Positions 1 through 64,000 of a stretch of DNA of 64,000 nt are shown in pieces. The stretch lies in assembly GCF_017349315.1 (NCBI RefSeq), contig NZ_JAFMPP010000006.1, positions 186,001 through 250,000 of the forward strand, given 5' to 3'. Numbering within the stretch: position 1 is the first letter of the stretch; the number at the start of each line of letters is the position of its first letter. The position numbers and the translations under genes were made by a program. Origin of the DNA: Jiella flava (GTDB lineage Bacteria; Pseudomonadota; Alphaproteobacteria; Rhizobiales; Rhizobiaceae). The notes under the pieces were generated by a model, which ran no database searches, was not told the origin of the DNA, and worked only from the letters and a program-made list of their open reading frames with translations.

Positions 1-544
1 CGTCGGCCTCGACGAAACACGGCATGATCTCGGCCCTGACGGCCGCCTCATCGACAAAGCCGTGGCGCATGTAGCGCTCGGCGAGCGCGGCGAGTGTGAC
101 GCTTCCGACCAGCCGCACCTCGCATTTCGTCGCCCATTGGTCGATGAGATCGCGGGTATATTGCCGCTTGACGGTGCCGGGTGTGGCCAGAACTGAAACC
201 AGACCGGAGCGGGTGCGTTCGGCCGCCGGCTTAATGGCAGGAACCGTGCCGACGAAGGTCATCGCCGGATATGCCGTGCGCAGCGCGTCGAGGGCCAGTG
301 TCGACGCGGTGTTGCACGCGATCACACAGGCGATCGGGTCATGCGCGGCGATCAGGGCGCCAAACAGCGAGACCAGCCGTTCGCGCAGCGGCGGCTCGTC
401 CCAGTCTCCATAAGGAAAACCGGCATCGTCGGCGACATAGACGAACCGCCGGTCCGGCAGCAGCACCCGCGCCTCGCGCAAAACCGTCAGCCCACCGATT
501 CCGCTGTCGAAGATCAAGAGCGGCTTTTCGCTTCGCTCATCCAT
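1..544 (-). CDS. murI: Glutamate racemase (5' part of gene; 3' end outside window)
   Basis: Interconverts L- and D-glutamate in the cytoplasm and so supplies D-Glu for peptidoglycan, the substrate of MurD encoded near 40 kb. About 181 N-terminal codons are visible. The racemase motif DSGIGG is at residues 13-18, FPYG at 43-46, and the first catalytic cysteine is C77 in ACNTAST; the second catalytic cysteine would lie beyond the window. The ATG at 544-542 overlaps the stop of the upstream methyltransferase gene by one base (TGATG), which implies translational coupling. The gene runs off the left edge, so its length and end are unknown. Identification is firm from the motifs. Confidence 0.93.
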
Positions 545-1350
545 CACTCTTCGCCGTCCCGAGCTGCGTTCGGCGAGCCGCCGGCCAGCCGCCCGGCTTC
601 GTGATCAAAGGCTTTGATGACACCGCGCAATGTGCGCACTTCGGGCTCGGAAAAATTCGCCTTGGTCAGCATGGTGCGCAGATTTTGAGTCAGCACCTCA
701 CGCTTCGGCTCGGGGAAGAAATAGCCGGCCCGTTCGAGCGAGGCTTCCAGATGGTCGAAGAGACGGAACAGATCCTCTTTTGCGGCCGACGGCGGCGCCT
801 TGGCCGAAAAGCGCGGGCTGAGATCGCCGTCCTTGCCGGCCACCTGCCACGCATAGCTCATCAACAGCACCGCCTGGGCGATGTTGAGCGAGGCGAAATT
901 CGGATCGACCGGAAAGGTCACGATCTCGTCGGCGAGCCCGACCTCGTGATTGTTGAGGCCCCAGCGTTCGCGCCCGAACAGGATCCCGGTGCCCTGTCCT
1001 TCCGCCACTCGGCGACGTAAATCGAGCGACGCCTCTTCCGGCCCCCGCACCGGCTTGAAACTGTCGCGCGGCCGCGCCGTTGTCGCCAGCACGAAATTGA
1101 GGTCGGCCGTTGCCGCTTCCACCGTGTCGAACAAGCGCACCGCATCAATCACGTGATCGGCCCGCGAGGCCGCCGCGCGCGCCTTTTCGCTTGGCCAGCC
1201 GTCGCGCGGCTTGACGAGACGCAGATCGGTCAGACTGAAATTCGCCATGGCCCGGGCCACCATGCCGATATTTTCGCCCAACTGCGGCTCGACCAGAACG
1301 ATGGCCGGCCCGGCGCCCGGCGCGCGTTCCTCGCCCAAGGCTTCGCTCAC
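544..1350 (-). CDS. trmJ: TrmH-family RNA 2'-O-methyltransferase, TrmJ type
   Basis: A 268-residue SPOUT-class methyltransferase, expected to methylate a ribose 2'-OH in tRNA (position 32 in TrmJ) using SAM. The three family signatures are visible: [12 protein letters not shown] near residues 27-38, [16 protein letters not shown] near the middle, and [11 protein letters not shown], which build the trefoil-knot cofactor site. I chose the GTG at 1350 because AGGAGG lies 9 bases upstream and the family motifs begin directly after it. The open frame extends to 1782, but that part is low-complexity and unlike the family. The stop overlaps the murI start. The exact RNA target cannot be read from sequence. 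Confidence 0.88.
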
Positions 1351-1848
1351 GACTCCACTCCTCCTTGCAACGGACAAGGCGGCAGAAGACAATCGCCAGG
1401 AGACAATCGTGGTGCCGCATCGATCGCCCCGCCATCGATCGTGGCAACGGGGCGCGTTTAGTCGGCTGGATAACGCTTCCGCGGCGATCCGCCAAGCCGG
1501 CTCGGCCACGGCCCGGTGGATCGCCCGATCAGATGGTCGGGCGATCCACGCCCGCATAGACGGGCCACGCCGCGCCCGGCCGGCCTGTGCGCAGGAAGGA
1601 ACAACCAATGGTCGCGCATGCGCCCGGCCAGTTCGCAGCACCGCGCATCCGACACGACGCTGAGATAGGCCGCGCTCAGGACGCTTTGGCCTTCGGCGCG
1701 ACAAGGCGGCGATGGCCGATCGGTGCCGTGGCGCCGGTCGCTTTGCGTCTGTCACGCTGGGTGTTATAGGGCCGACACACACTCACCCATCGGTTCGACG
1801 CACGGGCACCGTTCGCGCTTGGACCTCTGAATTTCAAGGAAGGCCCCC
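1351..1848. other. Intergenic region between divergent trmJ and icd, with a 13-bp inverted repeat
   Basis: About 500 bases with no convincing gene. The notable element is a perfect inverted repeat with arms at 1516-1528 and 1537-1549 (GTGGATCGCCCGA and its complement) around an 8-base loop. It has no T-tract on either side, so it is not an ordinary intrinsic terminator. It could be an operator or an RNA hairpin in a leader. Promoters for trmJ and icd must lie in this stretch, but I could not pick convincing -35/-10 pairs. Short open frames here are shadows in GC-rich sequence. Confidence 0.5.
1516..1549. repeat. Perfect 13-bp inverted repeat, 8-base loop
   Basis: The arms at 1516-1528 and 1537-1549 are exact reverse complements. 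The repeat lies about 300 bases upstream of icd and 166 bases upstream of the trmJ start. No T-run follows on either strand. Function is unknown: operator, RNA structure or insertion relic are all possible. Confidence 0.75.
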
Positions 1849-3066
1849 ATGGCGAAGATCAAGGTCGCAAACCCGGTCGTGGAACTCGACGGCGACGAGA
1901 TGACCCGGATCATCTGGCAGTTCATCAAGGACAAGCTGATCCATCCCTATCTCGACATCGACCTTGAATATTACGACCTCGGTGTCGAGCATCGTGACGA
2001 GACCGAGGACCAGGTCACGGTCGATGCCGCCAAGGCCATCAAGCGCCACGGCGTCGGTGTGAAATGCGCCACCATCACCCCGGACGAGGCCCGCGTCGAG
2101 GAATTCAGCCTGAAGAAGATGTGGCGCTCGCCAAACGGCACGATCCGCAACATTCTCGGCGGCGTGATCTTCCGCGAGCCGATCATCTGCAAAAACGTGC
2201 CGCGCCTCGTTCCGGGCTGGACCAAACCCGTCATCGTCGGCCGTCACGCCTTCGGCGATCAGTACCGCGCCACCGATTTCAAGTTCCCCGGCAAAGGCAA
2301 GCTGACGATCAAGTTTGTCGGTGAAGACGGCCAGGAAATCGAGCACGAGGTCTTTGACGCCCCGTCGTCGGGCGTCGCCATGGCGATGTATAACCTCGAC
2401 GAATCGATCAAGGATTTCGCCCGCGCGTCGATGAATTACGGCCTGCAGCGCGGCTATCCGGTGTATCTGTCGACCAAAAACACCATCCTCAAGGTCTATG
2501 ATGGCCGCTTCAAGGACATCTTCCAGGAGGTCTACGAGAGCGAGTTCGCCGCGAAGTTCAAGGAAAAGGGCATCACCTACGAGCATCGTCTGATCGACGA
2601 CATGGTGGCCTCGAATCTGAAATGGTCGGGCGGCTATGTCTGGGCCTGTAAGAATTACGATGGCGACGTCCAGTCCGACACGGTCGCCCAGGGCTTCGGC
2701 TCGCTCGGCCTGATGACCTCGGTGCTGATGACGCCGGACGGCGAGACCGTCGAGGCCGAGGCTGCGCACGGCACGGTCACCCGCCACTATCGCCAGCATC
2801 AGAAGGGCGAGCAGACCTCGACCAACTCGATCGCCTCGATCTTCGCCTGGACCCGAGGCCTGTCGCACCGCGCCAAGCTCGACGACAATCAGGATCTCGC
2901 CGAATTCGCCGGCAAGCTCGAAAAGGTCTGCATCTCGACCGTCGAGAGCGGCTTTATGACCAAGGATCTCGCGCTTTTGATCGGCCCGGATCAGCCGTGG
3001 CTGTCGACCACCGGCTTTCTCGACAAGATCGACGAGAACCTCCAGAAGGCGATGGCTGCGTCCTGA
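1849..3066 (+). CDS. icd: NADP-dependent isocitrate dehydrogenase
   Basis: Oxidative decarboxylation of isocitrate to 2-oxoglutarate in the TCA cycle, producing NADPH. The 405-residue length and sequence fit the homodimeric type found in alphaproteobacteria and in mitochondria, not the longer monomeric form. Visible landmarks are the start [20 protein letters not shown], the substrate-binding stretch [13 protein letters not shown] near residues 100-112, and YDGRFKDIF and [14 protein letters not shown] in the second half, with the metal-binding aspartates. It is monocistronic: a long intergenic region precedes it and a strong terminator follows at once. Confidence 0.97.
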
Positions 3067-3084
3067 TCCTTGAATTTGGCACAA

Positions 3085-3141
3085 CCCAAACAAGAACGGC
3101 GCGGGAGTTTCCTGCGCCGTTCTTGTTTGGGCGCAATTTTT
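3085..3141 (+). terminator. Intrinsic terminator of icd
   Basis: An 18-bp perfect stem with arms at 3085-3102 and 3114-3131, extendable by three more pairs around the loop AGTTT, followed by a run of five T (3137-3141). It begins 19 bases after the icd stop codon and lies between the convergent icd and alaS genes. Confidence 0.93.
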
Positions 3142-3286
3142 GCGAGCCGCTGAAAGCCATCGCGGCAGCACCGATCAAAGGCCAAGCATCCCGCCGACAC
3201 AGCCAACGTCAACGACAGACCTTGCCAAAGCAAAATGGCAACGCTCGAGCACCGCGTGCGACCTATCGCGCCGCCGCCCGCAGGGT

Positions 3287-5950
3287 TCAGCCGGCCATCG
3301 CCGTCTCGACAGCGGCAATCGCATCGGCCGCCTTGTCGCCGTCCGGGCCGCCGGCCTGCGCCATGTCGGGCCGGCCACCGCCGCCCTTCCCGCCGATCGC
3401 CGCGCTCGCCGCGCGCACCAGAGCGACCGCGTCGAAGCGATCGGTGAGATCCGCCGTCACCGCGACGACGACCGAGGCCTTGCCCTCCGCCACCGCCACG
3501 AAGGCGACCACGCCCGAGCCGATCTGCGCCTTGGTCTCGTCGGCAAGGCCTTTGAGATCCTTGGCCGAAACGCCGTCAAGCACCCGGCCGACAAAGGTCG
3601 TCCCCGCGACCTCCTTGACCGGGGCGTCGCCCGACGCGCCGTCGCCGACCAGCGCCAGCTTCTTCTTGGCCTCGGTCAGTTCGCGCTCCAGCCGCCGCCG
3701 TTCTTCGACAACCGCGTCCAGACGATCCGCCACCTCGCTTTGCGCAACCTTCAGCGCCGCGGCCATGCGGCGCACGCGCTGATCCTGCTCCATGAGGTGA
3801 TGGCGCGCCGCCTCGCCCGTCAACGCCTCGACGCGGCGCACGCCCGCCGCCACGCCGCCCTCGGAGACGACATGGACGAGCCCGATCTCGCCGGTGGCGC
3901 GCACATGGGTGCCACCGCACAGCTCGACCGAATAGGCCTTGCCGGCCTTGTCGCCTTCCTGAGCGACGCCCATTGAAACGACCCGGACTTCGTCGCCGTA
4001 TTTCTCGCCGAACAACGCCATCGCGCCCGACGCAATCGCATCGTCCACCGCCATCAGCCGGGTCTCGACCGGCGCATTCTGCAAGATGATCCCATTGGCG
4101 AGACGCTCGATCTGGGCGAGTTCGCCCGCCGCGATCGGCTTGGGATGGGAAAAGTCGAAGCGTAACCGATCCGGCGACACCATCGAGCCCTTCTGCGCCA
4201 CGTGGGTGCCGAGCACCTCGCGCAGTGCCTCGTGCAGAAGATGGGTCGCCGAATGGTTCGCCCGGATCTGGCTGCGACGGCGATGATCAACGTCAAGGTC
4301 CAGCGCCATGCCGACGCTCACCTTGCCACGCAACACACGGGCCCGATGAACGAACAGCCCCCCGGCGAATTTGCGGGTATCGGACACGGCAAGCTCCGCG
4401 CCCTCACCCCGCATCATGCCGGTATCGCCAAGCTGGCCGCCGGACTCGCCGTAAAACGGCGTCTGGTTGACGATAACAGAAATTTCGCTGCCCTCGCCGG
4501 CAGCCTCGATCTCCACCCCATCCTTGACCAGCGCGACGACGGCCGCCTCCGCCCGCTCGGTGTCATAGCCGAGGAACTCGGTCGCCCCGACACGATCGCG
4601 AATGGCGAACCAGACGCTCTCGTCCGCCGCTTCGCCCGATCCGGTCCAATTGGCGCGGGCTTCGGCCTTCTGGCGCTGCATCGCGGTGTTGAACGTCTCG
4701 AGATCGACCTCGATGCCGCGCTGGCGCAGCGCATCCTGGGTCAGATCCAGCGGAAAACCGTAGGTGTCATAGAGCTTGAAGGCCGTCTCACCGGAGAGGC
4801 GCTCGCCGGCCGACATCCCTTCCGTCGCTTCCGACAACAGCGTCAGTCCACGATCAAGCGTCTGCAGGAAGCGCTTTTCTTCAAGCTTCAACGTCTCGCC
4901 GATCAGCGCCTCGGCGCGCACAAGCTCCGGATAGGCCCGGCCCATCTCGGCCGTCAGCGTCGAGACCAAGCGATAAAGGACCGGCTCACGGGCACCCAGC
5001 ATGCGAGCGTGACGCATCGCCCGGCGCATGATCCGGCGCAACACATAGCCGCGGCCTTCATTCGACGGCAGCACGCCGTCGGCGATCAGAAAGGCCGTCG
5101 AACGCAGATGATCGGCGATCACCCGGTGGCTGGCGACCTTGTCGCCGACCGCCGCAGATCCGATCGCGCTCTCGACCGCACCGATCAGGGTGCGAAAGAG
5201 ATCGGTCTCGTAGTTCGAATGCACGCCCTGCAGGATCGCCGCCATGCGCTCGAGCCCCATGCCGGTGTCGATCGACGGCCGCGGCAAATCGAGCCGGGTG
5301 TCGGCATCGACCTGGTCGAACTGCATGAAGACCAGATTCCAAAATTCCAAGAACCGGTCGCCGTCCTCGTCGGGGCTTCCCGGAGGACCCCCGGCAACGC
5401 TTTCACCCTGATCGAAGAAGATCTCCGAACAGGGGCCGCAGGGGCCGGTCTCGCCCATCGTCCAGAAATTGTCCGAGGTCGCGATCTTGATGATCCGATC
5501 GTCGGACAGCCCGGCGATCTTCTTCCACAAGCTCGCCGCCTCCTCATCCTCGGAAAAGACGGTTACAAGCAAGCGGTCCTTCGGCAGCCCGAATTCCTTG
5601 GTCGACAGGTTCCAGGCAAGCTCGATCGCCCGCTCCTTGAAATAGTCGCCGAAGGAGAAATTCCCCAGCATTTCGAAGAAGGTGTGGTGACGCGCCGTAT
5701 AGCCGACATTGTCGAGATCGTTGTGCTTGCCGCCGGCCCGCACGACCTTCTGGGCCGTCGTGGCGCGGGTGTAGGGGCGCTTTTCAAGGCCGGTGAAGAC
5801 GTTCTTGAACTGAACCATCCCGGCATTGGTGAACATCAAGGTCGGGTCGTTCCGCGGCACCAGCGGCGAAGAGGCAACGCGCTCATGTCCGTTCTTCTCG
5901 AAATAGGCGAGAAAAGCCGAACGGATTTCGTTGACGCCACTGCCACTCAT
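3287..5950 (-). CDS. alaS: Alanyl-tRNA synthetase
   Basis: Charges tRNA-Ala and edits mischarged Ser or Gly. The 887 residues match the usual 870-900 of the family. The N-terminal class II catalytic core contains [18 protein letters not shown]. The editing domain has [11 protein letters not shown] (the HxxxH zinc ligands) and CGGTHV. A coiled region and a C-terminal Gly-rich DHHA1-like domain follow. I chose the ATG at 5950 ([17 protein letters not shown]) because it matches the family N-terminus and has GAAGG about 8 bases upstream; an in-frame ATG further upstream lacks both. It follows recA on the same strand, a common alphaproteobacterial arrangement, with two hairpins between them. Confidence 0.97.
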
Positions 5951-6022
5951 GTGCGGGACCTTCGCGAGACATTGCGGAACACCGCCGGTTCGACCTCGAT
6001 CGAGCGGAACCGGCAAAACAGA

Positions 6023-6041
6023 CGGCCTTTTACAAAGGCCG
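6023..6041 (-). other. 8-bp hairpin upstream of alaS
   Basis: CGGCCTTT and AAAGGCCG pair around a three-base loop, 73 bases upstream of the alaS start. On the minus strand, TTTT follows within ten bases, so it could be a weak terminator after recA or a leader structure for alaS. Only the pairing itself is directly seen. Confidence 0.5.
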
Positions 6042-6068
6042 ACAAGTCGTGTCCACGGCTCATGCGCG

Positions 6069-6095
6069 AAGAGCGACCATGCAATCGTCGCTCTT
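6069..6095 (-). terminator. Possible recA terminator hairpin
   Basis: A 9-bp perfect stem (6069-6077 with 6087-6095) and a 9-base loop, 91 bases past the recA stop. The following minus-strand T-run is only two bases. The shape fits a weak intrinsic terminator, but I would not rule out another role. Confidence 0.45.
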
Positions 6096-6185
6096 TAAAA
6101 CCAGCATCCTCAGCAAGACGAGATCATCCGAGGCCGGCAAACCGGCGCCGCGTCACGACGCCGCCGGATCCCTCCTTCGGATCGA

Positions 6186-7259
6186 TCAATCCTCGCCGGC
6201 ATCCTCGTCGCCACCGTCATTGAGAAGCTGCTCGGCAATGAGACCGGCATTTTGACGGATCGCCGTCTCGATCTCGTTGGCAATTTCCGGGTTGTTCCGC
6301 AAGAAGCCCTTGGCGTTCTCCCGGCCCTGACCAAGCCGCTGGCTGTTATAGGAGAACCACGCCCCCGACTTTTCGACGATGCCGGACTTCACACCGAGAT
6401 CGACCAACTCGCCGGTCTTGGACACGCCCTCGCCATACATGATGTCGAACTCGACCTGCTTGAACGGCGGCGCAAGCTTGTTCTTGACGACCTTCACCCT
6501 GGTCTGGTTGCCGGTGACTTCCTCGCGATCCTTGATCGAGCCGATGCGGCGGATGTCGAGACGCACCGAGGCGTAGAACTTCAAGGCATTACCGCCCGTC
6601 GTCGTTTCCGGCGAGCCGAACATCACGCCGATCTTCATGCGGATCTGATTGATGAAGATGACCATACATTTCGAGCGCGAAATCGAGCCGGTGAGCTTGC
6701 GCAGCGCCTGGCTCATCAATCGTGCCTGCATGCCCGGCAAAGAATCGCCCATCTCGCCCTCGATCTCGGCGCGCGGCGTCAGCGCGGCGACCGAGTCGAC
6801 CACCAGAACGTCGATCGCCCCGGAGCGGACCAGCGTGTCCGCGATTTCCAACGCCTGTTCGCCCGTGTCCGGCTGCGAGATCAGAAGGTTTTCGAGGTCA
6901 ACGCCGAGCTTGCGGGCATAGACCGGATCGAGCGCATGTTCCGCGTCGACGAAGGCGCAGATGCCGCCCTTCTTCTGGGCTTCGGCAACCGTGTGCAGCG
7001 CCATGGTCGTCTTGCCGGAGCTTTCCGGGCCATAGATCTCGACGATGCGCCCCTTGGGAAGACCACCGACGCCGAGCGCGATGTCGAGACCGAGCGAACC
7101 GGTCGATACCGTCTCGATCTCCACGATCTTCTCGTTCTGTCCCAGCCGCATGATCGAGCCCTTGCCGAAGGCCCGCTCGATCTGCGACAGAGCCGCATCG
7201 AGAGCTTTGTTCTTGTCCAACGAATTATCCTCGACGAGACGGAGAGCATTTTGTGCCAT
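6186..7259 (-). CDS. recA: Recombinase A
   Basis: Forms the ATP-dependent filament on single-stranded DNA that drives strand exchange and triggers LexA self-cleavage. It has 357 residues, normal for the family. Walker [10 protein letters not shown] is at residues 77-85, the Walker B region is [10 protein letters not shown], the L2 loop region contains [22 protein letters not shown], and the tail is acidic ([10 protein letters not shown]). It lies upstream of alaS on the same strand and is divergent from the pseudouridine kinase gene. The 150-base gap to that gene holds a candidate SOS box. Confidence 0.98.
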
Positions 7260-7321
7260 GGTGACGAGACCTTATTTCACGCGCCGGTAAGGGGTGCAAC
7301 ATGCGAAATCCTCACCCATAT

Positions 7322-7336
7322 GTACGCGGTTTGTTC
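7322..7336 (-). promoter_or_regulatory. Candidate SOS (LexA) box upstream of recA
   Basis: On the plus strand the sequence reads GTAC-N7-GTTC, one mismatch from the alphaproteobacterial LexA box GTTC-N7-GTTC. It lies 63-77 bases upstream of the recA start, where such a box is expected. The GTTC half-site belongs to a TTTGTTCTC motif that recurs 32 bases further on. No perfect box is present in the gap, so this assignment is an inference. Confidence 0.45.
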
Positions 7337-7382
7337 TCTATTGGCAAGTCGAAAATCCTCTTTTGTTCTCATTTGCGAATCG
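7330..7382. repeat. Direct repeat TTTGTTCTC spaced 32 bp in the recA-psuK gap
   Basis: TTTGTTCTC occurs at 7330-7338 and again at 7362-7370. The following bases also resemble each other (TATTGGCAAGTCG against ATTTGCGAATCG). The 32-bp period is about three helical turns, which suits a protein binding twice on one face of the DNA. Because the genes are divergent, it could regulate either one. Confidence 0.55.
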
Positions 7383-7412
7383 CCATACGGCGAGGTCGAT
7401 CGTTAAAATGCG

Positions 7413-8372
7413 ATGAAGATTTTTTCTAATTCAAAACAGCGGCCGTCGCTGTTTTTGCTCGGCGCCGCGCATCTCGACCGACGCGCCAAGGCGATGGTGC
7501 CGTTCCGGCCGGCGGCCTCCAATCCGGGCGTGATGGTGGAGTCGCCCGGCGGCGCGGCGTTCAATGCCGCGATTGCGTTGAGGGCGCTCGGCTGCACCGT
7601 GTGCTTCGTCAGCGCGCGCGGCGGCGGCGATGATGGCGAGCGCGTCGCCGCCGCGATCGAGGCGTTGGATCTCACCGATCTCAGCGTCACCTTTCTCGAT
7701 CGCGCGACGCCGACCTATACGGCGATCCTCGACGAGACCGGCGAACTCGTCGCCGGCATCGCCGACATGGCACTGTATGATCGCCTGGGCCCGCGGCTGC
7801 TGCAACGCCGGCACCTGCGCGATGCGTTGGAAACGGCCGACGCCCTGTTAGTCGATGCCAACCTGCCAGCCGAGACGATCGCGGCCGCGGTTTCGGCTGC
7901 CGGCAGCCGACCGGTTGCGGCAATCGGCGTGTCGCCCTGGAAGGTGCGGCGGCTGCTCGCCGTGCTGCCGTCTTTAGCGGCAATCTTCCTCTCCCGCGCC
8001 GAAGCGGCAGCCCTTGCCGATGTGGATCCGGACGCGGACTTTGCGACCATTGCCGCGGCGGTTGCCCGACTCGGCGCCAAACGCGCCGTCATCTCCGATG
8101 GCCCTCGCGCGGCCGCGGTCATCGATCATGGTCGCCTGACCTTCCAACAACCGTTAGAGGTCACGCCGACGGACGTCACCGGTGCCGGCGACACGCTCGC
8201 CGCCGTGGCATTGGCAAGCGCGATTCACACCGCCGACTTCGTCGCCTGCGCCCGCCTGGGACTTGCCGCCGCCGCGGTGCGAGTGTCCGCGCCGGTGTTT
8301 CCACCCGCCGATTTCGATGCCGCAATCGACCGAATGCTTGCCGAACTTCCTGAGTCTGAAACAAATCTTTGA
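7413..8372 (+). CDS. psuK: PfkB-family carbohydrate kinase, probable pseudouridine kinase
   Basis: A 319-residue ribokinase-fold kinase. The N-terminal sugar-binding signature PGGAAFNAA is at residues 45-53, and the C-terminal PfkB signature DVTGAGDT with the catalytic Asp is at 254-261. PfkB sequence alone does not fix the substrate. The next gene, 8 bases downstream, encodes pseudouridine-5'-phosphate glycosidase, so pseudouridine is the likely substrate: the kinase makes pseudouridine 5'-phosphate and PsuG splits it to uracil and ribose 5-phosphate. It is divergent from recA. The assignment to pseudouridine rests on neighbourhood. Confidence 0.83.
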   Translation: MKIFSNSKQRPSLFLLGAAHLDRRAKAMVPFRPAASNPGVMVESPGGAAFNAAIALRALGCTVCFVSARGGGDDGERVAAAIEALDLTDLSVTFLDRATPTYTAILDETGELVAGIADMALYDRLGPRLLQRRHLRDALETADALLVDANLPAETIAAAVSAAGSRPVAAIGVSPWKVRRLLAVLPSLAAIFLSRAEAAALADVDPDADFATIAAAVARLGAKRAVISDGPRAAAVIDHGRLTFQQPLEVTPTDVTGAGDTLAAVALASAIHTADFVACARLGLAAAAVRVSAPVFPPADFDAAIDRMLAELPESETNL

Positions 8373-8380
8373 GCCCCGCC

Positions 8381-9301
8381 ATGTCCCTTGATCTCAGCCT
8401 GTGCTTCTCGCCGCATGTCGAAGCGGCGATGGCGGCGGGCAGACCCCTGGTCGCCCTCGAGTCGACGATCGTCACCCATGGCATGCCCTATCCGGCCAAT
8501 CTGAAAACAGCCCAGGCGGTGGAGGCTGAGGTCCGCGCGAGCGGCGCCGAGCCGGCCACGATCGCCGTCATCGACGGGACCTTGAAGATTGGCATCGACG
8601 ATGGCGAGCTCGCGTCCCTGGCGAAGGCCGAGGGCGTGATGAAGCTGTCGCGGGCCGACCTCGCTTATGCGATCGCCTTCGGCAAGACCGGCTCGACGAC
8701 CGTCGCCGCGACGATGATCGCCGCCCGGGCGGCCGGGATCGGCGTCTTTGCCACCGGCGGCATCGGCGGGGTGCATCGCGGCGGCGAGACCAGCCTCGAT
8801 ATTTCCGCCGATCTGGAGGAGCTCGCGCGGACCAACGTCATTGTCGTTTCGGCGGGCGCCAAGGCGATCCTCGATATTGGCCGGACGCTGGAATATCTGG
8901 AAACCAAAGGCGTTCCCGTCGTCAGCTATGGCAGCGACGACCTGCCGGCCTTCTGGGCTCGAGAATCGGGCTTCGCAACGCCTTTGCGGCTCGATACGGC
9001 CAGCGCAATCGCACGGTTTCAAAAGACGCGCGAGGCGCTCGGCATTGCCGGCGGCATGCTGATCGCCAATCCGCTAGCCGACGATCAGGCGATTGATCGC
9101 GGAACGATCGAGGGCTGGATCGACCGCGCCCTGGCCGATGCGGCGGCGGCGGGCGTCACCGGCAAGGCGGTGACGCCCTATCTGCTCGGCCGGATCGTCG
9201 AACTCAGCGACGGGCGCTCGCTCGACACCAATATCGCTCTGATCAAGGCCAATGCCCGGCTTGCCGGTGCGATCGCCGTTGCGCTCAAAGCCACCGGCTG
9301 A
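8381..9301 (+). CDS. psuG: Pseudouridine-5'-phosphate glycosidase
   Basis: Cleaves the C-C glycosidic bond of pseudouridine 5'-phosphate, giving uracil and ribose 5-phosphate. The 306 residues are close to the E. coli enzyme. Family signatures are VALESTIVTHGMPYP (24-38), the Lys-containing central region, FATGGIGGVHRG, and the C-terminal DTNIALIKANARLAGAIA. I chose the ATG at 8381, 8 bases after the psuK stop; an in-frame TTG at 8369 would overlap psuK and adds nothing conserved. It forms a two-gene operon with psuK. Confidence 0.95.
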   Translation: MSLDLSLCFSPHVEAAMAAGRPLVALESTIVTHGMPYPANLKTAQAVEAEVRASGAEPATIAVIDGTLKIGIDDGELASLAKAEGVMKLSRADLAYAIAFGKTGSTTVAATMIAARAAGIGVFATGGIGGVHRGGETSLDISADLEELARTNVIVVSAGAKAILDIGRTLEYLETKGVPVVSYGSDDLPAFWARESGFATPLRLDTASAIARFQKTREALGIAGGMLIANPLADDQAIDRGTIEGWIDRALADAAAAGVTGKAVTPYLLGRIVELSDGRSLDTNIALIKANARLAGAIAVALKATG

Positions 9302-9307
9302 TCGGCG

Positions 9308-9332
9308 CGGCGTCACCCGATCGATGACGCCG
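9308..9332. terminator. Hairpin between convergent psuG and cckA
   Basis: CGGCGTCA and TGACGCCG form an 8-bp perfect stem with a 9-base loop, beginning 6 bases past the psuG stop. No T-tract is present on either strand, so termination efficiency is uncertain. The position between convergent genes suggests shared use. Confidence 0.5.
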
Positions 9333-9348
9333 GCATGATCGCGAATGC

Positions 9349-11886
9349 TCAGCTTTCATCGATCGCGGTCTTCACCGCGACGGCGAGTTCACGCAAGGAG
9401 AACGGCTTGGCCAGGAAGCCGAATTTCTCGCCCTCCGGCATGTTCTTGGCGAACGCATCCTCGGCATAGCCGGAAACGAAGATGAATTTCAGATCGGGCC
9501 GCGTCTTGCGCATCTCGCGCAGGAGCGTCGGACCGTCCATCTCCGGCATGACAACGTCGGAGACGACAAGATCGATCTCCCCGCCCAGATCTTCGAGAAC
9601 CTCCAGCGCCTCAACGCCCGAGGCCGCTTCGTGGACGTCGTAGCCGCGCATCTTCAGCGCCCGGACATTGCCGGCGCGCACATGGTCTTCGTCCTCGACC
9701 AGAAGAATCGTCGCGGTGCCGGAAAGATCCATCTTGGCATTGGCGGCGGCGGCAGCCGATTCCGGCACCGTGCCGCCGACTTCGCTCGGGATGAAACGCG
9801 GCAGGAAAATCCGGAAGGTGGTTCCCTGCCCCGACTTGGAATCGACGAAGATGAAGCCGTTCGACTGTTTGATGATGCCGTACACCATCGACAGGCCGAG
9901 GCCGGTGCCCTTGCCGATTTCCTTGGTGGTGAAGAAGGGTTCGAACACCCGTTCGGCGACATCCGGCGGCATGCCGGTGCCGGTGTCGGCCACCTCGATG
10001 AGAACGTAATCGCCGTCGACCAGCTCGCCATAGCCGAAACGCCGGGCTTCGCTCGCGCCGACATTGCGGGTCGCGATGGTAATCTTGCCGCCGTCTGGCA
10101 TCGCGTCGCGGGCGTTCTGGACGAGATTGGTGATCACCTGCTCGAATTGGCCGATATCGGCCATCACCGGCCATAGATCGCGGCCGTGCTGGCGTTCCAG
10201 CGTCGCATGGTCGCCGCTCACTCGCTTCAAAAGCAGATGCATGTCGGCGATCACATCGGTGAGGTTGAGCATCTTCGGCCGCATCGTCTGCCGACGCGAA
10301 TAGGCCAGCAGCTGCCGCACCAGCGAGGCGGCCCGGTTGGCGCTCTGCTTGATCAGCAAGAGATCCTGGAACGACGGATCGCCGGTGCGGTGGTTGAGCA
10401 GCAGAAAGTCGACCGACGCGGTGATGATCGTCAAAACGTTGTTGAAATCATGGGCGATGCCGCCGGCGAGATTACCCACCGCCTGCATCTTCTGGCTCTT
10501 GGCGATCTGCTCTTCGAGCGCCCGATGCTCGGTGATGTCGACGCCGTAGAGAATCGCGCATTCCTCGCCGTCAGCGCCGACCTTCGGGACAGCGCTGAGA
10601 TAGAGCCGCACGGTGCGCACCGGCTCGCCCTGAACGTCGATATCAAGCGGCGCGATCCCCGCGCGGCCGGTGCTGGCTTCCGCCAGGGCCTTGCGGAAGG
10701 CGTCGTGGCCATTGTTGCGGATCGCCGTCGAAAAACCCGCCTTTCCCTCGGCCGCGTCGACACCGAAAATCTTGCGGAAGACGGCGTTGGAACGGACCAC
10801 GCGGCCTTCGGGATTCAAGGTCGCGATCGCCATTGGCGACGAGTTGAAGAAACGGGTGAAACGCGCCTCGGCGAGTTCGACCGGCGTTGCCGTATCATAT
10901 TCGCCGCTGCGATCGAGGACGAGGGTGCGCACGATGCCCGGCGCGGCGCTGTCGTCCCGCACCGGCCGCCGCAGCAGCCGAACCGGGAGGCTCGTGCCCG
11001 ATATCGTCTGCAGGTCGAGATCGATGATGCTCTCGACTTCCCCCTTGGCGCTGTCCGCAAAGAGCGCGCGCGAAGCGGGCGTCAAGAAGTCTTCGAACGT
11101 GCGCTGATAGGGTTTGACATCGGCGAGGTCGATGCCGATCCACTCGGCGAGCGTGGCGTTGATATAGGCGATGCGGTGGCCGGAATCGGCGGCGAAGAAG
11201 CCGGCCGGCGCCTTGTCGAGATAATCGATCGCATGCTGCAGATCCTGGAAGGAGCTCTCCTCGTGCTTGCGATCGGCGGTGATGTCGACGATCTGCCAAG
11301 CTTGCATCGCGCCGCTGCGGGTCGCCAGCGGGCGCACCGATACGCGGTACCAGCACGGCGCATTCGCCTCGGTCGGATCAGATGCGGTCAGAGCGTGCGC
11401 CAAGCGGAATTCACGCTGGCCGGAGCGGCCATCGCGAGCAAGATTGGCGAGATAATAGATCGCCTCGGTTGCCTCGGTCTCGCGGGACAAAAGCCGTTCG
11501 AGGCTGCGGATCTCGGCGGGCTTCGACGCGCCGGTCAAGTCGCCATAGGAGCGGTTGGCATAGACGACCTGCCCCTTGCGATCGAGGATCAGAACGCCGG
11601 CATGCGCCGTGTCGACGAAGTCGCGGACAATACCCCCGTCGCTTGCCCGACCCGTCATCCGCACGAAGCCGAGCGCGACGGCGAAAATCGCCACGATCCC
11701 GACCATCGCGAGAAGACCAAAAATCGCCAGCAGCGCCATTTCCCCATAGCGGTGGCCAAGCAGCGCCAAGGCGGCGCTGACGAGAATCAAGGCGCCGCCA
11801 AGAAGCAGAAGGCGCCGCACGCCCGATGCGGCCGCCGTCCGGTCGATCAACGGCTTGTCGATCGTGCCCTGAGCCGCTCCATTCAT
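9349..11886 (-). CDS. cckA: Cell-cycle hybrid histidine kinase CckA
   Basis: An 845-residue inner-membrane hybrid kinase. Two membrane segments lie near residues 25-75, and at least three PAS-like segments follow. The HisKA box AGGIAHDFNN has its phospho-acceptor His near residue 477. A HATPase_c domain follows (NLVQNARDAMPDGG, TGTGMPPDV, GTGLGLSMVYG). The C-terminal receiver domain has its Asp in VVSDVVMPEMDG near residue 775 and AKPF near the end. In alphaproteobacteria CckA phosphorylates ChpT, which feeds CtrA and controls replication, division and motility. The architecture and the HDFNN phospho-acceptor box are diagnostic. It is divergent from the FliO-domain gene, with 408 bases between them. 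Confidence 0.95.
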   Translation of the reverse strand: MNGAAQGTIDKPLIDRTAAASGVRRLLLLGGALILVSAALALLGHRYGEMALLAIFGLLAMVGIVAIFAVALGFVRMTGRASDGGIVRDFVDTAHAGVLILDRKGQVVYANRSYGDLTGASKPAEIRSLERLLSRETEATEAIYYLANLARDGRSGQREFRLAHALTASDPTEANAPCWYRVSVRPLATRSGAMQAWQIVDITADRKHEESSFQDLQHAIDYLDKAPAGFFAADSGHRIAYINATLAEWIGIDLADVKPYQRTFEDFLTPASRALFADSAKGEVESIIDLDLQTISGTSLPVRLLRRPVRDDSAAPGIVRTLVLDRSGEYDTATPVELAEARFTRFFNSSPMAIATLNPEGRVVRSNAVFRKIFGVDAAEGKAGFSTAIRNNGHDAFRKALAEASTGRAGIAPLDIDVQGEPVRTVRLYLSAVPKVGADGEECAILYGVDITEHRALEEQIAKSQKMQAVGNLAGGIAHDFNNVLTIITASVDFLLLNHRTGDPSFQDLLLIKQSANRAASLVRQLLAYSRRQTMRPKMLNLTDVIADMHLLLKRVSGDHATLERQHGRDLWPVMADIGQFEQVITNLVQNARDAMPDGGKITIATRNVGASEARRFGYGELVDGDYVLIEVADTGTGMPPDVAERVFEPFFTTKEIGKGTGLGLSMVYGIIKQSNGFIFVDSKSGQGTTFRIFLPRFIPSEVGGTVPESAAAAANAKMDLSGTATILLVEDEDHVRAGNVRALKMRGYDVHEAASGVEALEVLEDLGGEIDLVVSDVVMPEMDGPTLLREMRKTRPDLKFIFVSGYAEDAFAKNMPEGEKFGFLAKPFSLRELAVAVKTAIDES

Positions 11887-12294
11887 GACCCTTGCCCCTC
11901 TTGCCCTGCCGTCGCCGCAGATTGTGAATCACTTTTCCCGCCAGAGCGAGGCCCTGACAGCTACAGGATCGGGAGAAGAAGCAAAATTACTTTTCAAACT
12001 GATCGAGACCGGTCCGACCGACATGATACCACACTCCACACCGGCTCTCGGGTGTTGAACCAGCCGCGGCCACCGACTGTGATTCGCTCTTGGCTCACGG
12101 GCACTATATCAGCCGGGGCTTGCCCGAAGTCCCTCACGGACGCGATTCGGGTCTTGGTAGAGAAATGCAATTTCGGCTGCACGGCCGATGCTGTAGGCAT
12201 CAATCGGCCTTGCCCGACAGACGAATATGCGGCACCGGTTCTAGCGTGATTTTTCATGCCCGAGGGCCGATGCCGACCAGGAGTAGACAACGAC
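11887..12294. other. Intergenic region between divergent cckA and the FliO-domain gene
   Basis: About 400 bases without a credible gene. Both genes start outward from here, so two promoters are expected. I saw no convincing sigma-70 pair, no CtrA-type TTAA-N7-TTAA site and no strong hairpin. The ribosome-binding site AGGAG for the FliO-domain gene lies at its right end, about 11 bases before the ATG. Confidence 0.5.
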
Positions 12295-14049
12295 ATGCCG
12301 CAGTGGATCATCGATATTTTCGGGGACAGTCTGGCGCCGTTCGTGTGGGTTGCGGTCGTCGCGGCCCTTGTCTGCACACTCGCGATCGTTGTCCTGTTGA
12401 TGGCCAAAAAGCTGATGGCAGGCGGCGTCAAGATTGGGCCGAAGGTCAAGGCACCGCGGCTCCAAGTGCTTGACGTCGTTCGGGTCGACGAGAAGCGCAA
12501 GCTGGTCCTGGTCCGTCGCGACGAAGTCGAACATCTGGTGCTTGTCGGCGGCCAGACCGACATTCTGGTGGAGGGATCGATCCTGCGCCTGCCGAGCCCA
12601 GCGCGCGGCAGGCCGAGCGACGGCGACGCCCGGCTCGATAGTCCGGCGATGGCGCCCCAGCAGCCACGCGTCGCCGCTGCGCCGCCGGTGGCAGGCGGAA
12701 CGACGACGACGCCTCGACAGGAGCCCCGGCGCGACAGCCAACCGGCGCCGCAGCGCGCACCTGCCGTCGCAGCGGTCCCAGCGCCGGCCGCGCCGGTCCT
12801 CGCCCCTCAGCCGACACCGCCGCGCCGCGCCGCGCCAACACCCGGCGCCGCGCCGGCCCCTGAGATCAATCTCGACCGCGCTCGCCCCGTCGAGGCCAAA
12901 TCCCCGCGCAGCCAGGCAGCAACCCGCGCCGAGCCCGCTTTGCCGCCGGCAACGCCGTCGACCGACCGCCACATTCCGTTGAGCGAGCGACTGCCGCGCC
13001 TGCGGCCGGCCGCGCCCCGCGCCGAGGTTCCGACGGAACGCGCCGCGCCGCAGCCCGCGATGCCCTTGGCCGAGCGGGCCTCGCTCAATCCCTCCACCCA
13101 TCCGTTTTCGCGGGCAACGCCGACCCTTCCCAGCAAGGCCGAGCCGGATCTTTCGATGGCACCGGTCGCCGAGCCGGCTCCCCGTCCGTCCGGTCGCATT
13201 GAACCGCAGCTTGCCATGCCCGGCGAGACTTATTCGGATGCCCGACTCGAACCAGAGCCGGCTCGTCGTGAAGCACGTGCCCTGCGTCCAGCAGGGGATC
13301 GCACGTCCGGCGACGGCGATGCGGCCACGGCGCCCCTGCCCTCCGGCAGCGGCGATGTCGAGTGGCCGAGCGCGGACACCCAAGCGAGACCCCGCCCGCT
13401 TTCGGTCCGCAGCTTCGTCAGCGCGGTCCAGAGCCGCGACACCTCGGAGCGCGGCGTTGCCGCGGTTTCGAGCGCCGGGCCGAAAATCCCGGCCCGCGCG
13501 GCTGAGCCGCGACCGGTCCCCACCGGCCCTGGACCGGCGGCCCCCCATCTTCCGCAAGCCGAGTCGCGCAAGACAATCGAACAACCGGCGCCCCAGGCCT
13601 CAGCCGAGAAGAATGCCCTCGAAAAGAGCCTAGAGGACTTCTTGGCCGCCGAACTTCATTCGAGCCTCGCCGAAGAAGCCTTGGAGGCAAAAGAACCTCG
13701 TCCGCCCCAGCCAAAGCCGGCGGCAACGCCAGCCAAGGCGACCGCAAGTGACATCGCCGAACACCCTGCGCCGGCGTCGGCGCCTGCGCAGGCCAAGCCA
13801 TCCCCCTCCGAGCCGGTTCCGACAGCAAAACCGAAACCCGCGCCATCGTCGGCGGACCCCCAGCCGGCTGCAAAGCCCAAGAGCGATAGTCCCGAAACAG
13901 TCATGCCAATTCCCCACCCGCTCTCGGCAACGGCACAGGGTAAGGTCGACACGCCGCAAGCTGCCGAGCTTGATCTCGAAGAGGAGATGAAACGCCTCCT
14001 CGGCGAACTCGGCGCCACTACGGCCGAAAGCGACAAAAAAACCAAATAG
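12295..14049 (+). CDS. FliO-domain membrane protein with long Pro/Ala-rich tail
   Basis: A 584-residue protein. Residues 1-12 are probably periplasmic, and one membrane helix spans about 14-36. A basic cytoplasmic FliO-like domain follows at about 45-100 (LVLVRRDEVEHLVLVGGQTDILVEG). The next roughly 440 residues are very rich in Pro, Ala, Arg and Glu and are surely disordered. A short helical C-terminus ends in LDLEEEMKRLLGELGATT. FliO normally helps assemble the flagellar export gate and is about 100-150 residues long. No flagellar gene is near, so the role here is unproven. I chose the ATG at 12295 because AGGAG precedes it and the hydrophobic N-terminus begins there. Confidence 0.72.
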   Translation: MPQWIIDIFGDSLAPFVWVAVVAALVCTLAIVVLLMAKKLMAGGVKIGPKVKAPRLQVLDVVRVDEKRKLVLVRRDEVEHLVLVGGQTDILVEGSILRLPSPARGRPSDGDARLDSPAMAPQQPRVAAAPPVAGGTTTTPRQEPRRDSQPAPQRAPAVAAVPAPAAPVLAPQPTPPRRAAPTPGAAPAPEINLDRARPVEAKSPRSQAATRAEPALPPATPSTDRHIPLSERLPRLRPAAPRAEVPTERAAPQPAMPLAERASLNPSTHPFSRATPTLPSKAEPDLSMAPVAEPAPRPSGRIEPQLAMPGETYSDARLEPEPARREARALRPAGDRTSGDGDAATAPLPSGSGDVEWPSADTQARPRPLSVRSFVSAVQSRDTSERGVAAVSSAGPKIPARAAEPRPVPTGPGPAAPHLPQAESRKTIEQPAPQASAEKNALEKSLEDFLAAELHSSLAEEALEAKEPRPPQPKPAATPAKATASDIAEHPAPASAPAQAKPSPSEPVPTAKPKPAPSSADPQPAAKPKSDSPETVMPIPHPLSATAQGKVDTPQAAELDLEEEMKRLLGELGATTAESDKKTK

Positions 14050-14081
14050 ACACGAGCGATTTGGGAGTTCCGGCGCGACGC

Positions 14082-14122
14082 AAAAAACCCGATCGCGACG
14101 ATTGGGAAATCGCGACCGGGTT
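14082..14122 (-). terminator. Intrinsic terminator of the tat-nlpD gene block (possibly bidirectional)
   Basis: A 13-position stem with one mismatch (14086-14098 with 14110-14122). On the minus strand it is followed by six T (the complement of the A-run at 14082-14087), the right polarity for ending nlpD transcription. On the plus strand TTCTTT follows, so it may also stop the FliO-domain gene. Confidence 0.85.
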
Positions 14123-14220
14123 CTTTGACGCCTGGAGGTCGGCGTTTGACGGAGCGAAAGCCTCCGGACGGCGCGGGCCAAATGTCCGTTGGGATGCGCA
14201 TCGCTTGGCTGCCGCACATC

Positions 14221-14274
14221 TGAGAGCGCCGCATCGGGCTTTGCCGAAAATCGATCCCGATTGTCGGCCGGATT
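14221..14274 (-). repeat. RIME1-like palindromic repeat, copy A (internally deleted)
   Basis: The minus strand reads GGCCGACAATCGGGATCGATTTTCGGCAAAGCCCGATGC (in two halves around the palindrome centre) and then jumps directly to GGCGCTCTCA, which matches the far end of the full-length copy at 54987-55095. The middle (about 50 bases with the second palindrome) is missing, so this copy looks like an internal deletion derivative. Confidence 0.75.
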
Positions 14275-14349
14275 CGTTCACTCGTGTGAAACCCGATGGA
14301 TCTTCTCACCCGCATGCGAGCGGCGGCGTGGCGCTTTAGGCCCTGCCCG

Positions 14350-15696
14350 TTACTGGAGATATTGCGCCGGATTGACCGGGGCCGAGTTCTTGCGAACCTC
14401 GAAGTGCAGAATCGGCACGGTGGTGTCGCCGGTCATGCCCGATTTGGCGATGATCTGCCCCCGGCGCACGTCGTCGCCCTTCTTTACGAGCAGGTCTTCG
14501 GCATTGCCATAGACCGTGACGAGACCGTCCTCGTGCTTGACGAGCACCGTGTTGCCGAATTCCTTGAGGCCGTTGCCGGCATAGATGACCACGCCGTTCT
14601 CGGCGGCCTTCACCGGCGTCCCGCGCGGCACCGAAATGTTGATACCGTCATTGCGCTTGCCATCCACTTTCTCGCCGAAGCGATTGATGACCCGGCCCTG
14701 CACCGGCCAGCGGAAGGCGCTGATGCCCGTCGAATTCGGCGCGACCGCCGCGACGTCGCGGGCGATGTCGGCCTTCACCGATCCGGTCTCCGTCTTGTCG
14801 ACCTTTGGCTCAGCCTGGGCGATGCGCCCGCTCTTGCTGGCGGTGACTTCGCTGTCCTCGCGCTTGGCCTCCGCCATTTTGACGCTCGGCGCGGGTTCAC
14901 GCGTCGCCGTATGAGCGGCGGGGGGCGCCGAGATGCGGCTGCGCGTGTCCGCCGCAGCGACGGTGCGGCTGTGAATTTGGGTCTGGCTTGCGACCGTTCC
15001 CCCTGCCGGAATGGTCAGACGCTGACCGAGGCGGACGGTGTCGGAGGTCATACCGTTGGCCTGCCGGATCGCGGCAGCCGAGACGCCGGTCCGCCGGGCG
15101 ATCCCGAGCAGCGTATCGCCGGATTCGACGGTGATCGTGCCGGCCGCCGTGCGGCTGGCCGCGCGGCGCTCCTGGGTCGAAGCCGGGCGCTCGTTGAGCG
15201 GGCGGGACTGAGGCACGGCGAGCCGCGCTGCTTCAGCCTGCAAGGTCGACGGCGGGGCGCCGCGGGTGATCGGCGTGCCGTCGCGCGAGGCCATGTGGGC
15301 GGGTGCCGGCATCGAGGGCTGAGAAACCGGCGCCGACTGCTGAACCTGGCTGGATGTGCGATATGACGGCGGCGGCGGCAGCTGGCTGCGCTCCATCTGC
15401 TGACCCGATTCGGCGGCCGGATAAGGCTGCGACTGTGGGCTTGGCAGGAAGCCGCCACCGCCGGTATTGCCGCTCGGCGCGATGCCACCGGTCGCCATCC
15501 CGTCGACGGCACCGGGATAGGGCTGGGAAGCGTCCGACTGCTGCACGGGAACCGTCTGTGGAACGGCGCCCGTATAGAAGCCATCGTCGAAACGCGCGAT
15601 GTTGCCGCTACAGCCAGCGAGGAAGGCCGCCATGGCGATTGTGGCGGCGGAACCGAACATGCGTCGGCGCGAATGGCTCAACACGAGTAAGCGCAT
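14350..15696 (-). CDS. nlpD: NlpD/DipM-type LytM-domain lipoprotein with LysM
   Basis: A 448-residue envelope protein. It has a lipoprotein signal ending in the lipobox LAGC, a Pro/Gln/Ser-rich linker, a LysM domain around residues 188-233 (ITVESGDTLLGIARRTGV) and a C-terminal M23/LytM domain. The LytM zinc motifs are degenerate: the usual HxGxD is NDGIN here and the HxH region reads VYGNA, so it is probably an activator of amidases during septum splitting, not a peptidase. I chose the ATG at 15696, which has AAAGGGA upstream; an upstream in-frame ATG at 15729 lengthens the signal needlessly. It ends a co-directional series with pcm, surE, serS and tat genes. Confidence 0.9.
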   Translation of the reverse strand: MRLLVLSHSRRRMFGSAATIAMAAFLAGCSGNIARFDDGFYTGAVPQTVPVQQSDASQPYPGAVDGMATGGIAPSGNTGGGGFLPSPQSQPYPAAESGQQMERSQLPPPPSYRTSSQVQQSAPVSQPSMPAPAHMASRDGTPITRGAPPSTLQAEAARLAVPQSRPLNERPASTQERRAASRTAAGTITVESGDTLLGIARRTGVSAAAIRQANGMTSDTVRLGQRLTIPAGGTVASQTQIHSRTVAAADTRSRISAPPAAHTATREPAPSVKMAEAKREDSEVTASKSGRIAQAEPKVDKTETGSVKADIARDVAAVAPNSTGISAFRWPVQGRVINRFGEKVDGKRNDGINISVPRGTPVKAAENGVVIYAGNGLKEFGNTVLVKHEDGLVTVYGNAEDLLVKKGDDVRRGQIIAKSGMTGDTTVPILHFEVRKNSAPVNPAQYLQ

Positions 15697-15833
15697 CACA
15701 GTCCCTTTGGTAGGCGATGAAATCTTCAAGGAACATTGAAGCGCGTTAATCTTACTGCTCGGTTAAGTCCTCCGGTCAAAAGATGAATTTTCGCAGGCTC
15801 GGCAAAGCGGCCGGACGGTGTGGCCGTTCGGCG

Positions 15834-16484
15834 TCACAGGACGTCGGCCTTGCCGAAAGCGACCGCCTGATAGCGCACGGTGCCAAGATCCTCGCGCTCG
15901 AAGCGGCTGCCGACCTTGCGCAATCGCACCAGCTCTTGCTGACCATCGCCGGGCCCGATCGCGCAGATGAGAGCCGAATGCGGCCCGAGCTGATCAAGGA
16001 ACTGCTTGGGCGGCGCGGGAAAGGCGCTGTGGATGATGATGCGGTGGTAGGGGCTGCCGCTCGCAAATCCCTCGCGCCCATCCTCGAAGATCGCGGTGAC
16101 ATTGCTGATGCCGAGCTCGCGAAAGCGCTGCGAGGCGCTTTTCAACAGCCGCCGATAGCGATCGAAGGTGGTGACATGGCCGACGATCCGCGCCAGCAGG
16201 GCGGTGACATAACCGCTGCCCGTCCCGATCTCCAACACCCGCTGTTCCGGCTGCGGTTCCAGCCAGTTGGCCAGACGCACCGCCGCCAGCGCCCCAGGCA
16301 TGGTCTCGCCGCACTCGATCGGCGCGGTGCGATTCTCATACGGGTCGTCGATGCCAGCCGGCACGAACAGCCGGCGCGGCACGCTCTCAACCGCCTTCAG
16401 CAAAGCCGGCGACATATGCGGCTCGCCGCGTAGCCGAAAAAGGAATTCGGCCAGCCGCTCGCGGTCGCCCTCCGGCGCGGTCAT
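15834..16484 (-). CDS. pcm: Protein-L-isoaspartate O-methyltransferase
   Basis: A 216-residue SAM-dependent methyltransferase that repairs isoaspartyl residues in ageing proteins. The SAM-binding motif [17 protein letters not shown], lies near residues 80-95 and is preceded by a stretch typical of the family ([16 protein letters not shown]). It starts with an ATG overlapping the surE stop by 4 bases (ATGA), so the two are translationally coupled. The surE-pcm-nlpD order is widely conserved in proteobacteria and supports the call. Confidence 0.93.
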
Positions 16485-17236
16485 TTGAGAGCGTCGGCGA
16501 GCTGGCCACGCAGCTTTTCCGCCGTCAGATCGAGTTGCAGCGGCGTGACGGAGATATAGCCGGCATTGACCGCCGCAATGTCGGATTCGGCGACGTCGGG
16601 ACCGATCTGGCGACCGAATTTCAGCCAGAAATACGGAAAACCCCGGCCATCCCGGCGCTCTTCAAGCCCCAGCGAATAGTCGAGCTTGCCCTGTCGCGTG
16701 ACCGCGATGCCCGCCACCGCCTCGGCTTCGACCGCCGGGAAGTTGACGTTCAAGAGATGGCCGTCCGGCAAATCGAAGGCGGCGAGCTTCTCGATCACGG
16801 CCGGAGCGTGAGTCTCCGTCGTCTTCCAGAGCGCTTCGCGCTCCGTATCGGGGCTGAACGCCTGACTGAGAGCGAGCGAGCGAATGCCGAGCATCATGCC
16901 CTCCATGGCGCCCGCCACGGTGCCGGAATAGCTGATGTCCTCGCAGATGTTCTGCCCGGCATTGACACCCGATAGCACCAGATCCGGCAGATCGTCCATG
17001 ACCTTGCGCACCGCCATGATGACGCAGTCGGTCGGCGTGCCGCGCACGGCGAAGCGCCTTTCGTCGAGCTGGCGCAGCCGCAGCGGCGAGGACAACGTCA
17101 GCGAGTGTGACAGGCCGCTCTGGTCGGTCTCGGGCGCGACGGTCCAGACGTCGTCCGAGAGCTGGCGCGCCACCCGCTCCAGGACCGCGAGGCCTTCGGC
17201 GTTGATGCCGTCGTCATTGGTGATGAGAATGCGCAT
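16481..17236 (-). CDS. surE: 5'/3'-nucleotidase SurE
   Basis: A 251-residue metal-dependent nucleoside monophosphate phosphatase, cytoplasmic, linked to stationary-phase survival. The N-terminus [15 protein letters not shown] carries the DD metal ligands, [10 protein letters not shown] gives the conserved Ser and Asn, and [10 protein letters not shown] follows. The length is normal for the family. It starts two bases after the serS stop and overlaps pcm, so serS, surE and pcm almost certainly share a transcript. Confidence 0.96.
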
Positions 17237-17238
17237 GG

Positions 17239-18519
17239 TCAGGCAACCGCGATCGTCTCGATACCGCCCATATAGGGGCGCAGAGCCTCTGGCACCGTGA
17301 TGCTGCCGTCGGCGTTCTGATAGTTTTCCATCACCGCGATCAGCGCCCGCCCGAGGGCGACGCCGGAGCCGTTCAGCGTGTGGACGAAACGCTGGGCCTT
17401 CTCGCCAGCGACCTTATAGCGGGCGTTCATCCGCCGCGCCTGGAAATCGCCGCAGACCGAACAGCTGGAAATCTCGCGGTACATGCCCTGCCCGGGCAGC
17501 CAAACTTCGATATCGAAGGTCTTGCGGGCGCCAAAGCCCATGTCGCCGGTGCACAGCGCCACGACGCGATAGGCAAGACCGAGGCGCTTCAACACCTCCT
17601 CGGCGCAAGCGGTCATCCGGTCGAGTTCGGCGATCGAGCCGTCCTCGTCGGTGACCGAAACCAGTTCGACCTTATAGAACTGATGCTGGCGCAGCATCCC
17701 GCGCTGGTCGCGACCGGCGGCCCCGGCCTCCGAGCGGAAGCACGGCGTCAGCGCCGTCACCCGGATCGGCAGATCGGCGGCATCGAGCGTCGTCTCGCGG
17801 ACCAGGTTGGTCAGCGTCACCTCGGCTGTCGGGATCAGCCAACGGCCCTCGCTGGTGTGGAACAGGTCTTCGGCAAATTTCGGCAGTTGGCCGGTGCCGA
17901 AGAGGGCTTCGTCGCGCACCAGCAGCGGAACGACCGTTTCCTGATAGCCGTGCTCGCCGGTGTGGAGATCGAGCATGAACTGCCCGAGCGCCCGTTCGAG
18001 CCGCGCGAGCTGACCTTTGAGAATGGTGAAGCGGGCGCCCGAGATCTTGGCAGCCTGCTCGAACTCCATCATGCCGAGGGCTTCGCCGAGGTCGAAATGC
18101 TCCTTCGCGGCAAAATCGAAGCGCGGCGGCTCACCGACCTTGCGAACCTCGACATTATCGGCCTCGTCCGCCCCGATCGGCACGTCGTCGAGGGGCACGT
18201 TCGGGATCCGGGCGAGCGCGTCCTCAAGCTCTGCGTCGATCCGGCGTTCCGTCTCCTCGCCGTCCTGAATCTCGGCCTTGATGCTGCCGACTTCCTCGAT
18301 CAGCGCGTCGGCCCGCGCCGCATCACCCGAGCCCTTGGCCTTGCCGATTTCCTTGGAGGCTTCGTTACGCCGGTTCTGCAGATCCTGCAGCACCTTCAAA
18401 TGATCGCGGCGGCGTTCGTCGAGCTTGATGAGATCCATCGCCATGGCCGGCGCGCCGCGCGTTTCCAACGCTTTGTCCAGTTTGTCAGGATTGTCTCGGA
18501 TCCATTTGATATCGAGCAT
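17239..18519 (-). CDS. serS: Seryl-tRNA synthetase
   Basis: A 426-residue class II aminoacyl-tRNA synthetase. An N-terminal coiled-coil tRNA-binding arm (about residues 25-105) is followed by the catalytic core, with motif 2-like [24 protein letters not shown] and motif 3-like [19 protein letters not shown]. The N-terminus [14 protein letters not shown] is typical, and GAGGGG precedes the start. It lies in the conserved tatC-serS-surE order of rhizobia. Confidence 0.97.
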
Positions 18520-18565
18520 ATTCCCCTCGTCTTAAGCGGCGAGGGACGGTCAGGCGCCGCTGCCC

Positions 18566-19381
18566 TTAGGCCTCAGATTGCGCCTCGCCCTCGGCGGCGG
18601 TCTCCGCCCTCTTCTTCTCGATCATCCGCGCCGCCAGAATGGAGATCTCGTAGAGAAGGATCGTCGGCATCGCAAGGCCGATCTGAGACATCGGATCGGG
18701 TGGCGTCAGCACCGCCGCCGCGACGAATGCCAATACGATGGCGTATTTGCGTTTCGACGAAAGACCCTTGGATGAGGTGATACCGGCGCGCACCAAAAGC
18801 GTCGCGACAACCGGCAGCTGGAACACCAGACCGAAGGCGAAGATCAGCGTCATGATCAGCGACAGATATTCGGAGACGCGCGGCAACAGCTGGATCGTCG
18901 CCTCGCCGCTGCCGCCGGACTGCTGCATCGACAGGAAGAACCACATCACCATTGGGGTGAAGAAGAAATAGACCAGCGCCGCGCCCATCAGGAACAACAG
19001 CGGCGTCGCCACCAGATAGGGCACGAAGGCCTGCCGCTCGTTGCGATACAGCCCCGGCGCGACGAATTTGTAGATCTGCGAGGCGATCAGCGGGAAGGCC
19101 AGGAAGAACCCGCCAAAGGCCGCGATCTTCACCTGGGTGAAGAAGAACTCTTGCGGCGCGGTATAGATCAGCTCGACCTGCTTGCCGGTCATCCCCGCCC
19201 AGCCGGTCGCCGTCTGATACGGAACGACGAGCAGGTTGAAGATCGGCTTGGCGAAATAGAAGCAGATCAGAAAGGCGATGAAGAAGCCGGCGATCGACCA
19301 GATCAGCCGCCGTCGCAATTCGATCAGATGCTCGATCAGCGGGGCGGAAGACGCCTCGATCTCGTCGTCGCGGCTGGTCAC
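18566..19381 (-). CDS. tatC: Sec-independent protein translocase TatC
   Basis: A 271-residue polytopic inner-membrane protein with about six hydrophobic segments. It forms, with TatB, the receptor for twin-arginine signal peptides. The conserved N-terminal MxxHLxELRxRL region appears here as LIEHLIELRRRL near residues 16-27, and FxxPLIxxQIxxFVxPGLY-like sequence follows. The start ATG overlaps the tatB stop (ATGA). One likely Tat substrate in this window is the GH25 protein at 51.3 kb. Confidence 0.96.
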   Translation of the reverse strand: MTSRDDEIEASSAPLIEHLIELRRRLIWSIAGFFIAFLICFYFAKPIFNLLVVPYQTATGWAGMTGKQVELIYTAPQEFFFTQVKIAAFGGFFLAFPLIASQIYKFVAPGLYRNERQAFVPYLVATPLLFLMGAALVYFFFTPMVMWFFLSMQQSGGSGEATIQLLPRVSEYLSLIMTLIFAFGLVFQLPVVATLLVRAGITSSKGLSSKRKYAIVLAFVAAAVLTPPDPMSQIGLAMPTILLYEISILAARMIEKKRAETAAEGEAQSEA

Positions 19382-19890
19382 GCTACGTCCTTCGCCTGCT
19401 TGGCGCTCACGCCATCCCTGTCTTCATCCCCGTCTTCGGTGCCGCCGCCCTTTGTCTCGGTGGCCGCCACGGATGTCTTCGGCGCCTCACCCTCGGCGGC
19501 TGCGGTCTCGACCGGCCCGCTCTTTAGCGGCTCCATCTCCGGCGCCAGCGTCTCGGAGGCGCTCGGCACCTTCGGCTCCGGTGCCGCCGTCGCACTGTTC
19601 AACGAGGAGCGAATCTCATCGCCGATCGCCCGCATCGGGCTCATCGCCTCACGGATGGATTTGCGCGGATCGAGCGAGCGCATGTCGTTGATGCCCTGGC
19701 GAACATCGTCCAGCTCGGCTTCTTTCAAAGCATCGTCGAATTGACGGCGAAAGTCGCCCGCCATCGCCCGCAACTGACGCGTGACGCGGCCGAACGTCCG
19801 CAACATTCCAGGAAGATCCTTCGGGCCGACGACGACCACGAGGACGACCGCGATCACCAGAAGTTCGGACCAGCCGACATCGAACAGCAC
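19378..19890 (-). CDS. tatB: Sec-independent protein translocase TatB
   Basis: A 170-residue protein with one N-terminal membrane helix (about residues 5-22: GWSELLVIAVVLVVVVGPKDLP in two parts), the conserved GPK/DLP hinge and an amphipathic helix. The C-terminus is a variable acidic Pro/Ala/Glu region. It partners TatC in the signal-peptide receptor. It is coupled to tatC by a 4-base overlap and follows tatA after about 100 bases. Confidence 0.94.
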   Translation of the reverse strand: MLFDVGWSELLVIAVVLVVVVGPKDLPGMLRTFGRVTRQLRAMAGDFRRQFDDALKEAELDDVRQGINDMRSLDPRKSIREAMSPMRAIGDEIRSSLNSATAAPEPKVPSASETLAPEMEPLKSGPVETAAAEGEAPKTSVAATETKGGGTEDGDEDRDGVSAKQAKDVA

Positions 19891-19994
19891 AACTCAACCG
19901 CCTAAAGACGTCGCGGAGCGCCGAGGCGTTGCGACTTCGAGGAAACAATCGGAGCCGGAGCGAGCCGCTCCGGCCCGCACCTTTTACGCCGAAC

Positions 19995-20228
19995 TTAGCT
20001 CACCGTCTTCTCGGTTTTCACGTCGCGCGCGACGACGTCGCCTTCCTGGTGATCGAGCGAGCGCCGCTCGGCCGGCTTCGGCTCGGCTTCGTCGTCCGCC
20101 ATGCCCTTCTTGAAGTTCTTGATACCCTTCGCGACGTCGCCCATCAGTTCGGGAATCTTGCCGCGACCGAACAGGAGAAGCACCACGGCAAGAACGATGA
20201 GCCAGTGCCAAATGCTGAAGCTACCCAT
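19995..20228 (-). CDS. tatA: Sec-independent protein translocase TatA
   Basis: A 77-residue pore-forming Tat subunit. A short N-terminal membrane helix ([15 protein letters not shown]) is followed by the [17 protein letters not shown] hinge and amphipathic helix, then a charged tail. The FG and the basic residue after it are the family hallmarks. It is the first tat gene in the minus-strand operon and lies 45 bases after the ABC-ATPase gene. Confidence 0.96.
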
Positions 20229-20273
20229 AACCTTAATCTCTCCCTCGAGCGCGTTGACCGCCTGAATCCTTAG

Positions 20274-21413
20274 CTAGCGATCCCCGGAGGCTTTTGCAAA
20301 CACGATAACGTCTTGCGGATCAATCGACACGACGACGTCCTGAAGATTTTCCGGCACCGATCCTGCCCGCATGCGGGAGCGCAGCGGCGCATCGAGCCCT
20401 TCGATCGCCACGGTCAAAAGGTCGACGCCCCCCAGGAAACGCCTGGCGACGATGCGCCCGAAGACGCCGTTCGGCCGCTCGTTCAGCCGCACCCCCGTGA
20501 GCCGTAGGGCGACGGTGAACAGGGTGCCGTCCGACAATGTCGTGTCCGCCACGGGCCCGAGCGGCGTGACGATCCGGCCGCCCAGCGCCTCGCCGTCGAT
20601 GAGATTGAGTTCGGAAAAGAAGCCGGCGGCGAAAAGATTGGCCGGTCGGCCATAGAGTTCAGCCGCGGTACCAACCTGCACCAATGCACCGTCCTTGATC
20701 AGCGCGATCCGATCGCCGAGGCGCATCGCCTCTTCGGCGTCATGGGTGACGATGATCGCCGTTGCCCGGCTTTCCCTCAGGATCTGCAGCGTGTCGGTGC
20801 GGACGACGTCCTTCAATCGGCTGTCGAGACCGGAAAAGGGCTCGTCCATCAACAGCACGGATGGCCGCGGCGTCAAAGCCCTGGCCAAGGCGATACGCTG
20901 CTGCTCGCCGCCCGACAGCATATGCGGATAGCTGTCGGCGATGTGATCGAGCCCCACCCGCGCCAGCGCCGACAACGCTTCACGCTTCGCCGCGCCGCCA
21001 TTCAACGCGCTCAGACCAAATCGCACATTGTCGAGAATCGTCATGTGCGGAAACAGGGCAAAGTCCTGAAACATTAACCCGATGCCCCGGCGTTCCGGCG
21101 CCACGAAGCGTGTCGGTCCGGCGATCTCGCGGCCATTCAGAAGCAGCCGCCCCCCGGTCTGCCGCTCGATCCCCGCCGCGATCCGCAACATCGTCGTCTT
21201 GCCGGAGCCGGAGGGACCGAGCAGACAGAGCACCTCGCCGGGCGCGGCTTCGAGCGTGATGCCTTTCAGGATCGCCGTACCGTCCACCGAATGGCTGACA
21301 TCGTCGAAGCGAAGGCTCGCAGCAAAGCTGACGCCGGCGCGGGTGCGGGCCCGCGCGGCGTCGCCGGATGCCGATACTGGAAGTGCCGTTGCGCGCACAA
21401 ATCGCCCGATCAT
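20274..21413 (-). CDS. ABC-transporter ATP-binding protein, FbpC/PotA type, orphan
   Basis: A 379-residue nucleotide-binding subunit. It has Walker A GPSGSGKTT near residues 69-77, a Q-loop in FQDFALFPHM, the signature LSGGEQQR, Walker B LLMDEP, and the H-loop in VTHDAEEA. A C-terminal TOBE-like regulatory region covers about residues 280-375. The closest type by motif is the iron(III)/polyamine/sulfate importer ATPase class. No permease or binding-protein gene is nearby, so the substrate is unknown. It occupies the place between nagZ and tatA where many Rhizobiales carry scpA and scpB. The first 30 residues are not conserved, so the start is uncertain. Confidence 0.85.
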   Translation of the reverse strand: MIGRFVRATALPVSASGDAARARTRAGVSFAASLRFDDVSHSVDGTAILKGITLEAAPGEVLCLLGPSGSGKTTMLRIAAGIERQTGGRLLLNGREIAGPTRFVAPERRGIGLMFQDFALFPHMTILDNVRFGLSALNGGAAKREALSALARVGLDHIADSYPHMLSGGEQQRIALARALTPRPSVLLMDEPFSGLDSRLKDVVRTDTLQILRESRATAIIVTHDAEEAMRLGDRIALIKDGALVQVGTAAELYGRPANLFAAGFFSELNLIDGEALGGRIVTPLGPVADTTLSDGTLFTVALRLTGVRLNERPNGVFGRIVARRFLGGVDLLTVAIEGLDAPLRSRMRAGSVPENLQDVVVSIDPQDVIVFAKASGDR

Positions 21414-21548
21414 TGCAGCGATGACGACGCCGTTGCCGCCGGGGCCGCGCTTTCGCCATCGCCTGTCGAAACAAGACGCGGACGGGGTCGCCCCGCCTCG
21501 CCGGGCGTTTGCCTAGCGTCTTGCCCGCTCAGACGCAACCGGAAGCGG

Positions 21549-22571
21549 TCAGGCCACCTGCGCCATCAGATCCTGATATTCGGCCCGCATAGCCTCGATC
21601 GAAGCCGCTTCACCGCCCCGACCGATGATCGCCTCGCAGGCATCGGCGCGGCGCTGCGCATCGCCGTGCAACGGCTGAGCAGCCGCGGCGACGCGCCGCA
21701 TCTCCTCCATGTCGCCATTGCAATGGAGCAGCAGGTCGCAGCCCGCCATCAGTGCCTGGGCCGAGAGGTCATAAAGGTCGCCGGACAGCGCCTTCATCGA
21801 GATGTCGTCGCTCATCAACAGACCGTCAAAGCCGATCTCCTCGCGAATGACCGAGGAAATCACGATCGGCGACAGGGTCGCCGGGCGCACCGGATCGATG
21901 TCGGTGTAGAGGATGTGCGCGGTCATCGCCGCCGGCAGCGTGTTGAGCGAGCGGAACGGCGCGAAATCGCTGACGGCGAGCGCGGCGCGGGATGTGTGAA
22001 CGCGCGGCAACTCCAGATGACTGTCGGCATCGCCACGGCCATGGCCGGGAATGTGTTTTATCACCGGCAGAACGCCGCCCGCCATCGCGCCATCGGCCAC
22101 TGCCCGACCAAGGGTTGCCACCGTATCGGGATTGAGACCATAGGCCCGCTCGCCAATCACCGAATGGGCGCCTTCGACGGGCACGTCGAGGCAGGGCACG
22201 CAATCGGCGTTAAAGCCGAAGGCGGCGACATCCGCCGCCAGCAGCCGCCCCTGCAGCCACGCCGCGCGCTCACCGGCCTGCCGATCCAGGGAAAACAACC
22301 GGCCGATGCTGGCCGGCGTCGGATAGGCCGGCGCGAGCGGCGGACGCAGCCGCATGACGCGTCCGCCCTCCTGATCGACGAAAACCGGCGTCGTATCGCG
22401 GCCACCGGCCTCCTTCATGGCAGCGACGAGGTCGCTCACCTGGGCCTGCGAGTCGATGTTGCGGGCAAAGAGAATAAAGCCCCAGGGCCGCTCACCGGCG
22501 AAGAAGTCCCGCTCCTCGCGCGACAGGCTGAGGCCCGCCGCCCCCGCGATCCAGGCTTTCGACCCACCCAT
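21549..22571 (-). CDS. nagZ: Beta-N-acetylhexosaminidase NagZ (GH3)
   Basis: A 340-residue cytoplasmic enzyme that removes GlcNAc from 1,6-anhydro-muropeptides during wall recycling. The NagZ signature KHIPGHGRGDADSH, with the catalytic His, lies near residue 171, and the nucleophile Asp is in LLMSDDISMKA near residue 258. VDQEGGRVMRL is also typical. I chose the ATG at 22571 (MGGSKAWIAG) because GGAG lies 9 bases upstream. The open frame reaches 22754, but that extension is translated from the repeat element copy B. It follows the SPOR gene, from which it is separated by that repeat. Confidence 0.94.
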   Translation of the reverse strand: MGGSKAWIAGAAGLSLSREERDFFAGERPWGFILFARNIDSQAQVSDLVAAMKEAGGRDTTPVFVDQEGGRVMRLRPPLAPAYPTPASIGRLFSLDRQAGERAAWLQGRLLAADVAAFGFNADCVPCLDVPVEGAHSVIGERAYGLNPDTVATLGRAVADGAMAGGVLPVIKHIPGHGRGDADSHLELPRVHTSRAALAVSDFAPFRSLNTLPAAMTAHILYTDIDPVRPATLSPIVISSVIREEIGFDGLLMSDDISMKALSGDLYDLSAQALMAGCDLLLHCNGDMEEMRRVAAAAQPLHGDAQRRADACEAIIGRGGEAASIEAMRAEYQDLMAQVA

Positions 22572-22707
22572 TGTGCTTATCTCCGCAGTCCCGCGCGAAG
22601 CGCCGGGCGCAGACCTTTCGCCCGCCCGGCGCAATCGCTCGATCGATGAAGGATCGGCGGCACGCTCCATCATGCCACCCAGAAAGATTGCCGCGCCGCC
22701 ACCTACC

Positions 22708-22810
22708 GCATCGGCCCGAAAATCGGAATCGATTTTCGGCAAAGCACGATGCACCGATTCAAAGGCTTAGAGCGACCTTTCTGCGTCCGATCGGAAGCAG
22801 AACGGTCTAG
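22708..22810 (+). repeat. RIME1-like palindromic repeat, copy B (full length)
   Basis: About 103 bases. The first palindrome, CCGAAAATCG-GAAT-CGATTTTCGG, has 10-bp arms. A spacer follows with GCACGATGC, ATTCAAAGG and AGAGCGACC, and then a second, weaker palindrome around CGTCCGATCGGAAGC. The right end (GGTCTAG) holds the TAG stop codon of the SPOR gene on the minus strand. It lies between the SPOR gene and nagZ, within a co-directional series. Confidence 0.85.
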
Positions 22811-24945
22811 CGTGCGACGAAGCAGCTCCCGCCGGCGGATTTCAGATCGCCGCAAAGCGTGTTGCCCTCGCCTCTGGAGCCGACCGGAACGCGGACCCGG
22901 TAATAGGTGCCCTTGCCCGGAATGTCAGCGGACTGAATGACAACATCGTGGCCGGCAATCACGCTGCTATAGCGCCGCGACAGATTGCGCTGGGAGGCCT
23001 CGGCCGCTTCACGCGAGGGCTGCGAGGAAATCTGGACGTAATAGCCGTCCGGCGTCGGGATCTGGGCCGTCGGCGCCGGAGCCGGCGTCGAGCCCGCAGC
23101 CGGCGTCTGCGGCTGAGCCGCAAGGGCCGCCGTCTGGATCCGATCGGTTGCGGCAGGCGTCGTCGGGACTGTTGCCGATGCCATCACCATCGACGCGCCG
23201 CTGCCGGATGGCGAGGGACGCAGCGTCGGGATCGGCACATTCGGTGCCGGGGTCCCGATCGGCATCAGATCGGTGCCGGCGGTCTGGGTCGCGGCCGCCG
23301 GCGCGGCGGCGCCCTCACCCTGCTTCGCCTCGCCGGTCGGCATGACCGCCGGATCGGTCGACGGATCGAGATTGACCGGCTTCGAGGCGGCTTCGATCAG
23401 CGGGCCCCGCGGTGCATCGACATTGTCTTGCGCGTTCGCCACCACCAGCGTTCCATCCGGGCGCACCGAATAGGTCTTTGCCTGGCGCGGCGAGAGAACT
23501 GCAATCGGCGAGGCCGCGCTGACGGCATCGGCGGTCTTGGCCGTCTCGGCGGCATTGGCGGGCGTGACGCCCAACTCGACGCCCGGCAGGTTCGACAGGC
23601 TGTCGTCTTGGCCGGTCGGCAAGGCGATCGGCGTCTCCGACGTGTTGACGAGCTGCTTTTGCTCCGGCGTCACGATCGCGTCGCTGCTCGCCACCCGCGA
23701 ATAGACAACCTTGTTCTGGTTCGGAATTTCACGGCCGCCCGGATTCTCCGGCTTGACCTTCACCGGATTGGGATCGGCCTTGACGATCAGCACGCTGCCG
23801 TCGCCGACCACGCCCGATCCGCCGCCGAGAAGAACGTAGGCACCACCGGCGACCACCATCAAAGCGATGGCACCGAGCCCCGCGCCGACCAGCGCGCTGC
23901 TGCCGAGGCGACCGCGCGCCGCCACAGCCGGCGTCGGGCGAAACACCTGTTCACCTTCCGGAAAATCCTCGGGTGCGTAGCCGGCGGCGTGATCGATGTC
24001 CTCCTGGCCAGGCGCGGCTGCATAGTCCTGCCACTCGTCTTCGGCCGGCCCCTCGCCGACGACCTCTTCGGCGGCGAACGGACTGACGGCCGGCGCTTCC
24101 TGCTTGATCGCCGCAAGCTCGCTAGCGATCAGCTCGTCGAAATCGTCAAAGACCCGATTTTGCGGCTGATGCTCGGCGCTGACCGCCTGGCGATCGGGCG
24201 CGAAGGCTTCGGCCTGATAGATCGTCGACTGCCGGGGGTTGGCGGGTGCTGACAAGCCGCGCAACGCTTCCTCGAACTCGGCGTCGAAACTGACCGGACC
24301 AGACTTCGCACCAGAGGTTGCCGTAGTCGCAGCGGCGGCCGCTGGCGCAGCGGCTGCGACAAAGGCTGCGGCCGCCGGGGCAGAAGAGGCGCGTTCGCTG
24401 CGGTCGGCGGCGTGTGAGTGAGAAACAGCGGGGGCGGCTTCGGCCGCATCTTGCCAAACGTCATCGCCCGCGCCCATCTCGGTCTCTCCGACCGTGGACA
24501 TCGCGGCGACGGACTCATCCGCCGGCTGCGCGGCCGATGCCTCGTTGTTCCGATCGTCTTCGGCGACAACGTCATCAATGGCGAAGGTCACGCCAGCAGC
24601 GGCCGTTTCGAGCGCGGCGGACAGCGCCTCGCTCAGCGAAGCTTCGTCGAAGGCTGCGGCACCGCCAAACGCATCAGCCGCATCGTCGTCATGCTCAGCG
24701 CTTTTGGCGATCGCATCGTGGGCAACCGGCTGCGAAACACCCCCCGCCTGAGACGCGACAGCATCGTCAGCAATCGACTTCGATTGAAGACCGTCAGAAT
24801 TCGACGGAGAAAACTGCGCCAATCCGGCGCGCGCACGCAGCGGCTCTTCCAGAATCCGTGCCAGCTCTTCGAACGGGTCGTCCAGCTCGTCGTCGAACGC
24901 CTGACCGCCCGTGCGGGCGGTACCGGTCAGGTCCCCCATCGCCAT
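22807..24945 (-). CDS. SPOR-domain membrane protein, probable FtsN equivalent
   Basis: About 712 residues. A long acidic, Ala/Glu-rich cytoplasmic region (1 to about 350) is followed by one membrane helix near 352-375 (GAGLGAIALMVVAGGAYVLL), a long Pro/Ala-rich periplasmic linker and a C-terminal SPOR domain from about 635 (DGYYVQISSQPSREAAEAS). SPOR domains bind denuded septal glycan. The architecture and the argS-SPOR-nagZ synteny match FtsN-like division proteins of alphaproteobacteria, an inference. Several in-frame starts exist; I prefer the ATG at 24945, which has AAGG upstream. The stop codon lies at the edge of repeat copy B, so the C-terminus (SCFVAR) may have been set by its insertion. 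Confidence 0.85.
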   Translation of the reverse strand: MAMGDLTGTARTGGQAFDDELDDPFEELARILEEPLRARAGLAQFSPSNSDGLQSKSIADDAVASQAGGVSQPVAHDAIAKSAEHDDDAADAFGGAAAFDEASLSEALSAALETAAAGVTFAIDDVVAEDDRNNEASAAQPADESVAAMSTVGETEMGAGDDVWQDAAEAAPAVSHSHAADRSERASSAPAAAAFVAAAAPAAAAATTATSGAKSGPVSFDAEFEEALRGLSAPANPRQSTIYQAEAFAPDRQAVSAEHQPQNRVFDDFDELIASELAAIKQEAPAVSPFAAEEVVGEGPAEDEWQDYAAAPGQEDIDHAAGYAPEDFPEGEQVFRPTPAVAARGRLGSSALVGAGLGAIALMVVAGGAYVLLGGGSGVVGDGSVLIVKADPNPVKVKPENPGGREIPNQNKVVYSRVASSDAIVTPEQKQLVNTSETPIALPTGQDDSLSNLPGVELGVTPANAAETAKTADAVSAASPIAVLSPRQAKTYSVRPDGTLVVANAQDNVDAPRGPLIEAASKPVNLDPSTDPAVMPTGEAKQGEGAAAPAAATQTAGTDLMPIGTPAPNVPIPTLRPSPSGSGASMVMASATVPTTPAATDRIQTAALAAQPQTPAAGSTPAPAPTAQIPTPDGYYVQISSQPSREAAEASQRNLSRRYSSVIAGHDVVIQSADIPGKGTYYRVRVPVGSRGEGNTLCGDLKSAGGSCFVAR

Positions 24946-25030
24946 ACAACACCCCGCCTTTCCCCTCATGGAGACCTGAGTCTCCACAAAATTGATCATT
25001 AGGCGAGGAAATTGGCCAAAGCGTGATGAC

Positions 25031-26776
25031 CTAACGCATTTCTTCCGGCGCATTGGCGCCGATCAGATCGAGACCGATGAAAAGCACGGTCGCGACAGCT
25101 TTGACGAGTCCAAGCCTCGCTATGGACAGTTTTGGCTCAGCTTGGTTAACAAAGCGTAACTGCGGCAAGTCTTTACCGCGGTTGTATTGCGCATGGAAGT
25201 CGGCCGCGAGGTCATTGAGATAGAACGCCAGCCGGTGTGGTTCCTTGGCATCGGCGGCCTGGCCGATCAGCCGCGGAAACTCCGCAAGCTTACGCAACAG
25301 ACCGAGCTCGCCGACATCCTCAAGCCCGCCCAGCATCGCGACATCGGCCGCAGCAAAATCTGGCAGATCGATGCCCGCCTCGGCCGCCTGACGGAAGATC
25401 GCCGCGGCCCGGGCGTGGGCGTATTGAACGTAAAAGACCGGATTGTCCTTGGACTGCTCGGTGACCTTCTGGAAGTCGAAATCGAGCGGCGCGTCGCTTT
25501 TGCGGTAAAGCATCATGAACCGCACCGGGTCACGACCAACCTCCTCGACCACCTCGGCCAGGGTGACGAAATCGCCGGAGCGCTTCGACATCTTCACCGG
25601 TTCGCCATTGCGGTAGAGCTTGACGAGCTGGCAGAGGACGCAGTCGGCCACCGCCGCACCGCCGGAAATCGCCCGCGCCACGGCTTCCAAGCGCTTCACA
25701 TAGCCGCCATGGTCAGCGCCGAGCACATAGACCATCTCGGCAAAGCCACGCTCGAACTTGTCTTTGAAATAAGCAACATCGGCGGCGAAATAGGTGTAGG
25801 CGCCGTTCGACTTGACGAGCGGCCGGTCCTGGTCGTCGCCGACATCGCTCGAGCGCAGCAAGGTCTGCTCGCGATCCTCCCAATCCTCCGGCGTCTGGCC
25901 CTTCGGCGGCGGCAGCGTGCCCTGATAGATAAAGCCCTTGGCCGTCAGATCGGCGATCGTGGCGGCGATCTTGCCGCCCTCGCCGGCATGCAGCGTGCGT
26001 TCGGAAAAGAACACGTCATGTTCAACGCCAAGCGTCTGCAGATCCGTCCGGATCATCGCCATCATCGCGTCGATCGCGCGGTCGCGGACGATCGGCAGCC
26101 ACTCGGCTTCGTCCTTGCCGACGAGACGATCGCCGAACTCGGCCGCCAAGGCCTCGCCGACCGGCTTCAGATAGTCGCCGGGATAAAGACCCGCAGGGAT
26201 TTCGCCGATCGCCTGACCAAGCGCCTCGCGGTAGCGCAGAAAGGCCGAACGGGCGAGGACGTTCACCTGCTCACCGGCGTCGTTGATGTAGTATTCCTTG
26301 GTGACGTCATTGCCGGCGAAGGCGAGCAGCCGGGCAATCACGTCGCCGACGACGGCGCCGCGCGTATGGCCGACATGCATCGGGCCGGTCGGATTGGCCG
26401 AGACATATTCGACATTGATTTTGCGCCCCGTCGGCGCGCCCCGGCCGTAATCGGCGCCGGCATTCAATAAGCCGGCGAGGTGGCGCGTCCAGAAGGCGGG
26501 CGTCAGCGTCAGATTGATGAAGCCAGGCCCGGCGATTGCGACGGTCTGAACATCCCCGTCATCGCCAAGCGTCGCCGCGATCTTCTCGGCCAGGTCGCGC
26601 GGCTTCATCCCCAGGCCCTTAGCGAGAACCATCGCCGCGTTGGTCGCAAGATCGCCATGGGCCGCATCGCGTGGCGGCTCAACGGTCACGCGAGACAGAT
26701 CAACCTCTTCACCAGCGGAAACAATTGGTTCAACCGCTTTCTTGACCCGATCTTCGAAGTCGGCAAAGACGTTCAT
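25031..26776 (-). CDS. argS: Arginyl-tRNA synthetase
   Basis: A 581-residue class I synthetase. The HIGH-type motif is HVGH in [18 protein letters not shown] (about residue 125), and a KMSKS-type motif appears as [10 protein letters not shown]. The N-terminal Add1-like domain and C-terminal all-helical anticodon domain fit the family. I chose the ATG at 26776 because AAGGA lies 7 bases upstream; the ATG at 26782 would leave almost no spacing. It is located between dgt and the SPOR gene, as in many rhizobia. Confidence 0.97.
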
Positions 26777-26944
26777 TCTCATTTCCTTTTCAGGGATCGA
26801 CCTGCGACGCCCCTACGGCTCCGATCCGAACCGCTCGCGTCGATCCGGCGCGCACGCCCTGCTGAGACATCCCGGCGAACCCGCCTTCAGGCACGCCCGT
26901 CCGAAATCCAGATGTCGTGGCGCCTCTCAATTCGAGCCCGGCGG

Positions 26945-28162
26945 CTAGCGCAATTGCGGCACCGCGTCAAACAGACGCTGATATTCGGCGATGGCGTAGG
27001 TGTCGGTCATGCCGGAGAGATAGTCGGCAATCCGCCGCGCCAGCTTGTCGTCGGCGAGATCGCCAACGCCCAATGCCCAGTCGCGGGGCATCAGCTCCGG
27101 CCGCTCGACGAACCGGTCGAACAGCGCCTCCACCACCCGCTCGGCCTCGCACATCACCCGCATCACGCTTTCGCAGCGATAGACCTTACGGAAAAGGAAA
27201 TGCCGGGTTTGCGTCACCGCCCTCTCCATCGTCTCGGAAAAGCGCACCAACTGCCGGCCGGCATCGCGCACCGCGTCGGCGCTTTGCGGGGCTGCGCGCT
27301 CCAGCTCGGCATTGGTGGTGCCGATGACGTCCTCGACGAGGCGGGTGATATGGCGGCGCATGATTTCGTGCACCGTGCGCGAATGATCGAGCCCGGGATA
27401 GCGCTCGCGCACGTCGCGAAAGATCGAGCCGGCCAGGTCCAGCTCTTCGATATCGCAAAGGTTGATCAGACCGGCCCGCAGGCCGTCGTCGAGATCGTGA
27501 GTGTTGTAGGCGATATCATCGGAGATCGCGGCACATTGCGCCTCGAGATCGGCGAAGCGATCGAGCCCGAGCGGAAAAGACGCGTCGAAATCGAGGATCG
27601 GGCGCGGCACCGGATGGGACTTGGCGGCGTTCGGCCCGGTTAGCGGACCATTGTGCTTGACGAGACCTTCCAGCGTCTCGAAGGCGAGGTTGAGGCCGTC
27701 GAAATCGGCATAGCGCGATTCCAGCGTGGTGACGATGCGCAGCGACTGGGCGTTGTGCTCGAAGCCGCCATAGGCCTGCATGCGGCGGTCGAGAGCCCGC
27801 TCGCCGGCATGGCCGAAGGGGGTATGGCCGAAATCATGAACCAGCGCGACCGCCTCGGTCAGATCCTCGTCCAGCCGAAATGCCCGCGCCAGGGCCCGGG
27901 CGATTTGCGAGACCTCGATCGTGTGAGTCAGCCGGGTGCGAAAGTGATCACCCTCGTACGGCACGAAAACTTGTGTCTTATGCTTGAGGCGGCGAAAGGC
28001 GGCGGAATGGACGATCCGATCGCGGTCCCGTTGAAACGGCGTCCGGGTCGGGCTGTCCGACTCTGGCACCACACGGCCGCGCGAGACACCGGGCTGTTCA
28101 GCGTAGGCCGCCCGCCCGATCTGTCCGCACCCGGTTTGGAACGCCTGCGCGGTCCCGCCCAT
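26945..28162 (-). CDS. dgt: dGTP triphosphohydrolase-like protein (HD domain)
   Basis: A 405-residue HD-superfamily protein of the dGTPase type 2 subfamily, which hydrolyses dNTPs to deoxynucleoside and triphosphate. Visible motifs are [11 protein letters not shown], the first metal His in [14 protein letters not shown] in [16 protein letters not shown] and the later [11 protein letters not shown] chose the ATG at 28162 ([11 protein letters not shown]), which has an AGGGAGG Shine-Dalgarno about 11 bases upstream; further upstream in-frame codons lie inside repeat copy C. It lies upstream of argS on the same strand and is divergent from erpA. Confidence 0.9.
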
Positions 28163-28200
28163 GGATCGACGCCTCCCTGTCCGTCTCGTCGGCTGTCGGT

Positions 28201-28302
28201 CTCGCGTGCCGTGCATCCGGCGGGACGCACCAAGGACACGCACTGTTATTGAGTCTGCGCATCGGGCTTGCCGAAAATCGATTCCGATTTTTGGGCCGAT
28301 AC
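28201..28302 (-). repeat. RIME1-like palindromic repeat, copy C (full length, diverged)
   Basis: The minus strand shows GGCCCAAAAATCGGAAT then CGATTTTCGGCAAGCCCGATGC, a spacer of the same length as in copy B, and the second palindrome around GCGTCCCGCCGGATGCACGG. The copy occupies most of the divergent dgt-erpA promoter region, and its end lies about 40 bases from the dgt start codon. Confidence 0.72.
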
Positions 28303-28396
28303 TGTAGCAATTGACCGGCCACCTCTGCGTCCATAACTAATGGACCGGACGCAAACAAGGAGCGGCGCAAGGCAGAGATGCCGCGTCGTCGATCAG

Positions 28397-28738
28397 ATGA
28401 GCGAGACAGTTGCCCAGCCTGTCACCCTTTCGACCAGCGCCGTCAAGCGCATCTCGTCGATCCTGGCGAAGAGCGACGGGCACCCCAGCCTGCGGATTTC
28501 CGTCGAAGGCGGCGGCTGCTCGGGCTTTTCCTACAAATATGATCTCACCGAAGCCCGTGAAGACGACGACCTCGTCATCGAAACCGACGGCGCCCGGGTG
28601 CTCGTCGATCCGGTCTCCCTGGTCTATCTCGAAGGATCGGTGGTCGATTTCGTCGACGATCTGATGGGGCAATCGTTCCAGATCCGCAATCCCAACGCCG
28701 TCGCCTCCTGCGGCTGCGGCACGAGCTTTTCGATCTGA
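28397..28738 (+). CDS. erpA: Iron-sulfur cluster insertion protein ErpA (A-type carrier)
   Basis: A 113-residue A-type carrier that delivers Fe-S clusters to apo-enzymes. The three cluster ligands are visible: C41 in GGGCSGF, and C105 and C107 in ASCGCG near the C-terminus. I chose the ATG at 28397 because the conserved fold starts right after it; the upstream in-frame ATG lies in unconserved sequence. xthA follows after 13 bases, and dgt is divergent, the same order as in other rhizobia. IlvD, encoded downstream, is an example of a protein that needs an Fe-S cluster. Confidence 0.95.
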   Translation: MSETVAQPVTLSTSAVKRISSILAKSDGHPSLRISVEGGGCSGFSYKYDLTEAREDDDLVIETDGARVLVDPVSLVYLEGSVVDFVDDLMGQSFQIRNPNAVASCGCGTSFSI

Positions 28739-28751
28739 GACGAAACCTGCC

Positions 28752-29534
28752 ATGCTGATCGCCACCTGGAACATCAACGGCGTCAAGGCACGCATCGACG
28801 CGCTCGTCGCCTGGCTTGAGACGGCCGCTCCGGACATTGCCTGCCTGCAGGAGATCAAGAGCGTCGACGAGGGCTTTCCGCGCCAGGCGATCGAGGATCT
28901 CGGCTATCATGTCGAGACCCACGGCCAGAAGGGCTTCAACGGCGTCGCGCTGGTGTCGAAAGACAAGCCCGCCGAGGTGCTGCGCGGCCTGCCGGGCGAC
29001 GACAGCGACGAGCAGGCGCGGTACATGGAAGGCTTGTGGTCGATCAACAGGCGCCGGCTGCGAGTCGCCTCGATCTATCTGCCGAACGGCAATCCGCTCG
29101 GAAGCGAGAAATTCCCCTACAAGCTCGCCTGGATGGACCGGCTGATCGCCCATGCCGAACGCCGTCTGCTGACCGAGGACGAGTTGGTTCTCGCCGGCGA
29201 CTACAATGTCATCCCGATGCCGATCGACGCCGCTCATCCGAAAGACTGGGTGGATGATGCGCTGTTCCAGCCGGAAAGCCGCGGCGCCTGGCGCCGGCTG
29301 GTCAATCTCGGTCTCACCGACGCGCTGCGGGCAACGACGGATGCGGCAAAGACGTATACGTTCTGGGACTACCAGGCCGGCGCCTGGCAGAAGAACAACG
29401 GCATTCGCATCGATCACATGCTGATCTCGCCGGAGGTGCAGGATCGCCTCGTTTCGGTCGGGATCGAAAAGCATGTACGCGGCTGGGAAAAGCCGTCGGA
29501 CCACGTGCCGGTGATGATCGAACTCGCCGCCTGA
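28752..29534 (+). CDS. xthA: Exodeoxyribonuclease III
   Basis: A 260-residue AP endonuclease and 3'-5' exonuclease for base excision repair. Family motifs are the start MLIATWNINGVKARI, LQEIKS with the catalytic Glu, GDYNVIP, and C-terminal GIRIDHMLIS and SDHVPV with the catalytic Asp-His pair. It is likely co-transcribed with erpA (13-base gap). It converges with the exoR homologue, with 57 bases between the stops. Confidence 0.96.
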   Translation: MLIATWNINGVKARIDALVAWLETAAPDIACLQEIKSVDEGFPRQAIEDLGYHVETHGQKGFNGVALVSKDKPAEVLRGLPGDDSDEQARYMEGLWSINRRRLRVASIYLPNGNPLGSEKFPYKLAWMDRLIAHAERRLLTEDELVLAGDYNVIPMPIDAAHPKDWVDDALFQPESRGAWRRLVNLGLTDALRATTDAAKTYTFWDYQAGAWQKNNGIRIDHMLISPEVQDRLVSVGIEKHVRGWEKPSDHVPVMIELAA

Positions 29535-29591
29535 TCGTCGAAGATCACAGGCGCGGTGCGAGCCCGCGCAGACACGCCGCCGGCCTGCGCG

Positions 29592-30431
29592 TCAGTTGTT
29601 GGCGCTGGCGACCGCGTTGCTCGCCGCCGCCACCTGCTGATCGGCATAGGCAAGCGCGGCGCGCCGCTCATCTTCGCTGGCCAGCGAGAAGGTTTCTTCC
29701 TGCAGCGGCCGGATCCAGGCCTGATCGCTCGGCCCGGCCTGGCGCATGGCGATCGTCAGCATGGCGAGGCCGCGCACATGCTCCGGCCGCATCGAGATCT
29801 TGTGCCCGTCGAAGAGCAGATAGCCGAGCAGCGCTTTGGCGCCGACATGTCCCTTTTGCGCGGCCAGCTTCAGCCAGCGCGCCGCCTGCCGGGGATTGGC
29901 GCGACCGCCCTCACCCTTCAACAGCATACGGCCGAGCTCGAACTGGGCTTTGGCGTCGCCGAAGAAGGAGGCGGCGTGGAAATAGAACTGGCGAGCCCGC
30001 GGCAGATCGATGGTCACCGGGCTGTTCGGAATGCCCTGGCGCAGGTAATCCGCCAGCGCGACCACGGCGCTCGCCACATAGGCGGCGTTGGAATAGCTGC
30101 CGGTCTCGTCGTCCTGATCGCGGACGATCTGCTCGAAGATCTTGAACGCCTCGTAGTCGTTTTCCGGCACGCCGTCGCCATCGGCATACATCTTGCCGAG
30201 CTTCCAGCGCGCGCCGGGATGACCCTTGTCGGCGGCATAGCGCAGGGCCTCGAAGGCCTCGAGCTTTTCGCCGCGCTGATAGGCCTTGAAGCCGAAGGAG
30301 AAGAGTTCCAGCGGCCCGGCATTGGGGTCGACCTGGGCCGCCGGATCGAGGGCAAAGCCGGGCCGGTCGGCGTAAAAGACCGCCGCGCCGACCACCAACG
30401 GGGCCAGGAGAAGCAGCTTAAATGTCCGCAT
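29592..30431 (-). CDS. exoR: ExoR-like Sel1-repeat periplasmic regulator
   Basis: A 279-residue exported protein. It has an N-terminal signal ([16 protein letters not shown]) and then tandem Sel1-like helical repeats, for example [33 protein letters not shown], and [23 protein letters not shown]. Length and pattern fit ExoR of Sinorhizobium and Agrobacterium, the periplasmic inhibitor of the ExoS-ChvI two-component system that controls exopolysaccharide, motility and acid response. Its start overlaps the ilvD stop by 14 bases, so it is probably translated in coupling with ilvD. The ExoS and ChvI genes are not in the window. Other Sel1 proteins cannot be wholly excluded. Confidence 0.82.
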
Positions 30432-32142
30432 AGCAATGCTTTTCCGCAGCGCCGCCCGGATGGGTCACCGCGCCCTTGCGGGCCGTGCCGACCTGTTGGG
30501 CGTATTTCCAGATCGCACCCGACGCATAATCGGTCTCGCGCGGCGTCCAATGGCGGCGCCGCTCGTCAAGTTCGGCATCGCTCAGTGCGACGTCCAAAGT
30601 TCCAACCACCGCGTCGAGGGTGATCATGTCCCCGTCTTCCAACAGACCGATTGGCCCACCAACGGCCGCTTCGGGGCCGACATGGCCGACGCAGAACCCT
30701 CGCGTCGCGCCCGAGAAACGTCCATCGGTGATCAACGCGACTTTATCGCCCATGCCTTGCCCGTAGAGTGCGGCGGTGGTGGCCAGCATCTCGCGCATCC
30801 CGGGGCCGCCTTTCGGCCCCTCGTAGCGGATGACGAGAACCTCGCCTTCCTTGTAGGAGCGATCGGACACAGCCTTGAAGCACTCTTCTTCGGAGTCGAA
30901 GCAGCGGGCGGGACCGGAGAATTTCAAATTCTTCATTCCCGCGACCTTCACGATCGCGCCGTCGGGGGCGAGGTTACCTTTGAGCCCAACGACGCCGCCG
31001 GTGGCGGTGATCGGATTGTCGGCCGAACGCACCACGTCCTGACGCGGATTCCAGGCTATCTTCTGCATGTTCTCGGCGAGCGTACGGCCGGTGACCGTCA
31101 TGCAGTCACCGTGCAGATAGCCATGTTCGAACATCGTCTTCATGAGCAGCGGAATGCCGCCGGCCTCGAACATATCCTTGGCGACATATCGCCCACCCGG
31201 TTTGAGATCGGCGACGTAGGGCGTCTTCTTGAAGATCTCGGCGACGTCGAAGAGATCAAATTCGATGCCGCATTCATGGGCGATTGCCGGCAGATGCAGC
31301 GCGCCGTTGGTCGATCCGCCGGTCGCCGCAACGACGGCCGCGGCGTTTTCCAGCGACTTGCGGGTGACGATATCACGCGGCCGGATGTTGCGGGCGAGCA
31401 GCTCCATGACGGTTTCGCCGGAGGCGTAGCAAAACCGGTCGCGAATCTCGTAAGGCGCCGGCGCGCCGCAGGAATAGGGCAGCGCAAGGCCAATCGCCTC
31501 GGCGACCGTCGCCATGGTGTTGGCGGTGAACTGGGCCCCGCAGGAGCCGGCCGAGGGGCAGGCCACCTGCTCGATTTCATCGAGATCGTCATCCGACATG
31601 TCGCCGACGGAATGCTTGCCGACAGCCTCGAAAATGTCCTGAACGGTCACCTGCTGACCGCGAAAGTTCCCGGGCAGAATCGAGCCGCCGTAAATGAAGA
31701 CCGACGGCACATTGAGCCGCACCATCGCCATCATCATGCCAGGGAGCGATTTGTCGCAGCCCGCGAGCCCCACGAGCGCATCGTAAGAATGGCCGCGCAT
31801 GGTCAGCTCGACCGAATCGGCGATCAGATCGCGCGACACCAGAGACGACTTCATACCCTGGTGACCCATGGCGATGCCGTCGGTGACCGTGATGGTGCAG
31901 AATTCCCGCGGTGTCCCGCTGGCGGCCGCGACGCCTTTCTTGACGACCTGCGCCTGACGCATCAGCGCAATATTACAGGGCGCAGCCTCGTTCCAGCAGG
32001 AGGCGACGCCGACCAGCGGCTGGTGGATCTCTTCCTTCGAAAGGCCCATGGCATAGAGGTAGGAGCGATGCGGGGCCCGGGCCGGCCCTTCCGTCACATG
32101 GCGGCTTGGCAGCTTCGCCTTGTCGATGGTTTTCGCGTCCAT
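30418..32142 (-). CDS. ilvD: Dihydroxy-acid dehydratase
   Basis: A 574-residue Fe-S dehydratase that forms 2-ketoacids in valine, isoleucine and coenzyme A-precursor synthesis. Cluster-ligand cysteines are visible in [23 protein letters not shown] and [17 protein letters not shown]. The length and C-terminal swivel domain ([19 protein letters not shown]) are normal for the IlvD/Edd family; the exact motif set favours IlvD over Edd. It overlaps the exoR start by 14 bases. No attenuator or leader peptide was recognised upstream. Confidence 0.94.
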
Positions 32143-32423
32143 GAAATCCCCCTCGTCACCCGGCCGTGCCCTTCTGCCGAGAACTCAGCCAAGGATTGAG
32201 GTGACGGTGTTTTGTGGCGGCAACGGGGCGCCGATCCCGCTGCCGAGACTATAGCCGGTGCATCGATGCAATAGTGTTGCCGCGAAATCACAGGCTTCAT
32301 TTCGCGCGTCCCCGGGAAAGCTTAGCCGGCAGATGAAAAGGACGCGCCGCAGACCGGCACGCCCTTCGAATTGTCCTTGGCCGTTGGGGAAGCCGGGGCT
32401 ATGCGCGCGCCCCGACCCGTCGA

Positions 32424-33710
32424 TCAGAAGGAGATCTTCAGCGAGGCGTTCAGGCCATAGACCATGTCGTTGCCGACGGTCGCGTTGTAGTAGGAGCCTT
32501 TCGAAATCGACTGGCTGCCGTCGGTCCAGTAGCCGACCACCCCGCCAAAGCGGATGTCGACGGCCTTGGCCGGCTTGTAGGAGAGGCCGCCGACCAGCGT
32601 GTAGAGATCGGTATAGGTGGTCTCGGATCCGGTCGAGACGCCCCGATCGTACCCAACGCCGAGTGCCGCGGAGATCTGGTCGGTGAAGGCATGGCCGACG
32701 CCGATCTGCGCGGTGTAGCCGTCGCGCCAGTGATACGGCGCGTAGGAGGAGGATGAAATGCCGGCGGCGGCGTTGGAGATCGAGCTGACGGAGACCTGGT
32801 TGGTCGACCAGTCGGTCCAGCGGAACGAGCCAAGCACCAGCCAGCCCGGCGCGATGCCAGTCTGCGCCTTGATTTCCACAGACTGCGGGCTGATCGCTTC
32901 GCTGAGGAACGAATTGACCGGAATGACCGTGCCGGCCGGCAGCGTCGGAACGAGCGAGCTCAGGATCGTCACCGTGCCGTCGCCGGAGATGTCGTCGTGC
33001 TTCACCTCCGAGCGATACATCGCTTGAATGCGCAGGGCATATTCGGGGATCTCATAGGCAGCACCGATTCGGAAGCCGGGCTTGTAGGCGCCATCGCTCT
33101 CAACATCGATGCGGCTGGTCGCAACCGTGAACGGCACGCCGGGCGCGAGATAGGTCGAGCCGAGACTCGTCCCTTCGAAATGAAAGTCCTCGACGAAGGC
33201 GCCGCCGAGCAGGCTGTAGCGGCTCGAACCGGAGGTGTAGCTCAAGCGGCAGGTCAGGCCAAATTCGCTCGACTTGAAAGAGAGTTTCTGGACCCGCGCG
33301 ATCGACGAGGCCGCGGCGAAATTGGTGCGATCGGCCGTCGACATGCTCTGAGTCGAGCTGACCTGAGCCGGCAGCGCGCCGCCCGGCAGCCCGGAGTAGT
33401 CGGCATTCGCCGCGAAGGGCTCGGTCGCCGTGCCGGCGCAGCCGATCATGTCGTTGCCGACCGCGACCGCATAGCTTGGGATCCCGTAATCGCCGGTATA
33501 GGTCGAGTAGTCGCCGTCGACCCCGTTAAGCGAGGTGAAACCGCGCTGCGGGTCGATATAGGTGATGCTGGCCCGGGAATTGACCGTACCGGGCTCAAAC
33601 AGAATGTCAGTATCGGCCGTGCCGCGCTGGAAGCCGCCGGCCAGCGCGCTGCTGCCGGAAAGAGCCACGACAAGCGCGGCGATTGAAATGCGTTTACGGG
33701 CCAGTCCCAT
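32424..33710 (-). CDS. FadL/OmpP1-type outer membrane beta-barrel protein
   Basis: A 428-residue porin-like protein. A signal peptide (ALVVALSGSSALA) is cleaved before GGFQRGTADTDILFEPG, corresponding to the N-terminal plug of FadL/TodX proteins. Alternating hydrophobic strands follow through the end, and the last residue is Phe (LKISF), the usual barrel-assembly signature. The family moves long-chain fatty acids or other hydrophobic compounds across the outer membrane; the substrate here is unknown. I chose the ATG at 33710, with GGGGGAA upstream; earlier in-frame starts would bury the signal peptide. It has an unusually AT-rich upstream region. Confidence 0.86.
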   Translation of the reverse strand: MGLARKRISIAALVVALSGSSALAGGFQRGTADTDILFEPGTVNSRASITYIDPQRGFTSLNGVDGDYSTYTGDYGIPSYAVAVGNDMIGCAGTATEPFAANADYSGLPGGALPAQVSSTQSMSTADRTNFAAASSIARVQKLSFKSSEFGLTCRLSYTSGSSRYSLLGGAFVEDFHFEGTSLGSTYLAPGVPFTVATSRIDVESDGAYKPGFRIGAAYEIPEYALRIQAMYRSEVKHDDISGDGTVTILSSLVPTLPAGTVIPVNSFLSEAISPQSVEIKAQTGIAPGWLVLGSFRWTDWSTNQVSVSSISNAAAGISSSSYAPYHWRDGYTAQIGVGHAFTDQISAALGVGYDRGVSTGSETTYTDLYTLVGGLSYKPAKAVDIRFGGVVGYWTDGSQSISKGSYYNATVGNDMVYGLNASLKISF

Positions 33711-34200
33711 GAATTCCCCCCGATTCCATAGTGCAGCCGACCAAATTTGCAGGCCGGAAACACCGTCCATACGAACAAGCATAAGCGAAAAGCCAAGGCT
33801 TGGGTATCGTCACAGAACCAGTCGAACGACTTATGACTTCCAGGTAAAATCATATGAATATAAATAGATTCACAAAAATTATTTTCCTCTCAAAATAAAC
33901 GTATTTTTTAAACTGCGACATCGGCGCATCGGCAGGGCGGCACTCTCCCTTCTCCCTGCGATCTCGCCGCGCATTTTGCAACACGCGTGGCCGAAATGTG
34001 ACAAATTTGGAAACTTACGCATACGTCAACGTTATTCGCGAAAGCATTCCGCGAAAGATCACAACAACATCTGCTTGAAAAACATGCGCAACTAGCATCT
34101 GAATCCCGACGCAACTGCCAAGCGCCCGACGCCGTCAAGGACAAGGCCGGCCGCGAACCCCACGATGGAGCACGCGAGAAGCCGGCGATCGGTGGCTACA
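33711..34200. other. Intergenic region with AT-rich island upstream of the FadL-type gene
   Basis: No gene was recognised. From about 33845 to 33915 the base composition drops sharply, with runs of A and T. On the minus strand this island contains a candidate promoter TTGTGA with TATGAT 15 bases on, directed toward the FadL-type gene, but leaving a leader of about 130 bases. From 33960 to 34090 the sequence remains less GC-rich than the surroundings. The right part is followed by repeat copy D. Confidence 0.5.
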
Positions 34201-34290
34201 GCATCGGCCCGAAAATCGGAATCGGTTTTCGGCAAAGCACGATGCGTCGATTCAAAGGGTGAGAGCGACCTTCCCATTCCGAAAAGGAAG
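34201..34290 (+). repeat. RIME1-like palindromic repeat, copy D
   Basis: Begins GCATCGGCCCGAAAATCGG, keeps the first palindrome almost intact (one change, GGTTTTCGG) and the GATGCGTCGATTCAAAGGG spacer. The second palindrome has degenerated to a short CTTCC/GGAAG pair. It lies 73 bases beyond the murB stop, at the point where the cell-wall cluster ends. Confidence 0.8.
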
Positions 34291-34362
34291 CACCAACCAA
34301 ATCAAGACAGGCGCCGGTCGGCGCCCCTCTCCGCTGCAATCGCCGAACGGCCAAGCAAACGA

Positions 34363-35313
34363 TCAATCGGAGTCGCTCGCAGGCGTCACGATGCGGCCGG
34401 CTTCGAACCGCCCGAGCCGCTTGATCTCCCAGTCGAGGACAATGCCGGAGGTCTGAAGCACCCGCCGCCGCACCGTCTCGCCAAGCGTCTCCAGATCGAA
34501 GCCGGTGGCATCGCCGGTGTTGATCATGAAGTTGCAGTGCATCTCGGACATCTGCGCACCGCCGATCGTCAGCCCGCGGCAGCCGGCCTTGTCGATCTCT
34601 TTCCACGCCGAGCTTTGCGGCGGGTTTTTGAAGGTCGAGCCACCGGTCTTTTCGCGAATCGGCTGGACGCTCTCGCGATGGGTCTGCACCTCGTCCATCT
34701 TGGCGCGGATCTCCAACGGCTCGCAGCGATAGCCCTCGAACACCGCTGCGGTGAAGATCAGCCCTTCCGGCGCGCTGGCGTGGCGATAGCTGTAGCCCAT
34801 GTCGGCGTTCGACAGGACATGGCGACGGCCGTGGCGATCGACGGCGTGAACTTCGACCACCCGCTCGACCGTCTCGACACCATTGGCGCCGGCATTCATG
34901 CGCAACGCACCACCGACGGCACCAGGAATGCCATGATAGAAATGAAACCCGCCGATCCCGGCATCGAGCGCCGATGCGGCGAGCCGCTTGTCGGGGATCG
35001 CGGCCCCGGCGCGAATCCGCGTCTGCGAGATCTGTTCCGCCGCGCCGAACCCCTTGGCCGAGAGCCGGATCACCACACCTTCGATCCCGCCGTCGCGCAC
35101 CAACAGATTCGATCCGACGCCGACGACGAGAACCGGAATCTCCTCGGGCAGCCGCTGAAGGAACAGGATGAGATCGTCCTCATCGGCCGGCTGAAAAAAC
35201 AGGTCCGCCGGCCCGCCCACCTGAAACCAGGTGAGCTTGCGCATCGGGGCATCGGGCGTCAACCGCCCGCGAATGCCCGACAACCGGTCGCCAAGCCGAT
35301 CGAGCAGCGTCAC
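34363..35313 (-). CDS. murB: UDP-N-acetylenolpyruvoylglucosamine reductase
   Basis: A 316-residue FAD enzyme that uses NADPH to make UDP-MurNAc. Motifs are [43 protein letters not shown] (FAD binding) and GSTFKNPP with the catalytic Ser. I chose the GTG at 35313, which overlaps the murC stop as GTGA; the upstream ATG-initiated frame runs through murC sequence and is not conserved. It is the last gene of the minus-strand dcw block here: ddl and ftsQAZ do not follow. Confidence 0.95.
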
Positions 35314-36737
35314 TGAGCGCCTCCCTCGGCGCCGAGCCCGAGAGCGGTCAGTTCCTGCGGCAACGCATAGGCCCATTGGGTGATTGAACCGGCGCCGAGG
35401 CAAATCACCATGTCGCCCGGCTCCGCCACCTGCTTGACCAACGGCGCGATCTCCTTCGGCCCATCGATCAACCGCGCGTCGCGATGGCCGCCGAGCTTCA
35501 GCCGCTCGACCAGCATTTCGGAATTGACGAACTCGATTGGCTCCTCGCCGGCGGCATAGACCGGCGCGATGATCACCGTGTCGGCATCGTTGAAGCAGGA
35601 GGCGAAATCGGAAAACAGCGCCTGCAGGCGGCTGTAGCGGTGAGGCTGGACGACGGCGATGACGCGGCCAGTCGCCGAGGAGCGGGCCGCCGAGAGCACC
35701 GCGCGGATCTCCACCGGATGATGGCCGTAGTCGTCGTAGACGGCGACGCCGCCGATGGTGCCAGTCAAGGTGAAGCGCCGCTTCACGCCGCCAAAGCCCG
35801 CCAGCCCCTTGCGGATCGCCTCGGCGGGAATACCCAAACGATGGGCGACCGCGATCGCCGCCGTGGCGTTGGAGACGTTATGGCGGCCGGGCATCGGCAG
35901 CGCGAGATCAGGAATCTTCTCGACCGCCCCGCTGACGCGGTCGCGCATGGTCACCTCGAACAGCGAGCGTCCCGGCTCGAACCGAACGTTTTCGATCCGC
36001 ACGTCGGCCTGCAGGTTTTCGCCATAAGTGATGACCCGGCGGTCCTCGATCTCACCCACGAGGGTCTGCACCTCGGGATGATCGAGGCACATCACCGCAA
36101 AACCGTAGAAGGGAACGTTTTCGACGAACGCGCGAAAGGCTGCCCGCACCGCGTCGAAGGTGCCGTAGTGATCGAGATGTTCCGGATCGATATTGGTCAC
36201 CACCGCCACATCGGCCGGCAGTTTTAAAAAGGTGCCGTCGCTTTCGTCGGCCTCGACCACCATCCAGTCGCCATCGCCCATACGGGCATTGGTGCCGTAG
36301 GCGTTGATGATGCCGCCATTGACGACGGTCGGATCCATGCCGCCGGCATCGAGCAGTGTCGCCACCATCGAGGTGGTCGTCGTCTTGCCATGGGTGCCGC
36401 CGATGGCGATCGCCTGGCGAAACCGCATCAGCTCGGCGAGCATTTCGGCGCGGCGCACGATCGGCAAGAGGCGCTCGCGCGCCGCCGAAAGCTCCGGATT
36501 GGAGCGGCGGATCGCGGTCGAGACCACGACGACCTCGGCACTGCCGAGATTATCGGCGGAATGGCCGATATGGATCGTCGCGCCCTTTTCGCGCAGACGC
36601 AGAACGTTGGCATTTTCGCTCTGGTCAGAGCCCTGAACCGTATAGCCGAGATTGATCAGCACTTCGGCGATGCCGCTCATGCCGATGCCACCGATTCCGA
36701 TGAAATGAACCGGCCCGATATTCGGTGGCATCTTCAT
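35310..36737 (-). CDS. murC: UDP-N-acetylmuramate--L-alanine ligase
   Basis: A 475-residue Mur ligase that adds L-Ala to UDP-MurNAc. The N-terminal [17 protein letters not shown] binds the UDP substrate, [11 protein letters not shown] is the ATP-binding P-loop, and [11 protein letters not shown] and the C-terminal [10 protein letters not shown] are typical of MurC. I chose the ATG at 36737 ([12 protein letters not shown]), which directly precedes the conserved fold. It is preceded by murG and coupled to murB by the GTGA overlap. Confidence 0.96.
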
Positions 36738-36766
36738 GGTTGATCCCCGCGTTTTGCAACGAATTG

Positions 36767-37867
36767 TCAGTCTTGATCCTGGGCGCCGGGCATAGACGCT
36801 ACGAGATCGGCGAGCAAGGCGGCGGCATTCGGAACGCCGGTTGCCTTGGCGGCGGTCGCCATCGCCTCCGCTCGGCTCGGATCGCCGGCAATCGCTTCGA
36901 TGAAGCCCGCGAGACGCTCGGGCGACAGATCCTTTTGCGCACACACGATCGCACCGCCTTCCGCCGCGAGTTTCGCAGCATTGGCAGCCTGATCATGATC
37001 GAGCGCATAGGGATAGGGCACGAGAATGGCGGGACGGCCGATCACCGCGATTTCCGACACGGTCGACGCGCCGGAGCGGCTGACGACGAGATGCGCCGCA
37101 CCGATCCGCGCCGCCATGTCGGTGAAGAAGGGCGAGACATCAGCCGCGACGCCGCGCTCGGCATAAAAGGCGCGGACCGTCGCCTCGTCCTCGCGGCGGG
37201 TTTGCTGGGTGACCTGCAAGCGCCTGCGGATCGCCGCCGGCAGCGCGTCGATCGCCTTGGGAAGCGCCTCGGAGAAGAACGATGCGCCCTGGCTGCCGCC
37301 GAACACGACGAGATTGAAGACCTCGCCCGCCCCCGGGGCCCGATAAGGCGTCTTGGCTGCCTCAAGCACCGCCGGACGGACGGGATTGCCGGTGACGGCG
37401 ATCTTGCCCGCGAACGCCGGGGCCACATCGTCCTGTGGAATGCCTGCGGCGATGCGATCAACACGCGAAGCCAGGAACCGATTGGCGCGGCCCATCACGG
37501 CGTTCTGTTCGTGAATGATCGTCGGCCGCCCGGCTCGCGTCGCCGCCATCAGCGGCGGGACCGTCGGATAACCGCCGAAGCCGACCACCACCGCCGGGCG
37601 CAATCGACGAACGAGCGCTGCGGCCTCACGAAAGCCGCGCCAGAGCGTCCACAGCGTCTTGGCCATCGCCAGCGGATTTTTCGCGCCAAAAGTCGCCGAG
37701 CGGACGTGATGAACCGCCCCGACCGGAAAGCGGTCGGCAAACCGCCCGGCCCGATCATCGGTGACCAACTCGACGGTGAAGCCTCGCGCGATGAGCTCAT
37801 GGGCAAGCGCTTCGGCCGGAAACAAATGGCCGCCGGTGCCGCCGGCGGCAAGAAGAATGGTCGTCAT
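36767..37867 (-). CDS. murG: UDP-GlcNAc:lipid I GlcNAc transferase
   Basis: A 366-residue peripheral membrane glycosyltransferase (GT28) that turns lipid I into lipid II. The first glycine-rich loop is [16 protein letters not shown] (residues 7-22). The second is VFGGSQGA, and the C-terminal [11 protein letters not shown] binds UDP-GlcNAc. I chose the ATG at 37867 ([10 protein letters not shown]), which matches family N-termini. It is followed after 29 bases by murC. Confidence 0.96.
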
Positions 37868-37995
37868 GCACGCTCGTCGAAGGTGAGATGAAGCTTTGAG
37901 AATACGAAGCACACGACAAGCACCTTACGGCCACTCTCGCAAGAGCCGTGATGGGCGATCAGACAAGCCGGCCGAAACGAGGGTCTGGACGCGCC

Positions 37996-38139
37996 TCAGC
38001 GCGCGCGACGAGTGTCGACGCGGCGCCGCACCTTGGCCCGGATCGCCACCCGCCGGGCGTCCCGCCAAGCGACAGCCGCAAGCACCAGTGCGCTGGCAGG
38101 AATGATCGCCATCAAAAGCGCCGTTTCCAAAGTGCTCAT
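37996..38139 (-). CDS. Small 47-residue membrane peptide between ftsW and murG
   Basis: A short gene-like frame in the 400-base gap between ftsW and murG. Its ATG at 38139 has an ideal AGGAG 8 bases upstream. The product has a short polar start, one hydrophobic helix of about 18 residues (ALLMAIIPASALVLAAVAW), then a highly basic tail (12 Arg/Lys in the last 23 residues). This is the layout of a single-span inner-membrane protein with a cytoplasmic basic tail. I recognise no family. Its position and ribosome-binding site argue that it is real; its size keeps confidence moderate. Confidence 0.6.
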   Translation of the reverse strand: MSTLETALLMAIIPASALVLAAVAWRDARRVAIRAKVRRRVDTRRAR

Positions 38140-38270
38140 CGGTCAAGCTCCTTCAGTGAGCATCATATCGTCTATCTAGTCATGAACACTCGTCAAAGCC
38201 AACATCGGGCAAAAGTGGTCAAAGCCAGAGCCGAGAGCATGGAGATGCAACGCCCCGTCTGCGGCATGGT

Positions 38271-39446
38271 TCATGCGCCATGCAGGACCATGGTGCGCTG
38301 CACGAGCTGGTCGGTGTAGGATCGATTTTCCGCTCGCTTGCGGGTGAGCGCCAGCAAGAACCCGGCCGACAGCGCGATCGCCATCATCGACGAGCCGCCA
38401 TAGGAGATGAACGGCAGCGTCATGCCCTTGGCCGGCATCAGCTGCAGGTTCACCGACATGTTGATGATCGACTGCAGGCCGAAAATGAAGACGAGACCGC
38501 TGATCGCCAGGCGAACGAATGGATCGCGCTGTTTCAGCGCCACCGACAGGCCGCGCAGGACGATGAACGCGAAGATCGCCGCCAAGGCGATGCAGGCGAT
38601 GATGCCGAACTCTTCCGCAAGCACCGAGAAGGCAAAGTCGGTGTGGCTGTCCGGGAGCAACCGCTTCACGGTGCCCTCGCCCGGTCCCTTGCCGAACCAG
38701 CCGCCATTCAGGATCGCTTCCTTGGCGCGGTCGGTCTGGAAAGTGTCGCCCTGGCCGGTCCAAAAGCGGTTGATGCGGCTCGCCACGTGCGGGAAGACGA
38801 AATAAGCCCCCGCCGCGCCGACCACGCCGACACCGCCGAGCACCATGATCCAAAGCCAGGACAGCCCGGCCATGAACACCAGGCCGCCCCAGGAGGTCGA
38901 GACCAGCATCGTCTGGCCGAGGTCAGGCTGGGCCACCAGCAAGGCGGTGACGATCAACAGCAAGATCAGAGCGTAGAGATTGCCCGGCACGTCGGCCCGC
39001 TTGACCTTTTCCGCCAGAAGCCAGGCGCAGATCACGATGAAGCACGGCTTCATGAATTCCGAGGGCTGGATGTTGAGCGGGCCGATGTCGATCCAGCGCC
39101 GCGCGCCTTTGATCTCGGCGCCGAAAAACAGCGCCGCGACCATCAAGACGAGTGAGACGATCAGGATGATGAAGGAGGCACGCCGCACGCCGCGCGGCGT
39201 CAGCAGCGAGGCGCCGAACATCACCATTGCCGATGGGATAAGAAACAGCGCGTGCCGCTTGACAAAGTGGAAGGGGTCGAGGCCGATCCGCTCGGCGACG
39301 GGCGGGCTGGCGGCAAAAGAAAGCATGACGCCGCCGACCAGCAGAATGACAAAGGCGGCCAGCAGCCATCGGTCGACACTGCGCCACCAGTCGGCAATCA
39401 GATTGCCGGTCATCCGCGTCGTCACAGTCGTGGTCATGAAATTCAC
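38271..39446 (-). CDS. ftsW: Septal peptidoglycan glycosyltransferase FtsW (SEDS)
   Basis: A 391-residue polytopic SEDS protein with about ten membrane segments, the septal glycan polymerase partner of FtsI. It has PSEFMKP in the middle and [14 protein letters not shown] near the C-terminus, both SEDS hallmarks, and QPDLGQTM, which marks the catalytic Asp region. I chose the GTG at 39446, with GAGGGA 8 bases upstream and a stop-start overlap with murD; an ATG at 39437 is possible. It sits between murD and the small membrane peptide and murG. Confidence 0.95.
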
Positions 39447-40834
39447 CCGTGCGGTCCCTCGATACCGGGAAGAGCCGCCACCGCCGCTCGGAAGGCGTCG
39501 CCCCGGACTTCGAAATTACGAAACTGATCGAAGCTTGCGCAGGCCGGAGACAACAGAACCGCCGCGTCCTCGCCCGCTGCCTGCGCATCGGCCGCCGCAT
39601 GCGCGACGGCAACCGACAGTGTGCCAGAAATTTCGTAAGGAATTCGTTCACCAAGAGTCGCGGCAAAGGCGGGCGCGGCCTCGCCGATCAGATAGGCCTT
39701 GGCGATGCGCGGAAAGAACGGCTTGAGCGCGGCGATACCGCCCTCTTTCGGCAGGCCGCCAGCGATCCAGTAGATGCGATGAAATGCCGCAAGTGCCGGC
39801 GCGGCGGCGTCGGCATTGGTGGCCTTGGAATCGTTGACGAACAGTACCGGCCCGGCGCGCCCCACCTCTTCCATGCGGTGGGCGAGCCCCGGAAAGCTCG
39901 CCAGCGCCCGCCCAATGGTCGCGTCGTCGACCTCAAGATTGGTCAGGACTGCGACGGCCGCCGCCGCATTTTGTGCATTGTGGCGGCCGCGCAACGAGCC
40001 GATCTGAGTGAGGTCAAACGCCGCCTTGGACGCGCCCGGCATATCGCGCAGGAGGCTTTGCCCGTCGAACCCGATGCCGCCGCTCACCGGCCCGGTCTGA
40101 GAGATCCGGGTGACGTGATGACCGTCGGATTCGAGCCCGGCCGCGATGTGGCGGCACGGCTCGGTGTCGACCCCGATCACCGCCATCGACGCGCCGGCGA
40201 CCAGCCGTGCCTTGATCGCCGCGTAATTGCCCATCGAGCCGTGGCGATCGAGATGATCAGGCGAAAGGTTCAAAAGCACGCCGACAGTCGGATCGATCGT
40301 CGGGCTCAGGTCGATCTGATAGGAGGAGCATTCGACGACGTAATGCCGCTCCGGCTCGAGAGGATCGAGCGACAAGATGGCAACGCCGATATTGCCGCCA
40401 AGCTGGATGTCGCGCCCGGCGACCTTGAGACAGTGGGCGATCAGCGCCGTCGTCGTCGACTTGCCGTTGGTTCCGGTGATCGCCACGAAGGGAGCGGCCG
40501 GCGCGGCGGCGCGGCGTTCCTGGCAGAACAGCTCGATGTCGCCGATCACCGGCACGCCGTGGACGCGCGCCAGATCGACCGTCCAATGCGGCTTGGGATG
40601 GGTCAGCGGCACGCCCGGCGCGAGCACCAGCGCGGCAACAGCCGACCAATCGGCATTGCGCAGGTCGGCGATCGCAATGCCCTCGCCCATCGCCTTGTCG
40701 ACGCTCGCCGGATTGTCGTCGAAGGCGACGACCTTGGCGCCACCGGCCACCAAGGCGCGGGCGGTCGCCATTCCCGAGCCCCCGAGACCGAAGAGCGCGA
40801 CGTGTTTTCCGGCAAACGTCTCGACTGCGATCAT
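39443..40834 (-). CDS. murD: UDP-N-acetylmuramoyl-L-alanine--D-glutamate ligase
   Basis: A 463-residue Mur ligase that adds D-Glu, the product of MurI at the left edge of the window. The N-terminal Rossmann motif [14 protein letters not shown], the ATP loop [14 protein letters not shown] and [13 protein letters not shown] are visible, and the C-terminal domain has [16 protein letters not shown], diagnostic for MurD. It lies 10 bases after mraY and overlaps the ftsW start. Confidence 0.97.
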
Positions 40835-40844
40835 CTGCCCTCAC

Positions 40845-41927
40845 TCAGCGCAGTTTCAGGGTGGAGAGGCCGACAAAGGCCAACATGAAGGCGATGATCC
40901 AGAACCGCACCACCACCTGGCTCTCGGTCCAGCCGAGCTTTTCGAAATGGTGATGGATCGGCGCCATCAGGAAGACCCGCTTGCCGGTCAGCTTGAACGA
41001 GACGACCTGAATGATCACCGACATCGCCTCGATGACAAACAGGCCGCCGATAATGGCCAAGACGATCTCGTGCTTCGTCGCCACCGCGACCGTGCCGGTC
41101 ATGCCGCCGAGCGCCAGCGAACCGGTGTCGCCCATGAAGATCGCCGCTGGCGGCGCGTTGAACCACAAAAAGCCGAGTCCGGCGCCGATCACCGCGCCGC
41201 AGAGCGGCGACAATTCGCCGGTGCCGGCGACATAGTGGATCTGCAGATAGTTCGAGAAGTTCACATTGCCGGAGATGTAGGCAATGAGGCCAAAAGCGGC
41301 GGCGGCAATCATGATCGGCACGATCGCCAGGCCATCGAGCCCGTCGGTCAGATTGACCGCATTGGCCGCGCCGACCACCACGAAGGCGCCGAACACCAGG
41401 TAGAACCAGCCGAGATCGAGCAGGACGCGCTTGATGAAGGGAAAGGCCAGCGACGTCGCGAAGCTTCCGGTGCCGGCATAGACGATCGCCCCCACCGCCA
41501 GGGCGGCGATGACGAATTCGATGGCAAGTCGTGCCTTACCGGAAAAGCCGAGATGGCTCTGCTTCGTCACTTTGAGATAGTCGTCGTAAAAGCCGATCGC
41601 GCCGAAGCCGACGGTGACGAGCAGCACTGTCCAGACATAGATGTTCTTCAGATCCGCCCAGAGCAACGTCGAGACGATCACCCCGGAGAGGATCATCAGG
41701 CCGCCCATCGTCGGCGTCCCGGCCTTTTTGAAGTGAGTCTGCGGCCCGTCGGCTCGAATCGGCTGACCGCGGCCCTGGCGCAGACGCAGCGCCGAAATGA
41801 TCGCCGGCCCGAACAGGAACACCACGATGAAGCCCGTGATCATCGCCGCGCCGGTGCGGAAGGTGATGTAGCGAAAGACGTTGAGGATCGGGAAGACGTC
41901 GGCGAACTCTCCGAGATAGGCGATCAT
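40845..41927 (-). CDS. mraY: Phospho-N-acetylmuramoyl-pentapeptide transferase
   Basis: A 360-residue inner-membrane enzyme with about ten membrane spans. It transfers phospho-MurNAc-pentapeptide to undecaprenyl phosphate to give lipid I. Catalytic and signature motifs are DDYLKV with the Asp pair, [13 protein letters not shown] and [10 protein letters not shown], and the C-terminal region has [11 protein letters not shown]. It overlaps the murF stop by 4 bases (ATGA). Confidence 0.97.
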
Positions 41928-43411
41928 TCAGCCTCTCCACCGGCATCGACCTGGCCAGCGGCCACCATCTCGGCAGGCTTCACAGGTTCGGTGTCCTTGT
42001 CCTCGTAGCGTGACAGCAACGTTTCAACCAACGGGGAAAATCCTATACTCTTGGAGGCCTTGAAGAGGATGATGTCGCCGCTGCGCATCGTCTTGGACAA
42101 TGCGGCGAGCAGTTCCTCGTTGTTTTCGTGCCATTGGCAGGTCAGAGCGCCGGCAAGAACGTCGTCGAGCGCCTTCATCTCATCGCCGGCGAGAAACACG
42201 ACATCGACGCCGGCCGCAAGGATCGGCGTCTTGAGGTTGGCATGGAGCGTCGGCGACGTCGTGCCGAGTTCCAGCATGTCGCCGAGGACCGCGATCCGGC
42301 GCCCGCCCTGCCCGGGCTCGCCGCGCGCCAGCACATCCAGCGCCGCCCGCATCGAGGCGGGATTGGCGTTGTAGCTGTCGTCAATCAAGGTGGCGGTGCC
42401 ACCCGTGGCGAGCTTTAGGCGATGACGGGCGCCCCGCCCCTTGACCGCCCGCCAGCTGGACAGCGCCGTGGCGACCCGCTCGACATCAGCCCCGATCCGC
42501 TGCGCCGCGCCGAGCACGGCAAGAACGTTCTGCGCCATATGGCGGCCGGGCGTTGCCAGGGAAAAGTGCAAACGCTCGCCCTCAATCTTGGCGTCGATCG
42601 ACACGCCCTCGCGCGTTGCTTCGAACGCCATGAGGCGAAAGTCGGCGCGGCCGGCTTCGCCAAAGGTCTCGATCTTCGAGACGCCGGCCTTGCGGGCGTA
42701 ATCGGCCAAGAGATCGGACTTCGGATCGTCGGCATTGAGGATCGCCGTGCCGCCGGGCACGACGCCTTCGAAAATCTCCGCCTTGGCGGCGGCAATCTCG
42801 TCGATGTCGCGGAAATGGCCGAGATGAGCCGGCGCGATCAGCGTGACAATAGCGACATGCGGCCGAACGAGCTTGACCAGCGGCCGAATCTCGTCCGGAT
42901 GATTCATGCCGATCTCGAAAATGCCGAAATCGGCATCGGCCGGCAGTCGCGCCAGGGACAAGGGCACGCCCCAGTGATTGTTGAACGAGGCGGCACTGGC
43001 GTGGACGCTGCCGACGGCGCTGAGGCCATGGCGCAGCGCCTCCTTGGTGGTGGTCTTGCCGACACTGCCGGTCACCGCGACGATCTTCGCCTTGGCCCGC
43101 GCCCGCGAGGCTTCGGCCAGCCGCGTCAGCGCCTTCATCACATCGTCGACGACCAGCATCGGCACCTGCACCCGGCCGAGCGCCGGCAGCTTGTGCTCGG
43201 CGACGACATGCAAGGCGGCACCGGCGCGCTGGGCGGCGGTCAAGAACTCATGCCCGTCGAACCGCTCGCCCTTGATGGCAAAGAAGGCATCGCCCGCCTC
43301 AAGCGTGCGGGTGTCGATGGAGATGCCGCTCACCCCGCGCGGCAGCGGGCCCATCGGCCGCGCTTGCATCACATCCGAAAGGACGCTGGTCTCCCAAAGC
43401 ATGTCACTCAT
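41924..43411 (-). CDS. murF: UDP-MurNAc-tripeptide--D-Ala-D-Ala ligase
   Basis: A 495-residue Mur ligase that adds D-Ala-D-Ala to the UDP-MurNAc tripeptide. The ATP loop is [14 protein letters not shown]. MurF-type landmarks are [13 protein letters not shown], the stretch [12 protein letters not shown], and [14 protein letters not shown]. The C-terminus (about the last 30 residues) is an acidic extension. It overlaps both neighbours by 4 bases: ATGA with the murE stop upstream and with the mraY start downstream. Confidence 0.97.
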
Positions 43412-44862
43412 TTCTGAAGCTCCGCGATCGCCGACCGCACTTCTTCGTGGTCACTAAAAGGATGCACGATGTCGCCGATCTTCTGGCCGGTTTCGTGTCC
43501 CTTTCCGGCGATGACGACAGTATCCCCCGAAATCGCCGTGCGGATGGCTTGGCGGATCGCCTCGCGGCGATCTGCGATCTCTCTGGCGCCCGGCGCCGCG
43601 GCCATGATGGCGGCGCGAATCGACGCCGCATCCTCCGAACGCGGATTGTCGTCGGTGACGAAGACGGCATCGGCAAGGCGGCTGGCGATTTCGCCCATCA
43701 TCGGCCGCTTGGCCCGATCGCGATCACCGCCGCAGCCGACCACAACGAGGATCTTGCCGGTGGTGAACGGGCGCACCGACGACAGGACGTTTTCCAGCGC
43801 TTCCGGCTTGTGGGCGTAGTCGACGAACACCGGCACACCCGCCGGCGTCGTGCCCGTCAATTCCAGGCGACCGGCGGCGCCTTCGAGGCTTTCGAGCGCC
43901 GCCAACGCGTCAACGACCGGAACGCCGGTGGCGATTGCCAAGCCGGCTGAGACCAGTGCGTTCGACATTTGAAAACTGCCGGCAAGCGGCAGCGCGATCC
44001 GATAGATCCGCCCCTCTGCCGCGATCTCGGCGATCTGGCGGCTGCGCTCGTGTTCGAGCCGCTTCAAGGTGAGGAATGTGCCCTTGCGCCCGGTGGTCAT
44101 CACCCGTGCCGACATCTTGGTCGCCACGTCGATCGCCCGCCCCGACCAGACATCGTCGGCATTGATCACCGCTGCCCCGCCCTTCGGCAAGAGGGTGGTG
44201 AAGAGGCGCATCTTGGCCTGGAAATAGCTCTCGGGATCCGGGTGATAGTCGAAATGATCATGGCCGAGATTGGTAAAGGCGGCGGCTTCGATCCGCACGC
44301 CTTCGAGCCGCCGCTGGTCGAGACCGTGGCTGGAGGCCTCCATCGCCGCATGGGTAACACCGTCCTCGGCGAGCTGCGCCATCAGCTGCGCGAGAGCCAC
44401 GGGGTCCGGCGTCGTCAACGTGCCTTCGACGATGCGCTTGCGCGAGACGACGCCGATGGTGCCGATCGAAGCGGCGACTTGACCGGTCTTCTCCCAGATC
44501 TGGCGGGTGAACGTCGCGATCGAGGTCTTGCCGGCCGTGCCGGTGACGGCAACGATGTGCTCCGGCTGCCGACCGAAGAAGCGCGCAGCCATCACCGCCA
44601 GGGCGTGACGGGCGTCGTCGCAGCGAACGACCGGTAGCGACGTTGCGATCGACACGCCGTTTCGGCACAACACCGCGACGGCACCATTCGCCTCGGCCTG
44701 GCTGGCAAAGGCCGCGCCATCGACCTTGACGCCCGGCAGCGCGGCAAACAGCGCCCCGGGCACCACCGCCCGCGAGTCGGCGGTCAGAACCGTAATGTCG
44801 GGATCGGCGCTGCGATCGATAACGCCGAGCCCCTGTGCGAGATGGGAAAGCTGCATGGCCAT
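43408..44862 (-). CDS. murE: UDP-MurNAc-L-Ala-D-Glu--meso-diaminopimelate ligase
   Basis: A 484-residue Mur ligase that adds the third stem residue. The ATP loop is [13 protein letters not shown]. The DNPR motif (DDNPRSED), which selects meso-diaminopimelate over lysine, is present near the C-terminus, so DAP-type peptidoglycan is expected. [12 protein letters not shown] and [10 protein letters not shown] are also typical. It is coupled to murF by a 4-base overlap and separated from ftsI by 58 bases. Confidence 0.97.
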
Positions 44863-44920
44863 CGTCCTTGCCCCGTCGACGTCCGGAAAAGCACAAGCCG
44901 GACGTGTGGTCTTCTATAGC

Positions 44921-46672
44921 CTAATAGGAGACGAGCAAGGACTTTCCGTCGTCCGAAAATTGCGGATGGACACCCAGGAAGGTCGCGGACCGGCGGATGA
45001 TATTGCCCGCCATCACGGCCGCATTCATGCCCGCCGTGGCGTAATATTTGCCCGGCTCCGGCTGTGGTTCGTCAATGATCGTCAAAACGATGTAGCGGGG
45101 ATGATCCATCGGAAAGGCGGCGACGAAGGCATTGAATTTCTTGGTGTTGGAATAACGGCCATTGACGACCTTGTTGGCCGTGCCGGTCTTGCCGCCGACG
45201 AGATAGCCGGGCACGGCAGCATTTTTGCCGGAACCGCGCGGATCGGTTGCGTTCAGCCGGAAAATGTAGCGCATCAAATCGCTGGTCTTTTGGGAGATGA
45301 CCTGCGTGGCGATGGCGTCGGCCTCAGCTTGCGTCCGCGGCAGAAAGGTCGGCTCGATCAGCTTGCCGCCATTGATGACAGCGGCGGCGGCGACGGCGGT
45401 GTTGAGCGGCGTCGTCGAGACGCCGTGGCCAAAAGCGATGGTGATGTTGTTGATCTCTTTCCACTCTTTCGGCTGGGTGGGCATTGCCACTTCGGGCAAC
45501 TCGGTCTTCAGCCGCGAGAGAAGACCAAGTTTGGTCAGAAAGGCCCGATGCTCGTCGAGCCCGATCTTCTCAGCTTCGCGCGCCGAACCGATATTCGAGG
45601 AATAGATGAAGATTTCCGGCACCGACAGGAAGCGGTGCTCGTTGTGGAAGTCGTGAATGGTGAAGCCGCCGATGCGCAGCGGCGCCGTCGCGTCGAAGGT
45701 GTCGGTGATCTTGATCTTCCCCGAATCCAGCGCCATCGCCGTGGTGAAGATCTTGAAGGTCGATCCCATCTCGTAAAGGCCCGCCGACATCCGGTTGAGC
45801 CGGTTCTTGTCGAGCGCTTCGGCGGGGATGTTGGGATCATAGTCCGGCACTGACGTCATCGCGACGATTTCGCCGGAATTCACATTGAGGACGATTCCGC
45901 CAGCCGCCTTCGCCCGGTAGCGCTTCAGGCCCTGGGAGACCTCGTCGCGCACGACGTGCTGGACCCTGAGATCCATCGCCAGCCGGACCGGCTTCAGATC
46001 GGCTTCCGTCGCCAGGCCAGAGTTCTGCAGCGCCCGATAGCCCTGATCGTCGATCCACTTCTCCATTCCGGCCGTGCCCTGATTGTCGATATTGGTGTGA
46101 CCGACGATGTAGGCGGCGGTGCTGCGACCGGGGTAAAAGCGACTCTTCTCGGTGCGGAATCCGATCCCGGGAATGCCGAGGTCGAGGATCTGCTGTTTCT
46201 GACCGGGCGTCAGTTCGCGCTTCAGCCAGACAAAGCCGCCATGGCCCGACAGGCGCTTATAGAGCCATTTCGGATCGAGATCCGGCAGCACCGAGAGCAG
46301 CAATTCGCTGGCCTCGTCCGGGTCGACGATGCGCCGCGGTTCGGCAAAGAGCGAGAAAGTGGTGATGTCGGTGGCCAGCACCATGCCGTTGCGATCGAGG
46401 ATCTGTGGACGCGCGGCCACAAGATGCTCGTCGCCGCGAAAATAGGTCTCGGTCATCGTCGGCAGCGCGCCCCACTCGACCAGACGCCCCGCAATCAGAC
46501 CATAAACCGCGATAAATATGCCGATGGCGACGGCGAAACGAACATTGCCCTTCGGCTCGTCGCCACACCGCTTGCGCCGACGGCCAAACCGCGCATAGCG
46601 CGAGGTCTCCGACGCATGCGGATCGGTGGAACGCCCGAAAACACGACGCAGAATGGATCGAAAATCGGTCAT
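44921..46672 (-). CDS. ftsI: Septal transpeptidase FtsI (PBP3)
   Basis: A 583-residue class B penicillin-binding protein. A basic cytoplasmic N-terminus precedes one membrane helix at about 45-65. The transpeptidase domain has the active-site STFK in MGSTFKIFTTAM, SSN in YSSNIGS, and KTGT in VGGKTGTANK. It cross-links septal peptidoglycan together with FtsW. The ATG overlaps the ftsL stop by 4 bases. Confidence 0.96.
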   Translation of the reverse strand: MTDFRSILRRVFGRSTDPHASETSRYARFGRRRKRCGDEPKGNVRFAVAIGIFIAVYGLIAGRLVEWGALPTMTETYFRGDEHLVAARPQILDRNGMVLATDITTFSLFAEPRRIVDPDEASELLLSVLPDLDPKWLYKRLSGHGGFVWLKRELTPGQKQQILDLGIPGIGFRTEKSRFYPGRSTAAYIVGHTNIDNQGTAGMEKWIDDQGYRALQNSGLATEADLKPVRLAMDLRVQHVVRDEVSQGLKRYRAKAAGGIVLNVNSGEIVAMTSVPDYDPNIPAEALDKNRLNRMSAGLYEMGSTFKIFTTAMALDSGKIKITDTFDATAPLRIGGFTIHDFHNEHRFLSVPEIFIYSSNIGSAREAEKIGLDEHRAFLTKLGLLSRLKTELPEVAMPTQPKEWKEINNITIAFGHGVSTTPLNTAVAAAAVINGGKLIEPTFLPRTQAEADAIATQVISQKTSDLMRYIFRLNATDPRGSGKNAAVPGYLVGGKTGTANKVVNGRYSNTKKFNAFVAAFPMDHPRYIVLTIIDEPQPEPGKYYATAGMNAAVMAGNIIRRSATFLGVHPQFSDDGKSLLVSY

Positions 46673-47034
46673 TGCGCATTGGGCCCCGCATTATAGGCAT
46701 AGCGACCCATATTCGGCGCGGTCGGGATGGGCACATTGAGCGGCGCGGGCGGCGGCGCGGGCAACTCGTCGGCCGTGACGATCTGTTCCGGGCTGATCGG
46801 CTTCAGCTGCAGCTGGGCATCATAGATATTTGCCAAGCGCTGCAACCGCGCCGGCTGATCGAGCACCGTCCAATCCGCCTGCAGCAAGGAGATTGTCTCC
46901 TTTTCCAAGGAGATCTTGCGGTCGACCTTGGCAACCTGCTCCTCGATCGTCTCGGCCTCGTGCTTGATCCGGTAGGTGTAGGCCGCAGCCCCGAGCATGA
47001 CCGCGATCAGGATGATGTCCAACGTCTTCAGCAC
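46669..47034 (-). CDS. ftsL: Cell division protein FtsL
   Basis: A 121-residue bitopic protein. A short N-terminus is followed by a membrane helix (ILIAVMLGAAAYTY, about residues 8-21), a coiled coil at about 28-60, and a Pro-rich periplasmic tail. FtsL joins FtsB and FtsQ to activate FtsWI. I chose the GTG at 47034 because GGAG lies 9 bases upstream, just after the rsmH stop; the open frame continues upstream only through rsmH. Its sequence is weakly conserved, as usual; the call rests on topology and on its place between rsmH and ftsI. Confidence 0.88.
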   Translation of the reverse strand: MLKTLDIILIAVMLGAAAYTYRIKHEAETIEEQVAKVDRKISLEKETISLLQADWTVLDQPARLQRLANIYDAQLQLKPISPEQIVTADELPAPPPAPLNVPIPTAPNMGRYAYNAGPNAQ

Positions 47035-47038
47035 GGGG

Positions 47039-48073
47039 TCAAGCTCCAGTCCGGGGCAAATCAGCGAGATTGGGAAGATTGGCGAAAGCGAGCCCGTCGG
47101 CTTCCTGGCGCGGGGCGGCATCGGTGCGGATGCCGGCGCGCAGCTTGGCCGAGCGCGAGCGCGGATTGCGGACCGCTTCCTCGTCGCTCGCCGCAACGGC
47201 CTTGTTGCTCGCCGTAAACGTCTGGGGCGGCACGACGGCATTGGGCAGATGCCGCGAGCCGGCGGGCGGCGACGAGCGATCGCGCAAAAATCGTTTGACG
47301 ATGCGATCCTCGAGCGAGTGGAAGGTCACGACAACCAGCCGGCCGCCCGGCTTCAACACCCGTTCGGCGGCGATCAAAGCGCGCGCCAGCTCACCGAGTT
47401 CGTCATTAACGAAGATACGCAAGCCCTGGAAGCTGCGCGTCGCCGGATCGATCTTGTCCTTCGGCGAGCGCCCGACGACGTTGCCGATCAACCGGGCCAG
47501 ATCGAGCGTGCGCTCAAACGGCTGCTCGTCCCGGCGTGCGGCGATCGCCCGGGAGATCCGTCCCGCCTGGCGCTCTTCCCCGAGCAATCCGAGCACACGA
47601 GTGAGATCGGCCGGCTTCAGCAGGTTGACGACGTCAGCAGCCGTCGGCCCGCTCGCGCCCATGCGCATATCGAGAGGGCCATCCTTCTGGAACGAAAAAC
47701 CACGTTCGGCCTGATCGATCTGCATGGACGAGACGCCGATATCCAGAACGATACCATCGACGCCGGCCGAATAGCGCTGACGCACGATCCTCTCCAAGTC
47801 GGAAAATTGCCCTTCGACCAGCGCCAGCCGGCCCGAAGAGGCCTCGACCAGCCCCTGCCCGGCCGCAACCGCCGTCGGATCGCGATCGATCGCTAGAACA
47901 TCGGCGCCGGCATTCAGGATCGCCGCGCTGTAGCCGCCGGCCCCGAAGGTGCCATCGACAATGATGTCGCCCGTGGCCGGCGCCAAAGCGCCGACCACGT
48001 CTGACAGAAGCACCGGAACATGACGGACGGGTCCGCCAACACCGGGATCCTCGATCCCTTTGTCGCCCGCCAT
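47039..48073 (-). CDS. rsmH: 16S rRNA (cytosine1402-N4)-methyltransferase
   Basis: A 344-residue SAM methyltransferase (formerly MraW) acting at the ribosomal P site. Landmarks are [11 protein letters not shown], the SAM motif [32 protein letters not shown], and [16 protein letters not shown] chose the ATG at 48073, which overlaps the mraZ stop by one base (TAATG). The open frame continues far upstream only because it reads through mraZ in another frame. Confidence 0.97.
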
Positions 48074-48543
48074 TATTCCGGTGTTTCGACGGAAGCCAAA
48101 GCCCCACGACCGCGCGTCAGTCTCTGCCTGAGCTTCTCGCGCAACGCGCCGCGGAACGCCTCGAACGCGTCCGGCTCCCAAAGCTGAAAGGAATGCTTCA
48201 CACCCACGAAGGCGACGCGATCCGTGATGCCCGTATGCGATCGAATGAAATCGGTCATCAAGATGCGCCCTTCCGTATCGAACTTCAGATAAGCCCCGTC
48301 GCCATAAGCGTAGATGGCCATCTCCTGATAGAGGTCGCTGAACGGATCCATCGCCTCCATCTGCACCTCGTAATGCGCCATCAACTCCGGCCCACCGACG
48401 TCGATGGCCGGCTGCGAGAGCGACCGCATCGCAAACAATTCGACGATCCCGCGACTGGCGATGACCTGACGAAACGGCGAGGGAACGGAGACCCGCCCCT
48501 TGGCGTCGATATTGTGGACATAGCTTGAAAGAAAGCGGTCCAT
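48073..48543 (-). CDS. mraZ: Transcriptional regulator MraZ
   Basis: A 156-residue protein with two AbrB-like DNA-binding repeats, the first gene of the dcw cluster and, in known cases, its autoregulator. [25 protein letters not shown] is the typical start (shown in parts: [16 protein letters not shown]), and a second repeat has DTEGRILM. Four TGGG repeats lie about 200 bases upstream. It is coupled to rsmH by the TAATG overlap. Confidence 0.95.
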
Positions 48544-48743
48544 CGACGCTGACTCTACCCACTTCGCTTCGCGCCGTCGGACTCACCACGACAGACGCAC
48601 CGCGCGCGGACGAGCAACCAAAGGCACGACAAACCACCCCGTCCGAAACCCCAAAGAGGGTCACGGACGAAACTTCCGGCCGACGGAAGCACGCCACGCA
48701 CTGCTTGATTTCGGGCCGAATTTGACCCTTCCGATGTGATATT

Positions 48744-48777
48744 TGGGATATCATGGGCATCTATGGGCGTCAATGGG
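48744..48777 (-). promoter_or_regulatory. Four tandem MraZ-box-like repeats overlapping a candidate dcw promoter
   Basis: TGGG occurs at 48744, 48754, 48764 and 48774, exactly 10 bases apart, on the strand opposite the mraZ coding strand. MraZ is known to bind short tandem TGGG-containing repeats at its own promoter. On the coding strand, TTGACG (48773-48768) and TATCCC (48750-48745), spaced 17 bases, form a possible sigma-70 promoter inside the repeats. This would place binding over the promoter and give a leader of about 195 bases. Confidence 0.72.
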
Positions 48778-49010
48778 AAGCGGCGTGACCATCCCCCCAG
48801 CCAAGCACATATGCAGACTACCCAAGATCGCGTTAACGTCTCACTAACGCTAAGAAATTCCTCCCTCGCCAAGAAAGCACGCCGACGACCGCCCGGCTCG
48901 CCCGCGCCGGCTGAAACGCCCGCCCATCAAGCCTCACACAAGCTTCAGGCGGATGCATCGAATGTTTTTTACAAAATCGGCACAAAAGCCGCTGCCTGGC
49001 CAAGGATCCA

Positions 49011-49040
49011 TCTCAGGCCGAAAACGCCGGAACCCTGAGA
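49011..49040 (-). terminator. Weak hairpin just after RNase P RNA
   Basis: TCTCAGG and CCTGAGA form a 7-bp stem with a 16-base loop, starting about 15 bases past the mapped 3' end of the RNA on the minus strand. No T-run follows directly, so it may be a processing boundary and not a terminator. Confidence 0.4.
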
Positions 49041-49055
49041 GGTTGCAAGCGCGAA

Positions 49056-49501
49056 GTGGTGTCAGCCGGCCTGTAAGCCGGGTTCTGTGAGCGGCAGAGC
49101 CGCCCGGCGACCATTCCTCTGGGACGACCCTTGCGAGCCGCCTCTAGCAACCTACCCGAACGACCGGCCCGGAGAGAGGCTGACAGTGGGAGACGATCCC
49201 ATGTCACGTCGTTCCTATTCGGTCTTGCTCCCGGTGGGGTTTACCATGCCGCCGCTGTTGCCAGCGCCGCGGTGGGCTCTTACCCCACCCTTTCACCCTT
49301 ACCCCGCCGACACTTCGGCTCGGTCCCGTCTTGGCGAGGCCGATCCAGCCGAACTGCAGGCGGGGCGGTCTGCTCTCTGTGGCACTTTCCCTAGGGTCAC
49401 CCCCGCCGGACGTTATCCGGCACCGTCTCTCCGTGGAGCCCGGACTTTCCTCCCCCGCCGCCTTTCGGCATCTGACGGGAGCGGTCGCCCGGCCGGCTGA
49501 C
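49056..49501 (-). ncRNA. rnpB: RNase P RNA (bacterial type A)
   Basis: The catalytic RNA that matures tRNA 5' ends. On the minus strand the 5' part has the near-universal P4/J region GAGGAAAGTCCGGGCTCC (49441-49459 region), then CAGAGAGCAGACCGCC, and the 3' part has the conserved AACCCGGCTTACAGGCCGGCTGAC in two halves near 49061-49085. The complementary GTCAGCCGG and CCGGCTGAC sequences at the two ends form helix P1. Length is about 445 bases, slightly longer than in E. coli. The 5' end follows the amidase stop by a few bases, and the exact ends are estimated to within about five bases. Confidence 0.93.
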
Positions 49502-49507
49502 CGTGCC

Positions 49508-50341
49508 TCAGTCGGCCACCGCGCCGGCAATGTCAATCGCCCGATCGCCGTCCCCACAGGCCAGTCGTTTGAGAGCCCGCGGGCAATAGCGCTCGGCCGG
49601 CAGCGCGGCGATCAGGCGCGACAGCGTCCGCTGCGTCGACACATCCGCAACGCCGTCGACCAAAGCAGGGCGGAAATGCCGTTGGAAGGCGGCCGTGGCG
49701 ACGGCCGTCGCGTCGTCGAACCGACCTGAGGGAGCGACCTCGTAACCATAAGCCGCAAGACGCCGCTGAAAGTCGCGCACGGCAAGCCCCTCGTCGCCCT
49801 GACGAAGAAGGGCCCCGTCACAAAAGGATGCCGGCGTAACAAAATGACCGAGGCCCGCGGCGAACAGCCGGCTCCACGGAAATTTCTCGCCAGGGTCCTG
49901 CTTGCGGGCCGGCGCGATATCGGAATGGCCGAGCACACGCTCCGGAACGATCCGGTGGCGCTCGACGATCTCGCCCGACAGCCGGATGACGGCGTCGACT
50001 TGCGCGTCGGGAAAGTCCGGCGATCCGGCAGCATGGCCCGGATTGACGATCTCGATCCCGACCGACAGAGAGTTGACGTCGGACACGCCCTGCCAACTGC
50101 CGGCACCGGCATGCCACGCCCGATCGGCCTCACGTACCATCTGGACGATCCGCCCGTCTTCGTGGACGACATAGTGGCACGACACCTCGCTCGCCGGATC
50201 CTCGAGCCAGCGCACCGCCGCCTCGCCGGACCCCATGCCGGTGTAGTGGAGGATCAGCATCTGCGGACCGATCGGCACGCGTCGGAGGTTGATATTCGGC
50301 GAGGGCCTGACCTCGTCGACCAGCGCACTATCGGGGATCAA
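49508..50341 (-). CDS. N-acetylmuramoyl-L-alanine amidase (AmiD/AmpD-like) with PG-binding domain
   Basis: A 277-residue amidase_2 protein that cuts between MurNAc and the stem peptide. The zinc and catalytic residues are seen in LHYTGM (His), WHAGAG (His), GIEIVNPG (Glu) and GHSDIAPARKQDPG (His and Asp). A PG_binding_1 domain follows at about 180-250 (LAVRDFQRRLAAYGYEV). No signal peptide is visible, so location is unclear: AmpD acts in the cytoplasm, AmiD at the outer membrane, and the binding domain is AmiD-like. Its ATG overlaps the djlA stop by 4 bases. rnpB follows within 10 bases. Confidence 0.9.
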   Translation of the reverse strand: MIPDSALVDEVRPSPNINLRRVPIGPQMLILHYTGMGSGEAAVRWLEDPASEVSCHYVVHEDGRIVQMVREADRAWHAGAGSWQGVSDVNSLSVGIEIVNPGHAAGSPDFPDAQVDAVIRLSGEIVERHRIVPERVLGHSDIAPARKQDPGEKFPWSRLFAAGLGHFVTPASFCDGALLRQGDEGLAVRDFQRRLAAYGYEVAPSGRFDDATAVATAAFQRHFRPALVDGVADVSTQRTLSRLIAALPAERYCPRALKRLACGDGDRAIDIAGAVAD

Positions 50342-51051
50342 GCCGCCTGCCTCTTGGCGATCTTGGAATAGGCCGCGTTGATCGCCTTCATCCGTTCTGA
50401 GGCGATGAACATGAACTCGTCCGGCACGCCGCGCGCCGCCAGCCGATCAGGATGGTTTTCCTTGACCAGCGAGAGATACTGCTTGCGCGCTTCGGCGGCG
50501 GTCGCATCGCTCGGCAGCCCCAACACGGCGAAGGGATTGTCCGGCCCGGCGATATGACGATCGCGCAGCCGCTCGAAGGCTCGGCGATCAAGGCCGAAGA
50601 TCGACGCGACCTCCTCGATGAAGGCGAGTTCGCCCTCGTGGATGACGCCGTCCGCCTTGGCGATATGAAACAGGGCGTCGAGCACGTCGCCAAGCAGCTG
50701 GCAATTGCCGTTCTCATCCTCGCACAGCGCCCGCAGCCGCGCGGCATAGGCGTCGAAGCCGGCGATGTCCTGCTTGGCGATGTCATAAAGCCGGAACACG
50801 TTGCGCATTTCCTCCGGGGGAATTTCCAGGATCTGCCGAAAGGCCGCAACCTCTGCCTGCGACACCACGCCATCGGCCTTGGCCATCTTCGCCGACAGCG
50901 CGATGATCGCCACCGAGAAGGCCACCTTGCGCCGGGTCTCGCGGTCGCCGGCAAACAGCGAGCGGATGGCCTCGATCACGGCTTCGACGGTGGTCCGTCC
51001 GGCCGCCGGAATCGACTGCAGCAAGGCACTTAGAGTTGAGAAGATTGCCAT
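50338..51051 (-). CDS. DjlA-like J-domain protein with TerB domain
   Basis: A 237-residue protein. A TerB-like helical domain covers about residues 45-160, with two repeats around AKADGVV and AKADGVIHEGE (acidic metal-binding type). A C-terminal J domain follows at about 172-237 with the HPD motif in VKENHPDRLAARG, which stimulates DnaK. E. coli DjlA has an N-terminal membrane segment; here the N-terminus is only weakly hydrophobic (IFSTLSALLQSIPAAG), so membrane attachment is doubtful. It is coupled to the amidase gene, an arrangement common in rhizobia. Confidence 0.88.
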   Translation of the reverse strand: MAIFSTLSALLQSIPAAGRTTVEAVIEAIRSLFAGDRETRRKVAFSVAIIALSAKMAKADGVVSQAEVAAFRQILEIPPEEMRNVFRLYDIAKQDIAGFDAYAARLRALCEDENGNCQLLGDVLDALFHIAKADGVIHEGELAFIEEVASIFGLDRRAFERLRDRHIAGPDNPFAVLGLPSDATAAEARKQYLSLVKENHPDRLAARGVPDEFMFIASERMKAINAAYSKIAKRQAA

Positions 51052-51292
51052 CGGCCTTCAACGGTCCGCTTCGCGTCTTCATACAGTATTGATCTTTGCA
51101 CGGCGCAACGCAAACAAGTGGGCCGTATCGCGCCTCGGTCAGCCACGGTCAAGCCGTTCGTGTTGACTGACCATTGAAACGTGCCGCTTTTCGTCATCCT
51201 CGGGGCGTTGCTGTGACTTTGCAGCAATTGCGAAACGGGGACGAATTCAGGCAGAATTTCAAGGCGATACGGAGCTGGGGGAGACTTTGGCC

Positions 51293-52141
51293 GTGAGCAA
51301 TCGAAACGATCGTCATCGCCAACCGGACACCGGTTGGCGGGCAGACGGAGGGCGCGACACGATAAAAACCGTGCGCTCTTTCGCCACCTCCCGGCGCTCG
51401 TTTCTCGCCGGGTTGACCGCCACCGCCGCTCTTGCCGGCTGCCGCTCGACTCCGTTGAGCGTCGACGGCCTCGGACTGTCCAACCTCGCGGTGGAAGCGG
51501 CGCATCACTATCCCATGCACGGCATCGATGTCGCCAAATATCAGGGCGACGTCGATTGGGACGCGGCCCGCGACGGCGGCGTCGCCTTTGCCTGGCTGAA
51601 ATCGACGGAAGGCGGCGACCGGCTGGACGAACGGTTCAAGGCCAACTGGCGGGGCGCAGGGGCAGCCCGGCTGCCGCGCGGCGCCTACCATTTTTGGTAT
51701 CACTGCCGGCCCGGCGACGAACAGGCGGCATGGTTCATCCAGAACGTTCCGAAGCAGACCGGCTCTCTTCCCCCGGTGATCGACATCGAATGGACGCCGT
51801 TTTCGCCGACCTGCACCATCCGTCCGCCCCGCGACGTTCTGGTCCGCGAGGTCGGCGCGATGTCACGCATTCTTGAGCAACATTACGGCCAGCGCCCGAT
51901 CCTCTACGTGCCGATCGACGTCCACCGCGACCGGCTGGTCGGCGCCTTTCCCGACCACGAATTCTGGGTGCGCGCGGTCAAGGATCATCCGGACGACGTC
52001 TATGAGGGCCGCAAATTCCGGTTCTGGCAATACACCGCCACCGGCACCGTGCCGGGCGTGCAGGGCGAGGTCGACCGCAACGCCTTTGCCGGCACCCGGC
52101 GCGACTGGATCACGTGGTTGCGGGCCCATCTCGTCGCATAA
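51293..52141 (+). CDS. Glycoside hydrolase family 25 lysozyme-like lipoprotein
   Basis: A 282-residue exported enzyme of the GH25 muramidase family, predicted to cut the MurNAc-GlcNAc bond. The N-terminus has a twin-arginine motif SRRSFLA, a hydrophobic stretch and a lipobox LAGC, so it looks like a Tat-exported lipoprotein. Active-site residues are in HGIDVAKYQGDVDW (Asp) and VIDIEWTP (Asp-x-Glu); the closing motif WQYTATGTVPGV is typical. I chose the GTG at 51293 because GGGGGAG lies 9 bases upstream; an in-frame TTG at 51287 is too close. It lies beside other murein hydrolases. Confidence 0.9.
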   Translation: MSNRNDRHRQPDTGWRADGGRDTIKTVRSFATSRRSFLAGLTATAALAGCRSTPLSVDGLGLSNLAVEAAHHYPMHGIDVAKYQGDVDWDAARDGGVAFAWLKSTEGGDRLDERFKANWRGAGAARLPRGAYHFWYHCRPGDEQAAWFIQNVPKQTGSLPPVIDIEWTPFSPTCTIRPPRDVLVREVGAMSRILEQHYGQRPILYVPIDVHRDRLVGAFPDHEFWVRAVKDHPDDVYEGRKFRFWQYTATGTVPGVQGEVDRNAFAGTRRDWITWLRAHLVA

Positions 52142-52253
52142 GGACTTCATTCAGCTGGCAAGACGCGGTAACCGCGCTGTCAAAGCGCGCGTCTCCCGGC
52201 CTCCCGGCCGCGCGGCGCTTGAGAGAGTTTTCGATCACTCGGGAGTCTTATCG

Positions 52254-53441
52254 ATGAAGTCCATGCCGCGCCTCACCGTCGCCCTGTCCCTTCTCTTGGC
52301 CGGAACGCTCGCCGCCAGCGCGCAGCAATGCGGTGGAGACTTCAAGACGTTTCTCGACGGCGTGCGCCAGGAAGCCCTCGCCAAGGGCATGTCGAAAGCC
52401 GCGGTCGATGAGGCGATCGCCAATATGCAGGAAGATCCGAAGGTCCTGGAGCGCGACCGCGCCCAGGGCGTCTTCGCCCAGGACTGGCGCCAGTTCGCCA
52501 CGCGGATGGTCAATGGCTACCGGCTGCGCAAAGGCAAGGAGAACCTCGCCAAATACGCCAGCACCTTCAAGCATGTCGAAGCCGAGACCGGCGTGCCGGG
52601 ACCGGTGATCGCCAGCTTCTGGGGGCTGGAGACCGATTACGGCGCAGTGCTCGGCAATTTCGACACCCTGTCGGCTCTCGCCACCCTCGCCCACGACTGT
52701 CGGCGCCCCGATCTCTTCAGGCCTCATCTGATGGCGGCGATCGAACTCGTCGACAAGGGCTATCTGAAACCCAGCCAGATGCGCGGCGCCTGGGCCGGCG
52801 AGATCGGTCAGACGCAGCTCCTTCCGGAGGAATACGTCAAATTCGGCACCGACGAAGACGGCAATGGCAGCATCAATCTGCGCACCGATACGCCGGACGT
52901 GCTGATGACCACCGGCAAATACATCGCTTCGCTCGGCTGGCGGCGCGGCGAGCCCTGGCTGGAGGCCGTCAAGGTTCCGGCGAATTTCCCCTGGCAGCGC
53001 TCAGGCCTGGCTGACAAGGAGCCGCGCTCGAGCTTTGCCGCCCTGGGCGTCACCAAGGCCGACGGCGCGCCGCTGGAAAACGATAACCTGTCCGCGGCGC
53101 TGCTTCTGCCGATGGGTCGCAGCGGTCCCGCCTTCCTGGCTTTCCCGAATTTCGAGATCTATCTCGCCTGGAACAAGTCGCTCACCTATTCGCTGACGGC
53201 GGCCTATTTCGCCACCCGCCTCGACGGCGCAGCGCCGGTCGACATGGGGCAACCGGAGCCCGGCCTATCGGTCGCAGAGACCCAGCAGCTGCAAAAGCGA
53301 CTCATCGCTCTTGGATACGATGTCGGCGGCGTCGATGGCATTGTCGGCGAGAAGACACGCGAAGCCGTGCGCAAGGAACAGATCCGCCTCGGCCTGCCGG
53401 CCGACGGCTGGCCGACCGCATCGCTGCTGCAGAAGCTGTAG
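52254..53441 (+). CDS. Lytic murein transglycosylase, MltB family
   Basis: A 395-residue periplasmic protein. A Sec signal peptide (LTVALSLLLAGTLAASA) leads into a SLT_2/MltB domain with the catalytic Glu in SFWGLETDYGAVLGNF near residue 125, and WAGEIGQTQLLPEEY. A C-terminal PG_binding_1 domain starts at about 335 (LQKRLIALGYDVGGVDGIVG). It cleaves glycan to 1,6-anhydro-muropeptides, whose recycling involves NagZ. I chose the ATG at 52254, with GGGAG 8 bases upstream and the signal peptide at once following. It may be co-transcribed with the GH25 gene (112-base gap). Confidence 0.92.
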   Translation: MKSMPRLTVALSLLLAGTLAASAQQCGGDFKTFLDGVRQEALAKGMSKAAVDEAIANMQEDPKVLERDRAQGVFAQDWRQFATRMVNGYRLRKGKENLAKYASTFKHVEAETGVPGPVIASFWGLETDYGAVLGNFDTLSALATLAHDCRRPDLFRPHLMAAIELVDKGYLKPSQMRGAWAGEIGQTQLLPEEYVKFGTDEDGNGSINLRTDTPDVLMTTGKYIASLGWRRGEPWLEAVKVPANFPWQRSGLADKEPRSSFAALGVTKADGAPLENDNLSAALLLPMGRSGPAFLAFPNFEIYLAWNKSLTYSLTAAYFATRLDGAAPVDMGQPEPGLSVAETQQLQKRLIALGYDVGGVDGIVGEKTREAVRKEQIRLGLPADGWPTASLLQKL

Positions 53442-53758
53442 ACGCTGCGTTCACAGGCTCAAGCCCGGCCGTCCCCCGCCACATCGACAAAAGCTGGACA
53501 GACCCAGAGGAAGGTTGCATTTATTTGTAATGCACCTTGCGTCAGATGAATCCGTTTCGCTTTCATTCTTTGCCGCTTGAAACGTAAGCTTCCTTGCCTT
53601 TTCGTCGCAGCTGCAGATCGGAAATCGCCCCCGTGACCCCAATCGCCTTACGATCGAATGCTTTGCAGCTTGATCGTCGAGCAATTTTGTATTTTGCGTT
53701 GACGTAACAACTAAATCGTTGTTCTCATGAACAAACTCTATGGGAATCGAAGACCGCC
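53442..53758. other. Intergenic region upstream of luxR
   Basis: About 317 bases, visibly less GC-rich than the genes on its left. The last 60 bases contain two overlapping inverted repeats, listed separately. The ribosome-binding site for luxR is weak (GAAG about 8 bases before the ATG). No gene or terminator was recognised. Confidence 0.5.
53706..53734. promoter_or_regulatory. Two overlapping inverted repeats just upstream of luxR
   Basis: AACAAC-N6-GTTGTT (53706-53723, 18 bp) overlaps TTGTTC-N4-GAACAA (53719-53734, 16 bp). They end 24 bases before the luxR start codon. The 18-bp length is that of LuxR-type operators, but the half-sites do not resemble the classic CTG-N10-CAG form. The shared arm suggests two proteins, or two states of one protein, competing for the site. 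Which regulator binds is not known. Confidence 0.55.
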
Positions 53759-54490
53759 ATGAGTCACTCCAACACGGAAGCGATGTTTCGGTTCGTCGAT
53801 TGCGTGCAACACCTGGAAGATCAGGAGGCGATCGCGAACGAACTGTTTAAGACCGTTCAAGTTTTCGGCTTTTCGAGCTTTGGGATCTCCGGTCTGCCGC
53901 AGCCCGGCGAGTCCATCGAGCCGTACTTCCTGCTGTCGGGGTGGAATCCGGAATGGTTCTCCCGTTACATTTCCCGTGACTATGTCCATGTTGATCCGAT
54001 CATCGCCCGCACGCATCAGTCGGACGAGCCGTTTACCTGGGACGAAGCCTGTCGCGATAAGCCGCTCAGCCGCAAATCGAAGCAGGTGATGAACGAAGCG
54101 ACCGAGTTCGGCATGCACAAGGGCTTCACCGTGCCGATCTATTCCCATGACGGGCTCTCCGCCGTTGTCACCTTCGGCGGCGAGCGCATCGAGTTGCAGG
54201 ATCGCGACCGCGGCGCCTTACACATGATTGCGATCTACGCCCACAGCCAGATCAAGCGCCTCTTGGTCAAGACCAACGCCCTGGACGGTTGTCGGGCGCC
54301 GCTGTCCTCGCGCGAGCGTGAATGCGTGCTGTGGTGCGCCGAAGGCAAGACCAACTGGGAGATCGGCCGCATCACGGGCTTGGCGGAAAAGACCGTCGAA
54401 GCGTATTTGCGTAACGCGTGCTTGAAAGTCGGCGCGATCAATCGGGCCCAGCTCGTGGCCGAAAGTATTCGCCAGCGGCAGATCACCTAA
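53759..54490 (+). CDS. LuxR-family quorum-sensing transcriptional regulator
   Basis: A 243-residue regulator. The N-terminal autoinducer-binding domain keeps the diagnostic residues: W and Y in WFSRY, DP in HVDPI, W in FTWDEA and G in HKGFTVP. The C-terminal LuxR HTH has LSSRERECVLWCAEGKTNWEIG, with the conserved Glu, Leu and Gly positions intact, and VEAYLRNACLKVGA for the recognition helix. It is therefore expected to bind an acyl- (or aryl-) homoserine lactone and DNA. The AHL synthase gene is 832 bases downstream on the same strand. The cognate signal cannot be read from sequence. Confidence 0.93.
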   Translation: MSHSNTEAMFRFVDCVQHLEDQEAIANELFKTVQVFGFSSFGISGLPQPGESIEPYFLLSGWNPEWFSRYISRDYVHVDPIIARTHQSDEPFTWDEACRDKPLSRKSKQVMNEATEFGMHKGFTVPIYSHDGLSAVVTFGGERIELQDRDRGALHMIAIYAHSQIKRLLVKTNALDGCRAPLSSRERECVLWCAEGKTNWEIGRITGLAEKTVEAYLRNACLKVGAINRAQLVAESIRQRQIT

Positions 54491-54640
54491 ATCAATTCCA
54501 ATACAAATTGGAACCGGTTCTGCGCTTGGAATTGCGTTCAAATGAAAGCTCGGGAGATTCTCTCGTTTCGATCTCACGCGGCAACGCTCGAGCCCGTTAG
54601 CGTGGCTCTGGCGCACCATGCATGCCGCGTATCCCCATGC

Positions 54641-54735
54641 AACCCCAAGGACCGACGAGGGTCCGCGCAATCTTTGAACTGACGCATCCGCGTGCCGGCC
54701 GAAAATCGATTGCGATTTTCGGCCCAAAGCCGTGA
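54641..54735 (-). repeat. RIME1-like palindromic repeat, copy E
   Basis: The minus strand has the first palindrome CCGAAAATCG-CAAT-CGATTTTCGG intact, then GGATGCGTCAGTTCAAAG in the spacer position. The second palindrome has been replaced by GGACC-N6-GGTCC. It is less conserved in the spacer than copies B or F. It faces copy F across about 250 bases. Confidence 0.72.
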
Positions 54736-54986
54736 CGCGGCCAGCGCGTCCCCGCTCTTTGCAGTCGGCTCGTCTTGCGCGTGAGCGACGCGCGATGCGT
54801 GCCGTGGCCGCAGCTGGGGCGCCGACGAGTTTGCAATGCCGCAAAGCCGAGAGACCGCCACAGCCGACAACGGCGCTCACGGCGACGTTGCCGTCGGGCA
54901 CCGGCCGCTGCGCTGAAACACCCGGCGCTTGAACAAATTCACCCGGACTTGGCCTTTGCCTTTACTTCGCGTATGCTACATCTGCG

Positions 54987-55095
54987 GCATCGGCCCGAAA
55001 ATTAGAATTGATTATCGGCAAAGCAAGATGCGTCGATTCAAAGGGTGAGAGTGACCTTTCTGCGCCCGATCGGACGCAGGGCGCTCTAATGCGCC
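54987..55095 (+). repeat. RIME1-like palindromic repeat, copy F (full length)
   Basis: About 109 bases, from GCATCGGCCCG to GGCGCTCTAATGCGCC. The first palindrome is partly decayed (CCGAAAATTAGAATTGATTATCGG). The second is nearly perfect (CTGCGCCCGATCGGACGCAG). Length and two-palindrome structure match the rhizobial RIME1 description of about 108 bases. Confidence 0.85.
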
Positions 55096-55322
55096 TGATA
55101 AAGCCGAGATCCACCGCTCGGCAGTGGTTAACGCTGCGCCTGTCAAGCGCTGATCCAAACCTTAGATTCTCGGTCGGCGTGAGCCGAAAGTCCCGACGCC
55201 GCTGCCTTTCTTTAACGTTACGGAATTAAACTTTTCCATTTGTCAATACAGGGAAATCCCGGCATTTGAAAACAGCCATTCTCGGCGCATGAAACTCAAA
55301 GTTTTCTTGGGAGACATGCGTC

Positions 55323-56060
55323 ATGATGAGAATGGTGACGTCCGCCAACATGTCCCGTCACGGGGATACGATGGAACAAGTCTGGAAGTTTCGGCATCGG
55401 CATTTCGTCGACCGCTTCCAATGGCACGCGTTGCGCAAACCCGACGCGCGCGAAATCGATCAGTTCGACGGTGACAACGCCGTTCATCTGCCTTTGGTGC
55501 TCGACGGCATCGTCCGCGGCTATACGCGGCTTCTGCGCACCGACCAGCCGCATCTGTTGTCCGATGTTTATCCCGAGCTCATGGACGGCGCCATCTGGCC
55601 CCGTGCCGACGACATCTTCGAATGGACCCGCTGCGTCGGCGAGCCGGAAATCGCGGACAACAATGGGGTGAGCGCCAACAATCTGGTTTTCGTCGGTGTT
55701 GCCGAGGCGGTTATTGCTCTTGGCCTGCGGGGCCTTATTGTGCAAACTCATCCGAAGTTGGTCACGCGCCTGCTGGAAACCGGCTGGCAGGTCCATCCCC
55801 TGAATGTCCCGCGAATTTACGATGGCAAGCCTCTTGCGGTCATTTTCGCGGTCGCCACCGAAGAAACGATTCGCATCAGCCGGTCGCTCTTTCAAATTGA
55901 TCGACCTATTTTGTCCGTCGAAGCTAATCTTCCGCATCCATCGAAGCCCAGTTCGGAATTTGCTTTTCCTCCCGTTGCAGGTGTGACACATTCTCGCATC
56001 CACGAGGAGACGCAGTCCACCGAGGTCAACGGAAATCCTGCCAATTCGGAGGGGGAGTAA
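55323..56060 (+). CDS. Acyl-homoserine-lactone synthase, LuxI family
   Basis: A 245-residue LuxI-family synthase, which joins SAM to an acyl group to make a homoserine lactone signal. The catalytic residues are present: R24, F28 and W34 (FRHRHFVDRFQW), the Asp pair in EIDQFDGD, R in GYTRLLR, and the Glu and Arg of FEWTRC. The ATG at 55323 places Arg at position 24 exactly as in LuxI, with GGAG 9 bases upstream. The AREIDQFD stretch resembles the RpaI/BjaI branch, some of which use acyl- or aryl-CoA; that is inference. The C-terminal 40 residues extend beyond the usual end of the family. Confidence 0.92.
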   Translation: MMRMVTSANMSRHGDTMEQVWKFRHRHFVDRFQWHALRKPDAREIDQFDGDNAVHLPLVLDGIVRGYTRLLRTDQPHLLSDVYPELMDGAIWPRADDIFEWTRCVGEPEIADNNGVSANNLVFVGVAEAVIALGLRGLIVQTHPKLVTRLLETGWQVHPLNVPRIYDGKPLAVIFAVATEETIRISRSLFQIDRPILSVEANLPHPSKPSSEFAFPPVAGVTHSRIHEETQSTEVNGNPANSEGE

Positions 56061-56063
56061 ACC

Positions 56064-56375
56064 ATGCTCTCCGAGAGTGCCATGCAGTTATCTCCTAGCC
56101 GCGAAGCCGCACATTTTCTCGTCTCTAGCTTGTCTGCGGTCCGCGGAGTCTCCCGTGAAGCGGCAAATATGATCGAGCTTGCTATCTGGCATTGTGACGA
56201 CCGACTGGTGATCCCCGAACGGTCACTTCCAAGACACACGATTAATCGAAATGCACTATTGCATGCTTTGAATTATGCAATTCCTGAGCTAGAGCATGGC
56301 TCTCCAGAAGCCGCCGCCGCGGTTTCTCTGGCAGTCACCATACTGGCGGAGGAAACGGGGCGGCAAAACCAGTAA
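56064..56375 (+). CDS. Unrecognised 103-residue protein coupled to luxI
   Basis: Starts 3 bases after the luxI stop with a strong GGAGG-type ribosome-binding site that lies in the luxI end, so it is almost certainly on the luxI transcript. The product is predicted mostly helical, without signal peptide, membrane helix or cysteine cluster; one Cys sits in IWHCDDRL. I recognise no family. Base composition is lower in GC than the surrounding genome. The XRE gene follows after 11 bases. Possible roles (a modulator of LuxR or LuxI, or a partner of the XRE protein) are speculation from position. Confidence 0.75.
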   Translation: MLSESAMQLSPSREAAHFLVSSLSAVRGVSREAANMIELAIWHCDDRLVIPERSLPRHTINRNALLHALNYAIPELEHGSPEAAAAVSLAVTILAEETGRQNQ

Positions 56376-56386
56376 GATAGTCAAAC

Positions 56387-56755
56387 ATGCGTAACTCCAA
56401 AGCTGCATCTGACATTGATCGCCAAATCGCCGCCCGTATCCGGCTCGCACGCCTCGAAACGGGCATGTCCCAAGAAAAGTTGGCCGAAGCGCTGGGCATC
56501 ACCTTCCAGCAAGTCCAGAAGTACGAGAAAGGCCTGAACCGTATCTCCGCGGGTCGTCTGCGCGAGATCGCCGATACTCTCGGCCGGGAAGTGACTTGGT
56601 TCTTCGAAGAAATGCCGACCTTTGAGGCCTATCCCACGCTGTCGAAGGCCGACCTCCGCATGCTGCGCAATCTCAAGGCGCTGACGCCCGAGACGCGGCG
56701 CGCGATCGACGCCCTACTCGCGTCGCTTGCCCCGGCCACCGAAACGGTCGAATAA
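56387..56755 (+). CDS. XRE-family transcriptional regulator (PraR/SinR-like)
   Basis: A 122-residue helix-turn-helix protein. The HTH covers about residues 14-70 (RIRLARLETGMSQEKLAEALGI and FQQVQKYEKGLNRISAGRL), followed by an EVTWFFEE stretch and a helical C-terminus ending in LKALTPETRRAIDALL. Rhizobial PraR-type regulators, which control quorum sensing and attachment, share this layout, but so do many other alphaproteobacterial XRE proteins. Its place right after luxI and the small gene suggests a role in that circuit. It converges with recJ. Confidence 0.85.
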   Translation: MRNSKAASDIDRQIAARIRLARLETGMSQEKLAEALGITFQQVQKYEKGLNRISAGRLREIADTLGREVTWFFEEMPTFEAYPTLSKADLRMLRNLKALTPETRRAIDALLASLAPATETVE

Positions 56756-56882
56756 AGCCGCGTATTGCACGCGACCTCCCGGTAATCGTCGCCGATCGAA
56801 CTGCGACCGGTGGACGACGATTCAGACAACGCGCAGGCCTCTGCGCACCCTGCGAAGCTGGACGGGCTTCGCATCGTCTTTC

Positions 56883-56908
56883 AGCCGTGTGTGTCTATGC
56901 ACACGGCT
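56883..56908. terminator. Hairpin between convergent XRE and recJ genes
   Basis: AGCCGTGTG (56883-56891) pairs perfectly with CACACGGCT (56900-56908) around an 8-base loop. T-runs are absent on both sides, so it could be an inefficient or Rho-assisted terminator shared by both genes. Confidence 0.55.
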
Positions 56909-56930
56909 TGATCGGACGCACGCGGCTTGA

Positions 56931-58727
56931 TCAAACGAATTTCGCGATCGCCGCATCGCTGATGCGAAAGCTGACCTCCTGACCGCCGCGATAGTGATCC
57001 GCGGCGACACTGCCAGCGACATGCAGCGGCTGTGACTGATCAGACCGGAGAAGATCACCAAGAGCGCTACCGGCCGCCTTGAAGGCGATGGCACGGATCA
57101 TGGCCCCGTCTTCACCGCGCAGCCGAACCGCCACATGGCCATTGCCGACAATTCGCGCGTCGACGACGCGGTGTCGCGCGACGGCAAGAACCGGCGTGTC
57201 ATGGCCGGAGCCGAAGGGCCCGGCCTTTTCCAACATCTCGTAGAGCGACACGGTCAGTCCGGCGGCACTCACGGCGGCATCAATCTTCAGACCGTCCGCC
57301 GCGCGGGCGGATGCGAAGTCGTCGGCCGCCGCCGCTTCAAGATGCGAACGCAGCTCGCCTAATCGCTCGCGCCGAACCGTCAGGCCTGCGGCCATCATAT
57401 GCCCGCCGCCCTTTTCCGCGATGCCGAGCTCGACCGCCGCGCGCACCATGCGCCCAAGGTCAATCCCCGCCACCGAGCGACCGGAGCCTGTGCCTTTACC
57501 ATGATCGTCCAAGGCGATGGCGAAGGCCGGCCGGCGATAACGCTCCTTCAGCCTGGCCGCGATCAGTCCGACGATGCCGGGATGCCAGTTGGAAGAGGCG
57601 GCGACCAGCACCGGCGGCCCCTCGCCCTGACCGATCTCGGCGGCGATCTCCGCATCGGCTTCGGCCAGCATGCGCGCCTCCATCGCCTGGCGCTCGGCAT
57701 TCAACATGTCGAGGCGCTCGGCGATGGCGTCGGCCGCCGTCGCATCGTCGAGGCAGAGAAGCCGGCTGCCGAGCGACGCATCGCCGATCCGTCCGCCGGC
57801 ATTGATGCGCGGACCGAGCAGAAAGCCGAGGTGCCCGGACCGCACCGGGCCGGATAGGCGGGCAATCCGGCAGAGCGCGGCAAGGCCGGGATTCTCGTTG
57901 CGTCGCATCACCGACAGGCCCTGGACCACAAAAGCGCGGTTAAGCCCCTTGAGCGGAACGACATCGCACACCGTCGCCAGCGCCACGAGGTCGAGAAGGC
58001 GCATGAGATCGGGCGGTTGGACAGTGATAGCGGGATTGGCGCTTAGCAGCCTGCGCGTCGCGACCAGTGCCATGAAGACGACGCCGGCCGCGGCAAGATG
58101 GCCAAGGCCCGACAGATCGTCCTGACGATTTGGATTGACCAGCGCGACGACATCGGGGATCGCCGCGCCCGTCTGGTGATGGTCGAGCACCACGACGTCG
58201 AGGCCTAGACGTCGCGCCTGGGAGGCGGTGTCAAAACTCGCCGTTCCGCAATCGACCGTGACGAGCAACGTCGCGCCGCTTTCCGCCAGTTCGATGATGG
58301 CTTGCGGATTGGGACCATAGCCCTCAGTGATTCGATCGGGGATACGGATTATCGGGTCGAGCCCGTAATGGGCAAGGAAGCGCCACAGGAGCGCCGCGGA
58401 CGCGGCCCCGTCGACATCGTAGTCGCCAAAGATCGCAATCGTCTCCCGCCGCCGCACAGCCTCGGCAAGGCGGACGGCGGCCACGTCCATATCGGTGATC
58501 GCCGACGGATCGGGCATTTCGCTGCGCAGCTTCGGCTCTAAGAAGCGTTCAGACATGTCGGCGGTGACGCCGCGCGCCGACAGCACCCGGGCAACGATAT
58601 CAGACAGGCCGAGCTTTTGTGCCATCGCCAGCGCCTGGGCTTCGGCACGCAGGTCGAGGGCGCTGATCCAGCGCCGGCCGGACACCGAGGTTTCGACCCC
58701 TAGAAACGCTTTACCGGCTGCAGCCAT
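56931..58727 (-). CDS. recJ: Single-stranded-DNA-specific exonuclease RecJ
   Basis: A 598-residue 5'-3' exonuclease of the DHH family acting in RecF-pathway recombination, mismatch and base excision repair. Metal-binding motifs are FGDYDVDGAAS, VDCGTASF, VLDHHQTG and the DHHA1 region GKGTGSGRSVAGIDLGRM and GGGHMMAAGL. Length is normal for the family. It is the last gene in the order hom, glpX, recJ on the minus strand, as in many rhizobia. Confidence 0.96.
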   Translation of the reverse strand: MAAAGKAFLGVETSVSGRRWISALDLRAEAQALAMAQKLGLSDIVARVLSARGVTADMSERFLEPKLRSEMPDPSAITDMDVAAVRLAEAVRRRETIAIFGDYDVDGAASAALLWRFLAHYGLDPIIRIPDRITEGYGPNPQAIIELAESGATLLVTVDCGTASFDTASQARRLGLDVVVLDHHQTGAAIPDVVALVNPNRQDDLSGLGHLAAAGVVFMALVATRRLLSANPAITVQPPDLMRLLDLVALATVCDVVPLKGLNRAFVVQGLSVMRRNENPGLAALCRIARLSGPVRSGHLGFLLGPRINAGGRIGDASLGSRLLCLDDATAADAIAERLDMLNAERQAMEARMLAEADAEIAAEIGQGEGPPVLVAASSNWHPGIVGLIAARLKERYRRPAFAIALDDHGKGTGSGRSVAGIDLGRMVRAAVELGIAEKGGGHMMAAGLTVRRERLGELRSHLEAAAADDFASARAADGLKIDAAVSAAGLTVSLYEMLEKAGPFGSGHDTPVLAVARHRVVDARIVGNGHVAVRLRGEDGAMIRAIAFKAAGSALGDLLRSDQSQPLHVAGSVAADHYRGGQEVSFRISDAAIAKFV

Positions 58728-58908
58728 TGGCTCTCGTCATTGCCATTCCGTCCGTGAAAAATGGGGTGTTCGAAACATTCGCCGGCGTCCAATGCGTCCG
58801 GCCGACGGCGCGGGAAGTTTCCCCACTTCCGTCGTCATGTCAGCATCGCACAGGTCGCCATCCGACCGAAGGGATATCCCGGGCCGCTCCGGTGACGAGC
58901 ACCGCCGT

Positions 58909-59892
58909 TCAGACGTCGTCGCCAAGATGGTGATGGGCACGGATCTCGCGGATCGTCTTGGAGAAGGAGCGCATCAGCAAGGTATGGGTCGTCACCCGCC
59001 CCTGATAGAAGCGCACGCCGTCGAGCAGATTGCCGTCGGTCACTCCGGTCGCCGCGAAGGCAACGTCGCCCGAAGCCATCTCCTCGGTCGTGTAGATCTT
59101 GTCCGGATCGCCGACGCCCATACGCTCGGCCCGCATCCGCTTGTCGATGGTGTTGAGCTGCAGCCGCCCCTGCATCTGGCCGCCGGTGCAGCGCAGGGCG
59201 GCTGCGGCCAGAACGCCCTCCGGCGCCCCGCCGATCCCCATATAGATGTCGATGCCGGTTTCTTCCGGATCGGTGGTGTGGATCACGCCGGCAACATCGC
59301 CATCGCCGATCAGCCGCACCGCTGCGCCGGCTTCGCGCACGGCCGCAATCAGCTGGGCGTGGCGCGGGCGATCGAGAATGCAGGCGGTCAGATCCGTGAT
59401 CTTCACGCCTTTGGCCTCCGCGAGAGCGCTGAGATTGGCTTCAGGCGAGGCGGCGAGGTCGACGATGCCCTTTGGATAGCCGGGCCCGATGGCGATCTTT
59501 TCCATATAGACGTCCGGCGCCTGCAGCAGGCTGCCATTTTCGGCCATGGCCACCACGGCCAGCGAATTCGGCAGGTTCTTGGCGCAGACCGTGGTACCTT
59601 CGAGCGGATCGAGGGCGATATCGACCTTCAACCCGCCGAGCCCGACCTTTTCGCCGATGTAAAGCATCGGCGCCTCGTCGCGCTCGCCTTCGCCGACCAC
59701 CACGGTGCCGTCGATGGCGATCTGGTTCAGCGCCGAGCGCATGGCGTCAACGGCGGCCTGATCGGCGGCCTTTTCGTCGCCTCGGCCGCGCAACCGCGCC
59801 GCAGCGATCGCCGCCTGTTCGGTGACCCGGGCCAGTTCGAGCGACAGAATGCGGCTGAGATTGTCGTCTTGATCGCCGATCGCCTGGATCAT
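58909..59892 (-). CDS. glpX: Fructose-1,6-bisphosphatase class II
   Basis: A 327-residue class II enzyme of gluconeogenesis that hydrolyses fructose 1,6-bisphosphate. Motifs are AAVDAMRSALNQIAIDGTVVVGEGERDEAP (seen in pieces: AAVDAMR, GTVVVGEGERDEAP), DIALDPLEGTT with the metal ligands, and GIGGAPEGVLAAAALRC. The ATG at 59892 gives the usual N-terminus. It lies between recJ and hom with about 180 and 300 bases on either side, so co-transcription is possible but not shown. Confidence 0.96.
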   Translation of the reverse strand: MIQAIGDQDDNLSRILSLELARVTEQAAIAAARLRGRGDEKAADQAAVDAMRSALNQIAIDGTVVVGEGERDEAPMLYIGEKVGLGGLKVDIALDPLEGTTVCAKNLPNSLAVVAMAENGSLLQAPDVYMEKIAIGPGYPKGIVDLAASPEANLSALAEAKGVKITDLTACILDRPRHAQLIAAVREAGAAVRLIGDGDVAGVIHTTDPEETGIDIYMGIGGAPEGVLAAAALRCTGGQMQGRLQLNTIDKRMRAERMGVGDPDKIYTTEEMASGDVAFAATGVTDGNLLDGVRFYQGRVTTHTLLMRSFSKTIREIRAHHHLGDDV

Positions 59893-60188
59893 TGCCTCGT
59901 TTCCCCTGCCGCTTTTCCATTTCGAGCGATGGCGCCGCCCGCGCCGAGTCCGCTATTGGAGCCTTCCTATAGCGGATTTTCGCCGACGTCATCGCTCCAA
60001 GATACAGCTAGGCCGGCGCCCAAGGCCATGTGCAACCTTGATCGCCAGCCACCGATATGCCGCGGCTGCATGTCCGTCCGATGTCAGCCAGCGGCGTTTT
60101 TCGAGAGGCGGAAGACGCTCTCAGTGGCGTCGCCGCGAGCCACCGTCATCGGCCAAGCTGCGGCCTTCCGCCGATCGCCGGTGTACGC

Positions 60189-61493
60189 TCAGTCGAGATC
60201 TTCGATGCGAATCATCTGCGGCTCGCCGCTCAGATGACCGTCCTTCGACAAGGCGCCGAGCGCGGCGCGAATCGCCGCTTCCGTTGTCTCATGCGTGACG
60301 AGCACGACGGGTGCGGTTCCCTCGCCTTTCTGGCGATCGGCCTTGCGCTGAACGATCGACTCCAGCGAAATGCCGTTTTCGGCCATGCGGTTGGCGATCG
60401 AGGCAAAGGCGCCGACCCGGTCGAAGACCGAGAGACGGATGTAATAGCCGCCCTCATGCGCCCGCATCCGAGCCCGGACATAGGGCTGCAAACGCGACGG
60501 CGGCAGGCCGAGCGTCGGCGGAACGAAGCCACCGGCGACATCCATGATGTCGGAGAGGACGGCCGAGGCCGTCGCCGAACCACCGGCTCCCGGGCCGGCC
60601 AAAAGGATCGAGCCGAGCAGATCGCTGTCGACGGCGACGGCATTGGTGACGCCGTCGACTTGCGCCAGCGCCGAGCGCGCCGGAATCATCGCCGGATGCA
60701 CCCGTTGCTCGGTGCCGCTGTCGGTGCGCAACGAAACGGCGAGCAGCTTGATGCGATAGCCGAGTTCGGCGGCGGCGTTGATGTCGTCGACGGTGATCTT
60801 CGAGATGCCTTCGACGAAGATGCTCTCCAGCGAAATCTCGGTGCCGAAGGCAAGCGAAGTCAGGATCGCCAGCTTGTGAGCGGCATCGAAGCCGCCGATG
60901 TCGAAGGTCGGATCAGCCTCCGCGTAGCCGAGATCCTGGGCGTCCTTCAGGCAGGAATCGAAGGTCAGGCCCTCCTTCTCCATGCGGGTCAGCATGTAGT
61001 TGCAGGTGCCGTTCAAGATGCCGTACACGCGCGAGACCTCGTTGCCCGAGAGCGCCTCGCGCATCGTCTTGATAATCGGAATGCCGCCAGCGACCGCCGC
61101 CTCGAACAGGATCTCGGTGCCGTTCCCTGCCGCCAAACGGGCAAGCGCGACGCCGTGATGGGCGAGCAGCGCCTTGTTGGCGGTGACCACCGGAATGCCA
61201 CGCTGCAAGGCTGCTTCGACCGCCTCACGAGCGACGCCGTCGGACCCGCCGATCAATTCGACGAAGGCGTCGATCTCGCCCTCACGGGCGAGCGCGACCG
61301 GATCGTCGAACCACGCCATACCGGCGGTGTCGAAGCCGCGACTCTTCTCCCGTCTGCGGGCAGACAACGCGGTGACGGTCAGCTTGCGACCGACGCGCTC
61401 GGCGAGGAGATCGCTCTTGCGCTCGATCAGCTGCGCCACATTGGCGCCGACGGTGCCGAGCCCGGCGATGCCGAGCCGCAATTCGCTTTTCAT
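60189..61493 (-). CDS. hom: Homoserine dehydrogenase
   Basis: A 434-residue NAD(P)-dependent enzyme for methionine and threonine synthesis. The NAD loop is GIAGLGTVGANVA (about residues 8-20), the catalytic region has NGTCNYMLTRM and GYAEADPTFDIGGFDAAHKL, and a C-terminal ACT domain starts at about 350 (YYIRLSVFDRVGAFASIANRM), probably for threonine feedback. I chose the ATG at 61493 (MKSELRLGIAG); the open frame upstream reads through unconserved sequence and the end of alaC. It lies 40 bases after alaC on the same strand, so they probably form an operon. Confidence 0.96.
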   Translation of the reverse strand: MKSELRLGIAGLGTVGANVAQLIERKSDLLAERVGRKLTVTALSARRREKSRGFDTAGMAWFDDPVALAREGEIDAFVELIGGSDGVAREAVEAALQRGIPVVTANKALLAHHGVALARLAAGNGTEILFEAAVAGGIPIIKTMREALSGNEVSRVYGILNGTCNYMLTRMEKEGLTFDSCLKDAQDLGYAEADPTFDIGGFDAAHKLAILTSLAFGTEISLESIFVEGISKITVDDINAAAELGYRIKLLAVSLRTDSGTEQRVHPAMIPARSALAQVDGVTNAVAVDSDLLGSILLAGPGAGGSATASAVLSDIMDVAGGFVPPTLGLPPSRLQPYVRARMRAHEGGYYIRLSVFDRVGAFASIANRMAENGISLESIVQRKADRQKGEGTAPVVLVTHETTEAAIRAALGALSKDGHLSGEPQMIRIEDLD

Positions 61494-61533
61494 GACAGTC
61501 TCGTCGTCTTTACAAGAAAGGGGTGCGCGCCGC

Positions 61534-62751
61534 TCAGGACCGAGCGTGCAGCGAGACGACGTTCTGCCTGTCTTCGCCGCCGGTGGCAAGAAACCGGCGA
61601 AGATTGCGCGCCGCCTGACGGATTCGATGCTCGTTCTCGACCAGCGCGATACGAACATGGTCATCCCCATGCTCGCCGAAACCGATGCCCGGCGCGACGG
61701 CGACCTCGGCCTTCTCGATCAACAGCTTGGAAAATTCCAGCGAGCCGAGATGGCGATAGGTCGGTGGAATCGGCGCCCAAGCAAACATCGTCGACGCCGG
61801 CGGCGGTACGTCCCAACCGGCGCGGCCGAAGGAGTCGACCAAGACGTCGCGGCGCTTGCGATAGATCGCCCGCACTTCGCCGATCGCGTTGTCGCCCGCG
61901 TTCAAGGCCGCGGTCGCCGCCACCTGGATCGGCGTGAAGGCGCCATAGTCGAGATAGGATTTGACCCGGGCGAGCGCCGCCAGGAGCCGCTCGTTGCCGA
62001 CGGCAAAGCCGATCCGCCAGCCGGGCATGGAGAAGGTCTTCGACATCGAGGTGAATTCGACGGCGACGTCCATCGCCCCCTCAACCTGCAGGATAGAGGG
62101 CGGCGGCACCTCGTCGAAATAGATCTCGGCATAAGCCAGATCGGAGAGGACGACGACCTCGTTCTTGCGCGCGAAATCGACGATCTCGCGATAAAAATCG
62201 AGATCGGCGCAATAGGCCGTCGGATTGGACGGGTAGTTCAAAATGATGGCGATCGGCTTCGGGATCGAATGCCGGACGGCACGATCGATGGCGGTGAAGA
62301 AGTCGGCATCGGGTTTGGCGGGAATTGCCCGGATCGTGCCGCCGGCCATCAGGAAGCCGAAGGCGTGGATCGGATAGGTCGGGTTCGGGCACAGCACCAC
62401 GTCGCCCGGCGCGGTGATCGCCTGCGCCATATTGGCGAAGCCTTCCTTCGAGCCGAGGGTCGCGACGATCTGGGTGGCCGGATTGAGCTTCACGCCGAAG
62501 CGGCGCTCGTAATAGCCGGCCTGGGCGCGACGCAGCCCGGCGATGCCCTTGGAGGCCGAATAGCGGTGGGTGCGCGAATCCTGAATGACCTCGCACATCT
62601 TGTCGACGACGAATTGCGGCGTCGGCAGGTCCGGATTGCCCATGCCGAGGTCGATGATATCGGCACCGCCGGCCCGCGCCGAGGCCTTTAGGCGATTGAC
62701 TTCTTCAAAGACGTAAGGCGGCAAGCGCCGGACTTTGTGAAATTCTTCCAT
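61534..62751 (-). CDS. alaC: Class I/II aminotransferase, AlaC / LL-diaminopimelate-aminotransferase type
   Basis: A 405-residue PLP enzyme. The PLP lysine is in SMSKTFSMPGWRIGF, the N-terminal substrate region has IIDLGMGNPDLPTP, and LNYPSNPTAYCADLDFY binds the cofactor phosphate and ring. In rhizobia this orthologue precedes hom and is annotated as alanine-synthesising or LL-diaminopimelate aminotransferase; sequence alone does not decide. I chose the ATG at 62751 (MEEFHKVRRLP), with GGAGG 9 bases upstream. Link with hom suggests amino-acid synthesis. Confidence 0.87.
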   Translation of the reverse strand: MEEFHKVRRLPPYVFEEVNRLKASARAGGADIIDLGMGNPDLPTPQFVVDKMCEVIQDSRTHRYSASKGIAGLRRAQAGYYERRFGVKLNPATQIVATLGSKEGFANMAQAITAPGDVVLCPNPTYPIHAFGFLMAGGTIRAIPAKPDADFFTAIDRAVRHSIPKPIAIILNYPSNPTAYCADLDFYREIVDFARKNEVVVLSDLAYAEIYFDEVPPPSILQVEGAMDVAVEFTSMSKTFSMPGWRIGFAVGNERLLAALARVKSYLDYGAFTPIQVAATAALNAGDNAIGEVRAIYRKRRDVLVDSFGRAGWDVPPPASTMFAWAPIPPTYRHLGSLEFSKLLIEKAEVAVAPGIGFGEHGDDHVRIALVENEHRIRQAARNLRRFLATGGEDRQNVVSLHARS

Positions 62752-62810
62752 GGTTCTCGTCCTCCGGCACCATGCCGGGAATGTCATCGAAAGATGAGGC
62801 CTGCTGGTCT

Positions 62811-63266
62811 TTATTGGCCCGATTCGATCTGGCGCAGCACCTCGTCGGGCGATTGGCTGGGCTTGGCCTTCGTGCCGACATTGGTCTGCGTGGTGCTCGG
62901 CTTTTGCGCCATGACCTTCTTCACCTCGGCAAGCTGCTGGCGCCGCAGCCGCTTCAAGCGAGCAATCTCCGCCTGATAGCTGCGCGACGAAGTTGCGCCC
63001 TTGCGGCGGGCGGCGATCGCTTCGGCGCGGCTGAGCCCAGCCTTCACCGTCGCATCGGAAAGCTGGGGCGCGGCGGCGTTCGGATAGGCGCCGAGCAGCG
63101 GATAGCCATCCGGGCCAAGCCGCTGACCGGATCGACCGTCCGGCGGCACGCGCTGGAAACTCGCGGCCTGCATCGCGCCTGTGCGCTCGTCGGCCGACTG
63201 ACAGCCGGCGACCACGACGGCGAGCGTCGCAAGAGCCAGAGCGCGGGCTGCAATCGCACCAGTCAT
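62811..63266 (-). CDS. Small lipoprotein of unknown function
   Basis: A 151-residue protein. A lipoprotein signal peptide (ALALATLAVVVAGC) is followed by a soluble region. A Gly/Pro segment (GQRLGPDGYPLLGAYPNAAAPQ) precedes a strongly basic coiled-coil-like part (EAIAARRKGATSSRSYQAEIARLKRLRRQQ in pieces) and a polar tail. Similar short lipoproteins are common between alaC and phaC in Hyphomicrobiales, as I recall. I chose the ATG at 63266, which starts the signal peptide. It is co-directional with alaC and 59 bases from it. Confidence 0.75.
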   Translation of the reverse strand: MTGAIAARALALATLAVVVAGCQSADERTGAMQAASFQRVPPDGRSGQRLGPDGYPLLGAYPNAAAPQLSDATVKAGLSRAEAIAARRKGATSSRSYQAEIARLKRLRRQQLAEVKKVMAQKPSTTQTNVGTKAKPSQSPDEVLRQIESGQ

Positions 63267-63613
63267 TCCGTCACGCCTTTCCCATCCGGCGACCACCAGC
63301 CCCGCGTTTCCGATCGGGATACCGGGACTGACATGATCGTCCGACGAAATCCTTTACGGCAACGAAAGCCGGCGGGCACCCCCCACCGAAACCGAAGAAT
63401 AGCTCCAATGCCTTGGTCGACACTGGCGGCCCGCTTCAAATCGGCAACGCCTGTGTCATATCCTACGGCAACGGCATTTACAAAGAAGAGAGCGTTCGTT
63501 TCATGTCGCGGTGGCAAGAAATCCCGCGCCGGCTCGAACACCAAGCTCGCACGACGGGAGCGCTGCGCCGATCAAGGCCGCTGACGAACTCGCACCAGGG
63601 AGGAAAACGCATC
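63267..63613. other. Divergent intergenic region between the lipoprotein gene and phaC
   Basis: About 347 bases without a credible gene. The right end holds the phaC ribosome-binding site (GGGAGGA about 9 bases before the ATG). I saw no strong hairpin, repeat copy or clear promoter hexamers. Confidence 0.5.
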
Positions 63614-64000
63614 GATGTCGACCAAGGCAAACAAACCGGACGCCGACAGTTTTGAGGGCCCGGCAGCGGACGAGTTCATGGTGAAGGACCCGGAGGCCTT
63701 CGCCCGCAACATGGCGCGCATGCTGGAACAGATCGGCAAGGCGGCCGCGGCCTGGGTTGCCCCGCGCGAAAAGGGCGAGTTCGTCGATGGCGGCCCGGTG
63801 CAGATGTCCGAAATCGTCCGCACGCTCTCGCGGGTCTCGGAATATTGGATGACCGATCCGGCCCGTGCGATGGAGGCACAGACCAATCTTTTCGCCAGCT
63901 ACCTGTCGGTCTGGAGCAATTCGATCCGGCGCCTGGCGGGTGAAGATGCGATGCATCCGGTCGATTCCGACAAGGGCGACAAGCGCTTCGCCGGCGAGGA
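63614..64000 (+). CDS. phaC: Class I poly(3-hydroxyalkanoate) synthase (N-terminal part; continues past window)
   Basis: The first 129 codons of a PHA synthase that polymerises 3-hydroxyacyl-CoA into storage granules. The N-terminal domain signature is visible: FAxNMARMLEQIGKAAAAW, the YWMTDPARAMEAQTNLF stretch, YLSVWSNSIRRLAGED, and KGDKRFAGEE near the end, which leads into the conserved W motif in known proteins. The catalytic Cys-Asp-His lie beyond the window. GGGAGGA precedes the ATG at good distance. Confidence 0.92.

Follow-up and report, generated by a model that had tools for sequence, protein, structure and literature searches.

Comparison of this locus with its relatives suggests that a 103-residue protein, encoded between luxI and the gene of an XRE regulator, is a switch linking the quorum-sensing signal to that regulator. 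We give an even chance to the reading that the locus is a quorum-sensing output module with logic like that of CinS/PraR (or MmaP/PraR).

The four genes were confirmed as real and correctly placed, all on the + strand of the window (the whole 64-kb stretch of DNA analysed). Position 53442, where the stretch singled out by the first-pass annotation begins, is the first base past the stop of a lytic transglycosylase gene. The features are as follows.

53697..53723, + strand: conserved sequence 5' of luxR, probably its promoter region; reads CGTTGACG..AATCGTTGTT in the window
53759..54490, + strand: luxR, 243 aa; autoinducer-binding transcription factor (Pfam Autoind_bind and GerE; PDB relatives CviR, TraR and LasR)
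54981..55100, no strand assigned: dispersed repeat element between luxR and luxI, with other long copies in the genome
55242..55262, + strand: candidate lux box GTCAATACnGGGAAAtCCC, dyad GGGA-AA-TCCC, 61-81 nt 5' of the luxI start
55323..56060, + strand: luxI, 245 aa; acyl-homoserine-lactone synthase (Pfam Autoind_synth; PDB profile search)
56064..56375, + strand: small gene, 103 aa; proposed anti-repressor of the XRE regulator, lineage-restricted family under purifying selection
56266..56296, + strand: conserved segment inside the small gene, CTTTGA(A/T)TTA(T/C)GCAATTCCTGAG(C/T)TAGAGCA; proposed XRE promoter
56387..56755, + strand: XRE regulator (Cro/CI-type), 122 aa; PraR-type paralogue (HTH_3, alignment with PraR)
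56851..56873, + strand: candidate intrinsic terminator closing the block, with a stem of 9 pairs and a tail rich in T, ahead of the convergent recJ

Judged by layout and by comparison of genomes, luxI, the small gene and the XRE gene are one operon-like unit, as had been proposed when they were described as following one another without a break. The gaps here are 3 nt (luxI to small gene) and 11 nt (small gene to XRE gene); the first spacing is -4 to +30 nt in five relatives, with a 4-nt overlap in three of them (L002, L004 and L005), and the second is 12-27 nt in eight relatives. The luxR gene stands apart, 832 nt from luxI; this distance is 349-490 nt in five relatives, and the dispersed repeat between the two genes accounts for part of the difference. 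This repeat has 39 further long copies in the genome (84-91%; 40 of the 257 candidates were scored). The terminator scan of the region gave 8 candidates, compared with 4.2 +/- 2.5 in shuffles, and RNase P was the only Rfam match in the window.

The first-pass annotation held that LuxR and LuxI are intact, and this was borne out for both. LuxR scored 107.8 bits with Autoind_bind and 59.3 with GerE, both above the curated cut-offs, and thus has the autoinducer-binding domain and the HTH of a LuxR-type AHL receptor. Its W66, Y70, D79 and W94 align with the ligand-binding residues of TraR in the PDB alignment (which we take to be W57, Y61, D70 and W85, with the roles assumed for them). LuxI scored 53.5 bits with Autoind_synth (cut-off 24), and R24, F28, W34, E44, D46, D49, R69, E100 and R103, presumably catalytic, were invariant across 9 aligned synthases, as in a LuxI-type AHL synthase. 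The closest solved structures in a profile search of the PDB were acyl-HSL synthases of the BjaI/RpaI/MesI type (E 2e-29 to 8e-29; the names BjaI and MesI are our assumption), yet the similarity to these nearest solved relatives is distant. Gene trees of LuxI and LuxR were weakly supported (0.59-0.68), except for the L002-L004 pair.

The candidate lux box was kept in all six genomes with luxR and luxI. The consensus of the luxI footprint had one exact match in its own genome, at luxI, which fits the luxI operon as a main direct output, although sites unlike the consensus would be missed. The footprint upstream of luxR, probably its promoter region from this conservation, was also present in 6/6 of these genomes. 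In two genomes lacking luxR and luxI at the site, G199 and G202, blastn matched the luxR-upstream DNA at 75% over 67-84 nt and stopped at about the luxR start. A luxR relic in G199, G201 and G202 was ruled out at the protein level, the homology being to luxR-upstream DNA only (tested in G199 and G202).

We compared ten genus genomes, whose records are labelled Jiella, Aurantimonas and Fulvimarina. The XRE gene adjoined recJ in all ten and in G027 of the sister genus; the block had been thought to interrupt an otherwise conserved gene order, but the XRE-recJ adjacency is itself conserved. The full luxR-luxI-small-XRE block, in the same order beside recJ, was found in 6/10. The small gene was intact in nine and decayed in G122, and all nine intact copies lie just 5' of the XRE gene. 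Three of the nine (G199, G201 and G202) have no luxR/luxI at the site, and LuxI gave no match anywhere in the 97%-complete assembly of G199. The grouping with luxI, which the first-pass annotation proposed to look for across genomes, stands in six genomes; its counter-case, homologues usually found away from luxI, is seen in part (XRE gene without a luxI neighbour in 4/10, small gene in 3/9 intact copies). A luxI C-terminal relic in G122, seen by eye, scored -0.9 bits, under the best shuffled controls, and was rejected.

Among G199, G201 and G202 the dN/dS of the small gene was 0.07-0.17, indicating purifying selection where luxR and luxI are missing from the site. The small gene is thus not tied to quorum sensing. 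Together with the XRE gene at 10/10 sites and the small gene intact in nine, this makes the two a core pair, with luxR/luxI as the variable part.

The small protein is predicted to be all-helical (a low-confidence model) with a pI of 5.7, and matched nothing in Pfam above cut-off. Homologue searches returned a lineage-restricted family with one distant member in another genus (G088), at 20.7 bits compared with 6.5 for the best of 2600 shuffled sequences; this homologue sits directly 5' of an XRE gene, without luxI. Seven other weak profile matches outside the genus had no XRE match within about 1.5 kb on either side and were taken as chance, as was the one match among PDB sequences, to a designed protein (E 0.97). 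A fold search with the low-confidence model found nothing at E <= 0.001, and plasmids gave no small-protein match at E <= 1.

The arrangement of luxI, a short ORF and a PraR-type XRE gene was also found outside the genus, in G042 (on one strand) and G012 (PraR convergent), which belong to two further genera; these are 2 of the 77 luxI loci examined, as against a rough expectation of about 0.09-0.15 by chance. Homology of the 70-aa protein of G042 to the small protein is unproven, as the genus profile gave it 4.3 bits, a score that shuffled sequences also reach, and 9.1 bits only once G088 was added.

The XRE protein matched HTH_3 at 54.7 bits. It is 44% identical to the PraR of its own genome (58% over residues 4-81) and 36-49% identical to five PraR-type proteins, with a near-identical helix-turn-helix core. 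That PraR (L008) is the orthologue, encoded 5' of a methionine adenosyltransferase-like gene (metK); the XRE gene has recJ as its neighbour rather than the metK directly downstream of PraR/PhrR orthologues. By alignment and gene neighbourhood, the XRE regulator is a PraR paralogue, not an orthologue. Its identity was 91-94% in all nine other genus genomes, and its dN/dS against the window (0.02-0.06) makes it far more conserved than the small gene (0.12-0.23).

In Bacillus subtilis the genes of SinI and SinR lie side by side, with a separate promoter for the repressor gene. SinI is likewise a small anti-repressor of an HTH repressor (PMC4149787); the system differs in that its operon has no quorum-sensing synthase, and our small protein had no SinI match in Pfam. 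In two quorum-sensing systems PraR-class regulators are described as bound by small proteins co-transcribed with luxI, namely CinS (PMC4149787) and MmaP (PMC10790750). The CinR-CinI-CinS/PraR system of Rhizobium leguminosarum has, as here, a luxI-type synthase and then a co-expressed small protein, which antagonises a PraR-type XRE repressor (PMC4149787). CinS has 67 residues (PMC3356288) compared with 103 here, with no homology detected, and the candidate target here lies directly downstream of the small gene and is a PraR paralogue instead of the orthologue. As described in PMC10790750, praR is followed by metK and a tRNA-methyltransferase gene rather than standing with luxI as the XRE gene does. 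In the MmaR-MmaI-MmaP/PraR system of Methylobacterium fujisawaense the small protein is again encoded immediately 3' of the synthase and co-transcribed; MmaP (59 aa) binds PraR in a pull-down, and praR, again followed by those two genes, is found at another place (PMC10790750).

The first-pass annotation had noted a lower GC for the block than for its neighbours, and this is true here: luxR 0.593, luxI 0.575, small gene 0.538 and XRE gene 0.607, compared with a range of 0.639-0.667 among six genes nearby and 0.641 across the 64-kb window. The recent acquisition read from it is unsupported, since of the four relatives measured, three had luxR/luxI of ordinary GC (0.64-0.68), while G020 had 0.59/0.63; the small and XRE genes were under the locus mean in 5/5 genomes measured. 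The suggested fast evolution applies to luxR, luxI and the small gene, which diverge faster than the XRE gene and recJ.

The invariant codons of the small gene cluster (permutation p 0.0014; codons 66-78 alone p 0.012, sequence relatedness being ignored). The DNA segment inside the gene is kept with one change in the decayed copy of G122 and is partly kept in G027, where the small ORF is gone; as it is retained where the reading frame is lost, it may be a separate promoter for the XRE gene. A PraR-type operator at this promoter (TTGCAA, or ATTGCAT-N10-ATGCAAT) was considered and rejected, as neither TTGCAA nor the left arm of the longer form is kept throughout the genomes.

We therefore propose the following working. 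A promoter belonging to the XRE gene alone would supply a basal amount of the XRE protein, which would control its target genes. As the LuxI-made signal accumulates, LuxR with the signal would induce luxI and the small gene; the small acidic helical protein would then outnumber the XRE protein, bind it and antagonise it, and the XRE targets would change state. In the clade of G199, G201 and G202 this pair would be under other control. This switch reading is drawn from the layout and spacing in six genomes, the PraR paralogy of the XRE protein, the constant place of the small gene 5' of it (9/9), the selection on the small gene without luxR/luxI, the adjacency in G088, the layouts in G042 and G012, the lone footprint match at luxI and the internal element kept in a pseudogene. 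The small gene also lies directly 3' of luxI, as for a CinS-like anti-repressor. Against the reading count the low confidence of both structure models (mean pLDDT about 61), the persistence of the XRE gene in G122 and G027, where the small gene is not intact, and of the small gene without luxR/luxI in three genomes, the lack of a consensus sigma-70 site in the region (promoter scan) and of a conserved TTGCAA motif anywhere in the locus, and the comparison with a CinS-like set, in which no homology was detected (hhalign probability 0.2%, E 0.32). This set was assembled by eye; in it is a 67-aa R. leguminosarum ORF (L179) that follows a CinI-type gene and was equated with CinS from its length and position. 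As the set is small and mixed, a remote relation may still exist.

The genes may instead be neighbours without a common mechanism, the XRE protein acting autonomously beside recJ, the small protein doing something else and luxR/luxI lying upstream by chance. The presence of the XRE gene in G122 and G027, where no intact small gene accompanies it, and its lower dN/dS fit this view, which we consider unlikely given that all nine intact small genes of the genus, and the distant homologue in G088, lie 5' of an XRE gene. TraM is of similar length to the small protein, and the overlap with luxI in three relatives would suit an anti-activator or modulator of quorum-sensing proteins with a TraM-like action on LuxR; this is improbable given that the small gene is under purifying selection in three genomes whose site lacks luxR/luxI, of which G199 gave no LuxI match. 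Adjacent regulators often control their own operon, and in R. leguminosarum PraR is described as a repressor of luxR-type genes and of praR itself (PMC4149787), so the XRE protein could repress the luxR/luxI promoters as an internal feedback brake on signal production, released by the small protein. We think this very improbable, since no conserved PraR motif (the XRE protein's own may differ) was found 5' of luxR or luxI and the pair persists without them. Least probable is a toxin-antitoxin pair taken into the luxI operon: order (toxin gene first, as in HigBA) and size fit, and the XRE protein weakly matches antitoxin models, all under their cut-offs, but the small protein has no recognisable toxin domain or toxin family match in the Pfam and NCBIfam libraries, the chromosomal place is fixed, and the XRE protein keeps 82-93% identity where the small gene is lost, unlike a free antitoxin.

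Returning to the switch reading, with no homology detected to the CinS-like set the small protein would be an anti-repressor distinct from CinS, encoded next to the regulator that it targets. Tentatively, and with somewhat less than even confidence, we propose that it founds a new anti-repressor family, not recognisably related to CinS, with its gene adjoining that of the PraR-type regulator it acts on. These two genes would predate their connection with quorum sensing; luxR/luxI would have been placed upstream (or lost), plugging density control into a ready-made repressor switch, and similar luxI-small-XRE layouts would have originated on more than one occasion in Rhizobiaceae, using different small proteins.

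Our searches turned up two small proteins, CinS and MmaP, that are encoded behind luxI and act on a PraR-type regulator. If the locus is indeed a self-contained cassette of luxI, anti-repressor and repressor, its logic would be testable in one clonable locus, with close relatives with and without luxR/luxI as natural controls. If unlike small proteins do serve behind luxI in this way, the wiring would have been repeatedly reinvented.

We examined the block beside recJ, in which luxI, a small gene and the gene for an XRE-type regulator (XRE) follow one another in an operon layout. The features placed in the window were as follows:

49058-49500, reverse strand: class A RNase P RNA (Rfam search)
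53759-54490, forward strand: luxR
55323-56060, forward strand: luxI
56064-56375, forward strand: the small gene, 103 codons
56387-56755, forward strand: the XRE gene

The four protein genes lie between a lytic transglycosylase gene and a convergent recJ (names from reading of their sequences), in a host genome of 4.16 Mb in 49 contigs. The first-pass annotation had described LuxR and LuxI as intact, and alignments and PDB comparison agreed: both are full-length and retain the expected residues, which we take to serve signal binding in LuxR and signal synthesis in LuxI. The small protein matched no Pfam or NCBIfam family above cut-off.

Relatives of the small protein were found in named records from three Jiella, one Aurantimonas and one Fulvimarina. 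We observed that, among the ten genomes of this genus group (our own counted), XRE adjoins recJ in all ten, at 91-94% identity to the window copy in the other nine. The small gene is intact in nine, two of which (loci L002 and L004) have a stop five codons early, and luxI lies at the site in six. Small and XRE are retained together, with luxR and luxI absent from the site, in G199, G201 and G202; a different luxI occurs elsewhere in G201 and G202, and the search of the genus genomes gave no luxI match in G199. In G122 an intact XRE stands beside a decayed small gene, which is interrupted by stops and scores 51 bits in one frame. The sister genus, G027, carries XRE at 82% between the transglycosylase gene and recJ, and, of small, no more than a short relic (10.0 bits versus 6.0 for the best of 1500 shuffled frames).

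Strong matches to a small-gene profile were confined to the genus in the samples searched: 8 of 394 genomes of the family, including the decayed G122 copy, and 2 of 397 of the order, namely our own and G020. Of eight weak matches (six from the family sample, two from the order sample), one alone, in G088, has an XRE gene beside it. Here a different genus has the small-XRE pair but no luxI next to it; the row (L015, 492-2038) reads GNAT-family-like gene, 91-codon ORF, distant small homologue and overlapping XRE gene. The window XRE itself found a match at E <= 0.001 in 119/121 family genomes sampled.

Simple pairwise estimates of dN/dS against the window, some with synonymous distances near saturation, were 0.12-0.23 for small and 0.02-0.06 for XRE. 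Among G199, G201 and G202, small gave 0.07-0.17. These low values mark small as a real protein gene, also where luxI is missing.

A tree built from five neighbouring proteins and rooted on G027 placed G122 as the first branch (support 1.0) and the window as the next (0.98). G199, G201 and G202 grouped together (1.0), the exact sister of this clade being poorly supported (0.54). Since these three are nested among genomes that have luxR and luxI, those two genes were probably lost there; DNA homologous to the luxR upstream region is still present in G199 and G202. Two histories fit: a gain after the G122 split with a single loss, which needs fewer events, or an ancestral presence with three losses. 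Under either, small and XRE are the older or more stable unit. The low GC of the block, earlier read as pointing to acquisition or fast evolution, did not hold up as a sign of recent transfer: luxR and luxI are low in the window, and luxR also in G020, and not in L002, L003 or L005. The GC of small and XRE was under the locus mean in all five genomes that the comparison covered, namely our own, G020, L002, L003 and L005.

XRE is a paralogue of PraR, alignable with it along its length, and our genome also carries a PraR orthologue upstream of metK. According to published work, CinS of R. leguminosarum is co-transcribed with cinI and binds and inactivates PraR (PMC4149787), and MmaP of M. fujisawaense is co-transcribed with mmaI and binds PraR (PMC10790750). 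In its parts our locus matches these systems, with the XRE gene directly downstream of luxI and small. On an R. leguminosarum plasmid, we observed a 67-aa ORF overlapping a CinI-type gene (so named from its sequence), matching the size given for CinS (PMC3356288). For Caulobacter, a paper on XRE proteins states that BLAST gave no CinS-like protein and suggests other anti-repressors (PMC10688885). Our literature search, with subscription journals mostly outside its scope, returned no paper that deals with this locus in either Jiella or Aurantimonas.

We further evaluated 77 luxI loci, which cover part of the luxI matches of a family search: 30 loci returned by that search, 39 more picked for the most part from its weaker hits (out of 40 retrieved, one being a duplicate), four from elsewhere in genus genomes and four from plasmids. 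A PraR-type XRE gene lies close to luxI in two: G042 (L152), with luxI, a 70-aa ORF and XRE on one strand, and G012 (L153), with luxI, a 61-aa ORF and convergent PraR. For the 73 of these loci that lie outside the genus, random placement would give roughly 0.09-0.15 such cases (p 0.004-0.011, a rough estimate). These are two other genera, and their small proteins are unlike in sequence. Short ORFs abutting luxI recur with unlike sequences; a mechanical count found one touching luxI in 24 of 73 loci, many being chance frames. Separately, other luxI genes of the family, at L021 (G122), L148 (G027) and L151 (G193), are each followed by an overlapping ORF of 69-81 aa; by eye, the first two ORFs are closely alike and the third resembles both.

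Upstream of luxI, the element GTCAATACnGGGA(A/G)A(C/T)(C/T)CC is conserved in 6/6 genomes and is a candidate lux box. Its pattern, derived solely from luxI upstream regions, so that other LuxR sites may differ, had one exact match in our genome, at luxI; with three mismatches there were four matches versus four in the control. Between luxR and luxI (54981-55100) lies a dispersed repeat of ~105 bp, with at least 39 other long copies (84-91%; 40 of 257 candidates scored) on many contigs; its predicted RNA fold is better than that of shuffled sequences (z -3.2), and it had no Rfam match at gathering score.

Inside small, a 31-nt element, CTTTGA(A/T)TTA(T/C)GCAATTCCTGAG(C/T)TAGAGCA, is conserved at the DNA level. 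It has one change in the decayed G122 copy and is partly kept in G027, where the frame of small is gone. The invariant codons of small are concentrated at it; a permutation test that ignores relatedness gave p 0.0014, and p 0.012 for codons 66-78 taken alone. We consider this element a candidate XRE promoter; a consensus promoter scan did not call it.

The comparisons show the operon layout, the paralogy between XRE and PraR, the joint retention of small and XRE, and the conserved element within small; from there we infer transcription, promoter activity, binding and targets. The best-supported mechanism is that quorum sensing would induce small together with luxI, and that small would in turn antagonise an XRE expressed from its own promoter.
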